Shown here: piece by piece, positions 1 to 64,000 of the stretch
Numbering within the stretch: the first letter of the stretch is position 1
How the letters are laid out: each line of letters opens with the position of its first letter
DNA from: an uncultured Clostridia bacterium
GTDB lineage: Bacteria > Bacillota > Clostridia > RUG12999
Assembly (NCBI GenBank): GCA_946555455.1
Contig: CAMNSU010000002.1
Span: 1 to 64,000 of the forward strand
Direction: 5' to 3'
DNA length: 64,000 nt
Notes under the pieces: generated by a model
What the model was told of the DNA's origin: nothing
The model's input: only the letters and a program-made list of their open reading frames with translations
Database searches by the model: none
Program-made: the position numbers and the translations under genes

Positions 1-353
1 AGCACATAGGCTATCCGATTCGGTATAGCCCAGCCCAATATCGCTAAAAGGGCGCCCACACCCACGCCCAATACTATCACGGTTGTAAAAATAGACTGTA
101 AGATTTCTTTGGTTGATTTTCGTCCTGTTTCAATGGAAAACAGCGTTGCACCGCCCATTCCGAGCAGCAGCCCGCAAGCGCTAATCACCATATATGCCGG
201 TATGGCAATGTTCAGCGCCGCAAGCCCTGCGTTTCCCACGCCGTTTGCAATGAAATAGGTATCCGCCAGCACATAGCAGGAAATCCCCAGCATACTGCAA
301 ATGCTCATAGAAACGTATCTCAAAAACGACCGCGCCAAATTTTGCTCCATCAT
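1..353 (-). CDS. MATE family efflux transporter, N-terminal part (runs off window)
   Basis: The first 117 codons of a membrane transporter read leftward off the window edge. The start is the ATG at 353-351 (two adjacent ATGs; 350 is also possible), a few bases after the ribosome site GGAAGGAG. Visible motifs are typical of the start of MATE (multidrug and toxin extrusion) proteins: YVLADTYFIANGVG after the first helix, then LAALNIAIP and a glycine-rich LLLGMGGATLFS helix. These are cation-coupled 12-helix exporters of the cytoplasmic membrane; the substrate cannot be inferred. The gene lies behind a leader with an intrinsic terminator, so it is probably controlled by attenuation. The rest of the protein is outside the window. 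Confidence 0.85.
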   Translation of the reverse strand, partial: MMEQNLARSFLRYVSMSICSMLGISCYVLADTYFIANGVGNAGLAALNIAIPAYMVISACGLLLGMGGATLFSIETGRKSTKEILQSIFTTVIVLGVGVGALLAILGWAIPNRIAYV

Positions 354-390
354 TTTTCTCTCCTTCCTATATTTTCCTCTTTTATGGATA

Positions 391-447
391 AAAAAAATCG
401 TCAGGCTTTACGTACCCCGACAGATACTTTCTGCCGCGCCTGACGAT
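391..447 (-). terminator. Intrinsic terminator / attenuator in the MATE leader
   Basis: On the minus strand the arms ATCGTCAGGC and GCCTGACGAT (397-406 with 438-447) form a perfect 10-bp stem around a 31-base loop, followed by eight T residues. It lies about 40 bases upstream of the MATE start and after the structured leader, where a riboswitch or leader-peptide expression platform would be expected. Confidence 0.7.
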
Positions 448-570
448 ACGATTTACAATATGCCTTTTTCGGGCACAGGCGGAACGAACGCAATACCGTT
501 CGCCTTCACCATGCCGAAATACGCACCTGCTGCCCGGCGGCAGCAGCGTGCAAAGGCTCTATTTTTTATG
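448..570 (-). promoter_or_regulatory. Structured leader RNA upstream of the MATE gene, class unknown
   Basis: Reading leftward, this leader can fold into several nested hairpins: GCAC-n-CTGCTGCC with GGCAGCAG-GTGC, then GGCGAACG with CGTTC..GCC inside a longer TTCGG/CCGAA stem, all closed by GCCTTT with AAAGGC. It ends just before the terminator at 391-447. It does not match the conserved cores I know for guanidine-I, yybP-ykoY, fluoride, FMN, TPP or c-di-GMP riboswitches. A 19-codon open frame (ATG at about 507, ending ..PPVPEKGIL-stop) also lies in it. A leader peptide with a proline stall motif is therefore an alternative, though its ribosome site is poor. Confidence 0.4.
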
Positions 571-652
571 TTTTTTTTGCGGTAACGGAAGCGGCTTTTA
601 GATAAACAGCTTGTCACAACTGTAACTCTGCCGCATTTTCTCCCATTTCATA

Positions 653-1408
653 TCAGGCATGTTCCACCGGATTGGTCAGCGTTCCAATGCCCTCAATTTC
701 AACAGAAATGATGTCCCCTGCGTGCATGGGACCAATACCGGACGGCGTTCCTGTTGTTATCACATCGCCCGGCAGCAGCGTCATTACAGAGGAGATATAA
801 CTCACCAGTTCCTGCACCGGAACCAAAAACATGGACGTATTCCCCTGCTGTCTCACCACGCCGTTTTGCAGCAGTTTCACTTCCACCTGATTGGGATTGA
901 TTTCATCGGTAATGATAGGACCAATCGGACAAAACGTATCAAACCCTTTGGCGCGCGTCCACTGTCCGTCTTTCTTTTGCAAATCCCGCGCCGTCACGTC
1001 ATTCAGACAGGTATAGCCTAAAATATATTCTTCCGCCTGTGCCGGCGTGATATTTTTTGCTTGTTTTTTCATCACCACCGCCAGTTCTGCCTCAAAATCC
1101 ACCTGTGCCGACTGGGGCGGCAATACAATTGCCTCTCCATGCCCTATCACTGCGCTGGCAGGTTTAAGAAACAGTACCGGGTCGGCATGTGTTTCCTCAC
1201 CCATTTCCTCAATATGCTGCCGATAGTTCAGCCCCACCGCTACCACTTTGGAGGGACGCGGCATACCTGTCATCTCTATTTGCTCGGGCGGTATCACTTC
1301 TCCCGTCCGCGTCCAACTGCCAAATGTCCCTTTCAAAAGCGCTGCGCCTTGCGGCTCCAACAACGCCGCAAAAGTTTCCCCGCGCCATTTCACAAACGTC
1401 ATACGCAT
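653..1408 (-). CDS. Fumarylacetoacetate hydrolase (FAH) family protein
   Basis: A 251-residue FAH-superfamily enzyme, likely a soluble hydrolase, decarboxylase or hydratase acting on 2-oxo acids or acylpyruvates. The core starts near residue 58 with VGLNYRQH. The metal-binding acidic residues sit in DFEAELAVV, followed by GYTCLNDVTARDLQ, KGFDTFCPIGP and the C-terminal GDVITTGTPSGIGP loop, all standard for the family. The length fits single-domain members such as E. coli YcgM. The ATG at 1408 follows GGAGG with 8-base spacing. It lies 24 bases after engB and is probably co-transcribed with lon and engB. The exact substrate is unknown. Confidence 0.87.
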   Translation of the reverse strand: MRMTFVKWRGETFAALLEPQGAALLKGTFGSWTRTGEVIPPEQIEMTGMPRPSKVVAVGLNYRQHIEEMGEETHADPVLFLKPASAVIGHGEAIVLPPQSAQVDFEAELAVVMKKQAKNITPAQAEEYILGYTCLNDVTARDLQKKDGQWTRAKGFDTFCPIGPIITDEINPNQVEVKLLQNGVVRQQGNTSMFLVPVQELVSYISSVMTLLPGDVITTGTPSGIGPMHAGDIISVEIEGIGTLTNPVEHA

Positions 1409-1432
1409 ATGTCCCGCCTCCTACCAATCTCT

Positions 1433-2038
1433 CTATTGCAGTTTCGGCATTTCCACGTCCATCAGGTCGCATATCAATTCCCATGCCTCTTGTCGCCCTT
1501 CGCCCGTCTGGCTGGAAAACGGCAGCAACACATCATCGTCCGTAAGCTGCAAGGTATCATAAATCAGTCCCAGATTTTCCTCCACCTGTTTTTTGGACAA
1601 TTTATCAATTTTTGTTGCCACAACCACAGCGAACCCATGCCGGTGACGAATCCATTGCAGCATTTGTATATCGTCCTTGGTCGGCTTGTGGCGGCTGTCC
1701 ACCAACAAAACAGTCTGCACTAACTGACGGCGCGTGTTGAGATATTCCTCCATCATATGTCCCCAACGCTGTTTTTCCTGTTTGGACACCGCGGCATAAC
1801 CATAGCCGGGCAAATCGACAATAAAAATTGTTTTGTCCAGATTATAAAAGTTAATCTGCGCTGTTTTTCCAGGTGTTGAACTGGTTCTTGCCAATTTTTT
1901 TCGTCCCACCATTTTGTTGATGAAAGACGATTTTCCCACGTTAGACCGTCCCGCAAACGCAATTTCCGGCATACCTGTCTGCGGGTACTGCGTTTTTTTT
2001 ACAGCAGAAACCGTAATATCAATATTATGCAAATTCAT
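1433..2038 (-). CDS. engB: Ribosome biogenesis GTP-binding protein EngB/YsxC
   Basis: A 201-residue essential-type GTPase that helps assemble the large ribosomal subunit. G1 is GRSNVGKSSFIN (near residue 30), G3 is DLPGYG (near 75), G4 is TKIDKL (near 145) and G5 is in LPFSSQTGEG. Length and motif spacing match EngB/YsxC. The ATG follows AGAGGA. It lies 19 bases downstream of lon, the usual lon-engB pairing in Firmicutes, which supports the call. Confidence 0.96.
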   Translation of the reverse strand: MNLHNIDITVSAVKKTQYPQTGMPEIAFAGRSNVGKSSFINKMVGRKKLARTSSTPGKTAQINFYNLDKTIFIVDLPGYGYAAVSKQEKQRWGHMMEEYLNTRRQLVQTVLLVDSRHKPTKDDIQMLQWIRHRHGFAVVVATKIDKLSKKQVEENLGLIYDTLQLTDDDVLLPFSSQTGEGRQEAWELICDLMDVEMPKLQ

Positions 2039-2057
2039 CAGAAGTCCTCTTTCCCGT

Positions 2058-4466
2058 TTAAATTTCGTCCATCATCACAGCGCCCTGTCCCGGCACTTTA
2101 GAAATGATGGGCAGTTCCGGCTGGTCTTTTTCCACATGTCGTTTCGTGCGGTAGGACGCTTTTTGGAACACTTGCGCCGTCACTTCGTCCATCGTTTCCA
2201 CCGGAATAAATTTCACGTTTTGTTTCACAATCTCCGGCAAATCCGGTAAATCTTTCATATTCCCCTTTGGAATTACCACCGTCTTTTTCCCCGCCTGATA
2301 TGCCGCCATGGATTTTTCTTTCAATCCGCCAATGGGCAGCACCCGTCCGCGAATGGTCACTTCGCCCGTCATGGCAACGCCGCTTTTCAGCGGTCGGTTC
2401 TGCAAAGCAGAAATCAATGCAGACGCAATGGTAATACCGGCAGAAGGGCCGTCCTTAGGCGTCGCCCCTTCCGGCACATGGATATGAATATCCTTTGTCC
2501 TATAAAATGCGCTGTCAATTTGCAGTTCTTCCGCGCGCGAACGGATATAACTAATCGCAGCAAGCGCCGATTCTTTCATCACGTCGCCAAGCTGTCCCGT
2601 CAGTTCCACCTTGCCGCTGCCGTCCATGACATTTGCTTCAATACTCAACGTATCGCCGCCTACAGCCGTCCACGCCAGTCCACATGCAACGCCCGCTACA
2701 CCGTCCGTCTCCTGCACTTCTCTCTCATATTTATGTTTCCCCAGCAATTTTTCCAAATTCCGCCCTGACACTTTAACACTTTTTTGTTTCCCTTCCAACA
2801 ACATCTTTGCACTTTTGCGGCAAAGCGATTGAATCGTCCGTTCCAGTTCACGCACGCCCGCTTCCCGCGTGTAGTATTCAATGATTTCCTCCACAGCAGA
2901 CGCTTCAATTTTGAGCTCGGATTTCTTCATACCGCACGCTTCCATGCTTTTGGGCAGCAAATAGCGCAAAGCTATTTGCAATTTTTCCGCTTCGGTATAA
3001 CTTGTCAGTTCAATCACTTCCATGCGGTCTAAAAGCGGTCGCGGAACCGTTTCCAGCGTGTTTGCCGTCATCAGGAACATCACATCAGACAAATCAAACG
3101 GCAGTTCCACATAGTGGTCTTTAAATTGATAGTTCTGCTCCGCATCCAGCACTTCCAGCATAGCGGCGGCAGGGTCGCCCCTGAAATCATTCGACATTTT
3201 ATCAATCTCGTCCAACAGAATCAATGGGTTTTTTGTTCCCGCCTGCTTGACAGCGCTGATAATACGTCCCGGCATGGCGCCGATATAGGTTTTTCGGTGC
3301 CCGCGAATTTCCGCCTCGTCCCGCACGCCGCCCAAGGAAACGCGTACATAATTGCGCCCCACAGCGCGAGCAATAGATTTAGCAATGGAGGTTTTCCCCA
3401 CGCCCGGCGGTCCCACCAGACACAAAATAGAACCTTTTCCTTTGCCTGACAATGCTTTCACTGCCAAGTGTTCCAAAATTCTCTCTTTCACGTCCTCCAG
3501 ACCATAGTGGTCTGCTTCCAGCACCGTTTTCGCCTGCGCTAAATCCAGATTTTCTTCCGTTTTTTCCTGCCACGGCAGCGCTAAAACCAAATCCAGATAA
3601 TTTTTAATCACACCTGATTCCGGCGTCATTGCCGGCATTTTTTTCAGCCGCTGCACTTCCTGTGTCAGTTTTTCCCGTACCTGCTCCGTAAACTCCAGCG
3701 CGCTGATTTTGGCTTCATATTCTTTGATTTCCGGCTGGTTGCCTTCCCCGAGTTCTTCCTCAATGACTTTGAGTTGTTCGCGCAGATAATATTCCTTTTG
3801 ATTCTTTTCAATCTGCTCTTTCACTCTGCTACGGATTTTGCTGTCCAACTGTGCAATTTCCAGTTCTTTATTCAGAATCACAAGCAGACATTCCATCCGC
3901 TCCTGCACATCAACGCTTTCCAAAACCGCCTGTTTATCCTCCGGCTGCAGCATAATATTTGCCGCCATCACATCTACCATCTGCCCAGGGTCTCGAATGG
4001 CTAAAATAGAAGCGACTGTTTCCGGCTGGAATTTTCCCGACAACTCGAAATTCTGTTCAAACACCCGCGTAAGATTACGTACCAATGCCTGATATTCCAC
4101 CTCGTCCATTCGCGCCCGGGACGGTAAAAATTCGTGGATATTCGCTGCCATGTAGCCATCTGTTTCTTCAATATGTTCCAACGACGCGCGGCTGATGCCC
4201 TCCACCAGTACGCGGACTACGTGTTCTTCACTTTTGACAATCTGTTTCACTTTTGCAATCGTTCCGATTTTTCCCAAATCCTCAAAATCCGGTTCTTCTA
4301 TCTGCTGATCCATCTGCAATGTTAAAAACACCAGTTGGTCTTCCACCATGGCTTTTTCCAGCGCTTTTATGGATTTTGGACGTCCTACATCAAAATGCAA
4401 GACCATGTATGGGAACACCACCAATCCCCGCAGGGGTATCAGCGGCAGTTGTTTCATCTGTTCCAT
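2058..4466 (-). CDS. lon: ATP-dependent endopeptidase La (Lon)
   Basis: An 802-residue cytoplasmic quality-control protease of normal full length. The N-terminal substrate-binding domain begins [16 protein letters not shown] coiled middle region precedes the AAA+ module with Walker [10 protein letters not shown] (about 350) and Walker [10 protein letters not shown]. The C-terminal S16 protease has the catalytic serine in [11 protein letters not shown] (about 675) and the catalytic lysine in [10 protein letters not shown] (about 715), forming the Ser-Lys dyad. It is first in a lon-engB-FAH transcription unit with a good promoter at 4513-4541. Either M1 or M4 could be the true start; GGAAGG lies 12 bases before M1. 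Confidence 0.97.
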
Positions 4467-4512
4467 GTTCTATTTCATCCTTCCACGCCAAAAGGGTTCT
4501 TGGCATATCCCT

Positions 4513-4541
4513 ATTATACACGTTTCTTTCCCACAATTCAA
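4513..4541 (-). promoter_or_regulatory. Sigma-A-type promoter for lon
   Basis: On the minus strand, -35 TTGAAT (4541-4536) and -10 TATAAT (4518-4513) are separated by 17 bases and lie about 50 bases before the lon start. No CIRCE or CtsR-like repeat was recognised beside it. A short GCCAA/TTGGC hairpin lies in the leader. Confidence 0.75.
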
Positions 4542-4615
4542 GCCTTTTTCCCCGTATTCCAGTCATTACATAATCCAGCAAAAAGGAACAATTCAGCCGC
4601 ATTCTGCCCCATCTC

Positions 4616-5863
4616 TCAGCGTATTTGCCCGTCCCCTGAAATGACGTATTTCACGCTGGTTAACGCTTCTAACCCCATGGGACCGCGCGCATGCATTTTT
4701 TGTGTGCTGATACCGATTTCCGCACCGAATCCAAATTCAAATCCATCAGTAAACCGTGTTGACGCATTGACATAAACTGCCGCCGCATCCACTTCCTGCT
4801 GGAACCGACGGGCGTTGGTGTAGTTTTCTGTCACAATCGCTTCCGAATGCCCGCTGCTGTACCGCCTGATATGTTCCATGGCTTCCTCCAGACTATCCAC
4901 TACTTTAACTGCCAGAATGAAGTCCAAAAATTCTGTCGCATAATCTGCTTCCTCCGCTGCCCGAATCGCCGGCAGAATCTCCCGCGTCCGCGCACAGCCG
5001 CGCAGTTCCACATGATATGGTTCCATTCCTGCCGCCATACGCGGCAAAAATGCCGCCGCCACATCTTTGTGTACCAACAACGTTTCCATTGCATTGCAAA
5101 CACCCGGACGGCTGCATTTCGCATTGACAGCAATTGCCACTGCTTTTTCCAAATCCGCCCACTTATCCACATAGGTATGGCAGTTGCCGACGCCTGTTTC
5201 AATGACCGGTACCGTCGATTCTTTCACAACCGTTTGAATCAAACCGGCGCCGCCGCGCGGTATCAATAAATCTATGTAATCGTTTAGCTTCATTAACTCT
5301 TTTGCCGTTTCTCTGGAGGTATCCTCCACAATTTGCAGTGTTCCCTCCGGCAGTCCTGCCCGCTGAATTGCCTGCGACAGCACTTTCACAATGCATAAAT
5401 TAGAACGCAGCGCCTCTTTGCCGCCGCGCAAAATAACCGCGTTAGAGGTTTTCAGGCACAGCGCCGCCGCGTCTGCCGTGACATTGGGACGCGCTTCATA
5501 GATAATCCCAATAACGCCGACCGGCACCCGTTTTTTACCGATTTCCAGTCCATTGGGACGCACCGTCATATGTACTGTTTCCCCAATGGGATCCTCCAAA
5601 TCCCTGATTTGCAAAATTCCCTCCTGCATGGAGGCGATTCGCTCCGGTGTTAACGTCAACCGGTCTAGCAGTGCGCCGCTGATTCCTTTTTCTTTTGCCG
5701 CTTCCAAGTCCATTTGGTTCGCTGCCAAAATTTCTGCCATCTGTTCCTGCAGCGCCTGCGCCATATTCCCCAGCGCTGTGTTTTTGATATCCGCGCCTGC
5801 ACACATCAACGCTTTGCTTGCTTGTTTTGCCTGTTTTCCTTTATATTCCAACTCTTGGTTCAT
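4616..5863 (-). CDS. proA: Gamma-glutamyl phosphate reductase
   Basis: A 415-residue NADPH-dependent reductase that converts gamma-glutamyl phosphate to glutamate 5-semialdehyde in proline synthesis. It belongs to the aldehyde dehydrogenase superfamily. Visible signatures are GVIGIIYEARPNVT (about 117), VILRGGKEA, DLLIPRGGAGLI, the catalytic-cysteine region VNAKCSRPGVCNAMETLLVH, and C-terminal GPMGLEALTSVKYV. The length is standard. It has its own promoter and an AGGAGG ribosome site. The partner kinase gene proB is not adjacent in this window, so it must lie elsewhere or the enzyme is used differently. Confidence 0.96.
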   Translation of the reverse strand: MNQELEYKGKQAKQASKALMCAGADIKNTALGNMAQALQEQMAEILAANQMDLEAAKEKGISGALLDRLTLTPERIASMQEGILQIRDLEDPIGETVHMTVRPNGLEIGKKRVPVGVIGIIYEARPNVTADAAALCLKTSNAVILRGGKEALRSNLCIVKVLSQAIQRAGLPEGTLQIVEDTSRETAKELMKLNDYIDLLIPRGGAGLIQTVVKESTVPVIETGVGNCHTYVDKWADLEKAVAIAVNAKCSRPGVCNAMETLLVHKDVAAAFLPRMAAGMEPYHVELRGCARTREILPAIRAAEEADYATEFLDFILAVKVVDSLEEAMEHIRRYSSGHSEAIVTENYTNARRFQQEVDAAAVYVNASTRFTDGFEFGFGAEIGISTQKMHARGPMGLEALTSVKYVISGDGQIR

Positions 5864-5910
5864 AACTGTTCCTCCTGTCTCATTTGAGGTTTCACACTTC
5901 TTTTCTCTCT

Positions 5911-5939
5911 ATTGTATCATGAATTATCCTCTATTTCAA
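5911..5939 (-). promoter_or_regulatory. Sigma-A-type promoter for proA
   Basis: Minus strand: -35 TTGAAA (5939-5934), 17-base spacer, -10 TACAAT (5916-5911), about 48 bases before the proA start codon. Confidence 0.7.
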
Positions 5940-5992
5940 TAGTAGATATGCCCTAAAGTTCAATTTGTTTTAATTCCGTCTGCGTTTTGGGC

Positions 5993-6027
5993 AAACAAAA
6001 AACTGCCGCTGGCACAGTCCGGCAGTT
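5993..6027 (-). terminator. Second intrinsic terminator-like hairpin upstream of proA
   Basis: Arms 6001-6008 and 6020-6027 (AACTGCCG / CGGCAGTT) give an 8-bp stem. On the minus strand it is followed by TTTTTTG. It lies between the asparagine-rich gene's own terminator and the proA promoter, so it may be a back-up terminator insulating proA. Confidence 0.55.
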
Positions 6028-6096
6028 ATTGCTTCATTGCATTTGCGAGACAGACGCATCTATATGCCCCTCCCCTATATTTTCGTACTAAAAACA

Positions 6097-6147
6097 GCAA
6101 AACGCCCTGTCAGAAAAGGAACTACCTTTCCTAACAGGGCGTTTTGC
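6097..6147 (-). terminator. Terminator of the asparagine-rich peptide gene
   Basis: A long stem (AAAACGCCCTGT with ACAGGGCGTTTT), with an inner AAAGG/CCTTT pairing, lies just after the stop codon of the 50-residue gene. It is followed on the minus strand by T-rich sequence. Confidence 0.75.
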
Positions 6148-6162
6148 GTGAAAAACAAAAAC

Positions 6163-6315
6163 TTATTTCTGGTCACAGAAATTGTTGTTGTTATTGTTGT
6201 TGTTTGAATTCTGGTTGTTATTGTTGTTATTCTGGTTCTGATTGTTGTTGTTTGAGAAGTTGTTGTTGTTATTATTGTTGCTGTTGTTGTTGCGATTGTT
6301 ATTGTTGTTTTTCAT
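6163..6315 (-). CDS. Asparagine-rich 50-residue peptide
   Basis: A short reading frame of which 35 of 50 residues are asparagine, in blocks of 3-8 broken by S, Q, F and R, ending in FCDQK with one cysteine. The start is ATG 6315, seven bases after GGAGGTG; the overlapping ATG at 6320 hits a stop after two codons. A clean terminator follows at once. Asn codons alternate AAC and AAT, so this is not a pure trinucleotide repeat, which argues for selection on the protein. Its function is unknown. The possible sporulation-type promoter upstream suggests a spore-coat or surface peptide, which is inference. Confidence 0.6.
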   Translation of the reverse strand: MKNNNNNRNNNSNNNNNNNFSNNNNQNQNNNNNNQNSNNNNNNNNFCDQK

Positions 6316-6346
6316 TCCATTTCACCTCCAAACATTTAGTCTGGAA

Positions 6347-6377
6347 ATAGTATGGCAAAAAAACAACGAAACTATAC
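6347..6377 (-). promoter_or_regulatory. Possible sigma-E/sigma-K-type promoter for the Asn-rich gene
   Basis: On the minus strand CATACTAT (6354-6347) resembles the -10 CATA-type element of the mother-cell sporulation sigma factors. GTATAGT lies 16 bases upstream (6377-6371) as a weak -35 candidate. No sigma-A -35 element is evident. The promoter class is a guess from short motifs. Bases 6378-6559 hold only AT-rich sequence with nothing else recognised. Confidence 0.3.
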
Positions 6378-6559
6378 ATAACACAATGTTTTTGCCGCAT
6401 AAAATTTTTTATAAAAAATTTAATCCGCTTTTTCAGTTAAATATTTTTCTATATACCGTTATTATTCCTTTTTTATAATCAACTATTTTTTCACCGCTTC
6501 AGCGTTGAGATAGTTCCCTTTGTTTCTGCTGTACAACGGTTCTTAGGTGTCTTGTTCTA

Positions 6560-7423
6560 TCATTTTTCCGTCATCTCTTGCTCCTGCCATTCTGATTCCA
6601 TCAGCCGCCTGTAATGGGTAGGCGCTATGCCTTTTTCACGTTTAAATGCCGTTGTAAAATAATTCTGTGTTGCATAGGACAACATGTCGCTGATTTCCTG
6701 CATGGAATATCCCAGCCGTATCAAATTTTCCGCTTCCGCGATTTTCAGACGGTTAAAATAGCGAATCACACCTTCCCCTGCATATTGATGAAATACTTTT
6801 TTCAAGTTGCTCACGCTGGTGTGGCAATGCGCTGCAATTTCTTCCACACTCAGTCGCTGTGTCACCTGCGCTTTTAGATATTCCGCCGCACTGCGGTATA
6901 ATTTTGCGCCGGCAGCAAAGCTGCGCTGCGGTTTTTGCCGCCCTGCACGCACAAAAAATTGCAAGAACAATTCTAAATACAATCGCATCATTTGCAGGGC
7001 ACGTTGGTCCGGCTCTCCCGCACGCCGGTAATATCCATCATAAATTTTTTCCGCTTCATGCGCTGCCGCTTCCAGTAACATGCGCTGTTGCTGCGGCACC
7101 TCAAAAATGCCTCTCTCCAGCAATTCCATATCCATTCCGTTTGCCTCAAACGCCGTAACAATCAGCCGCGGCGACGTCCCTGCCTCTGCCCAGAGCCGGT
7201 GAAACTCCATGGGTTTATGAAAAATGACTTGATGCGCCCCCAATTCCAATACCCTTTCTTCCGCCGTAACACCGATTCTGCCTTCTGCCACATAAACCAA
7301 TTCCCAAAACGGATGCATCTCTCCATCAAAAAAATATTCCGGCGGATATGTTTGTCGAAAACAAGATGCGAACGCTTCTACACTCAAATTAGACGCTATT
7401 CGCAGCAATTCATAATTTTTCAT
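6560..7423 (-). CDS. AraC family transcriptional regulator (cupin sensor + HTH)
   Basis: A 287-residue regulator. The N-terminal half looks like an AraC-type cupin, with HPFWELVYVAEGR (about 38) and HQVIFHKPMEFHRL (about 68). The C-terminal third carries the paired helix-turn-helix: LSVEEIAAHCHTSVSNLKKVFHQ then GYSMQEISDMLSYATQNYFTTAFKREKGIAPTHYR. It is transcribed away from the Gfo/Idh oxidoreductase gene, separated by 136 AT-rich bases. Control of that gene, probably in response to a sugar or sugar acid, is the natural inference. The ATG follows GGGTGGGA. Confidence 0.88.
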   Translation of the reverse strand: MKNYELLRIASNLSVEAFASCFRQTYPPEYFFDGEMHPFWELVYVAEGRIGVTAEERVLELGAHQVIFHKPMEFHRLWAEAGTSPRLIVTAFEANGMDMELLERGIFEVPQQQRMLLEAAAHEAEKIYDGYYRRAGEPDQRALQMMRLYLELFLQFFVRAGRQKPQRSFAAGAKLYRSAAEYLKAQVTQRLSVEEIAAHCHTSVSNLKKVFHQYAGEGVIRYFNRLKIAEAENLIRLGYSMQEISDMLSYATQNYFTTAFKREKGIAPTHYRRLMESEWQEQEMTEK

Positions 7424-7478
7424 ATTCCCACCCTTTTCGTCAGTAGCTAATTTTATAAATATTAGGTCTAATTTTCTA

Positions 7479-7507
7479 TTGTTTTTTATTATTGTCTATG
7501 ATATTAT
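7479..7507 (+). promoter_or_regulatory. Likely promoter of the Gfo/Idh oxidoreductase gene
   Basis: TTGTTT (7479-7484), 17-base spacer, TATTAT (7502-7507), about 50 bases before the start codon. The weak -35 is what one expects of an AraC-activated promoter. No clear operator repeat was identified. Confidence 0.45.
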
Positions 7508-7559
7508 CAGTATATCAAATTTGCGGCACATTGTAAAGTGCAAAGAAAGGTGAGGTTTT

Positions 7560-8816
7560 ATGAATCCCATTACAGCAGTTGTCATTGGCGCAGGCGGACG
7601 CGGACGCGTCTATGCAAACTATGCGCTCAACTATCCGCAGGATTTAAAAATTGTAGGTATCGCAGAGCCTAACGAACAGCGTCGCGAGACCATGCGCAAA
7701 GAACATAATGTTCCGGTCGAAAATTGTTTCAGCAGCTACGAAGAACTGTTTGCACGTCCTAAATTCGCCGATGCAGCATTTATCTGCACGCAGGACAAAA
7801 TGCATATTGTGCCTTCACTCAAGGCGATGGAACTCGGTTATCATTTGTTGCTGGAAAAACCTGTTTCTCCTTCTGCGAAAGAATGCTTTGAACTGGCGGA
7901 AGCGGCGAAAAAATATGACCGTCATGTGTTAGTTTGCCATGTACTGCGCTATACGGCACTATTCAAAAAAATTAAGGCGTTGCTAAACGATGGTGCAATC
8001 GGAGATATTGTTTCCATGCTGCACTGTGAAAATGTCGGACATATCCATCAAGCGCACAGTTTTGTACGTGGCAACTGGCGCAACACAGAGGAAAGCAGTC
8101 CCATGATTTTAGCAAAATGCTGCCATGATATGGATTTGCTTTACTGGCTGATAGGCAGCCGCTGCAAAAGTATCTCCTCCTTTGGCGATTTGACTTACTT
8201 TAAAGAATCAAATGCACCAGAAGGCGCGCCGGAGCGCTGTCTGGACGGCTGTCCGCACAGCGATACCTGTCCCTATTATGCACCGCATGTATATATTAAC
8301 GGTCCGTATTCTTGGATGCGTGATGCAGCATGCAGCAGCGTATGCAGCAATCCTACACCGGAGCAAGTCATCGAAATTTTAAAAACCAGCCCCTATGGAC
8401 GCTGCGTATTCCGCTGTGACAATGACGTTGTAGACCATCAGGTTGCTAATCTCAGTTTCGAGAATGGTACGACCGTGACCTTCAGCATGTGTGCCTTTAC
8501 CGAACAAATTGACCGCACGCTGAAAATCATGGGAACAAAAGGCGAACTGCGTGCAAATGACGATACCATTGAAATCCGTGATTTCATAACGGGCTCCCGC
8601 ACGTTTTATCATCCCAAAGCATTAGAAAGCGGTCACGGCGGCGGCGATACCGGCATTATGCTTGATTTTGTACGCCTGCTGCGCGGCGAAACAACATCCA
8701 CTTCTCTGACGGACATTTCCGTCTCTGCCGAAAGCCATGCGCTTGCATTCGCGGCAGAAGCTTCCCGCCTGAGCGGCAAAACGGTTGACATGGACGCTTG
8801 GCGTGCTTCCTTATAA
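7560..8816 (+). CDS. Gfo/Idh/MocA family oxidoreductase with cysteine-rich insert
   Basis: A 418-residue NAD(P)-dependent dehydrogenase of the Gfo/Idh/MocA superfamily, acting on a sugar, inositol or derivative. The Rossmann motif GAGGRGRVYANYA is at residues 9-21, the catalytic-lysine motif EKPVSPSAKE near 101, and HDMDLLYWLIG marks the active-site helix near 180. Between about 220 and 270 is an insert with C-x3-C-x5-C (RCLDGCPHSDTCPYY) and then CSSVC, absent from the classic glucose-fructose oxidoreductase fold, which could bind a metal. The start ATG follows AGGTGAGG. It is probably under the divergent AraC regulator. Confidence 0.87.
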   Translation: MNPITAVVIGAGGRGRVYANYALNYPQDLKIVGIAEPNEQRRETMRKEHNVPVENCFSSYEELFARPKFADAAFICTQDKMHIVPSLKAMELGYHLLLEKPVSPSAKECFELAEAAKKYDRHVLVCHVLRYTALFKKIKALLNDGAIGDIVSMLHCENVGHIHQAHSFVRGNWRNTEESSPMILAKCCHDMDLLYWLIGSRCKSISSFGDLTYFKESNAPEGAPERCLDGCPHSDTCPYYAPHVYINGPYSWMRDAACSSVCSNPTPEQVIEILKTSPYGRCVFRCDNDVVDHQVANLSFENGTTVTFSMCAFTEQIDRTLKIMGTKGELRANDDTIEIRDFITGSRTFYHPKALESGHGGGDTGIMLDFVRLLRGETTSTSLTDISVSAESHALAFAAEASRLSGKTVDMDAWRASL

Positions 8817-8914
8817 ATAACAAGAATATCGTTCGTTATCATCCGCTGGCACATTTATGGTTTGTGCATAGGACAGTATTTGCTAACCATTTAGAGACAG
8901 TACTGAATACTATC

Positions 8915-8947
8915 AAGGGCAGTCATCTAATGATGTCTGCCCTTTTT
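8915..8947 (+). terminator. Terminator of the Gfo/Idh gene
   Basis: AAGGGCAG / CTGCCCTT arms (8915-8922, 8937-8944) with an inner CATC/GATG pairing and a T run give a standard plus-strand intrinsic terminator about 100 bases after the stop. Confidence 0.8.
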
Positions 8948-8956
8948 ATTGACACT

Positions 8957-8985
8957 GAAAAGGCAGGGAATAAATATTCCCTGCC
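8957..8985 (-). terminator. Terminator of the AraC/Cache regulator gene
   Basis: A perfect 11-bp stem GGCAGGGAATA / TATTCCCTGCC with a two-base loop (8962-8985), followed by TTTT on the minus strand. It lies about 50 bases past the regulator's stop and back to back with the preceding plus-strand terminator. Confidence 0.75.
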
Positions 8986-9032
8986 GCAATTATTTATTTT
9001 GCTCCTGTTTCATCTCTGCACAAAGCCTCAAA

Positions 9033-11336
9033 TCATGATTCCCTGTTTGGTTTATTTAACTCTCTGAATTTTCCGGGTGTAATGCCATTATATTTTTTAA
9101 ACGCGCGAATCAACGAATTACTGTTCCCATACCCTACAGATTCCGCAATTTGTGCAACACTTTGGTCGGTTTCCAGTAAATGCTTTTTTGCGATTTCCAT
9201 GCGGAATTCATTGATATATTGCAATAGTCCCATGCCCGTCTCCAGTTTAAACACACGGGACAGATGTGTATATGTGATATGACATTCCTCCGCAATGGAA
9301 TATAGACTCAGATTAAAGTCCATATAATTTTCTGCAATATACTCCTTTACTTGTTTGACAATACGCTGCGCTGAGGATTCTGTCCGCTGCTGTGTTTGAC
9401 TGCAAATGATATGGAAAATCTCCAACAGTTTCTGTTTCGATATTGCAACATCGGTTCCTGCCAGAATCCGGTTAATCTCCTCCATGTCAACTTCGACATT
9501 CACGCCTTGCTGTATGCGTATGTCTTCCAACACTTTTAAAACGGTGCTGACCAAATTAGAAATAAAACATTTTGCCATAACAATTGACATAGATTCTTTT
9601 TGAAAATTTCTGGAATATAATTCCTCTAAAATTTCATTTGCCTTTTCTTCATCTCCGGCTTTTAAAGCATTTACGATAATGCGTTCCGCTTCCATCGGAT
9701 AATAATAATTTTCCTGTGTGACCTCTAATTCCTCGTAGCAAATCGTACCGCCGCTGCCTATAATCATTTTGTAATCCATTGCTTCCATTGCTTCCTGATA
9801 GGCGGTCGCAACCTCTTTTACTGCTTCATATGCACTGCTGATTGATACTGTAAAATCAATATAAAAATTGCTTTTAATAATTTCTTTTGCTTCTTTCACC
9901 GTTTCCTTTATTTTTATCAATGTCCGCTTTTCATCTTGCTCCTGTGCATTCAACAAACACACCATCATGTCGTCCACCTCGACGAAAACGGTTGTAAAAT
10001 CGCGTTCCAGCAGTTCTTTTGTAATATTTCGCACCACCAAAAACGCTAACGCCGTCTGTTCTTCCACTTCTTTTGAGGAACCTTCAAACAGCGCATCAAA
10101 ATATTCCATATAAAACACAAGCACTCTGTTTTGTTTTCCTTTAAAATCCACACCGTTTGAAAACAAAATATCTTCTATCTGCAGATTATTTTCATTTTTC
10201 CCCTTCAGTAAATTGCTCAGCATATGTTCTCTTACGGTATTGTTTTGCTGTTTCAGTTTGTTTTGCATCAGCGCTTTTTCTTTTACGGCTTTTGTAATAG
10301 CTGTTTGAAATACATGATACTCGTTTTCCTCTTCTTCCATGTTACCATATGTTTCATGCACATACCCCATCAATTCGCGTAGTGGTCTGTAGTTCTTTTT
10401 CAGCAGATGAAATGCTGCATATAACGCCAATGCCAAAAACGCAAATACCCCAATAAATGCAATATTTCGGATAACAATTGCTGTTTTGTAATATGTGTTA
10501 TTCGGAATCCCTAAAACATAACGCATATTCATTGCGCTGGATTTCGCAGATGTGATAACATAGGATTTTCCGTCAAAGCGGAGTTTTTGCCGGGTCTCCT
10601 GTTCCAGCATTTCATATGTCACCGGAAGTTCCTTCTCCTGGCTGGACATCACTATTTGATTCTTGCTGTCCATGAGGAACAAAATACCATCGTCCACAAA
10701 TCCGCCGTTTCTGAGTGCGCGGCTTCCGATTTCACCTGATACCGCCACCACCAAAACAGCTTTTGGTTCTTTGCTCATTGCTGGAAACGGACTCAGCAGC
10801 GCCAGCTGTTGTTTTTTTTCTCCGTCCGCAATCGCAGGAAGTTGACGAAATCCGCCTTTTGGATTGTCAAACAAAATACTTTTCCATTCTTCTTTTGTGA
10901 TTCCTGTATTTTTATATGCAACATCATACATTGTATCCGCATCAACTGAGCGGTTTGTTGCTATGACATAGTCCCGCTCTTTTAAATATAAGTAAATCGT
11001 GTCAATATTCGTATTCATCATTTGATAACGCGATAATTCTTTTTGAATTTGGGTCGATAGATATGAAAACTCCGTTTCATTCAATTCATTGTTATATAGC
11101 GTATTAACCAATGAATTATTTCTGATATCCATTGCCATCTTCTGCATATCGTTAATATACGAGTCAGTCGATAGGCGTACATTTTCCAAAATAACCGTGT
11201 TGGAACGATTTACCTCTTGTTTTACCACCGCACCAATTCCCAAATAGATACCGGTACTGCAAAAAAATGCAACGCAAATAATAATCAGATAAGATATCAT
11301 CCAAGAGTGATAAATTTTTTTTAATTTCATATGCAT
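9033..11336 (-). CDS. Membrane-bound AraC family regulator with extracellular sensor domain
   Basis: A 767-residue one-component sensor-regulator. A membrane helix near residues 13-35 is followed by an extracellular region of about 250 residues of Cache type, a second helix near 290-312 and a cytoplasmic linker. The C-terminal double helix-turn-helix has FNLSLYSIAEECHITYTHLSRVFKLE then QSVAQIAESVGYGNSNSLIRAFKKYNGITPGKFRE. This layout is common beside LplABC-type sugar ABC operons in Firmicutes, where it activates the locus when an oligosaccharide is sensed. It is the last gene of the catabolic locus and has its own strong promoter. Direct ligand and operator are unknown. Confidence 0.88.
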   Translation of the reverse strand: MHMKLKKIYHSWMISYLIIICVAFFCSTGIYLGIGAVVKQEVNRSNTVILENVRLSTDSYINDMQKMAMDIRNNSLVNTLYNNELNETEFSYLSTQIQKELSRYQMMNTNIDTIYLYLKERDYVIATNRSVDADTMYDVAYKNTGITKEEWKSILFDNPKGGFRQLPAIADGEKKQQLALLSPFPAMSKEPKAVLVVAVSGEIGSRALRNGGFVDDGILFLMDSKNQIVMSSQEKELPVTYEMLEQETRQKLRFDGKSYVITSAKSSAMNMRYVLGIPNNTYYKTAIVIRNIAFIGVFAFLALALYAAFHLLKKNYRPLRELMGYVHETYGNMEEEENEYHVFQTAITKAVKEKALMQNKLKQQNNTVREHMLSNLLKGKNENNLQIEDILFSNGVDFKGKQNRVLVFYMEYFDALFEGSSKEVEEQTALAFLVVRNITKELLERDFTTVFVEVDDMMVCLLNAQEQDEKRTLIKIKETVKEAKEIIKSNFYIDFTVSISSAYEAVKEVATAYQEAMEAMDYKMIIGSGGTICYEELEVTQENYYYPMEAERIIVNALKAGDEEKANEILEELYSRNFQKESMSIVMAKCFISNLVSTVLKVLEDIRIQQGVNVEVDMEEINRILAGTDVAISKQKLLEIFHIICSQTQQRTESSAQRIVKQVKEYIAENYMDFNLSLYSIAEECHITYTHLSRVFKLETGMGLLQYINEFRMEIAKKHLLETDQSVAQIAESVGYGNSNSLIRAFKKYNGITPGKFRELNKPNRES

Positions 11337-11410
11337 CCCCGCTTCTTCAAAAAACTCCGGTTATCTACGCGATACGGTTGTCCTTTCAACAAAAAAAAGA
11401 ACTTTTTATT

Positions 11411-11439
11411 ACTATAACACGAAACTCTTTTAGTGTCAA
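11411..11439 (-). promoter_or_regulatory. Strong sigma-A-type promoter for the AraC/Cache regulator
   Basis: Minus strand: consensus -35 TTGACA (11439-11434), 17-base spacer, -10 TATAGT (11416-11411), about 75 bases before the start codon. The regulator can therefore be made independently of the upstream catabolic genes. Bases 11440-11574 hold no other feature I can recognise and no clear terminator for the DUF2264 gene. Confidence 0.75.
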
Positions 11440-11574
11440 TCTCCTTCATAAAAGCAGTATTTTCCCCAATTTATACAATATATCTCACCTTCGGAGCTAC
11501 ATATTAAATCTATTTTCCCGATTGTTATTTTTTGTATATTCAAAATTCTCTGCCGGATACTCCATAAGCAATCG

Positions 11575-12756
11575 TTAATTCGGAATACTATGGTCATGAA
11601 CAAAATCTTCTCCGTCCACAATTTTCTGTGCTGTCCATTTTGCATTTTCACCACGCCAAAACGGGTCTTGCGACGACAATCCCAGCGGCAAAAACACTGC
11701 ACAGCACAAATATAAGCTGCCCGTACAGATATATTGTTCTCCCAGCCCCGGCTGGTATCCATACACGCCCGGGCGCAGCCAGCCGTTTTCATCAAACATA
11801 CCAGGAACATCCATAATGCGCTTGATAACCGCCGTCAGTGCGCAGCGCACCTGCGCCGGATTGATTGATTCGTCCAGCAAATGCTCCTGTGCTGCCTGTG
11901 CCAACATTTGGAATGCCCCGAAGCGATAGGTAATGGAACGCCCTATTATGGGATATGTCCCCTCCGGCGAAATCATGCGTTCTTGCAGCGCGGCATAGCG
12001 CTGTGCTCTTGTCAGGATGCATTCACCGTATTTCGTAAAATCCTGATTCGCGCCGCCAAATTTTCTTTCCGTTTGCCGATTCATAAAAAAGCGGACAATA
12101 TCCACCAGCATCGGCTGAATCACAAAACTGTTATAATAGTCCACATGCAGCGGCGCTCCGTCACCATACATACCATCGCCTTTATACCACTGCATAAATT
12201 GCCGCAGTGCATATTGAATGCGCAGCATATCAAAATCCTGTTCCCCCAGCAGACACAGCGCAGTTTCCACCATGGCGCTGAATAACAGCCAATTGCTCTC
12301 ACCCGGAATAATTGCGCGGCTTTCCTTCAGCGCCGCAGCAAGATTCCGTTTTACCCTGTCCTCTAACAACAGGACAAGCGCCTGTGGTGCGCGCACCAGT
12401 CCATGCGCCAAAAATGCCGCGTCTACCAATGGCTGCGCCTGTTCCTGCACGCCGAAATTCATTCTGTCCGGCGAAGCAGGATCCGTAGCCGCATCCAAAC
12501 ATAGCAGCACTTTTTTTCTCATTTCCGCCTGCAATACAGCTTCTTCCACGTTCAATTCTTCTGCTTCCAACCACGGCGCAATACCGCAAAGGGTTCTGCC
12601 AAATGCTTCCAAATGCGCATAGGGCGTACGGTCAAAATCTCGTTGTTCCACCGGCATACACTGCCGCAGTTCGCGTTTTGCCAGCGCATCTATTACCGGC
12701 GTTGCAATGCGCAGCATTGTTTCCACCCAATATTTTCTTGTTTGTTCCTGTTTCAT
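11575..12756 (-). CDS. DUF2264 domain-containing protein
   Basis: A 393-residue protein of the DUF2264 family. Recognisable stretches are HLEAFGRTLCGIAPWLE, FGVQEQAQPLVDAAFLAHGL, ESNWLLFSAMVETALCLLG, WYKGDGMYGDGAPLHVDYYNSFVIQPML and GRSITYRFGAFQMLAQ. The tryptophan- and aromatic-rich helical pattern resembles (alpha/alpha) barrel sugar enzymes. No signal peptide is seen, so it is cytosolic. Members of this family are often found beside GH88 enzymes and polyuronate lyases, as here, so a hydrolase acting on imported unsaturated oligosaccharides is plausible but unproven. It starts 17 bases after GH88 with a GAGGAGA ribosome site. Confidence 0.8.
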   Translation of the reverse strand: MKQEQTRKYWVETMLRIATPVIDALAKRELRQCMPVEQRDFDRTPYAHLEAFGRTLCGIAPWLEAEELNVEEAVLQAEMRKKVLLCLDAATDPASPDRMNFGVQEQAQPLVDAAFLAHGLVRAPQALVLLLEDRVKRNLAAALKESRAIIPGESNWLLFSAMVETALCLLGEQDFDMLRIQYALRQFMQWYKGDGMYGDGAPLHVDYYNSFVIQPMLVDIVRFFMNRQTERKFGGANQDFTKYGECILTRAQRYAALQERMISPEGTYPIIGRSITYRFGAFQMLAQAAQEHLLDESINPAQVRCALTAVIKRIMDVPGMFDENGWLRPGVYGYQPGLGEQYICTGSLYLCCAVFLPLGLSSQDPFWRGENAKWTAQKIVDGEDFVHDHSIPN

Positions 12757-12773
12757 ATTCTTCTCCTCTCAAC

Positions 12774-13967
12774 TTACCAATACGGATTCCACTTTTTGCT
12801 TAGACGCACAAGACCTTCCAGATAGAAATAGTCTCCCCAAATGCAGCATTCATCATCGCCGCAGCCGATTCCCTCTTTCCTCGCCCGCGTTTTTTTCACA
12901 TATACGCCATGCTTCAGCAGTCCGTTGGATTCTTCCGGCAGGGTATGATACTCCTGTGCCAAATGCATCAGTATATCCCCTGCCGCCGTATGATAAAGCT
13001 GTTTATGCATATCCTCCTCCGGCAGATGCTCCGCCAACTCCAACAGCCCGCAGGCAATGATAGGCGCTGCCGAAGAATCGCGTGCGTCCCCGTCCCCTGT
13101 AAAAATCAAATCCCAGCAACAGACATGGTCGCTTGGCAAACGATTCAGGCAATAATTCGCCACACGTTTTCCCATTTCTAAAAATTCCGGTTCACGCGTA
13201 TAGCGATATGCCAGCGCAAGACCATAAATCACCCATGATTGCCCGCGCGCCCAACAGGATTCGTCATCATATCCCTGTCCTTGTTCCCCCTTGCCCGGCT
13301 GCCCCGTAACTTCATCAATTTGGAAACGCTGAAATGTGGAAGCGTCATCACGGATAATATAGTTACACACTTGGGTAATGTGCCGCAGCGCTTTACTGTA
13401 ATAACTGCGGTCTCCTGTTGTTTGCGCCGCCCAAAACAGCAGCGGCAAATTCATGCTGCAATCCACAATAAATACGCCTTGGCGGTCTGTATCCCGCACC
13501 TGAATAATGCCTGCCGTTTCACTGAAACGTTTCGCCAATTGCGCCGCTGCGCGCAAGCCCAATTCCCGCGCTTTATGTGCTCCTGTAATTTTATATTGTG
13601 CCACTGCGGAAGGGACATATAAAAAACCAATATCATGATGAGACAGCCCGCCGAAACGGTTCAGCCGCTCCTGAAAATCATCAAACTGCGCCTCCGCCAC
13701 TGCCCGAAACAATTCGTTTCCGGTTAATTCATAGCTCAGCCACAACATTCCTGTCCAAAAACCTTCTACCCAATCTTCCCCATTCTTTTGTTTTCCATAC
13801 TGTAAATTTTCACTTGCCGCCGTGGGATACATATGTACATATTCACTTAAATTTGCCAAAATAATATCCGTAGCGTTTTTTACCGCTTTGGAAACAAATA
13901 TTTCATCGAACCGGAAACGTTCTGGCATTGCCACCGGTTCCAGCGTAACTCTCTGCGAATTTTTCAT
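12774..13967 (-). CDS. Glycoside hydrolase family 88 (unsaturated glucuronyl hydrolase-type)
   Basis: A 397-residue cytosolic enzyme of the GH88/GH105 type, which hydrates the 4,5-double bond left by polysaccharide lyases and releases the unsaturated uronic acid. The expected acidic residues are in LSHHDIGFLYVPSA (about 105) and FIVDCSMNLPLLFWAA (about 165). CWARGQSWVIYGLALAYRYT (about 240) is the conserved helix. The chosen start is ATG 13967, preceded by AAGGG; the in-frame ATG at 13994 lacks a ribosome site. It lies in the same unit as a heparinase-like lyase and DUF2264, which points to glucuronate- or galacturonate-bearing substrates. Confidence 0.88.
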   Translation of the reverse strand: MKNSQRVTLEPVAMPERFRFDEIFVSKAVKNATDIILANLSEYVHMYPTAASENLQYGKQKNGEDWVEGFWTGMLWLSYELTGNELFRAVAEAQFDDFQERLNRFGGLSHHDIGFLYVPSAVAQYKITGAHKARELGLRAAAQLAKRFSETAGIIQVRDTDRQGVFIVDCSMNLPLLFWAAQTTGDRSYYSKALRHITQVCNYIIRDDASTFQRFQIDEVTGQPGKGEQGQGYDDESCWARGQSWVIYGLALAYRYTREPEFLEMGKRVANYCLNRLPSDHVCCWDLIFTGDGDARDSSAAPIIACGLLELAEHLPEEDMHKQLYHTAAGDILMHLAQEYHTLPEESNGLLKHGVYVKKTRARKEGIGCGDDECCIWGDYFYLEGLVRLSKKWNPYW

Positions 13968-14030
13968 TATTTTCACGCACCCTTTCACTTCCATCTGTTT
14001 CTATTATAAACCAAAGCCGCCGAAATATAG

Positions 14031-14065
14031 CGGAATCCCCTTCATCCATGGGTGAAGGGGTTCCG
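14031..14065 (-). other. Strong intercistronic hairpin between heparinase and GH88 genes
   Basis: Arms 14031-14044 and 14053-14065 pair over about 13 bases (CGGAATCCCCTTCA / TGAAGGGGTTCCG) with one offset base. On the minus strand the T tract is poor (GCTATATTTC), while on the plus strand it is TTTT. It may therefore be a partial terminator, an RNase stop that sets mRNA ratios, or a terminator for antisense transcripts. Confidence 0.55.
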
Positions 14066-14070
14066 TTTTG

Positions 14071-17000
14071 TTACTGTATCAATCCATATAGAATTTTTGC
14101 ACATTCTGCGCGAGTGGCGTAATCCAACGGCCTGAAACTTCCGCCGCTGACAATAACGCCTGTTTTGCACAGCCGTTTCACGCTCTCCAGCGCATATGGT
14201 GCAATTTGATTTTCATCCGCAAACGCTGTCTCCGGCGCTGCCATTTCTAACGTTTCGGACAACGCACGGTCGCACAGTACCGCCAAATCCTGACGCGACA
14301 CATTTTGCTCCAGTCCAAACTCCGTCTCTGAAACTCCTTGTACAATGCCCGCTTCATACGCCGCGACAATATAAGGTCTTGCCCAGTGATTCTCCGGCAC
14401 ATCCGCGAATGGAAGGTTTGCTGCTGTATTAGGCACAAGATTTTTCGACAGCGCAATCATTTTCACAATTTCCTCGCGTTTTACAGATTGCTCCGGCGCA
14501 AATATCCCCTGTGCAACGCCGCTGACAATCCCTTTTTCGCAAAGGTAATCTACCGCTTCTGCCGCCCATGGAGCCTGCGCGGTAACATCGCTGAAATACC
14601 TGCTTCCCTGCTGCGGCTGCGCTGTCCCGCTTGGCGTCGGTGTAGGCACTTCCGCTGTCGGCGTCGGTATGTTCGTCACGCCGGAAGTTCCACCACCGCC
14701 GCCACCACCGCCGTGGTTCGGGACGGATTGTGTCGGCGCCGGCGTAGCTGTGGGCGTGGGTGTAACGACCGGTGTATCTCCGCCACCTTCTATCGGTTTA
14801 TCACCAAAATACAGATATACACCCGCTTGTTTGAACGTTACCGCTTCGCCATTCAGTTTTACTGTATCAATTTCCCTGTCTGCAAAAACAGTGATATCCT
14901 CTATGTTAAAATCTTCCTGCGAGGTCGATATATTCATTGTAGTGGTGCTAAATTCAATGCCTAAATCTTCTACTTCTTTCTTTGATTTGAGTAAAGCAGA
15001 ATAACTGCCGGATTTGCGCTGCCGGATTTGTGTCCCGCCTTGCATGAGAATTTTGGTATTTTTCCCTTCTCCATTTTGCTCCACATAATTAAACAGTGCG
15101 TCTGTACGATAGTCTCCGTAATTGCGCATTTTTTGCTGCTCAAAATCATGAACCATATAATATTGGGCTTGCGTCTGCACATTTTGATTCACATCATGGG
15201 TACGGATTTCCATTGCCGAAGCCCCGTTCTCTTTTACATCTTCCACAAGCAGCGGCGCGGTTTCCACTTCCGCACTTCCACCGGCGCGAACCGGATATAA
15301 CACGGTATTAAAGACAGCAGGACCTTTTGTCTCTTGTTTATATTCAGCATATTTCACGTTTTGCACAAGATGGCTGTTTCCTTCCGAGTATAAGCCGTTC
15401 GTGTTGATAGTAACATCTATGTTTTCCATAGAATCCTGTGCAATTATCAAATTTGCTTCCGCTTCAAAATTGGTACGCAGCTGCCCTGTTTCTTTGTCTG
15501 CCGTAATATTCGCCGTGGGCAGAAAATGCCAATCCTGACTGTAGGTATTTGCGTTGTTGTTCTTTGGTATCAAATAATCTGATACAATATAGTAACCAGG
15601 TTTGACAAAAACAACAGAACGGTTAAACTGCTTTGCATCCGGAACATTCTGTGTACCCATATTGGAAATATCAAACACACTGTTGGAGCCCCACAGATTC
15701 ACAGAACCACCCGTCTGTGCGTTTTGATTTTTCCCGTTCATATTAACAGTATTGTGCATCAGACTGCTTTTCAACTTCGTTCCATAAGGGTCACCGGATG
15801 TGTAAGTATAATACAGAGGGTCAACCAGCAAATAGTTCCCATAAGCAAACATGATAATATTTCCGTCGTCATTATGGCAATGTGTTTTATCTTCATTGAC
15901 CGAATTCATCAAATATAAATCGTTTTTCGCCCAACCTGTACGCATCACCATGCGCATGTCAAGCGGATACATAACGGAGGTCACCGGATCCTGTTTTCCC
16001 TGCGCGCCGTCTGTTCCTGCATATAACAAATAATCATCAATCAGAGAGGTGTCGTCAGCCAACTGTTCTCCCCCCAGTTTAAACTGGGACTTATAATCCG
16101 TCCGGTGGTTTCCGCCGTCTCCCATTTGATTGTCAACATATCCTGGTCCTGTCATGTGCATAACGTAACGCAAACCGCGTGCAATGGTGCTCTTCAGTTC
16201 AGGCGAAATGGGCATACTTGCTTCTTCCATAACGCCCATACTTTCATTGATTTGCACCCAGCCTGCCTGCCCTTTATATACATTTGCCACATAACCAAGT
16301 CCGCCTTCCACCCCTGCACCGTCCGCTTTCACAGACGCAGTCACATTGACGTCAGAGTAGTGGCGAATGGTTTTTGCCCAGTCATAGTGCTGACGGAATT
16401 CATAAAAATAGACATTCAAATGATTGAATCCGCTAATGATATAAGTTGTGCCGTTGGTGCCGGTCGGCGTCGCAGCCGTCAGACGGTTTCCCATCTGCCA
16501 CATATACTTTGTAATTGCAGTCCAAATTTCCGTACTCATATGTTCACTGGTGCACAGATTAAAAAGTCCCTTGCTCATTGCCTCGGAGCGGCAGGCTACA
16601 TCCAGCCACTGCTGCAAATCAAATCCTGGTTCATCTCCGCGTTCATCTAACAAATGCGCAAGCTGTTTAATGGCAATAAACGCATAATGTTCATTATCCT
16701 CCGCTGCGCTGAGATATCCGTTGATAGGACTGGTCCACCAACGCGCGAAACGTGCAATTTCCTCCGGAAAACGGTGTCCGCAGATTGCCTTGCTGGATAT
16801 ATATGGGTCTTTAATCGGATAAATTGTTCTGGTCGGCAAATACCCTATCGCGCCGTCTCCATACCACGAAAAAATCAAATGGTCCAGTCCTGTGCCGTTT
16901 GGACCGTAAAAGGTCTGCTGGGCTTCCGGCCAGTCATAATTGGCAATGGAAAACGCCGCCACCTGCATGTCGCCGGTGTTACCCTCCCGACCAATATTTT

Positions 17001-17934
17001 TTCCATATAATTTAATCACAGCATTAGAGATTTCCGCATCCTCCGGAAATCCGGAAAGGTCAAATTGAATCAGTCCCCGTTTGGTATTTTTATCTGCCGG
17101 AACATTGATACTTTTTCCTTTTACATCCTTTCCTTTTCCAATGGAACTGACGCTCTCCTCCACCAGAAACGTGTCCTCCAAACCATAAATTTTATTATGA
17201 TTTTCACAAGGCGATACATAGGTGTCGTCTCTTGCTATAATCGGCGTTGTCACGCCGTCAATCGTGACTTCCAACGTAGGCGCGTGTCCGCCCTCTTTGT
17301 TGCGGCTGTCAAATTCCGCAACTGAGCCATCTTTTTTTAATCCAATGAGATACACTGTCAACAGTTCATTTTTCTCACGCAGCGTTTTCAAAGTCGGCTC
17401 CATATTGAGAAGTATTTCGCCCTTTTCTGCCGGAACGGTGATAATATCCAGCGGCGTGATGTTAGAGTTTGTGTTCCAGTTGAGGTCATACTCCAACAAT
17501 TGGCTGGACAGCATATCCGAACGTGTAAACTCCGGCTTCGTTGCGGGAATCCGCTGACGTTTTTCTCTGAAATATTGCAGCCATTCTTCTTTTGCCAACT
17601 CATAGTTTTGCTGCTCCACTGCCGCTTTTACCGCCGACAAACCCGAAATCCGTTCATAGTCCAGTTTGCCCGCATTGACCCACTGCCCGTTTTCATATTT
17701 TCCAAAAAACGCCTCATCGCTCATGTAGTTTGGATCCTGCCACTGCGCTAGACGGGCATAGGCAGCGTCGCGGTCATAATCGTAGATTTCCGCCGGTGCC
17801 GCCTCTGCTGCTACCATCACAGTTTGTGCGTCGACGGACACCGTTTCCGGTGCCGACATCGCAAAAGACATCATTGCATTGCTTAGCAGCAAGCCGCCCA
17901 GCAGCAGACAAAACATCTTTTTATATTGTTTCAT
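14071..17934 (-). CDS. SLH-anchored heparinase II/III-like polysaccharide lyase
   Basis: A 1287-residue secreted surface enzyme. A signal peptide spans about residues 1-28. A DNRLRE-like beta domain (about 240-330, GLIQFDLSG) precedes an alpha-helical toroid (about 340-640). The heparinase II/III beta-sandwich has THCHNDDGNIIMFAYGNYLLVDP near 685, the family's metal/active-site strand. A Pro-Thr and Gly linker (about 1050-1100) leads to three SLH repeats (about 1112-1287) that attach to cell-wall polymer. The protein probably cleaves uronic-acid polysaccharides at the cell surface. ATG 17934 follows AGGAGG. It lies 12 bases after the next SLH gene, in the same operon. Confidence 0.88.
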   Translation of the reverse strand: MKQYKKMFCLLLGGLLLSNAMMSFAMSAPETVSVDAQTVMVAAEAAPAEIYDYDRDAAYARLAQWQDPNYMSDEAFFGKYENGQWVNAGKLDYERISGLSAVKAAVEQQNYELAKEEWLQYFREKRQRIPATKPEFTRSDMLSSQLLEYDLNWNTNSNITPLDIITVPAEKGEILLNMEPTLKTLREKNELLTVYLIGLKKDGSVAEFDSRNKEGGHAPTLEVTIDGVTTPIIARDDTYVSPCENHNKIYGLEDTFLVEESVSSIGKGKDVKGKSINVPADKNTKRGLIQFDLSGFPEDAEISNAVIKLYGKNIGREGNTGDMQVAAFSIANYDWPEAQQTFYGPNGTGLDHLIFSWYGDGAIGYLPTRTIYPIKDPYISSKAICGHRFPEEIARFARWWTSPINGYLSAAEDNEHYAFIAIKQLAHLLDERGDEPGFDLQQWLDVACRSEAMSKGLFNLCTSEHMSTEIWTAITKYMWQMGNRLTAATPTGTNGTTYIISGFNHLNVYFYEFRQHYDWAKTIRHYSDVNVTASVKADGAGVEGGLGYVANVYKGQAGWVQINESMGVMEEASMPISPELKSTIARGLRYVMHMTGPGYVDNQMGDGGNHRTDYKSQFKLGGEQLADDTSLIDDYLLYAGTDGAQGKQDPVTSVMYPLDMRMVMRTGWAKNDLYLMNSVNEDKTHCHNDDGNIIMFAYGNYLLVDPLYYTYTSGDPYGTKLKSSLMHNTVNMNGKNQNAQTGGSVNLWGSNSVFDISNMGTQNVPDAKQFNRSVVFVKPGYYIVSDYLIPKNNNANTYSQDWHFLPTANITADKETGQLRTNFEAEANLIIAQDSMENIDVTINTNGLYSEGNSHLVQNVKYAEYKQETKGPAVFNTVLYPVRAGGSAEVETAPLLVEDVKENGASAMEIRTHDVNQNVQTQAQYYMVHDFEQQKMRNYGDYRTDALFNYVEQNGEGKNTKILMQGGTQIRQRKSGSYSALLKSKKEVEDLGIEFSTTTMNISTSQEDFNIEDITVFADREIDTVKLNGEAVTFKQAGVYLYFGDKPIEGGGDTPVVTPTPTATPAPTQSVPNHGGGGGGGGTSGVTNIPTPTAEVPTPTPSGTAQPQQGSRYFSDVTAQAPWAAEAVDYLCEKGIVSGVAQGIFAPEQSVKREEIVKMIALSKNLVPNTAANLPFADVPENHWARPYIVAAYEAGIVQGVSETEFGLEQNVSRQDLAVLCDRALSETLEMAAPETAFADENQIAPYALESVKRLCKTGVIVSGGSFRPLDYATRAECAKILYGLIQ

Positions 17935-17946
17935 GGTTTCGCCCTC

Positions 17947-20900
17947 CTAGTTTGGCAGAATGCCACACAGAATTTTTGCACTTTCACCGCGCGTTGCACA
18001 TTCCAGCGGATGGAAGCCGCCGTCCGGCATACCGTTTATGATACCATACTGCTGCATGGTCTCCACACTTTGTGCCGCGTATGGTGCAATTGCAGCCGCA
18101 TCGGTAAATTCTGTTTTCTCTGTCACCTGCTGCATTTGCCGTCCCATTTTTTCCAGTGCGCGGTTTGTCATCACCGCCAAATCTTGACGTGAAATCGCCT
18201 GGTCAACGCCGAATTCCGTTTCGGAAATGCCGCTGATAATGCCCAGCTGATACGCTGCTGCAATATACGGACGCGCCCAGTGTTCTTCCGAAACATCTGT
18301 AAACGGAAGTTCCGTTTGTGTATCCGGCGCAATGCCCAATGTCAAGGTCAGCATTTTGATATATTCGCTGCGTGATACCCCTGCTTCCGGATGAAAATAA
18401 CCCTGTGCATCTCCGCTGACAACCTTATGTTCATAAAGTCTGTTGATATAGCTTTCCGCCCATCCTGTTACATCAGGGAAATATCCTGTCAACTGAATGT
18501 TTTCACTTCGGTTTGCTTCTGTCGGAAGATACGGAATTGTACTGCTTGAACCGCCGGATACTTTGTTTCCGCCTCCGGAGCCGCTTCCTGCACCGCCGCC
18601 GATACCGCCGCTGCCATACGTTTTACCTTGCACTGTTACTTGATACTGCTCAGTAATATTTCCTGTTTTTAAAGTCAACGTAACAGGTGTGTTGCGCTCC
18701 GGCTGCGTTACTGTTACCAAATATCCCTCGCCGGACGGCGTCGCTGCAATGGATAAAATGTCGCTGCGGCTTGACGTCCAAGCAAATTCGCTTCCATAGA
18801 CAGCGCCTTTTGTCGGAACAAAAAAGTTTTGTTTCACCATTCCTGTCGGAAGTGTCACCCGTTCTAAGTCTGCTTTTGCACGATAATCATCAGACGGTTC
18901 AAAAAATGCTTCCATCTCCTTGATATGTACCGGCAGACTTTCAAACGTTTTCCCCTGAACAGAAAGCCGCACATACCGGCTGCCTTTGTCTCCCGCTAAG
19001 GCTGTCTCTTTCAGTTGCAGCGTTGTACCGGTTTGAACTGCCCTCCAATTTCTTCTGTCCTCCGACACACTGATTTCATAAGACGCCACGTTATAGGCCT
19101 CACCCTCGGTAATTTTCAGCTTATTCCATGCGGCGTCACCCATATCAATGATTACATCAAAGCGTTTTTCTGTTCCGTCGGTCGAAAATCCACGTTCGAG
19201 ACTGCCGTCCGTGATGTAATCTGCACGGCTGCCTTCTGCGGCTTTTGCTCCCGAAACACTCACTTTTTTGTTCAGCGCAGCATTTTCGTCGTTCACACCG
19301 ACTACCGTCACCGTTTTTGCAGGAAATGCCGGCGCCGCAGACGCCCATGCCGCATTTGCAAATGTTATAACCGGCGTGATAGCAACGTCCACCGTTTCAT
19401 ATGCTGCCGGACGGGAAAGCAAATTTCCTCTTTCGTCAAAATATCCTTGCGGTTCGCTCTTCCACGAAATAGAAGCGCCATATTGGTCAATCACCTGTGG
19501 GAATTCCAGGTTTCCCACTACAAATTTCTCGTTTTGTCCGTTCATATACTCCAATGCTTCCACGATTCCAGAAGTCGCTTCTTTCACCGCATGGGAAGTG
19601 GTATAACAGCAGACACTTTCTATCACGGCATTGTTCGTACCACAGGAATCAATTTCCATACCGGAAAGAACGCCCGTTACGGCTGCATCGTTTGGCACAA
19701 CATCGGTTGCTATCTGATAATATTCACCGTAATTTTCCGGTCCTGTGTAATCTGCCAATTTCACATAGGCGTTCAATTTTCCCGTCATATGATTGTATTC
19801 GGCACGAAATGTAACGCGCGGTCCGGTTTCCCCATCAAAAAGCGTGGGATAAATATTCGTATCGCCCCATGGCGCCCGTCCTTCCGCATTCCATTTATTT
19901 CCTGCCTGTATACCTACAATATCATTTCTGGCTGTAAACAAAATCGCATTTCTGTTTTGTGCATCCATCAGCGTCACACGCACATTCGCCTTGTCTTTGC
20001 CAATCACATACATCGTCACTTCATAGATAGTTGAAGTTGTTTTCAGATTTTCCATTGCCGCCGGATCCGCCGCGGAAGGCAGCATGTTCCAATGCACCGT
20101 GAATTTATCGGTATCTGCATTTGCCCCTGCCGATTGCACTTGCAATCCCTTGCCATCTACAAACTGTGCAGCATATCCTTCTTCCACCGCACCTGTTGTT
20201 TCGGTTTCCATCGTCTGTGCATAAGAAGATTCCTCCAATGTCTTATCTCCTTCTGCCTTAAAATTAACATGAAAATGTTCTAAATCTTGATTGACTGCCA
20301 AAACAACAAATTGAAACTCTTTTTTCGTCTGCGCTCCACTGCAGGAAACAACCGCTTCCAATACCACAAGCGTATCTGTACTTTGCGGCGTAACCATTCC
20401 GTCTGCTGATGCCGCTGCACTGCCCGCCGATACATTCCATGTAATTTGCGCCGTATTGCCATCTATCGTTTCCATTGTGTCCGGCAGCGTTAATTTTTTC
20501 GTTACACTGTTTTGCGGCTCTGTACTGATAGATTCCCATGTCAAATTCTGTGCAACCGTGTCTACCTCCTCCTGCGGAGAGATGTAGCGCGGTACCGTAA
20601 ACGGAAATACGATTTTCACTTCCGCATCGCCGTCTTTGAGCGTTGCCTCAAGTTCTACCTTGACGTCGCCTGCCTCTTTGCGTGCGATTTCTCCCGTTTC
20701 TGTATTCACTGCTTCTCCGCCGCTAAGCGCTGTCCAGCTTACCTCAGCAGTACAGTCCGGTACACTTTCATGCGCATATGTCTTGACCAAATTCAAGTCT
20801 CCCCGAACGCTGTCTGCCGCCTGCGTATTGCTGATGACATCCCATGTAAACTGATCCGCCAGCTTACGAAGCGGTGCATTCATCGGAACAAAAACTTCAT

Positions 20901-22926
20901 ATACAATTACTTTTTCTTTTGTTTCGCCTTTTTCATCTGCCACACTGTAGGTAGCAGTCAAGGTGACATATTTGTCCTCTGTTGTGGAACGTTCCACCTT
21001 GCCGGTTTGCGGGTTGATTACACCTGCATCTGTGGATTCCCATGTTATCGTTCCTTTACACCCTTTATCCAATGCCACCGCGCCGCTTTGCAAACGCAAA
21101 TCTGTTTCTACGCGGCTTAGCGCTGCATTTTCTTGCAGCATCTCTTTTTCTGTCTGCTTCACCAAATCGCGCAGCAAATATTCAAACCGTTCATATGCCG
21201 ATACAGAATGCGCCGTTCCAACCCCATTATTATAGGAGGCTGTTTTAAACGTTATCTCTACAAGGCTTGTATTGGTGGAACCCCATCTGGGGTTATAATT
21301 CTTTTTTTGCAATATCCAACCGGTGTTTTTCGTGCTGTTTTCTATCCATGTCGTGTAACTCAGCAAACCATTGGGGTCTTCTTTCCGTGTGGCGTCTAAA
21401 TAAAACTTATACCGCAGAATATCGTTTGCTGCAAAATTTTGAATATCAGCCGTTGCCTCCTGAAATGCTTCACCGTTCGTCTCGGTTCTATAGCTCAGTT
21501 TGATTTTAGAACCTTCTGTCTTCACACCTGCTCCGGAAGACATATTCAAAAATGTGGATTTGGGGCTGACGGAAAAAGCCGTTTCACTATACATTTTTCC
21601 GTTCACAGGTCTATCATTCCCCATGATATCTTTATCCGGATACTGAAAACTAATCTCTCCGTCGCCTTTCCCGAATTTTGTTTTTCCACCCTCAACAGAA
21701 ATTGCTGCATCTTTTCTCACATCAATATTTTCCGCTGTTTTTAGTTCTTCCAGTGATGCAAAATTCAAATCATTTTCATAGGCATAACCATTGTAGCCGT
21801 CTATCATTTTTCCCATGGTATACCGGTAATAAAATGCTTCCTCCGGCGTCATTGCCGCAGATGTCGGAACAGTGATAGGATATGCAATGGTTTTCGTTTT
21901 TTCCCCTTCCGCACCGCTGACAGTATACACCGCCGTCAATGTCACTTTCTGATCTCCTGATTCAGAACGTGTCACAGCGCCTGTTTGGGAATTTACAATT
22001 TCTTCGTTGCTGGACGTCCATTTTACGCTGCCGACATGGTCTTTATCTAAATTTAATGCCAAATCCTGCGGCAAGTTCAAATTGCTTGTCACATTTTGTA
22101 AAGACCGGTTGCTGCCCAGCAATTCCGTTTCCACACTGTGAATGGTTTCCCGCAGCAAATATTCATACTGTTCGTAGCTTGCCCAGCCATAAATGGTGAT
22201 ATTTGCAGCATTGCCATCCAGCACTTTCGCATTGTAATTTTTAATATTTTGATTGCTGGCAGACGCCTGTGGATTTACATTTTCCAATTGTTTGACAAAT
22301 CCTGTGTTTTTCGTTTCGTTGTTTACCCAAGTCGTATATTCCAACAATTTCGCAGTGTTTTGCCGCGTTGCATCCTGAAAGGTTTTAATCGTCAGAACAT
22401 CATTTGCGGCAAAATTTTGAATATCAGCCGTTACCTGCGTCCATACGGCGCCGCTTGCGCCTTTTTGGTTGAACTCCATTTTCCCTTTTTGATGCCGCGC
22501 TGTCTGCCCCGGTGAACTTTGAAAATTTGCATCTGTTGCGCTCAAAGAATAACGAAACAGTGCATAGGATTTTTGTTTTGTTGGTTTTTCAATTTCGTTG
22601 TCATCATATGTCGGGAACAGAAAATCAATGACGTCATTTGCCTTGCTCATGACAGGCTTGCCATTCACAACGCTCACACCGTCCCATTTATTCCCCGACC
22701 CGGCAGCGATTGCTGGAAATGCTTTAAGGTCGTCAAGAGAAGCAAAATCCGCCTCTTTTTCATAGGCATAGCCCTCATATCCCTCTACAAAATTTCCAAT
22801 GGTATAGCTATAATAAGCCGCTGTCTGCGCCGGTGTCATTTCCGCCGCTGCCGGTACAATTCCTGCAAAAAGGGAAACGATTAGTCCGGTTAATAGGGTC
22901 CATGACAGTTTTTTTCTATGTTTCAT
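17947..22926 (-). CDS. Very large SLH surface protein with Ig-like, LamG-like and discoidin domains
   Basis: A 1659-residue secreted protein. The start is ATG 22926 after GGGAGGA; the in-frame ATG at 22950 has no such site. A signal peptide is followed by two copies of an unrecognised module (about 30-280 and 357-610, each opening MTPxxxxxYxYT.G...GY.GYAYE), each followed by an atypical bacterial Ig-like domain (TWESTDAGVINPQTGKVER type). Two further Ig-like domains follow (about 690-880), then a concanavalin/LamG-like region (about 885-1110), an F5/8-type discoidin domain (about 1213-1322), another beta domain, a Gly-Ser linker and three SLH repeats (about 1481-1659). It probably binds the substrate at the cell surface; catalysis is not evident. 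Confidence 0.82.
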   Translation of the reverse strand: MKHRKKLSWTLLTGLIVSLFAGIVPAAAEMTPAQTAAYYSYTIGNFVEGYEGYAYEKEADFASLDDLKAFPAIAAGSGNKWDGVSVVNGKPVMSKANDVIDFLFPTYDDNEIEKPTKQKSYALFRYSLSATDANFQSSPGQTARHQKGKMEFNQKGASGAVWTQVTADIQNFAANDVLTIKTFQDATRQNTAKLLEYTTWVNNETKNTGFVKQLENVNPQASASNQNIKNYNAKVLDGNAANITIYGWASYEQYEYLLRETIHSVETELLGSNRSLQNVTSNLNLPQDLALNLDKDHVGSVKWTSSNEEIVNSQTGAVTRSESGDQKVTLTAVYTVSGAEGEKTKTIAYPITVPTSAAMTPEEAFYYRYTMGKMIDGYNGYAYENDLNFASLEELKTAENIDVRKDAAISVEGGKTKFGKGDGEISFQYPDKDIMGNDRPVNGKMYSETAFSVSPKSTFLNMSSGAGVKTEGSKIKLSYRTETNGEAFQEATADIQNFAANDILRYKFYLDATRKEDPNGLLSYTTWIENSTKNTGWILQKKNYNPRWGSTNTSLVEITFKTASYNNGVGTAHSVSAYERFEYLLRDLVKQTEKEMLQENAALSRVETDLRLQSGAVALDKGCKGTITWESTDAGVINPQTGKVERSTTEDKYVTLTATYSVADEKGETKEKVIVYEVFVPMNAPLRKLADQFTWDVISNTQAADSVRGDLNLVKTYAHESVPDCTAEVSWTALSGGEAVNTETGEIARKEAGDVKVELEATLKDGDAEVKIVFPFTVPRYISPQEEVDTVAQNLTWESISTEPQNSVTKKLTLPDTMETIDGNTAQITWNVSAGSAAASADGMVTPQSTDTLVVLEAVVSCSGAQTKKEFQFVVLAVNQDLEHFHVNFKAEGDKTLEESSYAQTMETETTGAVEEGYAAQFVDGKGLQVQSAGANADTDKFTVHWNMLPSAADPAAMENLKTTSTIYEVTMYVIGKDKANVRVTLMDAQNRNAILFTARNDIVGIQAGNKWNAEGRAPWGDTNIYPTLFDGETGPRVTFRAEYNHMTGKLNAYVKLADYTGPENYGEYYQIATDVVPNDAAVTGVLSGMEIDSCGTNNAVIESVCCYTTSHAVKEATSGIVEALEYMNGQNEKFVVGNLEFPQVIDQYGASISWKSEPQGYFDERGNLLSRPAAYETVDVAITPVITFANAAWASAAPAFPAKTVTVVGVNDENAALNKKVSVSGAKAAEGSRADYITDGSLERGFSTDGTEKRFDVIIDMGDAAWNKLKITEGEAYNVASYEISVSEDRRNWRAVQTGTTLQLKETALAGDKGSRYVRLSVQGKTFESLPVHIKEMEAFFEPSDDYRAKADLERVTLPTGMVKQNFFVPTKGAVYGSEFAWTSSRSDILSIAATPSGEGYLVTVTQPERNTPVTLTLKTGNITEQYQVTVQGKTYGSGGIGGGAGSGSGGGNKVSGGSSSTIPYLPTEANRSENIQLTGYFPDVTGWAESYINRLYEHKVVSGDAQGYFHPEAGVSRSEYIKMLTLTLGIAPDTQTELPFTDVSEEHWARPYIAAAYQLGIISGISETEFGVDQAISRQDLAVMTNRALEKMGRQMQQVTEKTEFTDAAAIAPYAAQSVETMQQYGIINGMPDGGFHPLECATRGESAKILCGILPN

Positions 22927-22946
22927 TTGCCGTATCCTCCCTGTTA

Positions 22947-25592
22947 TCAATAAGATACCAATACAATACCGCGGATTTTGGAATCGCTTGCACGTACATA
23001 AGCGCCATATCTGCTGTTCATTGCTGTTGCCAAATCTTCGCGGGTTCCCACCCGAACGGTTTTTGCATTTGCGTCAACAAAATAAATCGGCGGCGCATTG
23101 CGGACATTGACGTCCAGCGTATATGTCTCGGTTCCCGCGTCGTTAAACCACAGTTCCACGCTGTCAACAAAAACATTATTGATATCGTTCACTGTTTTAT
23201 AGGTTACGTTATGAATCGTTCCGAACATGTTCTTTCCGGCGCTTGTGTCAACACTTCCCTCGTTGCGAAACGCCGGCCGTGGGAGTACTTTTTGCAGCAA
23301 CTTAATCGTACCGATTTCTCCGACCGGATTGAGCGTGTAGAAAAAGACGTCGCCAACGCCCATACCTGCCGCCGCGGAAAGCGCCGTATCTGCCACACGA
23401 TAGGTTTTTTCCTCTTTTCCCTCTAAAAAGCTAATTTCCTTCGCCGACTCACCGTCTTCCCCTATGATGGATTTCACACCGGTTGCAACAACCATTTTAT
23501 CCTTATTTTCATTGACTTCCACCGCATTGTCATATTTCATGGGCATGGTAATCACAACCAACTCCGCAATATATGCGCTTTGCTGTTCATAACCGCTGAT
23601 GGTATATTGAGAACCGTTATTGATTTCTACCTCTGCCCGATAATCCTCATCTCGCTCTACCGCAGTTTCCGGTACGCATATCACCTTGGTGCTGTCGTCT
23701 GTTGCAAACGCACCGCTGCCAAACCCGCCGAACAACCTCTCATAGCCATTATATTTTCTCTTTTCTCCGGTTCCGATGCGCTGCGGGAAATCAATGCGAG
23801 ATACTTTTCCTTGATTGTTTAATTGATATTCAATCGTGCGTTTTTCCGCATCACGAAACAGTGTACTAAGTTCTCCTGTATATTTGCTTCCATTCACGCT
23901 TACACCTTGTGCGATATCCAGAATTTTCACGCTGTTATTGCGCCCTTTTAGATACGGCGTTGTTTTCACATTGTCCGGATCGCTGTCATCAATATCATAT
24001 TGCATGGTGAGCGTACCCGGTTCCAAAATCTTCATTTGCCAGTTGCCCATACCGCCTGCGCGGTCCGCTTCCAGCACATATCCATACTGTGCCGCGCCGG
24101 ATTGTTCCTCCGTGTCCGCAATCTGCCCGCGTTCATTCAAGTAAGCAATGACATTGTCGCCCACATCCGCACGCAGCGCTGCGCCATGCGCCATGGTATA
24201 CACCGCTCCGCCAATGGTTATTTTTGTCGGGTCTTCGCTGAGAATTTCTTCTATCTTTCCTTCCACCGTTTTATCGCTTGCAACAATTCGGAAAAATGTC
24301 CCATACGCATCACTTAAAACAGATAATACCATGTCCTTTTTAATTGCTTCCGTTTCTATTGGTGTTCCCTGTGCGTCCACCAACAAATAGGTTTTGTCAA
24401 TGTCTTCTTTATCAATCAGCAAACTGCCTTGTCCTACTATCGTTTTGTTGTCCTTGAAATAGATTCTGCCATTCACAACCGAATCCACGCATACCGTTTC
24501 ATATTCCTCCCGCAGAACAACGTCATATGTTTGATTTCCATCGTTGTCAATCAGTTTCAGTTTTCCGGACAGCACCTCAATGTCCCCGGCCCCTGTTCCG
24601 GTCTGCCGTACATGATTATACAAATAGATGAAATCATTGTCTATTGTCAGTTTTTCCCGCTGATTATTTTCGTAGTAATATAATGTATTGCCATCCATAC
24701 CGTCAAAGGTTTCGTCCGTTACCGTTATCACAGATGTTGTGCGCGCCGGTTTTAAGCTGACTAATGTAAATACACCGTTATCGTCCTCTTTCGCATAAAA
24801 CTCTATGTCCTGCCCAATATAATCCGCCGCGCCTGTTGTGCCGGCTTCATAAATTCTTCCCTCAATCATGACTTGGCTTTTTTGAATAGAAGGCACTGCC
24901 TGATTGATATAGTAATCATAGTTTGCTTCTACCATTCCTTTTCCTTTGTATAACGTTCCGTCTGCTCTGTTTTCCAATTGATTGCGGAAGGTTTCATCTT
25001 TATCAATTTTGTAGCCGCCTTCTCCAAATACCGGAACCATGACAGCAATGTCCAGCGCATTATAGAACATTTGATACAAATTTTGTGCAGTAAAATTCTG
25101 CGTGCTTCCGGTGCCGCCCAGCAAACCAATTTCTCCGCCAACTGCCAAATATCCCATGGGATAGCCGCCTTTGCTCTGCGCCATGCTGTCATAACCCAAC
25201 AGGCATACAAGCACTTTTACCGCTTCCTGATAGCTGACAGAATCGTTTGGACGGAATCTGCCATTTCCATCCCCCTGCACAATACCCAATGCCGCCACAA
25301 TACTGATACTGTCATAGTATACCGATTCGCGCGTGACGTCGTCAAAATGAATGGCAATGCCGCCAACATGGTCAATTTGCAGCGTTTTTGCCACCATATC
25401 CGCCAGCTTTTCACGGGTCACCGTTTCATTTTCTCCTGTACCGGTGCCCTCCGGCAATATGCCATAGGAAATCAAATCAAATACTGCTTTATTTGATGTT
25501 TCCTGCGCTGCTGCCGGAACGATTCCACCTAATACGGATAGTATCATGACAATCGCCAGCACTATGCCAATCCCTCTTTTTTGATTACTCAC
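22947..25592 (-). CDS. SLH-domain surface protein with long beta-rich region, function unknown
   Basis: An 881-residue secreted protein. A signal peptide spans about 1-29. SLH repeats are N-terminal (about 37-210), with IHFDDVTRESVYYDSISIVAALGIVQGDGNGRFRPNDS as the clearest. The remaining 650 residues are beta-rich, with many short stretches of the type VEGKIEEILSEDPTKITIGG and DNVIAYLNERGQI that look like repeated small barrels. No catalytic motif was seen. It is the first of three consecutive SLH genes downstream of the ABC permeases, so it is probably a scaffold or pore-like surface component of the same polysaccharide system. The start follows GGGAGGG. Confidence 0.72.
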   Translation of the reverse strand: MSNQKRGIGIVLAIVMILSVLGGIVPAAAQETSNKAVFDLISYGILPEGTGTGENETVTREKLADMVAKTLQIDHVGGIAIHFDDVTRESVYYDSISIVAALGIVQGDGNGRFRPNDSVSYQEAVKVLVCLLGYDSMAQSKGGYPMGYLAVGGEIGLLGGTGSTQNFTAQNLYQMFYNALDIAVMVPVFGEGGYKIDKDETFRNQLENRADGTLYKGKGMVEANYDYYINQAVPSIQKSQVMIEGRIYEAGTTGAADYIGQDIEFYAKEDDNGVFTLVSLKPARTTSVITVTDETFDGMDGNTLYYYENNQREKLTIDNDFIYLYNHVRQTGTGAGDIEVLSGKLKLIDNDGNQTYDVVLREEYETVCVDSVVNGRIYFKDNKTIVGQGSLLIDKEDIDKTYLLVDAQGTPIETEAIKKDMVLSVLSDAYGTFFRIVASDKTVEGKIEEILSEDPTKITIGGAVYTMAHGAALRADVGDNVIAYLNERGQIADTEEQSGAAQYGYVLEADRAGGMGNWQMKILEPGTLTMQYDIDDSDPDNVKTTPYLKGRNNSVKILDIAQGVSVNGSKYTGELSTLFRDAEKRTIEYQLNNQGKVSRIDFPQRIGTGEKRKYNGYERLFGGFGSGAFATDDSTKVICVPETAVERDEDYRAEVEINNGSQYTISGYEQQSAYIAELVVITMPMKYDNAVEVNENKDKMVVATGVKSIIGEDGESAKEISFLEGKEEKTYRVADTALSAAAGMGVGDVFFYTLNPVGEIGTIKLLQKVLPRPAFRNEGSVDTSAGKNMFGTIHNVTYKTVNDINNVFVDSVELWFNDAGTETYTLDVNVRNAPPIYFVDANAKTVRVGTREDLATAMNSRYGAYVRASDSKIRGIVLVSY

Positions 25593-25624
25593 AAAGATAC
25601 CCTCCCTTTATATGTAGCTGTTTG

Positions 25625-26503
25625 TTATCCTTTCACTGCGCCAACCATCACGCCTTTGGCAAAATATTTCTGCAAAAACGGGTAAATCACTAAAATCGGG
25701 ATAGTTGCCACACAAATAGTCGCATATTTTAACACTTCATTTAGCATTCCCGTGTCTGCATCGCCACCGCCCATTGTCATGGCAGCTGTGTCATTTTGAA
25801 TCAAAATTTCCCGCAGTACCAATTGCAGCGGATACAGTTCCCTGTTTCGTAAAAACAGCATTGCATTGAACCAACTGTTCCAAATTCCCACTGCATAATA
25901 CAACACAATGACCGCTATAATCGGTTTCGCCAGCGGCAAAATAATTTTCCACAGCACCACAAAATCATTCGCGCCGTCTATTTTTGCCGATTCCTCCAGA
26001 CTCACCGGTATCGCTTCAAAGCCGGTTCGCATAATGATAAAGTTAAATGTGTTTACACATGTCGGTACAATCAGCGCCCAGCGCGTATCTGCCAACCCAA
26101 CATTTTTCACAGTGAAATAAAAAGGAATCATACCGCCGGAAAAATACATTGTAAAAATGATAAATAGCAATATCACTTTTCTTCCATATAATCCTTTGCG
26201 CGACAGCGCAAACGCGCCTAAAATCGTCATGGTCATAGACAATGCCAGACCAAACACCAAAATATATAAGGTGTTTCCATATCCTTTTAATACCATCGGC
26301 GTTTCAAGCACTAACCTATATGCTTTCAGACTAAACCCTGCCGGCACAAACATGGCGCCGGTGTGCCGCGCCAAGCCATCACCGCTGCTGATGGACGCCA
26401 TCAACACATGCCATAACGGATACAAAGCGATTAGCCCCAGCAAGGTGAGAATGATAATATTTATTATTTCAAATATGCGTTCTCCAACACTTCGTTTTAT
26501 CAT
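25625..26503 (-). CDS. Carbohydrate ABC transporter permease (LplC/MalG type)
   Basis: A 292-residue inner-membrane permease with six predicted helices. The EAA loop facing the ATPase reads EESAKIDGANDFVVLWKIILPLAKP (about 170-195), typical of the MalG/LplC branch. The N-terminal IIILTLLGLIALYPLWHVLMASIS and C-terminal KYFAKGVMVGAVKG are also family hallmarks. It pairs with the upstream permease and binding protein. No ATPase gene is nearby; in Firmicutes such systems usually borrow a shared MsmX-type ATPase. Confidence 0.93.
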   Translation of the reverse strand: MIKRSVGERIFEIINIIILTLLGLIALYPLWHVLMASISSGDGLARHTGAMFVPAGFSLKAYRLVLETPMVLKGYGNTLYILVFGLALSMTMTILGAFALSRKGLYGRKVILLFIIFTMYFSGGMIPFYFTVKNVGLADTRWALIVPTCVNTFNFIIMRTGFEAIPVSLEESAKIDGANDFVVLWKIILPLAKPIIAVIVLYYAVGIWNSWFNAMLFLRNRELYPLQLVLREILIQNDTAAMTMGGGDADTGMLNEVLKYATICVATIPILVIYPFLQKYFAKGVMVGAVKG

Positions 26504-26516
26504 CGTTTCTCCCCCC

Positions 26517-27464
26517 CTACCACAAACTCGTATCGTTTACTTTTTTGCTGATGGTGTTTGCGCTCAGCACCAAAAAGAAGTTAATGACGGAATTAAACAA
26601 TCCCACCGCCGTACTAAAACTATAAGAAAATTCCTGTATTCCTTTGCGGTATACATAACTGGAAATCACATCCGCGGTCTCATAGGTGTTACCATTATAT
26701 AACAAAATGATTTTTTCAAATCCAATGTTCATCATAGAACCAACACGTAAAATCAGCATAACAACAATGGTTGGTAAAATGCATGGCAGCGTCACGCTCA
26801 GCAGTTGTCGCCATTTCCCTGCGCCGTCAATACGCGCTGCCTCATATAGTTCTTGGTCTACGCTGGAAAGCGCCGCCAGGTAAATAATGGATTCCCAGCC
26901 AATTTTCTGCCAAATATCCGATATGACATAGATGGGTTGAAACAGTGCCGGATCCAAAAGCAAATCCCGCCGTTCTTGCCCGAATTGCACCATGAAATCG
27001 TTGATAATACCTTCGCTGCCTGTGAAAATTTTAATGATTCCGCAGACAACCACCAGCGAAATGAAATGCGGCATATAGGATATGGTTTGCACCGTTTTCT
27101 TAAACCACGCCTGACGCACCTCATTGAGCAGCAACGCCAGAATAATAGGCGCCGGAAATCCAAATACCAGCGTTTGCAAACTAATGGAAATGGTGTTTCG
27201 CAGCAAACGCCAAAAATAAATGCTGCCAAAAAAAGCCTCAAAATGCTTGATTCCAACCCATGGACTGCCTAAAATACCCAGTTTCGGCGTGAAATCTTTA
27301 AATGCAATCATTGCACCATACATCGGTCCATACATAAAGATAATATAAAATAATAAAAACGGAACCAGCATGATATAGATATATTTATTTTTTGCCAATT
27401 CCCGCAGCAGCCGCGGCTTTTTCTGCCGCGGTACTGCTTGCCCAAATGAAATTGCTTGTTTCAT
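26517..27464 (-). CDS. Sugar ABC transporter permease (LplB type)
   Basis: A 315-residue permease. Residues 1-30 are cytosolic and basic, followed by six helices. MYGPMYGAMIAFKDF (near 65) and WVGIKHFEAFF are the LplB-family signature. The EAA loop is YEAARIDGAGKWRQLLSVTLPCILPT. It forms the heterodimeric channel with the downstream permease, 13 bases away, to import oligosaccharides or their uronic-acid derivatives. Confidence 0.93.
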   Translation of the reverse strand: MKQAISFGQAVPRQKKPRLLRELAKNKYIYIMLVPFLLFYIIFMYGPMYGAMIAFKDFTPKLGILGSPWVGIKHFEAFFGSIYFWRLLRNTISISLQTLVFGFPAPIILALLLNEVRQAWFKKTVQTISYMPHFISLVVVCGIIKIFTGSEGIINDFMVQFGQERRDLLLDPALFQPIYVISDIWQKIGWESIIYLAALSSVDQELYEAARIDGAGKWRQLLSVTLPCILPTIVVMLILRVGSMMNIGFEKIILLYNGNTYETADVISSYVYRKGIQEFSYSFSTAVGLFNSVINFFLVLSANTISKKVNDTSLW

Positions 27465-27504
27465 ACCTTTGACTCCTGCCTTTTTATATCTGTTTTCCTA
27501 CTGT

Positions 27505-29091
27505 TTAACGTTGGTTATATCGTCCTACTGCCTCCTGCTGAATTTTAATCGCTTCTTCAATGCCCATTTCCTTGATGTGCTGCACATATGTGTCAAAATT
27601 ATCCAGACTTTCGCTGCCCAAAATAAACTTCAAATACATTTCCTCACAATAGGTATCAATGTCAGCCATCAACTGTGCATAACGCTGCGATTCTTCCGTC
27701 GTCGGCGTTGCGGGCGGCATAGCATGTTTTTTCGCGTCCGTATCCGACCATACATTGATAGCTGCCTGCTGCTGCGGCAAAGAACAATATTGTTCAATAT
27801 AATCATAATCCTGTACAAACGCACCGTTGCTGCTTGCTCTTGCATATTGGGTAAGAGATTCTGCAAATCCCCATCCCGCCGGATGATTGCTGATTTCCTG
27901 TGTATAAACCGGTTTACCATCCTGCATGGTATAACTCTGTCCTTCTATACCGAAATTAAACAGCATATGCCCTTCTTCACTATATCCATAGTCCAAATAT
28001 TTCACAGCAAGTTCCGGCTGCTTACACATGGGCGAAATAAATGCGTTTTGTCCTGATGCAGGATCAATCTGTCCAAATTTTGGACGTTCTCCTTGATGCA
28101 ATGTCGGGTATGGCGCCGGCATGAGATTAAATTTGCTATCTTGGTTTTTCATGAGATTCATGTAATTTCCTAAATTCCCTCCGGAACCGCCAACTGTAGC
28201 GCCCGCTTTTCCGGTTGTGATTTTAGATGTCACAGCCGCTCCGTCGCTGGTTGCAAAATCGCGATCCAGCAAACCTTTGTCATACCAGCGTTTGAGTGTC
28301 GTCAGATATTCTTTATAAGCGGGCATCATGGGTCCAAACTGTACCGTGCCGTCATCATCTAAAAACATATCATTCGCCACACCATACGCACCGGCTACTA
28401 TGTTATATAGTTTAAATTTTTTCAATTCAAATGACAACGGATTTGTTGCGCCCTTTTGTTCCTTAAATGCTGTGAGTACCGTTTCCCAATCCGAAATGGT
28501 TTCCGGCACGGAAAGCCCCAGGTCATCCAACCAATCCTGACGCAACATTGCCCCTGCATATACACGCAGCCGGTCGTCTCCTCGAATAAACGGAAATGTG
28601 AAATATGTACCGTCGTCTGTTTTTACATTTTTATCCCATTCCGGATTTTGTTTTAGCACTGCTGTCAGATTCGGCGCATATTGTTCCATCAACTCATTTA
28701 ATGGAATAATAATTTCATCATCTAATGCTTTTTGTGCACCGCCCTGATATAACAACATATCATACTCATAGATATCCGGTAGTTCATTGGACGCAACCAT
28801 CAAATTAAACTGTTCCTTTTCTTGTCCAAGCGGCGGATGCTGAAATTCCATTTTGACACCTGTTCGTTTCTCCAACTCTTGATAAAGTTTTGTGTCATTC
28901 ATGTTACTATGATTTTTGCTGACTGATGCATTTAACGGCATCCAATACGTTAAAGTGACAGATTCTTTTAATGGAAACTCCATATTTTCTACCGACGTAT
29001 TGCCGCCTTCCGATGATGTACAACCTGTCAAAAATGTTGTGCCTGCAATACAAATTGCAACACCTAAACCAACTACTTTTTTCCAACTCAT
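27505..29091 (-). CDS. Extracellular solute-binding lipoprotein (LplA type)
   Basis: A 528-residue substrate-binding protein. The signal sequence ends in the lipobox TFLTGCTSS with the lipidated cysteine near residue 24. The mature part begins with LTYWMPLNASVSKNH and continues as the two-lobed family-1-type fold (LplA subgroup), with NELPDIYEYD and GFAESLTQYAR regions. It is tethered to the outer face of the membrane and delivers oligosaccharide to the two permeases. It is first in the long catabolic operon, with a promoter at 29137-29166. Confidence 0.92.
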   Translation of the reverse strand: MSWKKVVGLGVAICIAGTTFLTGCTSSEGGNTSVENMEFPLKESVTLTYWMPLNASVSKNHSNMNDTKLYQELEKRTGVKMEFQHPPLGQEKEQFNLMVASNELPDIYEYDMLLYQGGAQKALDDEIIIPLNELMEQYAPNLTAVLKQNPEWDKNVKTDDGTYFTFPFIRGDDRLRVYAGAMLRQDWLDDLGLSVPETISDWETVLTAFKEQKGATNPLSFELKKFKLYNIVAGAYGVANDMFLDDDGTVQFGPMMPAYKEYLTTLKRWYDKGLLDRDFATSDGAAVTSKITTGKAGATVGGSGGNLGNYMNLMKNQDSKFNLMPAPYPTLHQGERPKFGQIDPASGQNAFISPMCKQPELAVKYLDYGYSEEGHMLFNFGIEGQSYTMQDGKPVYTQEISNHPAGWGFAESLTQYARASSNGAFVQDYDYIEQYCSLPQQQAAINVWSDTDAKKHAMPPATPTTEESQRYAQLMADIDTYCEEMYLKFILGSESLDNFDTYVQHIKEMGIEEAIKIQQEAVGRYNQR

Positions 29092-29136
29092 TATAATTCC
29101 TCCCTTTTTGCATTGCGCTGTTTTTGATTTGTTTTC

Positions 29137-29166
29137 AGTATACCATCAGGTCGGCAGTTATTGCAA
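29137..29166 (-). promoter_or_regulatory. Promoter of the polysaccharide-utilisation operon
   Basis: Minus strand: -35 TTGCAA (29166-29161), 18-base spacer, -10 TATACT (29142-29137), 45 bases before the binding-protein start. The imperfect -35 fits activation by the AraC/Cache regulator at the far end of the locus. No convincing CcpA site was found. Confidence 0.6.
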
Positions 29167-29453
29167 GAAGCCATATTTACGTTTGATATACATTTTTTGC
29201 GTGCCCCCCGAACCCCTCATTTTTTCTGCCATTTCGCTAATCTACAATATTTGCGCATCATCCTCAATATTTGATATTGCAAATGTGCAATATCGGCTAT
29301 TCCTTGGTAAAATGGAGTCGAATATGCTTGCGCCGTGCATTTTATATAGAAGGTTTCCTCAGTCGATGCATATTTTTCTATCTCTTACATATACTAAACC
29401 ACAGCCAAAATAGTGACATAAATGATACTCAAAAAGATTTTTGACAAAACCTA
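29167..29453. other. Intergenic stretch between the catabolic operon and the tRNAs
   Basis: About 290 AT-rich bases without a supported gene. They hold the upstream part of the catabolic promoter region and one copy of a 25-base dispersed repeat (29315-29339). Operators for the AraC/Cache regulator are expected here, but none could be defined by eye. Confidence 0.5.
29315..29339 (+). repeat. Dispersed 25-base repeat, copy 1
   Basis: The segment starting GAGTCGAATATGCTTGCGCC is matched by 35118-35142 (GAGTCGAATACGGTTGCGCC) with three or four differences over 25 bases. Its role is unknown. Confidence 0.45.
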
Positions 29454-29482
29454 TTGACAAATGTCAATTTTTATGGTAATAT
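29454..29482 (+). promoter_or_regulatory. Strong promoter of the tRNA-Leu / tRNA-fMet unit
   Basis: Consensus -35 TTGACA (29454-29459), 17-base spacer, -10 TAATAT (29477-29482), about 22 bases before the first tRNA. Confidence 0.85.
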
Positions 29483-29504
29483 TATCTTGTTAGAAGGCAT
29501 ATAA

Positions 29505-29593
29505 GCCGGAGTGGCGGAACTGGCAGACGCCCAGGACTTAAAATCCTGTGGGAGGAAACTCCCGTACCGGTTCGATTCCGGTTTCCGGCACCA
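29505..29593 (+). tRNA. tRNA-Leu (anticodon TAA)
   Basis: A class II tRNA with a long variable arm. The acceptor GCCGGAG pairs with TTCCGGC and discriminator A is followed by an encoded CCA (29591-29593). The anticodon loop CTTAAAA gives TAA, which reads UUA/UUG leucine codons. The T-loop GGTTCGATTCC is standard. Confidence 0.97.
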
Positions 29594-29599
29594 ATATAT

Positions 29600-29676
<77 letters not shown>

Positions 29677-29680
29677 ATGG

Positions 29681-29719
29681 AAAACCCTGTAACCATAACG
29701 GTTACAGGGTTTTATTTTT
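29681..29719 (+). terminator. Terminator of the tRNA unit
   Basis: A 14-bp stem AAAACCCTGTAACC / GGTTACAGGGTTTT (29681-29694, 29700-29713), then a T-rich tail, directly after the tRNA-fMet. Confidence 0.88.
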
Positions 29720-29835
29720 CTTTTAAAATCACAGTTCATTTTTATTTTCCTCTCCGTGGACTATAAAACACTATACTCTACAAAGAAAAGAATCATAAAT
29801 ATTTTCTATCAGAGGCAGTAAATTTAAAATAATGG

Positions 29836-29864
29836 TTGACAACTCCCGTTAAATATAGTACAAT
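29836..29864 (+). promoter_or_regulatory. Strong promoter of the c-di-GMP-controlled operon
   Basis: Consensus -35 TTGACA (29836-29841), 17-base spacer, -10 TACAAT (29859-29864). Transcription should begin near 29871, just before the riboswitch. A strong promoter followed by a switch and terminator means that output is set mainly by the RNA. Confidence 0.85.
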
Positions 29865-29875
29865 TTTAAGAAATG

Positions 29876-29952
29876 AATATTAGGCAAACCCGTTGAAAAG
29901 CGGGGACGCAAAGTTAAGTGTCTAACCGAATAAATTCGAATGATTGACTGAC
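29876..29952 (+). ncRNA. c-di-GMP-I (GEMM-I) riboswitch
   Basis: The highly conserved first half is present: GGCAAACC, a hairpin capped by a GAAA-type loop (CCGTTGAAAAGCGG), then GGGACGCAAAG. The second half follows the clostridial pattern, with TCTAA, a small CGAAT/ATTCG hairpin and ATGATTGACT; AGTTAA near 29912 can pair with TTGACT near 29944-29949. The guanine next to the GCAAACC core appears retained, which from memory favours c-di-GMP over the 3',3'-cGAMP variants. It lies between a strong promoter and an intrinsic terminator and controls the eight genes downstream. Confidence 0.9.
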
Positions 29953-29980
29953 TGCAAGTTTAAATTGCAGTCAGTTTTTT
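29947..29980 (+). terminator. Riboswitch expression-platform terminator
   Basis: A perfect 11-bp stem ACTGACTGCAA / TTGCAGTCAGT (29947-29957, 29965-29975) followed by T(5+). Its 5' arm shares its first three bases with the 3' strand of the riboswitch P3 helix. Ligand-stabilised P3 would therefore compete with it, suggesting but not proving an ON switch. Confidence 0.88.
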
Positions 29981-30004
29981 GTTTTTAGAAGGTTGGTGGT
30001 AGGA

Positions 30005-30700
30005 TTGAACAAAGTTTTCAGAGAAGAAAAAAAGTTTTTAATAAACGTTGATGAATTTCTTGAAAAGAGCCACATGTTAAGCCAAGTAATGTCAGAAGAT
30101 ATACATAATGGAGCGCGTGGATATGTGATTCGCTCACTATATTTTGATACAATATATGACAGAGACTATTTTGAAAAGATTTCCGGCATAGAGACAAGGC
30201 GCAAAATCAGGCTGCGTATTTATGACTCAGATTCTCATTTTGCTATGCTTGAGATGAAACAGAAACAAGGTGCGTATCAACTTAAGCGTTCTTTGCAGAT
30301 ATCGCGCGAAGAAGCCACAGCGCTTACAAAAGGCGATTATTCCCCTCTTTTGCATTACAAAGAGCCCTTTGCAGCCGAATGTTATGCACTCATGAATACT
30401 CGTTGTTACCGTCCTAAAACAATCGTACAATATCACCGCAAAGCATTCATTGCAAAGGAGAATAAAATCCGTATTACTTTTGACAGCAATATTGTGGCTA
30501 CGGAAAGCAATTTTGATTTGTTTGCGCCACATCTTAATATGAATCCGGTACTGGACAAATTTAACGTGGTTATGGAAGTGAAATTCAACGGCTTTCTACT
30601 CGATTATATCCGCCGTATGATGAACAGCGTGAACCGCAGCGAATTATCTGTCAGTAAATATGTGCTTGCCCGCCAAAATGGGTATCAAACGAGATTATAA
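30005..30700 (+). CDS. VTC domain (polyphosphate polymerase-like) protein
   Basis: About 231 residues forming the tunnel-shaped VTC fold, related to the catalytic subunit of yeast vacuolar polyphosphate polymerase. Conserved pieces are FREEKKFLIN at the start, RSLYFDTIYDRDYFEK, TRRKIRLRIYD, LEMKQKQGAYQLKRS, VQYHRKAFIA, RITFDSNI, VVMEVKFNG and the C-terminal LSVSKYVLAR. The basic and acidic residues that bind nucleotide, phosphate and metal are retained. There is no ATG near the beginning: TTG 30005 is preferred, with GTG 29996 or TTG 29993 possible, so translation may be weak. It is first after the c-di-GMP riboswitch. The real product (polyphosphate or other nucleotide chemistry) is unknown. 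Confidence 0.82.
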   Translation: MNKVFREEKKFLINVDEFLEKSHMLSQVMSEDIHNGARGYVIRSLYFDTIYDRDYFEKISGIETRRKIRLRIYDSDSHFAMLEMKQKQGAYQLKRSLQISREEATALTKGDYSPLLHYKEPFAAECYALMNTRCYRPKTIVQYHRKAFIAKENKIRITFDSNIVATESNFDLFAPHLNMNPVLDKFNVVMEVKFNGFLLDYIRRMMNSVNRSELSVSKYVLARQNGYQTRL

Positions 30701-30714
30701 GGAGTTATCAATAT

Positions 30715-31392
30715 ATGAAAGAAAAAATATATAACCTATTTACCAATCCCAGTGACATGACTGCTGAACAAATTCTAATGAATATTGCGACGGCGGCGGC
30801 ACTTGGACTGTTTATCTTCATTTCCTACTACATATCTCACCGCGGCACTATCTATAGTAAAAAATTTAATGCTTCTCTCACGATTCTAACAGTGCTGACA
30901 AGCACTGTTATGACAGTCATCGGCAACAATATTGCATTGTCGCTCGGAATGGTCGGCGCGCTGTCCATTGTCCGGTTCCGTACTGCTATTAAAGATTCGC
31001 GGGATACGGTATATATTTTTTGGACTATCATTGTCGGCATCTGCTGTGGTGTAGGCGATTATCTTGTGGCAGGCATCGGAAGTGCAGTTACCTTTTTTGT
31101 GATTCTGGTACTTGGCTTCATTAAAAGCGATCATAGGATGCTGCTTATCGTGCGTGCCGCACGTAGTAAACAGGCGCCTATTAAAGCGCAAATCTATAAG
31201 ATATTCCATACAAAGGCGGTTCTCCGTGTGGAAAATACGACAGAAGACACCGTGGAACTTATCTACGAACTAACACAAAAAATGCTGCAAAAAGCGGAAA
31301 AACAAACGCCCGATATCACCGCCGGTATCTATGCGCTTGGAAATGTCGAATATGTAAACATCGTCATGCAAAACGATGAAGTGTCAAATTAA
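30715..31392 (+). CDS. DUF4956 membrane protein
   Basis: A 225-residue membrane protein with about four helices in the first 135 residues (AAALGLFIFISYYISHR; ILTVLTSTVMTVIG; GMVGALSIVRFRTAIKDSRDTVYIFWTIIVG; AVTFFVILVLGFI), followed by a soluble ferredoxin-like tail. The stretch ALSIVRFRTAIKD is the hallmark of DUF4956. This family recurs next to VTC-domain genes and may be its membrane partner; the function is unknown. AAGGAG lies before the ATG, 15 bases after the VTC gene. Confidence 0.85.
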   Translation: MKEKIYNLFTNPSDMTAEQILMNIATAAALGLFIFISYYISHRGTIYSKKFNASLTILTVLTSTVMTVIGNNIALSLGMVGALSIVRFRTAIKDSRDTVYIFWTIIVGICCGVGDYLVAGIGSAVTFFVILVLGFIKSDHRMLLIVRAARSKQAPIKAQIYKIFHTKAVLRVENTTEDTVELIYELTQKMLQKAEKQTPDITAGIYALGNVEYVNIVMQNDEVSN

Positions 31393-31426
31393 ACCATGTT
31401 CAAAAAACAATGCAGGAGGTAAATAG

Positions 31427-32902
31427 ATGAAATACAGAGTTTGGGGTATCATTGCCTGTGCACTCATGCTGCTCATTTCTGCGATAAATTTGCCTCTTTT
31501 ATTGACGGCGGATACCGGACGCTATCATCAACATTGGGAGGCAGAGCCGAAACAACCATGCTCCCATACGGACAATACCTTTTGCACACATTTACCGCTG
31601 ATAACCATTCATACAGACGGTGTGGAAATACCCGGAAAGGCAATCGTGGAAGAAGGTAAAACGATCGGATATACAACCGCGGCTGACGGCAGCGACCGAA
31701 TCCGTGCCAAGCTGTCGGTGTTTGATAATAAAACAACCAACAACCACCCCACTGATGTTCCTGCTGTTACCAGCGATATATCCATTCATGTGCGCGGCAA
31801 TTCCTCTCGCACCTATGATAAATTGGGCTATCGCATCAATCTGATTGATGAAAAAGGAGGAAACAATCCACAAAGTCTAATCGGAATGGACGCCCATCAT
31901 GAATGGGTGCTGCACGGTCCGATTTTGGACAAGACACTGCTTCGTAATTATATGTGGTATAATATTGCCGGCGAGATTATGGACTACGCTCCCAATGTAC
32001 GCTTTTGTGAATTGCTCCTTGACGGTGAATATATGGGCGTTTATGTATTGGTCGAAAACATCACGGCAGGCAAAAACGGAAGCCGCCTAAATCTGACTGT
32101 TGATGCAAAAGATAATACCTTTACCGGCTATGTATTGTTACTTGACCGTCCGGATAACGTGGAACATAACCATCTGAAAAGTTTTACCACTTATACGCTC
32201 CGCACAAACCTGAAATTGGAAATTGTATATCCTGGTACGCCTAATCTAACGCCCGAAATATTAGAAGGAATCAAACAAGATTTTTCCGCTTTTGAAAAAT
32301 CACTCTATTCCTATGATTACGACAATAACCAATATGGGTATGAAGAATTAATTGATGTAGATTCTTTTGTAGACTATCTTCTCATAAACGAGTTTACCTG
32401 TAACTATGATGCCGGCTGGTTATCCACTTATATGTATAAAGATATCGACGGTAAGTTCCGCATGTGTATTTGGGATTTTAACTCTGCCTGTGACAACTAT
32501 CAGCAATCTATGATGCAGCCCGGACATTTTGAACTTCAAAATTGTTTGTGGTACTTTATGCTGACAAAAGATGAAAACTTTACAAAACGTTGTGTCGAGC
32601 GTTATCATGAACTTCGCAAAACCTATTTCAGCGAGGACTATCTTAACCGTTATATTGACAGCACTGTAGATTATTTAGGCGCCGCGATAGCGCGAAACTA
32701 TGAAAAATGGGGATATTCCTTTGAAGAAAGTCATGATTTGTTAAAACCTATCGAACGCAATCCACGTTCCTATGAAGAAAGTCTTGCGCAGCTCAAGTGG
32801 TTTATTTCGTATAGAGGTTCCTGGCTGGACGAAAACATAGAATCTATCACGCAATATTCCGCCGGGTCAAAGGTGAAAAAGTTTAATGAAAATGCAAACT
32901 AA
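31427..32902 (+). CDS. CotH kinase family protein
   Basis: A 491-residue protein with an N-terminal membrane anchor or signal (about 7-28), so most of it is outside the cell. The atypical protein-kinase fold of CotH is seen in ISIHVRGNSSRTYDKLGYRI (about 120-140), HEWVLHGPILDKTLLRNYM, FCELLLDGEYMGVYVLVENI, and the metal-binding aspartate in CIWDFNSACDNY (about 349). Bacillus CotH phosphorylates serines of spore-coat proteins. Extracellular paralogues occur in exopolysaccharide and cellulosome settings. Here it probably modifies a surface protein or polymer made by this operon; the substrate is unknown. The start follows GGAGGT. Confidence 0.88.
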   Translation: MKYRVWGIIACALMLLISAINLPLLLTADTGRYHQHWEAEPKQPCSHTDNTFCTHLPLITIHTDGVEIPGKAIVEEGKTIGYTTAADGSDRIRAKLSVFDNKTTNNHPTDVPAVTSDISIHVRGNSSRTYDKLGYRINLIDEKGGNNPQSLIGMDAHHEWVLHGPILDKTLLRNYMWYNIAGEIMDYAPNVRFCELLLDGEYMGVYVLVENITAGKNGSRLNLTVDAKDNTFTGYVLLLDRPDNVEHNHLKSFTTYTLRTNLKLEIVYPGTPNLTPEILEGIKQDFSAFEKSLYSYDYDNNQYGYEELIDVDSFVDYLLINEFTCNYDAGWLSTYMYKDIDGKFRMCIWDFNSACDNYQQSMMQPGHFELQNCLWYFMLTKDENFTKRCVERYHELRKTYFSEDYLNRYIDSTVDYLGAAIARNYEKWGYSFEESHDLLKPIERNPRSYEESLAQLKWFISYRGSWLDENIESITQYSAGSKVKKFNENAN

Positions 32903-32923
32903 ATCGTTTCAGCAGGAGGATTC

Positions 32924-35095
32924 ATGAAAAAGTTTTTAATCATTTTGTCGTCTGTTGTGGCATTGGCTCTGGTCTATGACGCCATTTATTTCCGGCTCGG
33001 ATGGTATATTGATTTTCAGCCTGCCAAAGCAGTTACCACCTTTGTCAAAGCAGATGGCGATAAAATATATATAGACAAGGGAAACGGATATGAACCCTTT
33101 GAAATTCGCGGTGTGAATCTTGGCTCCGGTGCGCCGGGCGCATGGTCTACCGATTTTGCAATCGACAAAGAAACCTATCTTCGCTGGTTTCAATATATCA
33201 AAGAAATGGGCGCCAACACGATTCGTATCTATACCATTCAACAGGACGTTTTTTACAAGGCGTTTTACGAATATAATAAAAACAATCCTGACCCACTCTA
33301 TTTGATTCATGGCGTATGGGTAAACGACTACATACAAAATTCCCACCGCGATGCCTATAGTAAGGAATTTTACGATACTTTTTTAAATGATTGCAAAACC
33401 ATGCTGGACGTTGTGCACGGCAATAAAAAAATTGCGTTGAACAGTGTATCAAGCGCCGGTTCCGGCAGTTATCTAAAAGACGTCTCTCCTTGGGTCATCG
33501 GCTATATTTTGGGCGTGGAGTGGGAAGATCTTACGGTTGCTTACACAGACGATCTTTATGCGGACAAAGACGCTTATACCTCTTATCAAGGGAAATATAT
33601 GTATACCACGCAAGACGCCTCCCCCTTTGAAACGCTGCTTTGTAAAGTCGGCGACAAAGTGGTTGAATATGAATCTTACCGCTATAAAACGCAGAAACTC
33701 ATTGCTTTTTCCAACTGGCCGACCACTGATCCTTTTGAATATCCTGAACGAATCAAAAATTTCTTTATGAAATGTGCCTATGTGGATGCGGAACATATTA
33801 AAACCTATGACACATTTCTTGCCGGACAATTTGCCTCCTACCATGTATATCCCTATTATCCCGACTATCTCACCTATATTGACGATTGGTCACCGTTTGG
33901 AATCGCAGATAAATCGGCCTATATCAATGCAAAAGGGCAACTCAACACCTACCGCGCCTATCTTGCCATGCTCACAACCCACCATACCATGCCCGTGGTT
34001 ATTTCGGAGTTCGGCGTTTCCACCGGACGCGGAATGGCGCAAAGGGATGCAAACACCGGAAGAAATCAGGGCAACATGTCCGAACAGGAACAGGGTCAAG
34101 CGCTTATTGACTGTTATGAGGATATTATGGCGGCAGGTTGTGCCGGCGGCTGTGTATTTTCGTGGCAGGATGAATGGTTCAAACGCACATGGAATACGAT
34201 GTATGCAGTGGATTTGACAAGAACGCCCTATTGGTCGGACTATCAAACCAACGAGCAATATTTCGGCTTATTATCCTTTGACCCTGGCGCCGAAAAATCT
34301 GTTTGCTATGTGGACGGAGATATTTCTGAATGGACAGAATCGGATTTGGTCGTTCAAAACGGCGGCATGTCCCTTTCTGTAAAATATGATGAACGGTTCC
34401 TCTATTTCCTGATTCATAAACCGAACCTCAACCTTGAAACCGATACGCTTTATATTCCTTTGGATATCACGCCCAAAAACGGCAGTCTTTATTGCAAGGA
34501 TCAAAATCTTTTATTAGACCGTGCGGCAGATTTTTTAATTGTGCTGCACGGCAGAGAAAACAGCCGTGTTTTGGTGCAGGAACGTTATGAATCGCTGCGT
34601 TCAACCTATGCACAGCAAGCTTATGATTTTGATACCTATATCACGAGCAACATACCTGATATTGACTCGACGCGTTTCCTGCCAATTCAGATGATTCTGC
34701 AAACCGCTACGGTACTTCTCTATAACGATAATTTGGCAAACTCAGAGGTCTTTGAGACCGGAAAACTCAAATATGGCAATGCCAATCCGTCCAGTCCTGC
34801 GTTTGACTCTCTCGCCGACTATATCTGCAGCGGAGACTATATTGAACTGAAACTGCCGTGGCAGCTTTTGAATTTCTCCGACCCGTCGCGTATGATAATT
34901 CATGATGATTATTACAACGGCAACTACGGTATAGACTATATCAAAATCCATGAACTATATTTCGCGCTGACAGATGGTAATTCCGGCGGGCGGATACCGT
35001 TCTCCTCTTTCAAACTGAAAGGCTGGGGCAACCGGATAAGCTATCACGAACGTCTGAAAAGTTCCTATTATATGCTGCAACAATTATGGTCATAG
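32924..35095 (+). CDS. Membrane-anchored glycoside hydrolase-like protein with C-terminal carbohydrate-binding-like domain
   Basis: A 723-residue protein. An N-terminal helix (about 3-20) anchors or exports it. Residues 45-440 resemble a GH2/GH5-type TIM barrel: FEIRGVNLGSGAPGAW, then MGANTIRIYTIQ, the possible acid/base in GYILGVEWED (about 192) and the probable nucleophile in VVISEFGVSTGRG (about 357), then CVFSWQDEWFKRTWN. From about 462 a DOMON/CBM9-like beta domain starts (VDGDISEWTESDLVV, RFLYFLIHK). It lies between CotH and the HEAT/GT2 pair, so trimming or transferring the polymer made by the GT2 is a reasonable inference. The family is not securely recognised. Confidence 0.65.
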   Translation: MKKFLIILSSVVALALVYDAIYFRLGWYIDFQPAKAVTTFVKADGDKIYIDKGNGYEPFEIRGVNLGSGAPGAWSTDFAIDKETYLRWFQYIKEMGANTIRIYTIQQDVFYKAFYEYNKNNPDPLYLIHGVWVNDYIQNSHRDAYSKEFYDTFLNDCKTMLDVVHGNKKIALNSVSSAGSGSYLKDVSPWVIGYILGVEWEDLTVAYTDDLYADKDAYTSYQGKYMYTTQDASPFETLLCKVGDKVVEYESYRYKTQKLIAFSNWPTTDPFEYPERIKNFFMKCAYVDAEHIKTYDTFLAGQFASYHVYPYYPDYLTYIDDWSPFGIADKSAYINAKGQLNTYRAYLAMLTTHHTMPVVISEFGVSTGRGMAQRDANTGRNQGNMSEQEQGQALIDCYEDIMAAGCAGGCVFSWQDEWFKRTWNTMYAVDLTRTPYWSDYQTNEQYFGLLSFDPGAEKSVCYVDGDISEWTESDLVVQNGGMSLSVKYDERFLYFLIHKPNLNLETDTLYIPLDITPKNGSLYCKDQNLLLDRAADFLIVLHGRENSRVLVQERYESLRSTYAQQAYDFDTYITSNIPDIDSTRFLPIQMILQTATVLLYNDNLANSEVFETGKLKYGNANPSSPAFDSLADYICSGDYIELKLPWQLLNFSDPSRMIIHDDYYNGNYGIDYIKIHELYFALTDGNSGGRIPFSSFKLKGWGNRISYHERLKSSYYMLQQLWS

Positions 35096-35117
35096 CAGTA
35101 CGCGGATAGGCATAAGA

Positions 35118-35142
35118 GAGTCGAATACGGTTGCGCCATGCA
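35118..35142 (+). repeat. Dispersed 25-base repeat, copy 2
   Basis: Near-copy of 29315-29339, lying in the 100-base gap between the glycosidase-like and HEAT genes. The gap holds nothing else I can recognise. Confidence 0.45.
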
Positions 35143-35197
35143 GTGACCGCAAGAGATTCAACTTTTGTTTGTCTCACCAAAAGAAAGGGTTCTCACA

Positions 35198-36316
35198 ATG
35201 AACATAGAAAAAATGATTTACGTCTATCTTGTCATATGCGTTGGCATGATTTTATTTAATATCGTCAGTGCATTCCTCTCCCGCCGCAGGGACAAAAGGA
35301 TTCTTCGGGTCAGCAATGGTTTTGAGGACAGAATCCGCAGTGAACTGATATGGCTGGAAACGCACAGTGCTGTGCACAGCGCACACAAAAACTATCTTTC
35401 CGGAAAACTCAAACGCATCAGCAACATGCGTGCTTTTGATGCAGCGCTTGAAAAAAAACATCTTGAAAATCCAACGCTTGTCCGAAAATATCTCTATTCT
35501 ATTGGCAGTGTGTTTGTATCTCTTTCTATCGAATATTGCAAAAAAGATTCTATGGAAGCGGCATATTTCCCCTATATCATCAAAAAATATAGAATTTTGG
35601 CAGACCGTCCGTTTGACGCTATGATTGATATATTGTTCCGGCTTCTCCATGAACCGAGCATCTATTGCAGGGAAAACGCTATGCAGGCGCTCTATACTAT
35701 CGGAGACGCTTCCTGCATTGTAAAAGCATTAAAAATCATAGACAATGAAAATAAATTCTATCATAGCAAACTGTTGACGGATGGACTATTAAATTTTGCA
35801 GGAAATACGCAGCGACTCAACGCTGCACTGTGGGAAACATTTGAGGATTTCTCGCGTGAGATGCAAATCACGCTGCTGAACTATTTCCGCTTTAGTTCCG
35901 GAGACCATTGCGAAGATATCCTGCGGCTTATGAAGGATACATCGCAGGACGATGAACTCCGGTTCGCCTGCATTCGCTATTTCGGTAAATACCGCTATGA
36001 ACCGGCATATGAATATTTATTGCTTTATGCGAACAGCAGAACCGATATGCGCTGGGAATATGCCGCTATAGCATCTTCTGTTTTGGCTTCCTATCCTTCT
36101 GAGAAAACAGTGGAAATTTTAAAATCAAATTTATATCACCGCAATTGGCATATCCGGTTCAATTCCGCGCAAAGTCTTGAACGGCTGGGACTGACTTATC
36201 TGGATTTGATTGATGTTTTGGAAGGACATGACCGCTACGCCTCCGAAATTCTCCGGTACCATTTTGATGTTCGTGATATGATACGCGCAGAAAAGGAGGA
36301 TGCATCCATATGTTAG
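35198..36316 (+). CDS. HEAT-repeat protein with N-terminal membrane helix
   Basis: A 372-residue protein. The start is ATG 35198 after GAAAGGG; an upstream in-frame start at 35165 lacks a ribosome site. One membrane helix (about 4-24) is followed by basic residues and a cytosolic alpha-helical solenoid: EPSIYCRENAMQALYTIGDASCIVKAL, DDELRFACIRYFGKYRYEPAYEYLL, DMRWEYAAIASSVLASYPSEKTVEIL and HIRFNSAQSLERLGL are HEAT-like repeats. It overlaps the GT2 gene by 7 bases, implying translational coupling and probably a scaffold or c-di-GMP-responsive partner of the synthase (inference). I know no named orthologue. Confidence 0.75.
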   Translation: MNIEKMIYVYLVICVGMILFNIVSAFLSRRRDKRILRVSNGFEDRIRSELIWLETHSAVHSAHKNYLSGKLKRISNMRAFDAALEKKHLENPTLVRKYLYSIGSVFVSLSIEYCKKDSMEAAYFPYIIKKYRILADRPFDAMIDILFRLLHEPSIYCRENAMQALYTIGDASCIVKALKIIDNENKFYHSKLLTDGLLNFAGNTQRLNAALWETFEDFSREMQITLLNYFRFSSGDHCEDILRLMKDTSQDDELRFACIRYFGKYRYEPAYEYLLLYANSRTDMRWEYAAIASSVLASYPSEKTVEILKSNLYHRNWHIRFNSAQSLERLGLTYLDLIDVLEGHDRYASEILRYHFDVRDMIRAEKEDASIC

Positions 36317-37713
36317 ACACGCTTAAAGTATTCTTGGATTGGACCGGCTATTTCTTTATCGCCTATCTCATTGGATATTCAACCTTCCTTTTTATCTCGC
36401 TTGTTGTCGGCTCTCTTGAACTGTATAAACTCCGCCGGCGTGAGTTGATGAAAAACATTCTCCCGCAGGACTATTATGTTCCGATTACCATTATCGTACC
36501 TGCCTATAATGAAGAAGTTACTGTGGTGGAAAACGTCAAATCTCTTTTGCAGCTTGAATACCGTTCCTATGAGATTATTGTAGTAGACGACGGTTCCACA
36601 GACAATACATCCAAAAAGTTAATTGAAGCGTTTGACATGCGCCCCGTTCACTGTCCGATACGCCGGCAGCTTCCCTGTCAGCCGGAAGAATTTGTCTATG
36701 AGTCCCGCTTACAAAAGGTACCGCTGACGCTCATTCGTAAACGAAACGGCGGAAAAGCAGACGCGCTGAATATGGGTATTAACGCCTCTACATTTCCGTA
36801 TTTTATTTGTATTGACGCCGATTCTTTTCTGCAATATGACTCCCTGCGCCGCATTGCACAACCTATTCTGGAAAATGATAATGTGGTTGCCGTCGGCGGT
36901 ATGGTGCGCATTTCCAATGCAGTCGAACTGGAAAACGGACGGCTCAAAAAATATCGTATGCCGCGTAATATCTTGGCTTGTATGCAAGTTTTAGAATATG
37001 CCCGTTCTTTTTTGGCGTCCAGAATTCTGTTTGATAAATTCAACGGTTCTCTTATCATTTCCGGTGCGTTCGGGCTGTTCAAAAAAGATACGGTCATAGC
37101 GGCGGGCGGTTATAGCAATGAAACAATCGGCGAGGATATGGAATTGGTGGTCAAGCTGCATGAATATTGTACCATGAACCATATCAACTACAGTATTCGA
37201 TATGCCAGCGACGCCATCTGCTGGACGCAAGTACCCGAAAACTTGCGTGATTTGTGCCGCCAGCGCAAAAGATGGCATTTGGGATTGTTTCAGAGCATGT
37301 TTGCGCACCGCAAAATGTTTTCCAATCCCAAATTCGGTGCAGTCAGCTTCATATCCTATTTATACTTTTTGATTTATGAGTTGTTTTCACCGTTTATTGA
37401 AATATTTGGCGTTATCACTATGCTTTTGGCGTGGGCAACCGGTTTATTGCATGTTCCGTTTATGATTCTGTTTTTCCTGATATATGCCGGATTCAGTTCC
37501 ATTCTCTCGCTTTCGGCATTCTTCTCACGCCTCTATACAACAGATATGAAAATTTCATTTATAGACGGCGTCAAGGCTGTTTTACTATGTTTCTTTGAGC
37601 TAACCTGTCTGCGGTTTATCCTTGCTTGGGTACGCTCCACCGCGTTTATTGGCTATCGCAAAAAGAAAACACAATGGGGTCGTATTGAACGCAAAAAAAT
37701 CAAGCTGCATTAA
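36310..37713 (+). CDS. Processive family 2 glycosyltransferase (cellulose/hyaluronan synthase-like)
   Basis: A 467-residue membrane synthase. One N-terminal helix (about 12-34), a cytosolic GT-A domain, then at least three C-terminal helices (about 345-445). The motifs of processive inverting GT2 enzymes are present: IIVVDDGSTDN (DDG, about 93), CIDADS (DxD, about 170), GEDMELVVKLH (ED, about 274) and RQRKRW (QxxRW-type, about 317). It should polymerise a UDP-sugar and extrude the chain. No PilZ domain is attached, so c-di-GMP control appears to be transcriptional, or through a partner. The sugar (for example glucose, N-acetylglucosamine or hexuronate) cannot be told. Confidence 0.88.
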   Translation: MLDTLKVFLDWTGYFFIAYLIGYSTFLFISLVVGSLELYKLRRRELMKNILPQDYYVPITIIVPAYNEEVTVVENVKSLLQLEYRSYEIIVVDDGSTDNTSKKLIEAFDMRPVHCPIRRQLPCQPEEFVYESRLQKVPLTLIRKRNGGKADALNMGINASTFPYFICIDADSFLQYDSLRRIAQPILENDNVVAVGGMVRISNAVELENGRLKKYRMPRNILACMQVLEYARSFLASRILFDKFNGSLIISGAFGLFKKDTVIAAGGYSNETIGEDMELVVKLHEYCTMNHINYSIRYASDAICWTQVPENLRDLCRQRKRWHLGLFQSMFAHRKMFSNPKFGAVSFISYLYFLIYELFSPFIEIFGVITMLLAWATGLLHVPFMILFFLIYAGFSSILSLSAFFSRLYTTDMKISFIDGVKAVLLCFFELTCLRFILAWVRSTAFIGYRKKKTQWGRIERKKIKLH

Positions 37714-37759
37714 AAAGCGTGTCTGGCTATGATACCGAAAAATCGGAAAGGAGATTTTT

Positions 37760-38224
37760 ATGGATATTACACATTTGAAAAAGGGATTTTGGGGATATAA
37801 AAAAAGCGATGTATGTGAATATATCGCAAAAATGAACGAAGAATTTTCCCTGAAAATGATGGATACCATAACAGCACACGAACAGGCAGTGCAGGAATTC
37901 AATGAAAAAATTGCGCGGCTTGAGCAGGAAAACGCAGCTTTTTATGCAGAACGCGACCGTGTGGCGGAAGTGTTGACCGATGCAAAAATGTATGCAGTAG
38001 AATTGAAGCAAAAAGCAAATGCTGAAAATGCAAAGTTTCTGGAAAAAAATCTGGAATGCGCCCATGAACTGCAAAAACGAATCCGTGAATGCAGTACCGG
38101 CATCCATGATGTACGCGATAGCATTCAGCAATTGCTTGATATATTTGGTGATAATTTGTCTGAGAAAAGCGAGGTGCTTCCAGAACCACAGCACTTTTCT
38201 CCGGTCACTCGAAAAAAAGATTAA
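37760..38224 (+). CDS. DivIVA-like coiled-coil protein
   Basis: A 154-residue soluble protein. The N-terminus (KKGFWGYKKSDVCEYIAKMNEEF) resembles the DivIVA/GpsB membrane-targeting segment, with F and GY followed by a V-x3-I helix. Residues about 30-130 are heptad-rich coiled coil. DivIVA-type proteins bind curved membrane at septa and poles, so it may localise the synthase complex to a cell site. AAAGGAG lies before the ATG. The function is inferred from likeness only. Confidence 0.6.
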   Translation: MDITHLKKGFWGYKKSDVCEYIAKMNEEFSLKMMDTITAHEQAVQEFNEKIARLEQENAAFYAERDRVAEVLTDAKMYAVELKQKANAENAKFLEKNLECAHELQKRIRECSTGIHDVRDSIQQLLDIFGDNLSEKSEVLPEPQHFSPVTRKKD

Positions 38225-38241
38225 AAAGGGGGGATGTCAAA

Positions 38242-40146
38242 ATGAACAACCGTAATATGGGGTTCGTCAGAACCATATATATCTATATCTGTATTATCGT
38301 GCTTTCTATGTTCCTTGCTGCTGTTCATTCGTTTGCTTCTGAATCCACCGTTTATGTGGCAGGAAACGCCGATATGTATCCGATAGAATATTATGACGAT
38401 ACGAGCGGACAGTTTGTCGGTCTCATGCCGCAGCTCTATGCAGTGATTTCTGAAAAAACCGGTTATACTTTTCAGTATTTAGAGGATAGCAGTCCCCATG
38501 CACAGGCGCGTCTGGCAAAAAACGGGCAGGCAGATATCATATCCGCCTATTTGGAGGGAGCGATTGACGAGCAGTATATAAAGGCGCCGCAGTTCGTTTC
38601 CAACATTACAATTGACGGCAGAGAACGGCGGGTCTGTTTTGCATTTTCTAACATTGCCTCTGAAGAAATCGTATCAAAGGTTTCCGCTGCGTTTTCCGAG
38701 ATATCTGCAGAACAAAAACTTACGTTTCTCTCGTCCTATACAAGGGAATACGGCGGTGTGAACCGAATCCATATATTGTTGATATATATTTTAGGTGGTA
38801 TTTTATCAGTTGTTTTGCTGACAGCGGCGGTGCTGGCAATCCATTTTGGGAGAAAGCGGAAAGCTGCGCAAGACGACCTGATGATACATCCCCAATATGG
38901 TATCGGAAATGACAACTATTACATTTATTGCTATGACAATCTTATTTCCGATAAAAGCAAAAGTCTATACTATCTTGCCTATATTGCCTTTGATGAAGAA
39001 ACCTTCAACCGGCGGTACGGCGGAAGCGAAAGCCAAACGGTTCAGCAGTATGTGGCAGCGTTTTTAAATCAAAAAACCGGCGCCGCAGAATATCTTGCAT
39101 TGGTAAATGCCGGCGTGTTTGTTTTTCTCTATCAAAGCAGCAATAAACCAAAGGCAGAAGAACGAATCAAGCGTATCATGGACGAACTGGACGTCTATCT
39201 TAGTCAATTCAAAAGTGAATATACGAATCTCTTTTCCGCCGGCGTTTGTGCGCTGGAAGAAAACATGGACTGTGACAGCGAATCCGCTTTCTACAACGCA
39301 AAACAAGGATATCTCCACGCGGTGGGTCACAAACTGAACTTTTCTTTCAGCACGCAAACCCTCGTCGCAGAAACACATCAGAATGAACGCCTGCATCACC
39401 GTATCACGCAGGCAATCAAGGACGGTGAATTTCAGTTATATCTGCAATATATTGTCAACCGAAAAGGTGAAATATACGGCGCGGAAGCGGTATCCAGATG
39501 GCAAAATCCGCAGGAAGGATTGCTGCCGCCGTCAAAATATATTGAACTCATGAACCAAACCGGCGCCGTGACAGCGCATGATTACTATATTTTTTCGCAG
39601 GCATGTAAACAACTGGCGAAATGGAATCAGGACGGTTTGGGTCATATGTTTATATCTTGTAATTTCACCCGCTATTCCATTACTGCACCGGATTTTTCAA
39701 TCCATATCAAAGAAATTGCCGAACGTTACGCTTTTCTCCACAGTCACCTTATCATTGAGGTTACAGAAGATTCCCTGTCACACAATCCAAAACTTTTGCA
39801 GGAAAATCTGCAAAAATGTAAGGCGCTGGGATTTCTAATCGCTTTGGATGATATCGGAAGCGGCTATTCCTCTCTGTCTGACCTCTATCATTATCCGATA
39901 GATTTCGTGAAAGTGGAACGGGACATTGTTCTAAACGCCATGGACAGCCGTGGAAAAATGTTGCTGGACGGACTTATCCGCTTGGCGCACAGCATGAATA
40001 TCACCGTTCTATGCGAGGGTGTTGAAACGGAAGAACATAATAAAATGGTGCTAAGCACCGACTGCGACCTCATTCAAGGATTTTACTATTCCCGCGTTCT
40101 GCCGCTGAAAGAAGCGGAAAAATTTTTACAAGAACGCAGACAGTAG
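38242..40146 (+). CDS. Membrane EAL-domain c-di-GMP phosphodiesterase with truncated periplasmic-binding-like sensor
   Basis: A 634-residue protein. A signal/anchor helix (about 10-32) precedes an extracellular part (about 35-170) that matches one lobe of a family-3 solute-binding fold, e.g. VYVAGNADMYPIEYYDDTSGQFVGLMP. A membrane helix follows (about 177-200). The GGDEF-position domain (about 215-365) lacks a GGDEF motif, so it is not a cyclase. In the EAL domain all catalytic positions are visible: E in GAEAVSRW (413), N in SCNFTRY (470), E in VTED (506), DD in LDDIGSGYSS (535), K in KVERD (557), E in EGVETEE (591), Q in IQGFYYS (609). It is probably active, degrading the ligand of the operon's own riboswitch. 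Confidence 0.9.
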   Translation: MNNRNMGFVRTIYIYICIIVLSMFLAAVHSFASESTVYVAGNADMYPIEYYDDTSGQFVGLMPQLYAVISEKTGYTFQYLEDSSPHAQARLAKNGQADIISAYLEGAIDEQYIKAPQFVSNITIDGRERRVCFAFSNIASEEIVSKVSAAFSEISAEQKLTFLSSYTREYGGVNRIHILLIYILGGILSVVLLTAAVLAIHFGRKRKAAQDDLMIHPQYGIGNDNYYIYCYDNLISDKSKSLYYLAYIAFDEETFNRRYGGSESQTVQQYVAAFLNQKTGAAEYLALVNAGVFVFLYQSSNKPKAEERIKRIMDELDVYLSQFKSEYTNLFSAGVCALEENMDCDSESAFYNAKQGYLHAVGHKLNFSFSTQTLVAETHQNERLHHRITQAIKDGEFQLYLQYIVNRKGEIYGAEAVSRWQNPQEGLLPPSKYIELMNQTGAVTAHDYYIFSQACKQLAKWNQDGLGHMFISCNFTRYSITAPDFSIHIKEIAERYAFLHSHLIIEVTEDSLSHNPKLLQENLQKCKALGFLIALDDIGSGYSSLSDLYHYPIDFVKVERDIVLNAMDSRGKMLLDGLIRLAHSMNITVLCEGVETEEHNKMVLSTDCDLIQGFYYSRVLPLKEAEKFLQERRQ

Positions 40147-40194
40147 CTGCTATATTTTTTTAGAACCCATCAAGAGTACATAGGTTTTTTTCAA

Positions 40195-40229
40195 GCACAC
40201 GTCTCCTCTCAAAGTCGTGTGTGCCTTTT
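40195..40229 (+). terminator. Weak hairpin after the EAL gene
   Basis: CACACG / CGTGTG arms (40196-40201, 40216-40221) followed by TTTT. It is modest and probably a first, leaky stop. Confidence 0.45.
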
Positions 40230-40291
40230 GGGGAGAGAATATCGTTTATAGATTGGTTTCATCTAAACGATTGACTGTCTATATAAATACC

Positions 40292-40332
40292 AAAGCCCTG
40301 ATATCACATAAAATATGATATCAGGGCTTTTT
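40292..40332 (+). terminator. Strong terminator closing the c-di-GMP operon
   Basis: A 15-bp perfect stem AAAGCCCTGATATCA / TGATATCAGGGCTTT (40292-40306, 40316-40330) and a T run. The operon and the converging SPFH gene meet here, so it probably works in both directions. Confidence 0.85.
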
Positions 40333-40386
40333 GCATCAATCTCTATGCCACTTTAGCGGCTTACCTTTTTTGTAAACAGGTTTCGC

Positions 40387-41319
40387 CTATTGTTCTATTT
40401 GTGGTGCAGCCGGCTTTTTTACTTCCGGTTTACCGCCGTCTTTCCAGATTTCCGCCAAAGACGCCGCCATACCTGCCATGCCTTGCATGTCAGAAGGAAT
40501 AATCAACTTCGTCGCTTTTCCGTTTGCAACCTGTTCCATGGTTTCATAGCTTTTCAGAATCAAAATTTCATTGCTCGGCGCCGCTTCTTTCAGCATACGG
40601 ATACCGTCCGCCGTTGCTCTCTGGACGTTACGAATGGCTTCCGCTTCCCCTTCTGCGCGGCGGATTTGCGCTTCTTTTTCCGCTTCTGCGCGCAAAATCT
40701 GAGATTCTTTTTCCCCTTCCGCCACCAGAATTGCGGATTTCTTTTCTCCTTCCGCCTTCAAAATAGATTCACGGCGTTCACGTTCCGCTTTCATTTGTTT
40801 TTCCATGGCGTTTTGAATTTCCGCCGGCGGCATGATGTTTTTCAGTTCCACACGGTTGATTTTAATACCCCACGGGTCTGTCGCTTCGTCCAAAATCGCA
40901 CGCATTTTTGTGTTGACAACATCACGCGACGTCAGCGTTTGGTCGAGTTCCATGTCACCGACAATGTTACGCAGCGTTGTTGCTGTCAAATTTTCAATCG
41001 CCACCATCGGACGCTCTACGCCGTAGGTATACAGTTTCGGGTCGGTAATTTGAAAATAAACAACCGTGTCAATCTGCATAGTAACGTTGTCCGCCGTAAT
41101 CACAGGCTGCGGCGGAAAATCCACCACGATTTCTTTCAGCGACACTCTTTTTGCCACTTTTTCCAGAAACGGTGTCTTAAAATGCAGCCCAACGCCCCAC
41201 GTCGCTTTATATGCGCCCAGACGTTCCACCACAAACGCATTTGCCTGCGGTACAATTTTGATATTAAAAACAATGAACAGCACAATCAAAATAAAAATAC
41301 CAAATATAATGTATCCCAT
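40387..41319 (-). CDS. SPFH/Band 7 domain protein (stomatin/QmcA-like)
   Basis: A 310-residue membrane protein. One N-terminal helix (GIFILIVLFIVFNI) is followed by the Band 7 domain (IVPQANAFVVERLGAYKATWGVGLHFKTPF) and a long Ala-Glu-rich coiled coil with repeats such as ILKAEGEKKSAILVAEGEKESQILRAEAEKEAQI, then a Pro-rich tail. Such proteins form large rings in membrane microdomains and partner with NfeD proteins, encoded directly upstream here. The start ATG follows GGAGGG. Confidence 0.93.
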   Translation of the reverse strand: MGYIIFGIFILIVLFIVFNIKIVPQANAFVVERLGAYKATWGVGLHFKTPFLEKVAKRVSLKEIVVDFPPQPVITADNVTMQIDTVVYFQITDPKLYTYGVERPMVAIENLTATTLRNIVGDMELDQTLTSRDVVNTKMRAILDEATDPWGIKINRVELKNIMPPAEIQNAMEKQMKAERERRESILKAEGEKKSAILVAEGEKESQILRAEAEKEAQIRRAEGEAEAIRNVQRATADGIRMLKEAAPSNEILILKSYETMEQVANGKATKLIIPSDMQGMAGMAASLAEIWKDGGKPEVKKPAAPQIEQ

Positions 41320-41410
41320 GATTTCCCTCCAATCTGCCGCTTTTGCGGCACATCAACATGTGAGCAGCAGCCAATACAGCCGTTTGCTCTTGCTTTTTCT
41401 GCTTTTCCGC

Positions 41411-41860
41411 TTAACTTTCCTGTTTCGCTTGCTCCTGCGTCCGTGAGACAATCACTTTCACCCCACGGATTTCGTGAATATTCACGATTGCTCCCGCCGG
41501 AATGATACTGCCCTCCGCTGAACGCGCCGACCAAACTTTCCCGTCCGCTTTCACTGCGCCGGTTTCCTTGATGTTATCAATTTCTTCTGTGACAATGCCT
41601 ACCATGCCAATGACCCTGTCGGAATTTGTCGGCGTTTTTTTCGCCATCACTTTCACAACAAACGGACGCGTCGACACCAATAGCACCGTTGTCACAAACG
41701 CAAATAGAATCATCTGCACCCACATGGGCAAATGAAACATTGCTGCAATCATTGCGGCTGTTGCGCCGCCGGCAAACCAAATGGTCACTAAATTAAACGA
41801 AGCAATTTCAATGATGACCAATACTACTGTGATAACCAGCCATAATAATACTTCCTGCAT
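41411..41860 (-). CDS. NfeD family protein
   Basis: About 149 residues. Two to three membrane helices (EVLLWLVITVVLVIIEIASFNLVTIWFAGGATAAMIAA; MILFAFVTTVLLVSTRPF) precede a C-terminal OB-fold (GMVGIVTEEIDNIKETGAVKADGKVWSARS) typical of the short NfeD form. It is the partner of the SPFH protein encoded next. ATG 41860 has better spacing from AGAGGTG than the in-frame ATG 41866. It begins 8-14 bases after hisIE, so the pair seems to be carried on the histidine operon transcript. Confidence 0.9.
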   Translation of the reverse strand: MQEVLLWLVITVVLVIIEIASFNLVTIWFAGGATAAMIAAMFHLPMWVQMILFAFVTTVLLVSTRPFVVKVMAKKTPTNSDRVIGMVGIVTEEIDNIKETGAVKADGKVWSARSAEGSIIPAGAIVNIHEIRGVKVIVSRTQEQAKQES

Positions 41861-41874
41861 AGCCATTCACCTCT

Positions 41875-42540
41875 TTAGACAGGCTTCTTTTCCTTACTGC
41901 CGCGGTCTACCGCCTGACGTTTCTCGAGTTCTCCAAACACCTCGTCCCACGTCATTTGTTTTTCCGCCATCAGCACCATTAAATGATAGAGCAAATCCGC
42001 GATTTCATAACGTACCTCTTCATTTCCCGCGTTTTTAGCGCCAATGATAACCTCTGTCGCTTCTTCGCCGACTTTTTTCAGAATTTTATCCAACCCTTTT
42101 TCAAACAGATAGTTTGTATACGAACCTTCTTTGTGATTTTTCTTTCTGTCCAAAATGGTTTCATAAACTTCCTGTAACACAATTGCTTTGTTATCGCTTT
42201 CTTCATTCTCCACAAATTTATCCACGTCTAATACCCGATAAAAACAACTGTTTTTTCCTGTGTGGCAGGCAGGACCATCCGGTGTAACCTTTAGCAGCAG
42301 GCAATCCATATCGCAGTCCACCCGCAGCGTCTCCACATTCATGTAATTTCCGGAAGTTTCCCCTTTTAACCACAGTTTCTGACGGCTGCGGCTATAAAAA
42401 ACTGCCTTCCCGCAGGAAATCGTTTTTTCCAGCGATTCCCTGTTCATATAAGCCACCATCAGCACCTGACCTGTTTTCGCGTCCTGCACAACAGCAGGTA
42501 CCAGTCCATTTTCATCGAATTTAATCGTATCCAGTATCAT
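41875..42540 (-). CDS. hisIE: Bifunctional phosphoribosyl-AMP cyclohydrolase / phosphoribosyl-ATP pyrophosphatase
   Basis: A 221-residue fusion catalysing steps 2 and 3 of histidine synthesis. The HisI half (about 1-115) has [13 protein letters not shown] and the zinc/metal ligands in [10 protein letters not shown] and [14 protein letters not shown]. The HisE half (about 125-210) has [31 protein letters not shown]. The order I then E is the usual bacterial fusion. It is the last his gene of the cluster. Confidence 0.96.
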
Positions 42541-42563
42541 TGGACTAATCGCTCCTTCCCCAT

Positions 42564-43319
42564 TTATATTCTCACTTCTATTTTACTATTCTTTAAATAT
42601 TGTTTCAAGTCTTTTATTTCCATTTCTTTATAATGAAACAGTGACGCTGCCAGCGCGGCGTCTGCCTTGCCTTCTGTGAGCACATCGCGAAAATGTTCCA
42701 TGGTGCCTGCGCCGCCCGACGCAATGACCGGTACCTCCACCGCTTCGGAAACTGCCCGTGTCAACGCCACGTCATATCCCGCTTTGGTGCCGTCCGCGTC
42801 CATGCTGGTGAGCAAAATTTCTCCTGCGCCCAGCCGTACCACTTCTTTTGCCCATTCCAGCGCGTCCAGTCCCGTCGGCACCCGTCCGCCATTGATATAT
42901 ACTTCCCAGCTTTCGCCGTTTCGTTTCGCATCAATCGCTACCACCACGCATTGACTGCCGAATTGCAGCGCCGCCTGTGTAATTAACGATTTATCCTTGA
43001 CCGCAGAGGAATTGATGGAAATTTTATCCGCGCCTTCCTTTAAAATGACCCTGAAATCCTCCACGCTGCGTATCCCGCCGCCAACCGTAAACGGAATAAA
43101 CACCTGAGACGCCACGCCGCGCACCACATCCAACAAAATATTGCGCGCGTCCGACGAAGCTGTGATGTCCAAAAAAACCAACTCATCCGCGCCCGCCTTG
43201 TCATAGACCGCCGCCACCTCTACCGGGTCTCCCGCGTCTTTCAGGTTCACAAAATTAACGCCTTTTACCACCCGCCCGTCATGGACGTCCAGACAGGGAA
43301 TGATTCGTTTTGCCAGCAT
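42564..43319 (-). CDS. hisF: Imidazole glycerol phosphate synthase, cyclase subunit
   Basis: A 251-residue TIM barrel that, with HisH, turns PRFAR plus ammonia into imidazole glycerol phosphate and AICAR. It opens with [23 protein letters not shown], the family signature. Catalytic aspartates lie in CLDVHDG and SMDADGT; phosphate-binding loops are FTVGGGI and IASGGAG. Normal length. The ATG follows GAGGTGGGGG. Confidence 0.97.
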
Positions 43320-43333
43320 TTTCCCCCACCTCT

Positions 43334-44050
43334 CTATTCCACCGACAGGATAACATCTTCTAAATTGATGCGTCCCGCATAAATTGCTTTTCCGATAATC
43401 ACGCCCGCTACGCCCGTTTCTTTGAGCCGCAGTACGTCGTCTTTACAGCTTACGCCGCCCGACGCAATGATATCACAGGATACCGCTTTGCTCATTTCCT
43501 GCATTGCCGCCACATTGGGTCCCTGCAGCATACCGTCTGTTGCAATATCTGTATAAATAATCGTTCTTACGCCGTAATCCTCCATTTGTTTTGCCAAATC
43601 CACCGCTTTGATGCGGCTCACCTGTTCCCAGCCATGCGTTGCGGCAAATCCGTCTTTTGCATCAATGCCTACGGCAACATGGTCGCCGTATTTCCGCACT
43701 GCCTCCTGCACAAACGCCGGATTGTTGACCGCCGCTGTGCCAATCACCACGCGCCGCACGCCAAGCGCCAGCGTTTTTTCCAGCGACAGCATATCGCGCA
43801 CGCCGCCGCCAATCTGCACCGGAACATCTCCCGCTTTTTGCACAATCTCTTTGATTGCCTGTGCATTTTTGCGTTCTCCGTCCCGCGCGCCGTCCAAATC
43901 CACCGTGTGAATCCAATGCGCGCCCGCGCGGACAAATTCCTCCGCCATGGTATAGGGCTTGTCCGTATACCGGCAGACCTCGTCAAATTTTCCTTGGGAC
44001 AGGCGGACACATGCGCCGTCCTTAATATCAATTGCAGGATAAACAATCAC
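43334..44050 (-). CDS. hisA: Phosphoribosylformimino-5-aminoimidazole carboxamide ribotide isomerase
   Basis: A 238-residue TIM-barrel isomerase (ProFAR to PRFAR). The N-terminus [18 protein letters not shown] contains the catalytic aspartate, [13 protein letters not shown] holds the second, and IGGGVRD and IASGGVS are the phosphate loops. It begins with GTG (44050) eight bases after AGGAGG. Confidence 0.96.
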
Positions 44051-44062
44051 GTTTTCCGCCTC

Positions 44063-44668
44063 CTATAATTTCGCAAAATTCTCTAATATATGCAGTCCCC
44101 ATTCTCCGCTCTTTTCCGGATGGAACTGCGTTGCAAACACATTGCCGCGTTCCACCGCCACGTCAAACGGAATGCCATAGGTAATCCGTGCAATGCTATC
44201 CGCCGGATTATCCAGTTTGGGATAGAAGGAATGCACAAAATAGACAAACGTATCATTTGGAATCCCTTTCAGCAAGCGGGAATTTTCGTTTACAGTGAGA
44301 CAATTCCAGCCCATCTGCGGAATTTTCAATCCGTCCGCCGGCGGAATTTTAACAATTTTTCCTTTGAACAGTCCTAGTCCCTGAGCGCCCGGACTTTCTT
44401 CGCTTTCTTCAAACATCAGCTGCAGTCCCACGCAAATACCCAGCAGCGGCGTACCGCGCTGCGCCACGCGGTGCACGACTTCCTCCATACCGGCGCGGTG
44501 CAGCGCTTCCATGCAATGCCCGAACGCGCCGACGCCCGGCAGAATCACTTTATCCGCCGCCTCAATCTCCGCCTTATCTCCTGTTACCGTCACATCACAA
44601 CCCAAATGCAAAAACGCTTTTTCCACGCTTTTCAAATTTCCCGCGCCATAGTCGATAATCGCTATCAT
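44063..44668 (-). CDS. hisH: Imidazole glycerol phosphate synthase, glutaminase subunit
   Basis: A 201-residue class I glutamine amidotransferase supplying ammonia to HisF. It begins [18 protein letters not shown]. The nucleophile cysteine is in [13 protein letters not shown] (about 80), and the catalytic His/Glu are in [12 protein letters not shown] near the end. The start ATG 44668 overlaps the hisG stop (ATGA) with AAGGGG upstream; the longer in-frame start at 44779 lies deep inside hisG and is rejected. Confidence 0.95.
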
Positions 44669-45315
44669 AAGCATTCCCCTTTGATAAGCTCTTTCATATT
44701 CGTCACAATTTCCATAATGGTTTCCCGTTTCATTTTCATGCTGACGCGGTTCACCACCAGCCATGCGCTGAGGTCGCAAATCACTTCCAGCACTTCCAGT
44801 CCGTTTTCTTTTAAGGTTTTTCCGCTTTCCACAATATCGACAATAACCTCCGAAAGCCCTACCAGCGGTGCGAGTTCCACCGAACCGCTCAGCGGAATGA
44901 TTTCCACTGTCTGCCCTTTGCCGATATGGAAATATTCCCGTGCAATATTGGTATATTTGCTTGCCACGCGCAGATTTGCCATGCCTGAAAACTTGTCTTT
45001 CATATCTGCCGGACCGCAGACCGCCATTTTACATTTTCCAAAACCGAGGTCTAACGTTTCATAGAGATTGCGTCCCTCCTGCAATATCGTGTCCCGTCCG
45101 ACAATCCCAATATCCGCCGCGCCATATTCCACATAAACCGGAACGTCCGACGCTTTTACCAAAATAAATTTCGCTTTTTTTGCTTCATCGGTAAAAATCA
45201 GCTTACGCGACTTTTCCCGCATTTGACTGCAATCATACCCCATTTTTTCAAACAAACCGATTGCCGTCTCCGCCAGTCTGCCCTTTGCCAGCGCAACTGT
45301 CAAATAGTTTTCCAT
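44665..45315 (-). CDS. hisG: ATP phosphoribosyltransferase, short form
   Basis: A 216-residue catalytic subunit performing the first step of histidine synthesis (ATP + PRPP). It has the short form's start [12 protein letters not shown], and [14 protein letters not shown] and ADIGI motifs, and lacks the C-terminal regulatory domain of long HisG. It therefore needs HisZ, encoded 14 bases upstream. It is directly coupled to hisH; hisD, hisC and hisB, usual between them, are absent. Confidence 0.95.
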
Positions 45316-45329
45316 TTTCCGGCGCCCCC

Positions 45330-46571
45330 TTATATCTTATCCATGTCCAAGGTGTTCACTTCACCCGTCTGGAAATTTGTCACGTCCACATGGCTGTTGT
45401 CGCGCACATACGCCATACCGCCAACGCCTTTTTCCTTCGCATATGCCGCCGCGTCGCCGTCTCCGAGGTATAAATCCACCAGCATACCCTGCCGCCGGAA
45501 CTCCTCCGCCACCTGAAACGCCAGTGCGCGGCACCCTTTGGCATAACTCACCACGGTATCCGGCGCCGGAGACTCCAGCGCCACGCCGCTGCGCTGCAAT
45601 GCCGCAAGCACGCGGTCTACCCAAATTGCCACGCCCGCGCCCGGAATGTCCCGTCCAAACTGCGCGACCAAATTATCATACCGTCCGCCGCCGCAGATGG
45701 GGAATCCGACATGATGCGTGAACCCTTTGAACACCACGCCGGTATAATACGTGAAGTTTTTCACCATGCCTAAGTCGATTGATATGTAATCCTGCACGCC
45801 GTAGTCCCGCAAAATTTCATAAATTTCAATCAGGTTGTCCAGTGCCGCCAGCGCCGCCGCAGGCAAATGATTCTCACGCAAACTCCGGACGACGTCAATA
45901 TCACCGAACAGCGTCGGCAGTTTCACAAACACATTCCGCAGTTCCTCCGGCATGTCATGTGCTTGTGTGAAAGTTTCCATGTTGATAAAATCTTTGTGGT
46001 CAATGATATCCACCAGTTGGTCGATATCCTCTGCGCTGAGACCCGCTTCCTGCACCAATGCTTTGAAAAATCCCATTTGACCCAAGTCAATTTGAAATTC
46101 TTTTAAGTCTGCTGCAAGCAGGCATTGCACAGTCAGCGCAATCACCTCAGCGTCCGCTTCAGGCGAGTTTACGCCCATCAATTCCACGCCCGCTTGGGTA
46201 AACTCTTTTTGCTTTTCGCCGCCATAGGCTTCGCCGCCGCGAAACGCCGGCCCCACATAGGAAAGTTTGAGCGGCAGCGGCTGTCCGCTGAGTTTTGTCG
46301 CCGCAATACGCGCAATGGGCGGCGTGATATCGGGACGCAGCGCTAAAATTCTGCCTTTTGCATCAAAAAATTTCAGCATATTTTCTTCGCCGCTGCAACC
46401 ATATTCACCTGTGAACACATCTAAGAATTCAAACATCGGAGTCTGCACATCCGCATAACCATGCGCCGCAAAATGCTGCATACAGATTTGTTCGATTCTG
46501 TTTTTTGCTTTCTTTTCTTTCTGTAAAACGTCACAGCTTCCTACCGGCGTGTGCACTTTATTGTTATACAT
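45330..46571 (-). CDS. hisZ: ATP phosphoribosyltransferase regulatory subunit
   Basis: A 413-residue histidyl-tRNA synthetase paralogue that activates short HisG. It carries the class II fold: [35 protein letters not shown], and [19 protein letters not shown] in place of the synthetase version. The C-terminal anticodon-binding-like region is reduced. It lies next to hisG, which supports HisZ rather than HisS. The ATG follows GAGGAGG and lies 19 bases after prfB. Confidence 0.92.
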
Positions 46572-46590
46572 GTTGTGCCTCCTCTTTTTT

Positions 46591-47695
46591 TCACTCTACG
46601 TTTGCTTTCAAATACGCCTGAATAAATCCGTCCAAATCGCCGTCCATCACTGCGCCGATATTGCCCACCTCAAAATCCGTGCGGTGGTCTTTTGCCATGG
46701 TGTAGGGATGGAACACATACGAGCGGATTTGGCTTCCCCAGCCGATTTCTTTCATTTCGCCTTTGATATCTTCAATTTTTTCCATTTTTTCACGTTCTGC
46801 GATTTCCAGCAGTTTGGATTTCAGCATTTTCATAGCGGTTTCCCTGTTTTGAATCTGGGAACGTTCCGTCTGACAGGAAACCACCACGCCCGTGGGTAAA
46901 TGCGTGATACGGACAGCGGATTCCGTTTTGTTGACGTGCTGTCCGCCCGCGCCGCTCGCGCGGTAGGTATCCACGCGCAAATCCTCGGGACTGATATTGA
47001 TTTCAATGTCGTCGTCAAATTCCGGCATCACATCCAGCGACGCGAATGAGGTATGCCGCCGCCCCGACGCGTCAAACGGAGAAATCCGCACCAGCCGGTG
47101 CACGCCTTTTTCGCATTTCAAGTATCCATAGGCATTTTCGCCTTCAATCAAAATGCTGGCGCTTTTCACGCCCGCTTCTTCGCCGTCCAATAAATCCAGC
47201 ACTTTTGTGCCAAATCCATGTCGCTCCGCCCAGCGCAGATACATGCGCATTAACATTTGCGCCCAGTCCTGCGCTTCCGTGCCGCCCGCGCCCGCGTGAA
47301 GCGCAATGATGGCGTTGTTTTTGTCATACGGCCCGCTGAGCAGCGTATCCAGTTTCATTTGCTCCAGTTTTTCTGCAAGCTGCGCATATGCCGACTGAAT
47401 TTCGTCCTCCATGGATTCGTCCGGTTCCTCCTGCATCATTTCAATCAGAACCAACAAATCCTCCCGCTCGCCGCAAAGCGTTTCAAATTTATCCACTTTG
47501 TTTTTCAGTTGTTTCGTCTTTTGCAGCACCTTGCTGGACGCTTCCATATCGTCCCAAAACCCTTCTGCGGTCTGCTGCTGTTCCAAGTCTGCAATTTCCA
47601 GTTTCACTTTAGCGATGTTAAAGTGAATCCCCCAATTCTTTTAATTGATTTTCCATGGACTTGGTATCCAAACGGTATTGCTCCAAATCAATCAT
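46591..47695 (-). CDS. prfB: Peptide chain release factor 2, programmed +1 frameshift
   Basis: RF2 releases polypeptides at UGA and UAA. The large frame (46591-47619) carries the SPF codon-recognition motif (RISPFDASGRRHTSF) and the catalytic GGQ (ASGAGGQHVNKTESAV). Its natural start is a 25-codon leader in another frame beginning at ATG 47695 (MIDLEQYRLDT..ELGDSL), ending at an in-frame stop at 47620-47618. Ribosomes must slip +1 at CTT-T to join the frames, giving about 367 residues, normal for RF2. The stop codon at the slip site is TAA, not the near-universal TGA. It lies 52 bases after secA. Confidence 0.93.
47617..47633 (-). promoter_or_regulatory. RF2 recoding (frameshift) site with UAA
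   Basis: Minus strand reads GGGGGATTCACTTTAAC. GGGGGA is the internal Shine-Dalgarno-like stimulator, CTT-T the slippery codon and TAA the zero-frame stop at codon 26, exactly where E. coli prfB has its UGA. The distance from GGGGG to CTT is five bases, against three in the classical site. Confidence 0.85.
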
Positions 47696-47747
47696 GCTTT
47701 CACTTCCCTTTTTTGATTTATTTTAAACGTCTCAGCGCCTGCGTTTT

Positions 47748-50480
47748 TTATTCCTCGTTCATGCCGCAGCATTTTTTATATTTCTTGCCGCTGCCGCAGG
47801 GGCATGGGTCGTTGCGTCCCACTTTTTGTTTTTTCACAACAGTCTTTTTCACGCCGCCTTCTTCGCCGCCGTGAGAAGCCGTCGTCGGTTTTGCCACCTG
47901 TTCCCGCTGCGGCGGTGTGCGGAATTTCACCATCAGCACCATGCGCGCCGTATCCTCTTTGATGGAGTTAATCATCTCCTCAAACATGTCCATACCCTCA
48001 TATTTATATTCCACAACCGGATCGCGCTGCGCATAGGCACGCAGGGTAATACCGCGTTTGAGCTGATCCATGCTGTCAATGTGATCCATCCATTTGCGGT
48101 CTACGTTTTGCAGCATAATCACGCGTTCCACTTCCCGCATTTGTTCCGCGCCAATGAGTTCTTCCTGCGCTTTATATTTTTCCATTGCGCGCTCCAAAAT
48201 GCGCTCTTTCAAATCGTCGCGTTCCAACGAATCCAAATCTTCCTGTTTGTAGGCAAATTCGCCCGGCTCAAACAGAATACCTTCCACTTCAGACGCCAAG
48301 CCAATCAGATTCCAGTCGTCCACGATATCGCCCGCCGTATAACGGTCTACCATATCGCTGAAATATTCTTCTATCATATTCGTGATGTTCTCTTTGAGGT
48401 CTTCGCCGTCCAGCACCTGCTGCCGCTGACTATAGATAATTTTACGCTGCTGGTTCATCACTTCATCATATTGCAGCACATGTTTACGAGATTCAAAGTT
48501 TCTGCCTTCAATGCGGCTCTGCGCCGTGCTGATGGCTTTGGTCAGCATGTTGTGTTCAATGGGTTCGTCATCTTCCAGCCCCATGGTTTCCACCACTTTT
48601 TTCACGCGGTCGGAACCGAACAGGCGCATGAGGTCGTCCTCCAGCGAAATGAAGAACCGTGAAGAACCAGGGTCTCCCTGACGACCTGCACGTCCGCGCA
48701 GCTGGTTATCAATACGGCGGGATTCATGCCGTTCGGTACCCACGATAAACAAGCCGCCCGCCCGAATCACTTCTTCCCGCGCATCGCTGATTTGTTCTTT
48801 GAATTTTTCATAGTAGTCCTGATAAACTTTTCTTGCATTTAAAACTTCTTCGTCATCTGTTTCTGCAAATCCGGTCGCTTCAAAAATCAGTTCCGGTTCG
48901 TAGCCATCTTTTTCCATGGCGTTGCGCGCCAAATATTCCGCGTTACCGCCCAGCATGATATCCGTACCACGACCCGCCATGTTGGTTGCAATGGTCACTG
49001 CGCCCGATTTACCTGCCTGCGCAATGATTTGCGCTTCCTTGTCATGGAATTTCGCATTCAACACCTGATGCGGAATCCCCTGTTTTTTCAGCATTTTGCT
49101 GAGCAATTCGGATTTTTCAATGGAAATGGTACCCACCAATACCGGCTGTCCGTTTTCATAGCATTCTTTAATTTGTTCTACTACCGCGCGGAATTTCGCG
49201 TCCTCTGTTTTATAGACAACGTCAGACAAATCTTTTCGTATCATCGGGCGGTTCGTTGGCACTTCCACCACGTCCAGCCCATAAATTTCACGGAATTCCT
49301 GTTCCTCTGTCAGTGCGGTACCGGTCATACCTGCCAATTTATCATAGAGACGGAAATAGTTCTGGAACGTAATCGTTGCCAGCGTTTTGCTTTCCCGTTC
49401 TACTTTCACGCCTTCTTTGGCTTCAATTGCCTGATGCAGACCTTCACTGTAGCGGCGTCCAATCATGATACGACCTGTGAATTCATCGACAATCAAAACT
49501 TCTCCGTCTTTCACCACATAGTCAATATCGCGCCGCATAATACCGTGCGCACGAATCGCCTGATTGATGTGATGCTGCAGCGCCATGTTTTCAGGGTCAG
49601 ACAGGTTGTCAATATGAAACGCTTCCTCCGCTTTTTTGATACCGCGCTGCGTCAATGTAACCGTCTTTTGTTTTTCGTCCACCAAATAATCGCCGTCAAG
49701 GTCGTCGAAGTTCTCTTTGGAATCGAACTCCGCCCGTTTAATGGGCGTCAGCCGCGCCACAAACCGGTCTACAATGGTATACATATCCGTTGATTTATCG
49801 CCCGCGCCGGAAATAATCAGCGGCGTTCGCGCTTCGTCAATCAAAATGGAATCAATTTCGTCCACAATCGCATAATTGTGTCCGCGCTGCACCATTTGTT
49901 CTTTATAAATCACCATGTTGTCACGCAGATAATCAAACCCCAGTTCATTGTTTGTTCCATAGGTGATATCTGCCGCATATGCCTTTTGCCGTTCATTGTT
50001 GTCCAGTCCATTGACAATCAGTCCCACGGTAAGTCCCAAAAACCGGTGCACTTTCCCCATCAACTCACTTGCATAGTTCGCCAGATAGTCGTTGACAGTG
50101 ACAATGTGAACGCCTTTGCCTGTCAGGGCATTCAAATAGGCAGGCAGCGTTGAAACCAGCGTTTTTCCTTCACCTGTTTTCATCTCTGCAATACGCCCTT
50201 GGTGCAAAATAATACCACCAATGAGCTGCACACGGAAATGCCGCTGTCCCAGCACTCTGTCCGCCGCTTCCCGAACCACCGCAAATGCTTCCGGCAGCAA
50301 ATCGTCCAAGGTTTCTCCGTTTGCCAGCCGCTCTTTAAACTCCGCTGTTTTACCGCGCAGTTGTTCGTCCGTTAACTGTTTCATATCCTCTTCCAACGCT
50401 TCAATCTTATCGACAATCGGGTAAATCCGTTTGAGTTCCCTGTCGCTGTATGTGCCGAAGAGTTTTTCCATCATCTTCAT
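47748..50480 (-). CDS. secA: Preprotein translocase ATPase SecA
   Basis: A 910-residue motor that drives proteins through SecYEG. Walker A is in [21 protein letters not shown] (about 100), and the DEAD-type box in [22 protein letters not shown]. The second motor half has [14 protein letters not shown] and [21 protein letters not shown]. The tail has the zinc finger [14 protein letters not shown] that binds SecB or membranes. The start ATG 50480 follows AAAGGA; the longer frame from 50558 has no ribosome site. It is upstream of prfB as in many Firmicutes. Confidence 0.97.
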
Positions 50481-50596
50481 ATCATTGACATTCCTTTCTC
50501 TTATTGCACCCGGCTCTGCCGGACTCTTTTTGTCTCCCCAAATTCTTCCTGCAAACACGATTTTTCCTGCTGCTGCAAGCCGGTTATGATATCACG

Positions 50597-50627
50597 AAAG
50601 AGGGAGCGCGAACCGCGAACCCTCTTT
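50597..50627 (-). terminator. Hairpin between ftsH and secA
   Basis: AAAGAGGG / CCCTCTTT arms (50597-50604, 50620-50627) with an inner CGCG pairing, just after ftsH. The T tract on the minus strand is short (CTTTCG), so it may only partly terminate. Confidence 0.4.
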
Positions 50628-50635
50628 CCACAAAC

Positions 50636-52540
50636 CTATTCTTCTGTTCTTTCTTCTGTATCCATGACTTTTTCCTCTTGGCTCTCTTCTTCCCGCTGTG
50701 CATCCAGCGCCGCTTCCGCAGCCGCCGTGTCGCCGGAAAACAGTTTTTCAAAGGTTTTACCGTCTAATTTTTCAAATTCAAGAAGCGCTTTTGCAATCAC
50801 ATGCAGTTTGTCAATATGCTCTGTGAGCAAATTGATACAATCCTGATATGCTTCGTTTACAATGCTGTGCACTTCTTCGTCAATCTGAATTGCCACATCT
50901 TCGCTATAGTTGCGCATCTGGTTGTAATCGCGTCCGATAAACACTTCTTCATGCGCGGTTCCAAACGTAATGGGACCCAATTTATCACTCATTCCGTAAC
51001 GCGTCACCATTTTGCGCGCGGTATCGGAAGCGCGTTCAATGTCATTGGACGCACCTGTACTGATGTCGCCCAAAATAATTTTCTCCGCCGCACGACCGCC
51101 AAGCAAAATGCGAATGGTTTCATTCATATCGCCGCGCGTTGCATAGTTCTTATCCTCCTGCGGCAAATGCATGGTATATCCGCCTGCGCGTCCGCGCGGA
51201 ATGATGGACACTTCATGCACAGGGTCTTGATCCGGCATCAGCCGTGTGATAACCGCGTGACCCGCTTCATGGTATGCCGTCAGTTTTTTCTCTTTTTCGC
51301 TCATGACGCGCGATTTCTTTTCTGCACCCATCATGACCTTCATCAATGCTTGCTGAATATCTTCGTTAGAAATTGCCGTTTTATCTTTCCGCGCCGCCAG
51401 CAATGCCGCTTCGTTCAGCAGGTTTTCCAAATCCGCGCCTGTAAATCCGGCGGTTGTTTTAGCAACCACTCTCAAATCCACGTCCGGCATAAATTTTTTG
51501 TTTCTTGCATGAACCTTCAAAATATCAACGCGTCCCTGCAAATCGGGTGTATTCACCACAATTTGACGGTCAAAACGTCCCGGGCGCAAAAGCGCCGGAT
51601 CTAAAATATCGGGGCGGTTGGTTGCGGCAATGACAATAACGCCTTCATTGACGCCAAATCCATCCATTTCCACCAGCAATTGGTTCAAAGTCTGCTCACG
51701 TTCATCATGTCCGCCGCCGAGACCTGCGCCTCTGTGACGTCCCACTGCATCAATTTCATCAATAAAAATAACGGAAGGCGTTGCTTTTTTCGCTTCTTCA
51801 AACAAATCGCGCACACGCGACGCACCCACACCGACAAACATTTCCACAAAATCGGAACCGGAAATAGAGAAAAACGGTACGCCCGCTTCCCCTGCAACCG
51901 CTTTTGCCAGCAGAGTTTTACCGGTTCCCGGAGGACCCACCAGCAAAACGCCTTTGGGGATTCTTGCGCCCAGCGCCGTATATTTCGCAGGATTTTTCAA
52001 AAATTCCACAATTTCTTCCAAATCCGCTTTTTCCTCATCTGCGCCGGCAACATCGCCAAAATTGACTTTTTTCTGGTCTTCTGTGAGCACTTTTGCCTTA
52101 CTTTTTCCAAAATTCATGGCTTTTCCACCGCCGCCGCCCTGCGCCTGACGGAAGAAAAATATCCAGAACAGTACCATAATGACAATCAAAATCAAATAGG
52201 GGAACATGGACAACCACCACGGCATTTGCTGCGGCGTTGGCGTGCTCACTTTAATGGTTCCGTTCACCATCTGCTCTTTCAGTTTCGGAGAAGAGAATTC
52301 CAGCAACGCGCCAATACTCGGCACATCTACCACGATTGGTTTATCACTGTTCTTGAGTTTTGCCGTTGCCTGTCCTTCTTCAATCACAAGTTCTTCCACA
52401 TTGTCATGTTCTATGCTTTGCACCAAATCGGAAAAATATTTTGGTTCTTCCTTGGGCGGCTGCACAATTAACATATATACTACCACCATAATGGCAAACA
52501 ACAAAACATAAAAACTGATATTTTTCAAATATTTCTTCAA
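50636..52540 (-). CDS. ftsH: ATP-dependent zinc metalloprotease FtsH
   Basis: A 634-residue membrane protease that degrades membrane and regulatory proteins. Two helices (about 7-24 and 112-132) flank an extracellular domain. The AAA module has [19 protein letters not shown] (about 205), Walker [14 protein letters not shown] and the second region of homology [20 protein letters not shown]. The M41 zinc site is [11 protein letters not shown] (about 428). The start is TTG 52540, 12 bases after AAGGAG. It has its own promoter in the 260-base gap after hpt. Confidence 0.97.
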
Positions 52541-52624
52541 GGCTCTATCACTCTCCTTAACCGAACCTATGTCATTCTATTATGAAGCCTAACGGTTATT
52601 TTTCGTAAAATGCCCGTATCATAT

Positions 52625-52653
52625 AATATACCATACTTTATATGAAATTACAA
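52625..52653 (-). promoter_or_regulatory. Sigma-A-type promoter for ftsH
   Basis: Minus strand: -35 TTGTAA (52653-52648), 17-base spacer, -10 TATATT (52630-52625), about 85 bases before ftsH. Between it and hpt lie only AT-rich bases and a weak TGATAG/CTATCA pairing. Confidence 0.65.
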
Positions 52654-52801
52654 GTACTAAAATGCCTTGTAATTCCCAAAATTTCCAAATGATAGCGCCT
52701 CTTTTTTATTCATTCTATCACTTTTCCGCCGCCGGTTTCCATGCAGTTATGTATTCTTTTTTCCGCCTTCCAGCAGCCGCTCCTTTTATTATACCTAAAA
52801 A

Positions 52802-53341
52802 TCAGGAATTATAAACCTCTTCTTTTAAAGTTCCGAGATAGGGCAGGTTGCGATAGCGTTCGTCATAGTCCAATCCATAGCCCACAACAAATTCGTCGGG
52901 AATGTCGTAGCCCAGATATGTCACATCAATATCCACCTCGCGGCGGGACGGTTTGTTTAAAATCGTGCAAATTTTCACATCTACCGCACCGCGGTCTTTC
53001 ATCAACTGCATCAGAAACGACAACGTATGTCCGCTGTCAACAATGTCCTCCACAATCAACACATGCTTTCCACGGATATCGGAGTCCAAATCTTTGACGA
53101 TTTTCACGTTGCCGCTGGAACGTGTCCCGCTGCCATAGCTGGAAACCGCCATGAAATTAATATCCACGTCGATGTCCATTTGACGCACCAAGTCGGAAGC
53201 GAAGATAAACCCGCCTTTGAGCACCGTTACCATCACAAATTTTTTTCCTCGATAGTCATCTGAAATTCTTTGCGCCAGTTCTTTTGTTTTGTCCGCCAGT
53301 TGCTGCTGCGTGAGCAAAATTTCTTTTAAATCCTGATGCAT
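52802..53341 (-). CDS. hpt: Hypoxanthine phosphoribosyltransferase
   Basis: A 179-residue purine-salvage enzyme joining hypoxanthine or guanine to PRPP. The PRPP-binding motif is HVLIVEDIVDSGHTLSFLM (about 97-115); VTVLKGGFIFASDLVR and AVSSYGSGTRSSG are the flanking loops; EFVVGYGLDYDERYRNLP is the family's C-terminus. The start ATG 53341 follows AAAGGAG. It overlaps the end of tilS by 16 bases, the typical tilS-hpt-ftsH order. Confidence 0.96.
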   Translation of the reverse strand: MHQDLKEILLTQQQLADKTKELAQRISDDYRGKKFVMVTVLKGGFIFASDLVRQMDIDVDINFMAVSSYGSGTRSSGNVKIVKDLDSDIRGKHVLIVEDIVDSGHTLSFLMQLMKDRGAVDVKICTILNKPSRREVDIDVTYLGYDIPDEFVVGYGLDYDERYRNLPYLGTLKEEVYNS

Positions 53342-54744
53342 GTCGATTTCTCCTTTATCCATATTTTTATCATTTGCGTCCCATCATGCGGCGTATCCGC
53401 GTGCCGCAGCCCACATACCCAAACAATGTCGCCGCCCACTTCCACAACCGGAATTTTTTCCCGCAGTTCCCGTGGAATTTTTGCGTCAATCATCATTTGT
53501 TTGACCCGTTGCAGCCGTCCGCCGGTACGAATACGGTCGCCCGGCTGTCTGCTGCGAATCACAATAGGCTCTCCATGATAGGGCATGATATGCACTGATT
53601 CCTGTCTTTTATCTTGTTCTACCGCCCAGTCCACGCCTGCCGCATATCCTATTTCCGGCAGCAGACAGGTTTCTCCCGGCCTGAGTATATAAGAAAATCC
53701 CGATATCGTTTTTTCCCTGCGTCCAACCGTTAAAATTCCATACGACAGCGCGGCAGTCATGCCATGCGGCAAATCCATTTGACAACCTGTTTCATTTTTC
53801 TCCAAAATTCGCCAAATTGCTTGCACATGTCCCCATTCCAGCGCGCTGCCCGCCATATGGCACAGTACCGCATGACCTATTGTCATCCCCTGTGCCAGCA
53901 ATTCCGCCGCCGCCACATGCCAGCCGTTTTTCTCTTGTTTTACATGGTTTTGAATAAACTGCTGTGCCTGCTTGTCTATGTCGGTTTGCTGCTGCCGCAT
54001 AATTTCCGCCGTGCGGCAAAGCGTTTCCACAATTTCCGGATTATAGTCCTGTTTCAGCTTGGGAATCAGCTCCAGCCGTACGCGGTTACGTGTGACGTCA
54101 CTGCAAAGATTGGTACTGTCCGTCCGGAACGAAATGCCATTCTGCTGTAAATATGTTTCAATTTCCTCCCGCGTCAAACAAAGCAGCGGACGGATAATAT
54201 TGTCCCGTTTGGGCGGTATGCCTGCCAGTCCCCTGCTGCCGCTGCCGCGCAGCATATGCATCAATACCGTTTCCGCCTGGTCGTTTTTATGATGTGCCGT
54301 TGCAATGCGGACGTCTGCCGCCGTTTTTGCAGGAGTATCTTGCCGTTCTATCTCATCTGCCGCCACGCCCGTTTCCGCCGCGAAATTCCGCGCTGCCTCG
54401 TAAAAAAATTCATAACGCAACCCTCGTCCTGCCGTTTCCACAGAACAGTTCTGCTGCCGTGCGAATGCGGCAACATCCGCTTTCTTTTCATAGAACGGTA
54501 TATCCAGCGTTTGACACAATTTTCGCGCAAACGCCGCGTCTGCGTCCGCGTCCGCGCCGCGCAATCCATGGTGCAAATGCGCCGCCGCCAATTGCAAGTT
54601 CCATTTCGGCTGCAACTGTTTTAACATATGTACCAAACAAACGGAATCAGCGCCGCCGCTGAGTGCCACCAAAACGCGTCCGCCGCGCACCAGCAATTGC
54701 TGCTGCACACAATAGTTTTCTACTTTATTTATGAGTTGTCTCAT
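53326..54744 (-). CDS. tilS: tRNA(Ile)-lysidine synthetase
   Basis: A 472-residue essential enzyme that converts the CAU anticodon of a tRNA-Ile to lysidine-AU. The PP-loop ATPase signature VLVALSGGADSVCLVHML lies at about 28, AAHLHHGLRGADADADAAFAR follows, and IATAHHKNDQAETVLMHMLRGSGSRGLAGI is diagnostic. The C-terminal substrate-binding domain has VIRSRQPGDRIRTGGRLQRVKQMMIDAKIPRELR. The start ATG 54744 follows CGGAGTGA; the upstream in-frame start at 54783 lies inside dnaB. Confidence 0.96.
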   Translation of the reverse strand: MRQLINKVENYCVQQQLLVRGGRVLVALSGGADSVCLVHMLKQLQPKWNLQLAAAHLHHGLRGADADADAAFARKLCQTLDIPFYEKKADVAAFARQQNCSVETAGRGLRYEFFYEAARNFAAETGVAADEIERQDTPAKTAADVRIATAHHKNDQAETVLMHMLRGSGSRGLAGIPPKRDNIIRPLLCLTREEIETYLQQNGISFRTDSTNLCSDVTRNRVRLELIPKLKQDYNPEIVETLCRTAEIMRQQQTDIDKQAQQFIQNHVKQEKNGWHVAAAELLAQGMTIGHAVLCHMAGSALEWGHVQAIWRILEKNETGCQMDLPHGMTAALSYGILTVGRREKTISGFSYILRPGETCLLPEIGYAAGVDWAVEQDKRQESVHIMPYHGEPIVIRSRQPGDRIRTGGRLQRVKQMMIDAKIPRELREKIPVVEVGGDIVWVCGLRHADTPHDGTQMIKIWIKEKSTCIRI

Positions 54745-54751
54745 ACCGGCG

Positions 54752-56092
54752 TCACTCCGTATGCTGCCTGTCCAATGTGACAAAGCGCGTAATATCGGAC
54801 TTCCAGCCCAGTTCTACGGTACATACAGGTCCATTACGATGTTTTGCAATAATACATTCCGCAATGCCCTTCTTTTCTGTTTCTTCGTTATAGTAATCCT
54901 CGCGGTGGAGGAACATAACAATATCTGCATCTTGTTCAATGGCGCCTGATTCACGCAAATCACTCAGAATCGGTTTATGGTCTGTCCGGTTTGCCGTTGC
55001 ACGGCTAAGCTGTGACAGCGCAATAACAGGCACATTCAGTTCTTTTGCCAGCACTTTCAGTCCGCGGGAAATTTCTGAAATTTCCTGCTGCCGGTTTTCG
55101 CTGCGCCGCCCGCCCTGCATCAGCTGCAAATAGTCAATGATAATCAGCCCGATACCGTGTTCCAATTGCAATTTTCTGCATTTCGCACGCATTTCCGTGA
55201 TGGTGATACCCGGCGAATCATCAATATAGAGCGGTGTTGACGAAATATGTCCCACCACTTTGGCAAGCGTTGTCCAATCGTCGTCACGGATATTGCCTGA
55301 CTTAATTTTTTCGCCGCTAATCATGGATTCCGACCAAATCAGTCTCGTACCAAGCTGTTCTTTAGACATTTCCAAACTGAACAGTGCAACCGGAACGCCC
55401 GCTTTTGCCGCGTTGATTGCCACATTCAGCACAAAACTGGTTTTTCCCATGGCAGGACGCGCTGCTATGATAATCAACTCCGAAGGCTGCAAGCCCGTTG
55501 TAACAATATCCAAATCCCGAAATCCTGTCGGAACGCCCGTTGTTTTGCCGCGGTTGACAAACAGATGGTGAATGTGTTCAAAGCTGTCAAACAGCACATC
55601 TCCCACTGCCGAAAAATTCTCCGTCCGCCGCTGCTGCAAAATATTATAAATGCTGCTTTCCGCATCGGACAGCACGTTTTGCAAATCGTCCTCTTTGTCA
55701 TAACTGATGTTGGCAATGTGGCTGGCAGCGTCAATCAGCCGCCGCCGGATTGCCATATCCGCCACAATGTCGATATACGCGTCCAAATGTTGTGTGGTGG
55801 GGAGCGTCTGCGCAATTTGCGCAATATAAGCATAGCCGCCCACCGCCTCCAAGTCCGCGCCCAACTGCTCGCTGAGCGTGACTGCGTCAATGGAGCCGTT
55901 CCGGTTCCAGATATCCACCATGGCACGATAAATCACGCGGTGCTGGCGCAAATAGAAATCTTCCTCTTTCAGGTGCTGCGCCACTTTTGCAAGACAACTC
56001 TGATCCAGCATAACCGCTCCCAAAACGGATTGTTCCGCCTCCGCATGATAGGGCTGCTGTTTGATAAATAAGGTTTCCTCCTGTTCGCTCAA
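54752..56092 (-). CDS. dnaB: Replicative DNA helicase
   Basis: A 446-residue hexameric helicase of the replication fork. The N-terminal collar domain starts HAEAEQSVLGAVMLDQ. The RecA core has Walker A ARPAMGKTSFVLNVA (about 210), Walker B IGLIIIDYLQLMQGG and the C-terminal LSDLRESGAIEQDADIVMFLHREDYY. It begins with TTG (56092) after GGTGAG. It lies 44 bases after rplI in the standard rplI-dnaB order. Confidence 0.97.
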   Translation of the reverse strand: MSEQEETLFIKQQPYHAEAEQSVLGAVMLDQSCLAKVAQHLKEEDFYLRQHRVIYRAMVDIWNRNGSIDAVTLSEQLGADLEAVGGYAYIAQIAQTLPTTQHLDAYIDIVADMAIRRRLIDAASHIANISYDKEDDLQNVLSDAESSIYNILQQRRTENFSAVGDVLFDSFEHIHHLFVNRGKTTGVPTGFRDLDIVTTGLQPSELIIIAARPAMGKTSFVLNVAINAAKAGVPVALFSLEMSKEQLGTRLIWSESMISGEKIKSGNIRDDDWTTLAKVVGHISSTPLYIDDSPGITITEMRAKCRKLQLEHGIGLIIIDYLQLMQGGRRSENRQQEISEISRGLKVLAKELNVPVIALSQLSRATANRTDHKPILSDLRESGAIEQDADIVMFLHREDYYNEETEKKGIAECIIAKHRNGPVCTVELGWKSDITRFVTLDRQHTE

Positions 56093-56136
56093 AAACGCTC
56101 ACCTCACTTTCAATCTGTTCATACTCTCGGCTTTCC

Positions 56137-56583
56137 TCACGCGCCGGGCGCTACGACCACTTTAAACGTCGCCGTCACACCGGCATGGATTTTCGCTTTC
56201 ACTTCCGTTTCGCCCGCCTGTTTGATGGTATCCATTACCAATTTTTTCTTGTCCAGCACAACATGGAGTTGGAATTTCACTTGTTCCGCCACTTCCGCGC
56301 TGGTGATAGACCCAAACAGTTTTCCGTTTTCGCCCGCTTTTGCTTCAATCGTCACAGTTTTCCCTTCCAGCTTTGCCGCAAGTTCCTGCGCCGCCTCGAG
56401 CTGTTTTTGTTCATGATAGGCTTTTGCGTCCTCCTGCCCTTTCATTTCATTGATTGCCGTTTTAGTAGCAGGCGTCGCTAATTTTTTCGGAAACAAAAAG
56501 TTTCTGGCATATCCATCTGAAACATTCACCATTTCGCCTTTTTTTCCCTGTCCTTTTACATCGCTTGTTAAAATGACCTTCAT
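56137..56583 (-). CDS. rplI: 50S ribosomal protein L9
   Basis: A 148-residue ribosomal protein that binds 23S rRNA at the base of the L1 stalk. The N-terminal domain has [36 protein letters not shown], the L9 signature. A connecting helix (about 50-75) leads to the C-terminal domain with [15 protein letters not shown]. Its start overlaps the gdpP stop by four bases (ATGA). Confidence 0.98.
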
Positions 56584-58574
56584 TCCTCTTCCTCCTCTGT
56601 TGTATCGTCAAAATATTCATCAATTGCTTGTTTTAATGTTTCTTCTGCTTGTTTCATGTTCCCGTTTACTTTTGCTGCCGCCAGCGTGATATGTCCGCCG
56701 CCGCCGATGCGCTCCAAAATCACCTGCACATTCACCGCGCCGAGCGAACGCCCGCTGATATGGATACCGCCTTCCACTTCGGATAACACAAACGATGCGG
56801 CAACGCCCTCCATGCCCAGCATTTCATCTGCTGCCACCGCCGCCACCATTGTGGTATCTTCCGTTTTTTCTTTCAGGCGCGATATGGCAATGCCATCTCT
56901 GTACAGAAACGCCGCTTTGACTACCGCCAGCTTTTGAATATAGACCTGCCGGTCGTCCTGAAACAGTTGTTTGATGTGCAGCGTATCCACGCCACGCCGC
57001 CGCAGGTATGCCGCAGCTTCAAAGGTACGGACGCCGGACTTAAACACAAAGTTTTTGGTGTCCATCACGATACCTGCATACAGTGCTTCCGCTACAATCG
57101 GCGCAATATGGGCACCATCGTCAATATATTGCAGCATTTCCGTCACCATCTCACAAGTAGACGACGTAAACGGTTCATGATATACCAGCGTTGTATCTTC
57201 GATAAATTCCGCACTTTTTCTGTGGTGGTCCAGCACCACAATATCTCCCGCCGCCTCCAGCAATTGCGGGCATTCCGTGATGGACGCGCGATACACGTCT
57301 ACTACAATCAGCAGCGTATCATCATCTACCACTTCTTTGGCTTTTTCATAATCTATCAGAGCGCCGCGAAATTCTTCATATCGGTTGGCGCGCTCCAGCA
57401 GCTTGAGCGTTGATTTATTTTGTGTCTCCGTCACAATATAGACATGCTTATCCATATGCCGTATACTGCTATACAGTCCAATTGCCGCGCCAATTGCGTC
57501 CAAATCCGCATTTTTGTGCCCCATCAGCACCACTTTTTCCGCTTGCTGAATCAATTGTTTGAGCGCATATGCCATAACGCGCGTTTTCACGCGCGTATGC
57601 GTTTCCTGTTCCGCACTGTTGCCGCCGAAATACGTGAATTTATTCCTGTCTTTAATCACCACTTGGTCGCCGCCGCGTCCCAGCGCCATATCAAAGGCGC
57701 TGTTTGCATAGCTGTCGTTATCCGGCAAGTCCGCCCCAACGCCGATTCCAAGGCTGATGGTAATTGGCATTTTATTACCTTCCTGCAAATCGCGCATTTC
57801 ATTTAAAAACGGGAATTTCCCCCGCGCGTTTTCTTCCAGAAACCGTTTTTCCATGATAATCGTATATTTATCCCGCTGCATTCTGCGGACAATCCCTTTG
57901 TTTTTTGCCACCCACTCATGAATCTTTTTTTCAATGGTTGCCGCAAACATGGGACGCTGGATTTCATCTGTGTTTTGCATGATTTCGTCATAGTTGTCAA
58001 CGCTTAGCTGACAGATGACCGGACGGGAATTTTCATATTCCTGTTTCATTAAAATTTCTTCCGTCTCGTCCACCCAATACAAAATCACCGTCGTGTTGTC
58101 CGGCATTTCGTCCGAAACGTTTGCCATGAGATTATAGTACCGGTTTTTATATTCTATACGTGCTGAGAGTTTCACCTGATTCACAAATTGCTCAATGTCC
58201 AAATCCGTTCCCAGCACTTCATTGATATCCTGGTCAAAAATGTTGTCCTCAAAAATCTCCGCACACTGTTTGTTATACCAGATAATCCTGCCATTCTGGT
58301 CAATAATCGTCAGTGGCATGGGGAATTTCAGCAAAGAGTCTCTCGACGTGGAATGCACATGAAACGATAACTGCTGCACATATTCAAACAGGTTTTTCTT
58401 TCGGTTTGTTTCCACCAATACAGTGACAATCGTCAACAAAATGCCTATAGCAATGCCCACAATCCCCAATCCAAATTGCCCTAAAGCCAGCAGCACACAG
58501 GCAAACAAAAACAAAACAAGCAAATAAACCCATGAATAATTGGCAGTAATTGACGTATATGACTTCCGTTTCAA
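56580..58574 (-). CDS. gdpP: Cyclic-di-AMP phosphodiesterase GdpP
   Basis: A 664-residue membrane enzyme that hydrolyses c-di-AMP. Two N-terminal helices (about 14-55) are followed by a PAS-like domain ([23 protein letters not shown]) and a degenerate GGDEF domain. The DHH domain has [21 protein letters not shown] and [13 protein letters not shown] (the DHH motif). The DHHA1 domain has [13 protein letters not shown] near the end. TTG 58574, five bases after GGGGGAGG, is preferred over ATG 58616, which has only a weak site. It lies in the conserved DUF2232-gdpP-rplI order. Confidence 0.95.
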
Positions 58575-58649
58575 GGTTGCCTCCCCCTTTCTCAAAATCC
58601 TATCATTGACCCACATTTCTCTTGCGGCTCAACTCTATTTACCGGACTG

Positions 58650-59630
58650 TTACATAACATCGCTGCGTCCTGCCAGCCGCCGGAAACAGAAGGCGGAATC
58701 TATGATTCCTGCCAGCATAAACAACTGCACAGGATTCAATATCGGCAGCATCATCATGGACAGCACTACCAGCACCATCGGAACCGCAATCAGCGTCCGC
58801 AGCAACACCCGCGGGAACCAACGTTTCATCCAAAAGCAAAGCAGCGAAATACCACAGACGGTAAAATAGGCAAACAGCACTACTGTGATATTCAGCGCCG
58901 CGCCGCGAATCACTTGCGCCGGTGCAAACAGGCTGATTGCAAACGTTATCAGCAATGCCAACGCCACGCTGCGCGGGGCGTACAGCTGCGTGAACGGCGT
59001 AATTCTGTCGGTATCCTGTCCGTCGCGCCGCAAAAACGCCGTGCAAATGCAAAGCACAATATATGCCATCACACAGCAGCAAATAAATAAAAGCGCCGGA
59101 ATAAGCTGCGCAAGCGTCTCTATCAAGTAGTGATACATTTGTGTGAACGCCTGCATACTTTCTTCCACATTCGCCACGCCGGAGGTCTCCAGCATTTGCC
59201 GAATCTGCGGCAGCATGGCGTCTGTTTCTTTTTGTATACTGCTAAACATTTCCGAAAAAATGTTTTCCCCCAACCGGATTCGGATGATGATAAATTCCAG
59301 CATGGTTTGCAGCAAAAATCCCAATGTCCCCGCGGTGATAATCTCCCGCATTCCCAAATTCTTTTTCCAGACCGCCATCATCGCACAACCGGGCATGGCA
59401 ACACCAATCATTAACACAATGCCCACAAGGGCACTGCGCGTCAGTACAAACGCCGCTGTAGCGCCCAGTACGGCGCTCAAAATGACAGGATACCACCCGC
59501 GCCGCACATATAATAACGCGCAAATCACCGCGCCTGCGAGCGTAAACAAGGTTCCCAAAGCCGGCACCCACGCTGCCGCTGCTATACATAAAACCACTGT
59601 CACAATGGAAATGATATCTTTCGCTTTCAC
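58650..59630 (-). CDS. DUF2232 (YybS family) membrane protein
   Basis: About 326 residues with roughly eight hydrophobic helices, e.g. DIISIVTVVLCIAAAAWVPALG, VILSAVLGATAAFV and ALLFICCCVMAYIVLCICTAFL, and the C-terminal LNPVQLFMLAGIIDSAFCFRRL typical of YybS-like proteins. The family always sits beside gdpP/rplI; its function is unknown, possibly a transporter component. The start is GTG 59630, seven bases after AAAAAGGAG; the ORF's first ATG at 59663 lies over the pcrA stop and lacks a site. Confidence 0.85.
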   Translation of the reverse strand: MKAKDIISIVTVVLCIAAAAWVPALGTLFTLAGAVICALLYVRRGWYPVILSAVLGATAAFVLTRSALVGIVLMIGVAMPGCAMMAVWKKNLGMREIITAGTLGFLLQTMLEFIIIRIRLGENIFSEMFSSIQKETDAMLPQIRQMLETSGVANVEESMQAFTQMYHYLIETLAQLIPALLFICCCVMAYIVLCICTAFLRRDGQDTDRITPFTQLYAPRSVALALLITFAISLFAPAQVIRGAALNITVVLFAYFTVCGISLLCFWMKRWFPRVLLRTLIAVPMVLVVLSMMMLPILNPVQLFMLAGIIDSAFCFRRLAGRSDVM

Positions 59631-59659
59631 GTCTAATCTCCTTTTTCTCCCGTTTTTCA

Positions 59660-62014
59660 TCACGAAACAGGCGTTACCACTGATGAAATAATATTTTTCC
59701 GCCCGAACGAATCAAAATCCACCGTCAGCACAAGCATATCTCCGGATTTTTGTACCTGTGCGATAGTGCCTGTGCCGAACTTTTTATGCTGTACCCGCCC
59801 GCCTTCCGCAAAAGCGTCTGCAGAAACCTTCGCGCGCGGCATACTCTGCTGTTTTCCCGGTATGTATTTTCTGAAATCTGTTTTTTCCATCTGCTGCGGA
59901 ATTGGTTCCTTCCGGACGCGGTACAAATCCTCCAGTCCTTCCAGCAACTCCGTCGGAAGTTCACTGATAAACGACGAGGTCATCGTGCGCATGGGATAGC
60001 CGCTATAGGAACGCCGCGTTCTGGCACAGGTGAGAAACAATTTTTTGCGCGCCCGCGTGAAGGATACATAACACAGCCGCCGTTCCTCTTCCAGTTCCTC
60101 ATCGCCGTCGCCCTCGCGGATTTTGGGGAACAGTCCTTCTTCCAGCCCCACCACAAACACATAGTCAAACTCCAAACCTTTTGCGCTGTGCATAGTCATC
60201 AGCGTGACGCCGTCCTCCGCTTCATCTTCGGTATCCAGACCGGTAATCAATGAAATATGCGCTAAAAATTCTTCCAAATGGAACTCTTCTTCTTTTTGCT
60301 CCAGCTCTTTTGCCACTGCCACCAACTGCCCGATATTTTCCATACGGGTCAAGGCTTCAATTTCCCCTTCTTTGGCATAGTGCTCATGCAAATGGAGGTC
60401 GTCCACCATATCCGTAATAAATTCCGAAACCGGTTTCAGACCGCTTTCCTGTTTATAACGTTCTATCAACGCGGCAAATTCCAGCAGTTTCTGCTGGCTG
60501 CGTGCAAGGTCGTCATATTCTCCCGCCCGCCGGATAATTTCCAGCACAGAAACGTGTTCCGTTTCCGCAAGCGCCGCAATTTTTTCCAGCGTTGTTTTAC
60601 CGATACCGCGCTTTGGCACATTCAAAATACGGCTCACTGCAACAGAATCGCTGGGGTTGTCAATGGCTTTCAAATATGCCAGCACATCTTTTACTTCCAA
60701 ACGGTCGTAGAATTTGGTGCCGCTCACAATTTTATACGGTACGCCCGCTTTCATGAGCCCTTCTTCTATGGCACGCGACTGTGCGTGCGTGCGATACAGC
60801 ACTGCGACGTCCCGATAGCTTGCACTCTGCTGCACTTCCTGCTCCACACTTGTCGCGATATAGTCCGCTTCTTCTTTTTCACTGCCGCCGCAGAAAAATT
60901 GAATTTTATCGCCCTCGGGATTTTCTGTCCACAATTTCTTGTGTTTGCGCACCGTGTTGTTCTTTATCACATGGTTCGCCACATCTAAAATCCGCTGGGT
61001 ACTGCGGTAGTTTTGTTCCAGTTTTATAACAGTACAATTTTGATATTCTTTTTCAAATTCAATGATATTTTTGATGTCCGCGCCGCGCCAGCCATAAATA
61101 GACTGGTCATCGTCGCCCACCACGCAAAGGTTTTTATAGCCGCTTGCCAGCATGGAAATCAGTTCATACTGCGCCATGTTGGTATCCTGATATTCGTCTA
61201 CAATGACATGCAAAAACCGGTTGGTATAATATTCCAGCACATCAGGATTTTCTTTCAGCAGCTGTACGCTCAAGCGAATGATATCGTCAAAATCCACCGC
61301 GTTGTTTTGCCGCAGCCGCGATTGATATACTTCATAAATCCGTGCAATGGTCGCTGTCCGCTCGTCGCTTGCCCGCTCCGCAAAGATATCAGGCGGCATA
61401 AGCTGGTCTTTTGCGCGGCTGATGGTGTTCATCACATCATACACGGACAAAAATTTGGGATTCACATTCAGGCTGTTCATGCATTCCTTCACCAGCGTTT
61501 TTTGGTCTGCCGTGTCGTAAATGCCAAAATTGGAACTATAGCCCAACCGTTCAATATCGCGCCGCAAAATCCGCAGGCACATGGAGTGAAACGTTCCAAT
61601 CCACATGGATTCCGCGCTCTGCCCCACCATTTTGATAATACGCTCTTTCATTTCGCCTGCCGCTTTATTGGTAAACGTAAACGCCAAAATCCGATATTCC
61701 GGCACAGGGTCTTTGCACACCAGCGGATAAACGTCTTCGCCCACGCCGTCCGCGCACTGCCGCGCCACCTTCATCAGCAGCAAATCATCTTCGCTGAATC
61801 CGTCCGGTAGCCGGTCAAAGTCCGCATAGGCATTGCCGTATTTAATGAGATAGGCAATACGGTTCACAATGGTCGTTGTTTTGCCGCTTCCCGCGCCTGC
61901 TAAAATCAGCAGCGGCCCTCCGGCATGGAACACCGCTTCGCGTTGTTTATTGTTCATGCGGGAGAATTCCTGTTCCAACAACTCCCGTTTTATCTGATTG
62001 AATTCTTGTAGCAT
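59660..62014 (-). CDS. pcrA: ATP-dependent DNA helicase PcrA/UvrD family
   Basis: A 784-residue superfamily-1A 3'-5' helicase for repair and for clearing proteins from DNA. Visible motifs are REAVFHAGGPLLILAGAGSGKTT (Q motif and Walker A, about 25-45), VIVDEYQDTNMAQ (II), GDDDQSIYGWRGADI (III), VKLEQNYRSTQRIL (IV), TMHSAKGLEFDYVFVVGLEEGLFP (V) and CYVSFTRARKKLFL (VI). The C-terminal Tudor-like domain (GGRVQHKKFGTGTI) is PcrA-like. The start ATG 62014 follows GGAGG. Confidence 0.95.
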   Translation of the reverse strand: MLQEFNQIKRELLEQEFSRMNNKQREAVFHAGGPLLILAGAGSGKTTTIVNRIAYLIKYGNAYADFDRLPDGFSEDDLLLMKVARQCADGVGEDVYPLVCKDPVPEYRILAFTFTNKAAGEMKERIIKMVGQSAESMWIGTFHSMCLRILRRDIERLGYSSNFGIYDTADQKTLVKECMNSLNVNPKFLSVYDVMNTISRAKDQLMPPDIFAERASDERTATIARIYEVYQSRLRQNNAVDFDDIIRLSVQLLKENPDVLEYYTNRFLHVIVDEYQDTNMAQYELISMLASGYKNLCVVGDDDQSIYGWRGADIKNIIEFEKEYQNCTVIKLEQNYRSTQRILDVANHVIKNNTVRKHKKLWTENPEGDKIQFFCGGSEKEEADYIATSVEQEVQQSASYRDVAVLYRTHAQSRAIEEGLMKAGVPYKIVSGTKFYDRLEVKDVLAYLKAIDNPSDSVAVSRILNVPKRGIGKTTLEKIAALAETEHVSVLEIIRRAGEYDDLARSQQKLLEFAALIERYKQESGLKPVSEFITDMVDDLHLHEHYAKEGEIEALTRMENIGQLVAVAKELEQKEEEFHLEEFLAHISLITGLDTEDEAEDGVTLMTMHSAKGLEFDYVFVVGLEEGLFPKIREGDGDEELEEERRLCYVSFTRARKKLFLTCARTRRSYSGYPMRTMTSSFISELPTELLEGLEDLYRVRKEPIPQQMEKTDFRKYIPGKQQSMPRAKVSADAFAEGGRVQHKKFGTGTIAQVQKSGDMLVLTVDFDSFGRKNIISSVVTPVS

Positions 62015-62049
62015 ACATTTCCTCCGGCGGCGCAAAAAGCGCGCCTTTT

Positions 62050-63600
62050 TTATTTCTGTTTCACAAACCAACTCTCCGCTGCACCAAACAGAGACGGCTG
62101 GATATTCCCACGAATACCGCCCAATTTTGCGCTGTCATAGATGAGCTGATTATACTCAAAAAACAATGGGATATGCGGCGCCTGCGCTTCAAACACTTCC
62201 TGCACATAGCCAAACGCTGCCGCAATCGAATCCGCACCCGCGCCTGCTGCCGCGTCCAGTGCCGCGTCCATCTCACTGCTGGAAAAATGTCCATAGTTCT
62301 GCGCCCCGCCCGTCCGCAGCAGGAAAGACAGTTCATAGTCCGGCAAAAGGTTCATTTCTCCTAAATATAAATCAAAATTGCCCGTTTGAATCAAGCCCAG
62401 ATATTCCTCCTGCGGCACAATTTTCAGCGAAATCCGAATCCCATATTCTGCAAATCCCGCCGCAATATAATCCGCTTCCGTCTGGCAGGACAGCTTGTTT
62501 GCATTCACCAGCAGTTCAAATGCAAGAGGCGTTCCGCCTTTGGCGCGCAAATTGCTGTCTTTGTTGAGTTCATAACCCTCCTGATTCAGCAACTCCAGCC
62601 CCTGTTCCACATCGCTGCGGGTATCGCCTTCCTGCCGCCGGTAATATTTCGATTGCGGGTGAACCGGATATTTCGTTGCAATTCCAAAGTCCGCATACAA
62701 ATCGTTTGTCAGCTTGTCCCGTTTCACCAGTTTCATCAAAGCGCGCCGCAAATTGGCATTGTTCAGCCGCTCCCGCGTACAATTGATTCCCAAGAAGGAA
62801 TACCGCTGCGTCACCACTCGCTCATAACTGATATTTCCGCTGGTATTATATTTCGCAGCTTCCTGACTGGTCTCGCTCGCCACATCCGTCATGTCCACCA
62901 TAAAAGCATTGTATACCGACTGCTCGTCCGGTAAAACCGTTACATGCACGCCGTCAATATATGGTTTTGCGCCGTGATAGGACGCATTTTTTTCCAATGT
63001 CATACTTTTCAGATAATTATAATTTTTCCAAACATACCGTCCGGTTCCTGTCACAGTCCCCTCCTGCCAATTCTGGGGGATAATCGGAATCTCCAACAGG
63101 TTCACAAATGATGCATTCGGATTGTTCAGCCGGATTTGTACCGTCTGGGCGTCTGTCTTACTTACCGCCGCCACATTAGACAGTCTCACTTTATAGATAC
63201 TGTCCGCCGCGTTCATGACAGATTGCAGCGTATAGACCACGTCTGCCGCTGAAAATGCCGTCCCGTCATGCCATTTCACGCCGGATTTCAGCCGAATGGT
63301 ATGCAGCCGCCCACTGTCCGAAACACTGGCGGATTCCGCCAGCACCATGACCGGCGCACCGTCCGTCCCCAAACGAATCAGCGGGTCATAGACCAACTCC
63401 AGCATCTGCCGGTTGGGGGCATATTTCGTTGTGAGCGGATTTAGCGTATCAGGTCGGACGGCATATAAATTCAATGTGCCGCCGCTGTGCGCTGTTTCCT
63501 CTTTTGTCTCTGTAATACTTTCTTCAATCTGCTCCAGATTATCGCATCCTGTCAAGAACAGAACACAAATCAACCCGATGCTAAAGATTTTTTTTAACAT
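62050..63600 (-). CDS. Peptide/nickel-type ABC solute-binding lipoprotein (family 5)
   Basis: A 516-residue extracytoplasmic binding protein. The signal ends at VLFLTGCDN (lipobox, cysteine near 19). The mature protein starts GGTLNLYAVRPDTLNPLTTKYAPNRQMLELVYDPLIRLG and has LKSGVKWHDGTAFSAADVVYTLQS, the family-5 (OppA/DppA) signature. No permease or ATPase lies beside it, so it may be a stand-alone receptor or work with a distant system. ATG 63600 has good spacing from GGGAG; ATG 63615 is less likely. Confidence 0.9.
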   Translation of the reverse strand: MLKKIFSIGLICVLFLTGCDNLEQIEESITETKEETAHSGGTLNLYAVRPDTLNPLTTKYAPNRQMLELVYDPLIRLGTDGAPVMVLAESASVSDSGRLHTIRLKSGVKWHDGTAFSAADVVYTLQSVMNAADSIYKVRLSNVAAVSKTDAQTVQIRLNNPNASFVNLLEIPIIPQNWQEGTVTGTGRYVWKNYNYLKSMTLEKNASYHGAKPYIDGVHVTVLPDEQSVYNAFMVDMTDVASETSQEAAKYNTSGNISYERVVTQRYSFLGINCTRERLNNANLRRALMKLVKRDKLTNDLYADFGIATKYPVHPQSKYYRRQEGDTRSDVEQGLELLNQEGYELNKDSNLRAKGGTPLAFELLVNANKLSCQTEADYIAAGFAEYGIRISLKIVPQEEYLGLIQTGNFDLYLGEMNLLPDYELSFLLRTGGAQNYGHFSSSEMDAALDAAAGAGADSIAAAFGYVQEVFEAQAPHIPLFFEYNQLIYDSAKLGGIRGNIQPSLFGAAESWFVKQK

Positions 63601-63618
63601 TTGCATAGCTCCCATTTA

Positions 63619-64000
63619 TCATTCGTCCGGATGTTGTTTTAAATATTCAATGTGGTCTACCAATTCCTGTCCCGTTTGCAGTCCGCTGACGGTAAACCGT
63701 TTTAAATGATACGCGCCGTTTTCTTTTTTGTTGCTGCCCCTGTCGCCTACCAAAACAGACAATTCAAAACCTGCTTTTTTTGCAAGTTCAATCGCGCCTT
63801 CTGTATATCTGCCATAAGGGAACGCCAGCATTTTGCAATTTTTGTGCAAATTCGTATCCAGCAGATATTTACTGCGGCGGATTTCTGCCTCCTGCTCCTG
63901 CAGCGAAATGGCGGACATATCAGGGTGCGTATTGGTATGGCTTTCAATGCGGATTACTCCGCTGTTTTCCATTTCCCTTGCCTGTTCCCATGTGAAATGC
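63619..64000 (-). CDS. Polysaccharide deacetylase family protein, C-terminal part (runs off window)
   Basis: The last 126 or so residues of a NodB-fold deacetylase, open at the right edge (reading begins HFTWEQAREMENSG). RIESHTNTHPDMS contains the metal-binding H-x3-H, and LAFPYGRYTEGAIELAKKAGF is motif 3/4 of the family. Such enzymes remove acetyl groups from surface glycans or peptidoglycan. The end lies 18 bases before the family-5 lipoprotein, so the two are probably co-transcribed. Confidence 0.88.
   Translation of the reverse strand, partial: HFTWEQAREMENSGVIRIESHTNTHPDMSAISLQEQEAEIRRSKYLLDTNLHKNCKMLAFPYGRYTEGAIELAKKAGFELSVLVGDRGSNKKENGAYHLKRFTVSGLQTGQELVDHIEYLKQHPDE

Follow-up and report, generated by a model that had tools for sequence, protein, structure and literature searches.

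A region of contig CAMNSU010000002.1 from an uncultured Clostridia bacterium, analysed within a window of 64,000 nucleotides, probably encodes a synthase-dependent exopolysaccharide operon that is switched on by c-di-GMP, with modification by polyphosphate and CotH and with feedback from an EAL phosphodiesterase. Eight co-directional plus-strand genes stand behind a promoter, an aptamer and a terminator, spaced in operon order by 14, 34, 21 and 102 bases, a 7-base overlap, then 46 and 17 bases. Sequence is the basis for the operon, its aptamer, the aptamer/terminator overlap, conservation, domain content, catalytic residues and the VTC-DUF4956 pairing; we infer polymer export, the HEAT partnership and the roles of polyphosphate and CotH. 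Motif, profile and covariance searches confirm the promoter, c-di-GMP-I riboswitch, terminator, eight same-strand genes and closing terminator claimed in an initial annotation, and its suggestion of one c-di-GMP-controlled operon appears sound.

Leader and predicted c-di-GMP switch

The sigma-70-type promoter (TTGACA-N17-TACAAT, 29836..29864, plus strand) is the best in the region, with 11 of 12 matches, and a similar promoter precedes the aptamer in loci L002, L003, L006 and L008. The c-di-GMP-I aptamer (29873..29959, plus strand) matches the RF01051 covariance model over its full length at 73.1 bits, against a gathering cut-off of 35 bits, and is the only RF01051 match in the 3.1-Mb genome, where it lies ahead of the VTC operon. 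A search for upstream GEMM-I covariance matches, proposed as a check, places the aptamer at the orthologous position before VTC in seven loci (the window, L002, L003, L006, L008, L009 and L010); the riboswitch was not found in the leaders of L012-L015, L018 and L019. A literature search found no paper joining a c-di-GMP riboswitch, a terminator and an exopolysaccharide glycosyltransferase in Clostridia.

The intrinsic terminator (29946..29976, plus strand; 12 pairs and a T run) is the putative expression platform. Its 5' arm contains nucleotides 75-81, the 3' arm of the last aptamer helix, together with the C92-equivalent. In the five loci computed, the terminator 5' arm takes the C92-equivalent and 5-7 nucleotides of this helix; in L008 and L009 the overlap was established by inspection, and in L009 it comprises the last helix base and the C only. 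The overlap was taken from covariance-model alignments (a MAFFT leader alignment misplaced L009). Because the terminator arm takes the ligand-contacting C in all seven loci, and usually the last aptamer helix, c-di-GMP is predicted to turn the operon ON, a direction that we infer from this overlap. At low c-di-GMP the leader would fold as the terminator and transcription would stop; with c-di-GMP bound, the last aptamer helix would hold the terminator 5' arm and the operon would be read. The classic P1 closing helix pairs weakly and was set aside as the switching element; the last helix and the C92-equivalent are preferred. The c-di-GMP-I class includes both ON and OFF switches, and the T run behind the hairpin is poor in L010, as might suit an OFF switch or translational control that leaves the operon on at low c-di-GMP; we consider this improbable, given the aptamer bases, including the ligand-contacting C, within the terminator arm and the exclusion of the full terminator by the folded aptamer.

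Glycan synthase, HEAT protein and glycoside hydrolase-like protein

The GT2 protein (36310..37713, plus strand; PF00535/PF13641) is a processive polysaccharide synthase by its DDG, DxD, ED and QxxRW motifs, noted in the initial annotation; these are invariant in 14 loci and accompanied by membrane helices. The synthase would polymerise and extrude the glycan, and a membrane-anchored HEAT-repeat protein (35198..36316, plus strand; PF13646; TM 9-27) probably assists it, taking the role that PilZ- or Pel-type partners have elsewhere. The 723-aa protein (32924..35095, plus strand) is a membrane-anchored extracellular protein whose fold matches clan GH-A and resembles GH157. Its Foldseek top matches are GH157, then GH2, GH5 and GH72 (AF2 pTM 0.83; C-terminal half beta-rich), its profile match to 9fz9 has an E of 0.006, and no Pfam family exceeds its cut-off. 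In the window, GVEWE and ISEFG each hold a candidate catalytic Glu; not all relatives have these residues, and the pair is lost in the distant L012, L014, L017 and L018. This protein might trim, transfer or bind the glycan. It is fused to the HEAT protein in L040, with a TM segment between them. A deacetylase (PF01522) lies within or directly after the operon in L006, L009, L010 and L019, and in such relatives may also act on the glycan.

VTC, DUF4956 and CotH

The first gene (30005..30700, plus strand; TTG start) encodes a VTC-domain protein (PF09359, 148.6 bits, E 3e-43; cut-off 23 bits), a predicted cytosolic, soluble polyphosphate polymerase whose profile matches the yeast Vtc4 structure 3g3q. 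Its invariant residues K10, R69, R71, K85, K94, R145, E191, K193 and K218, partly mapped onto Vtc4, presumably correspond to the basic tunnel residues and acidic metal ligand of that structure, and polyphosphate synthesis is predicted. A genome search detected no PPK1 or PPK2 elsewhere. The MgtC-like membrane protein DUF4956 (30715..31392, plus strand; PF16316, E 4e-13) is modelled by AF2 with TM helices and a C-terminal ACT-like domain, with a fold match to the MgtC C-terminal domain 2lqj. The CotH-family kinase (31427..32902, plus strand; PF08757, 192.7 bits against a cut-off of 23.8, E 2e-56) is N-terminally anchored (TM 8-26) and predicted to be extracytoplasmic, with R123, K132, E210, D350 and N357 invariant. 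VTC and DUF4956 may act as one unit in polyphosphate synthesis at the membrane, and this unit, with secreted CotH, may modify or cross-link the surface glycan.

Coiled-coil protein and predicted c-di-GMP turnover

A short coiled-coil protein (37760..38224, plus strand) with weak, below-cut-off DivIVA similarity (PF05103, E 0.0015) is present in the window, L002-L007 and L009. The last gene (38242..40146, plus strand) encodes a membrane phosphodiesterase with an SBP3-like sensor, a degenerate GGDEF domain and an intact EAL domain, whose catalytic set is complete (EAVSR, the N in SCNFT, EVTED, DD, K, EGVE and QG). Since the operon thus ends in an intact EAL phosphodiesterase, negative feedback is predicted: the enzyme would lower c-di-GMP and close the loop. 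By their conserved residues VTC, CotH and EAL all look active, which supports the initial annotation. The operon EAL protein is not the only possible phosphodiesterase of the genome, because an HD-GYP protein is encoded at C2:73481; the other EAL protein, C89, lacks the Glu of EGVE as well as one Asp. GGDEF genes adjoin the operon in L003 (by reading), L008, L012 and L013, and one adjoins the GT2 module alone in L036. The closing terminator-like inverted repeat (40292..40330, plus strand; 18 pairs, with T on the plus strand after the repeat) could also serve a convergent SPFH-like gene.

Conservation and relation to known systems

About a dozen other genomes, from Clostridia, Erysipelotrichia and Coriobacteriia, keep the order VTC-DUF4956-CotH-P723-HEAT-GT2 unbroken, at identities as low as 30%; every homologous locus of sufficient length, L035 included, preserves it. 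The expected co-occurrence therefore holds for these six genes, which form a widely conserved core of the eight originally grouped together; only nearer relatives carry the coiled-coil and EAL genes. In an unbiased census, VTC adjoins DUF4956 in 71 of 73 loci, which makes the two a near-obligate pair in the phylum; the pair occurs in 64 of 399 sampled genomes. A secreted CotH or a carbohydrate-binding Cthe_2159 protein usually follows. In most of these loci our queries detected no synthase within a distance of 9 kb. The triad of VTC, DUF4956 and CotH lies beside PilZ-GT2, MBOAT and AlgX in L102, GT2 and DHHW/MBOAT in L092 and L094, and a GT4-GT2 fusion in L113; PelG/DUF3492 genes are also among the census neighbours. 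The census suggests that polyphosphate and the glycans of the cell surface are linked in a general way that has not been studied. The operon is a join of two modules that also occur apart, VTC-DUF4956 and GT2/HEAT/GH-A. The initial annotation mentioned neither this make-up, nor the terminator/aptamer overlap, nor the GH-A/GH157-like fold of the 723-aa protein.

At the level of the gene set, the proposal of a new system finds no support. Six genes in the same order, CP4_0463-CP4_0468, were tabulated in 2010 in NELoc-2 of C. perfringens and their function never interpreted: VTC (230 aa), 'tubulin/FtsZ' (222), CotH (497), a conserved hypothetical (685), HEAT (377) and a GT2 'chitin synthase' (466) (PMC2879425, Table 4). 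The agreement is one of order and lengths in Table 4, the lengths being nearly equal to the 231, 225, 491, 723, 372 and 467 aa of the window (PMC2879425). In NELoc-2 the set is described behind a cell-wall protein and a sigma factor of SigI type; the locus also has a resolvase and the VTC/'tubulin' pair in duplicate, and no riboswitch, coiled-coil or EAL gene is reported for it (PMC2879425), whereas the window has all three. An uncharacterised gene set, listed also in this livestock-pathogen locus, gains a testable function and a regulator.

The triad, too, had been described beside pel operons (PMC7112168, PMC12345266). SIR_1591-1594 of S. intermedius are Pel accessory genes with counterparts at other Gram-positive pel loci, where VTC, DUF4956, CotH and a glycoside hydrolase adjoin a glycan synthase as in the window; bifidobacterial pel loci combine the triad with a DGC/PDE gene (PMC7112168, PMC12345266). 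Pel machinery comprises PelF (GT4), PelG, PelD, PelE and the PelA deacetylase (PMC7112168, PMC12345266), whereas in the window the synthase is a GT2 with HEAT, the GH is of another kind and a c-di-GMP riboswitch is present, and the operon contains no PelF (DUF3492 GT4), PelG, PelD or PelE domain. A 2025 paper did not find the triad outside Pel (PMC12345266), a statement that the loci reported here contradict and correct. Clostridial cellulose-type operons (PilZ-GT2, MBOAT, AlgX) share a GT2 synthase with the window, and L102 shares the triad as well, but the window operon has no BcsB, MBOAT or AlgX, and neither its GT2 nor the genome has PilZ. The initial statement that BcsB/PilZ, Pel and Ccs hallmarks are absent from the operon thus stands.

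Alternative readings

A divergent form of a known polymer operon with extra genes, for poly-N-acetylglucosamine (Pga/Ica) or a curdlan-like beta-1,3-glucan, is possible but doubtful. The best family of the processive GT2 is PgaC_IcaA, some relatives add a deacetylase, and the GH protein resembles the beta-1,3-glucanase GH157; however, the GT2 scores 151.8 bits, far below the PgaC_IcaA equivalog cut-off of 422.3, the operon has no PgaA/B/D or Ica partner, and the PgaC_IcaA and GH157 hints point to different polymers. A glycan-degradation locus was ruled out by the synthase and the lack of an importer. CotH is a spore-coat kinase and the host belongs to Clostridia, which might mark a spore-coat or sporulation operon. 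That origin is scarcely credible and was rejected, as the same operon occurs in the non-sporulating, Coriobacteriia-labelled L011, L015 and L019 and the triad in non-sporulating streptococci (PMC7112168); the sigma-70-type promoter and c-di-GMP switch also argue against it.

The VTC/DUF4956 pair might instead supply polyphosphate within the cytosol as a store or under stress; alternatively, DUF4956 might be an MgtC-like regulator of phosphate or ATP metabolism. In either case the pair would be co-regulated with the glycan and would not act on it. The predicted cytosolic, soluble VTC, the resemblance of DUF4956 to MgtC and the many pairs with no nearby synthase are consistent with this. When the DUF4956 and CotH genes next to pel are deleted in S. 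intermedius, aggregation falls and the Pel level changes, but the polymer is not abolished; VTC deletion there has no reported aggregation effect (PMC12345266), which also fits this alternative. The changes in aggregation and Pel level favour the exopolysaccharide reading, but because the polymer persists and VTC deletion shows no reported effect, the triad may be only accessory. The alternative is nevertheless rather unlikely, since a secreted CotH or carbohydrate-binding Cthe_2159 family normally follows the pair, which recurs beside unrelated glycan synthases.

Within the favoured exopolysaccharide operon, VTC and DUF4956 could act as a polyphosphate synthase-translocase across the membrane, with CotH using the exported phosphate or with polyphosphate ionically cross-linking a deacetylated, cationic glycan, a specific arrangement that we consider unlikely. 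ATP being lacking outside, CotH would then phosphorylate the glycan or its proteins with polyphosphate. If true, bacterial surface polymers made by Pel, cellulose-type and GT2/HEAT synthases would share a portable phosphate module in this arrangement.

Operon architecture and conservation

The operon at 29836-40332 joins two modules, a VTC-DUF4956-CotH triad and a GH-A/HEAT/GT2 set, each of which also occurs apart. The initial annotation described a promoter, a c-di-GMP-I aptamer, a terminator, eight genes and a closing inverted repeat, and all are confirmed at its positions. The aptamer is the only one of its class in the genome and has a covariance-model score of 73.1 bits (gathering score 35). 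The leader fold is more stable than those of shuffled sequences by 4.6 standard deviations, and terminator-like sites occur across the region at about twice the shuffled expectation. A solute-binding lipoprotein gene lies just upstream (27505-29091), and the convergent minus-strand genes downstream (40387-42540) look on reading like SPFH (stomatin-type), NfeD-type and HisIE genes.

A scan with GT2 as query recovered 19 loci, and the co-occurrence that had been proposed holds: wherever the contig is long enough, VTC, DUF4956, CotH, the 723-residue protein (P723), HEAT and GT2 keep their order on one strand, with identity as low as 30% for P723 and 27% for HEAT. The VTC region of L004 is masked bases, and two loci have an insertion in the core, L010 a deacetylase gene and L014 an IS110-type transposase. 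An independent genome search adds a further copy (L035). Record titles name Clostridia, Traorella and Thomasclavelia, the latter two Erysipelotrichia-type, and Collinsella, Aphodovivens and Aveggerthella, which are Coriobacteriia-type. The full gene set is rare: of 399 genomes sampled from the phylum, 2 carry it.

Predicted c-di-GMP control

The aptamer precedes VTC in the window and in L002, L003, L006, L008, L009 and L010, which are, among loci with an available upstream region, the relatives with at least 63% GT2 identity; the upstream regions of L012-L015, L018 and L019 lack it. In the covariance-model alignment of the window aptamer, the 3' arm of the last helix comprises nucleotides 70-72 and 75-81, with ten of ten pairs standard, and the conserved ligand-contacting C, equivalent to C92 of the Vc2 structure, is nucleotide 83. 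The terminator 5' arm spans nucleotides 74-85 and thus takes seven last-helix bases together with this C. The arm likewise shares five to seven helix bases plus the C in L002, L003, L006 and L010; by inspection, L008 has the same overlap, and in L009 it is reduced to the last helix base and the C. Because aptamer and terminator are mutually exclusive, bound c-di-GMP should block termination and turn the operon ON; folding models favour the terminator state of the ligand-free leader by 10-17 kcal/mol.

The last gene encodes two transmembrane segments, an SBP3-like outer domain, a degenerate GGDEF domain and an EAL domain with all catalytic residues. With an ON switch in its leader and a phosphodiesterase encoded last, the operon would be expected to give a self-limiting pulse. 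The genome encodes two intact GGDEF proteins, one HD-GYP protein and one other EAL protein, and a genome-wide search for PilZ found none. The other EAL protein (L027, G000:C89) has lost catalytic residues, its motifs being degenerate, and is possibly a c-di-GMP receptor. L012 and L013, both without the riboswitch, have a GGDEF gene next to the operon. Elsewhere in the window's genome (L023), a GGDEF protein adjoins a lipoprotein resembling in appearance the one upstream of the operon.

Two separable modules

Fourteen loci share the GT2 motifs DDGS, DAD, GED and QRxRW without variation. HEAT has one N-terminal transmembrane segment followed by basic residues, so its repeat part is probably cytosolic. 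P723 also has one N-terminal transmembrane segment, and Foldseek places its AF2 model (pTM 0.83) in clan GH-A, with GH157 beta-1,3-glucanase on top, then GH2, GH5 and GH72, in agreement with weak sequence matches to GH72 and GH157. Candidate catalytic Glu residues are present in most nearer members and missing in L012, L014, L017 and L018. L036-L040 carry HEAT-GT2 but no triad, in most cases together with P723; in L036 this module follows immediately after a GGDEF-receiver gene. In L040 the GH and HEAT parts form one 1081-residue chain with a transmembrane segment between them (743-761), a layout consistent with GH outside and HEAT inside the membrane, and the fusion argues that the two proteins act as partners. 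A few kb downstream of this GT2 and GH-HEAT fusion operon, a c-di-GMP-I riboswitch (L040:3720-3815, minus strand; 65 bits) precedes a gene of 711 residues.

DUF4956 was found in 64 of the 399 genomes, with VTC adjacent in 71 of 73 loci read; one of the two exceptions sits at a contig end. CotH follows the pair in at least 36 of the 73, with up to five further cases from Pfam. In about 21 other census loci (L072, L073, L077 and about 18 more), a Cthe_2159 carbohydrate-binding protein stands beside the pair in place of CotH, apparently an undescribed second version of the module. With the queries used, most pairs have no detected synthase nearby. The triad of L102 neighbours a PilZ-GT2/MBOAT/AlgX set, those of L092 and L094 neighbour GT2/DHHW/MBOAT/bactofilin-like sets, and that of L113 a GT4-GT2 fusion; the census neighbours also include PelG/DUF3492 genes.

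A 2020 paper described accessory triads beside Pel (PMC7112168), and a 2025 paper tested them (PMC12345266); the statement that the triad is not found outside Pel (PMC12345266) is contradicted by these PilZ-GT2, GT2/DHHW and GT4-GT2 loci. Judged by gene order and protein lengths, what look like the same six genes are already tabulated as C. perfringens NELoc-2; there the protein at the DUF4956 position is named tubulin/FtsZ and GT2 chitin synthase (PMC2879425). The present analysis adds the riboswitch with the direction predicted for it, a loop through the phosphodiesterase, the grouping of GH-A, HEAT and GT2 as a module, the census, and a general interpretation in terms of modules.

Phosphate and polymer identity

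The VTC protein carries the conserved basic and acidic residue set and matches yeast Vtc4. Searches of the genome found neither PPK1 nor PPK2, which leaves VTC, with activity predicted from sequence, as the one polyphosphate polymerase recognised there. The DUF4956 model, of middling confidence (pLDDT 72), has transmembrane helices and a C-terminal ACT-like domain closest to that of MgtC; there is an invariant basic stretch around IVRFRTAxKDxRDT, and a polyphosphate channel is a conjecture. At L013:11415-15399, the gene immediately after GT2 encodes a secreted purple-acid-phosphatase-like protein, which hints at extracellular phosphate; a gene for a dCache-GGDEF protein comes next.

Hints to the polymer conflict, and neither reading is assigned. 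The deacetylases point, together with the PgaC-like GT2, to an N-acetylated polymer, whereas the GH157-like fold modelled for P723 points to a beta-glucan. Polysaccharide deacetylase genes lie within the operon at L010:3326-5014 and within or right behind it at L006:9307-11070, L009:8379-10265 and L019:9094-10950; one of the four products carries SLH anchors.
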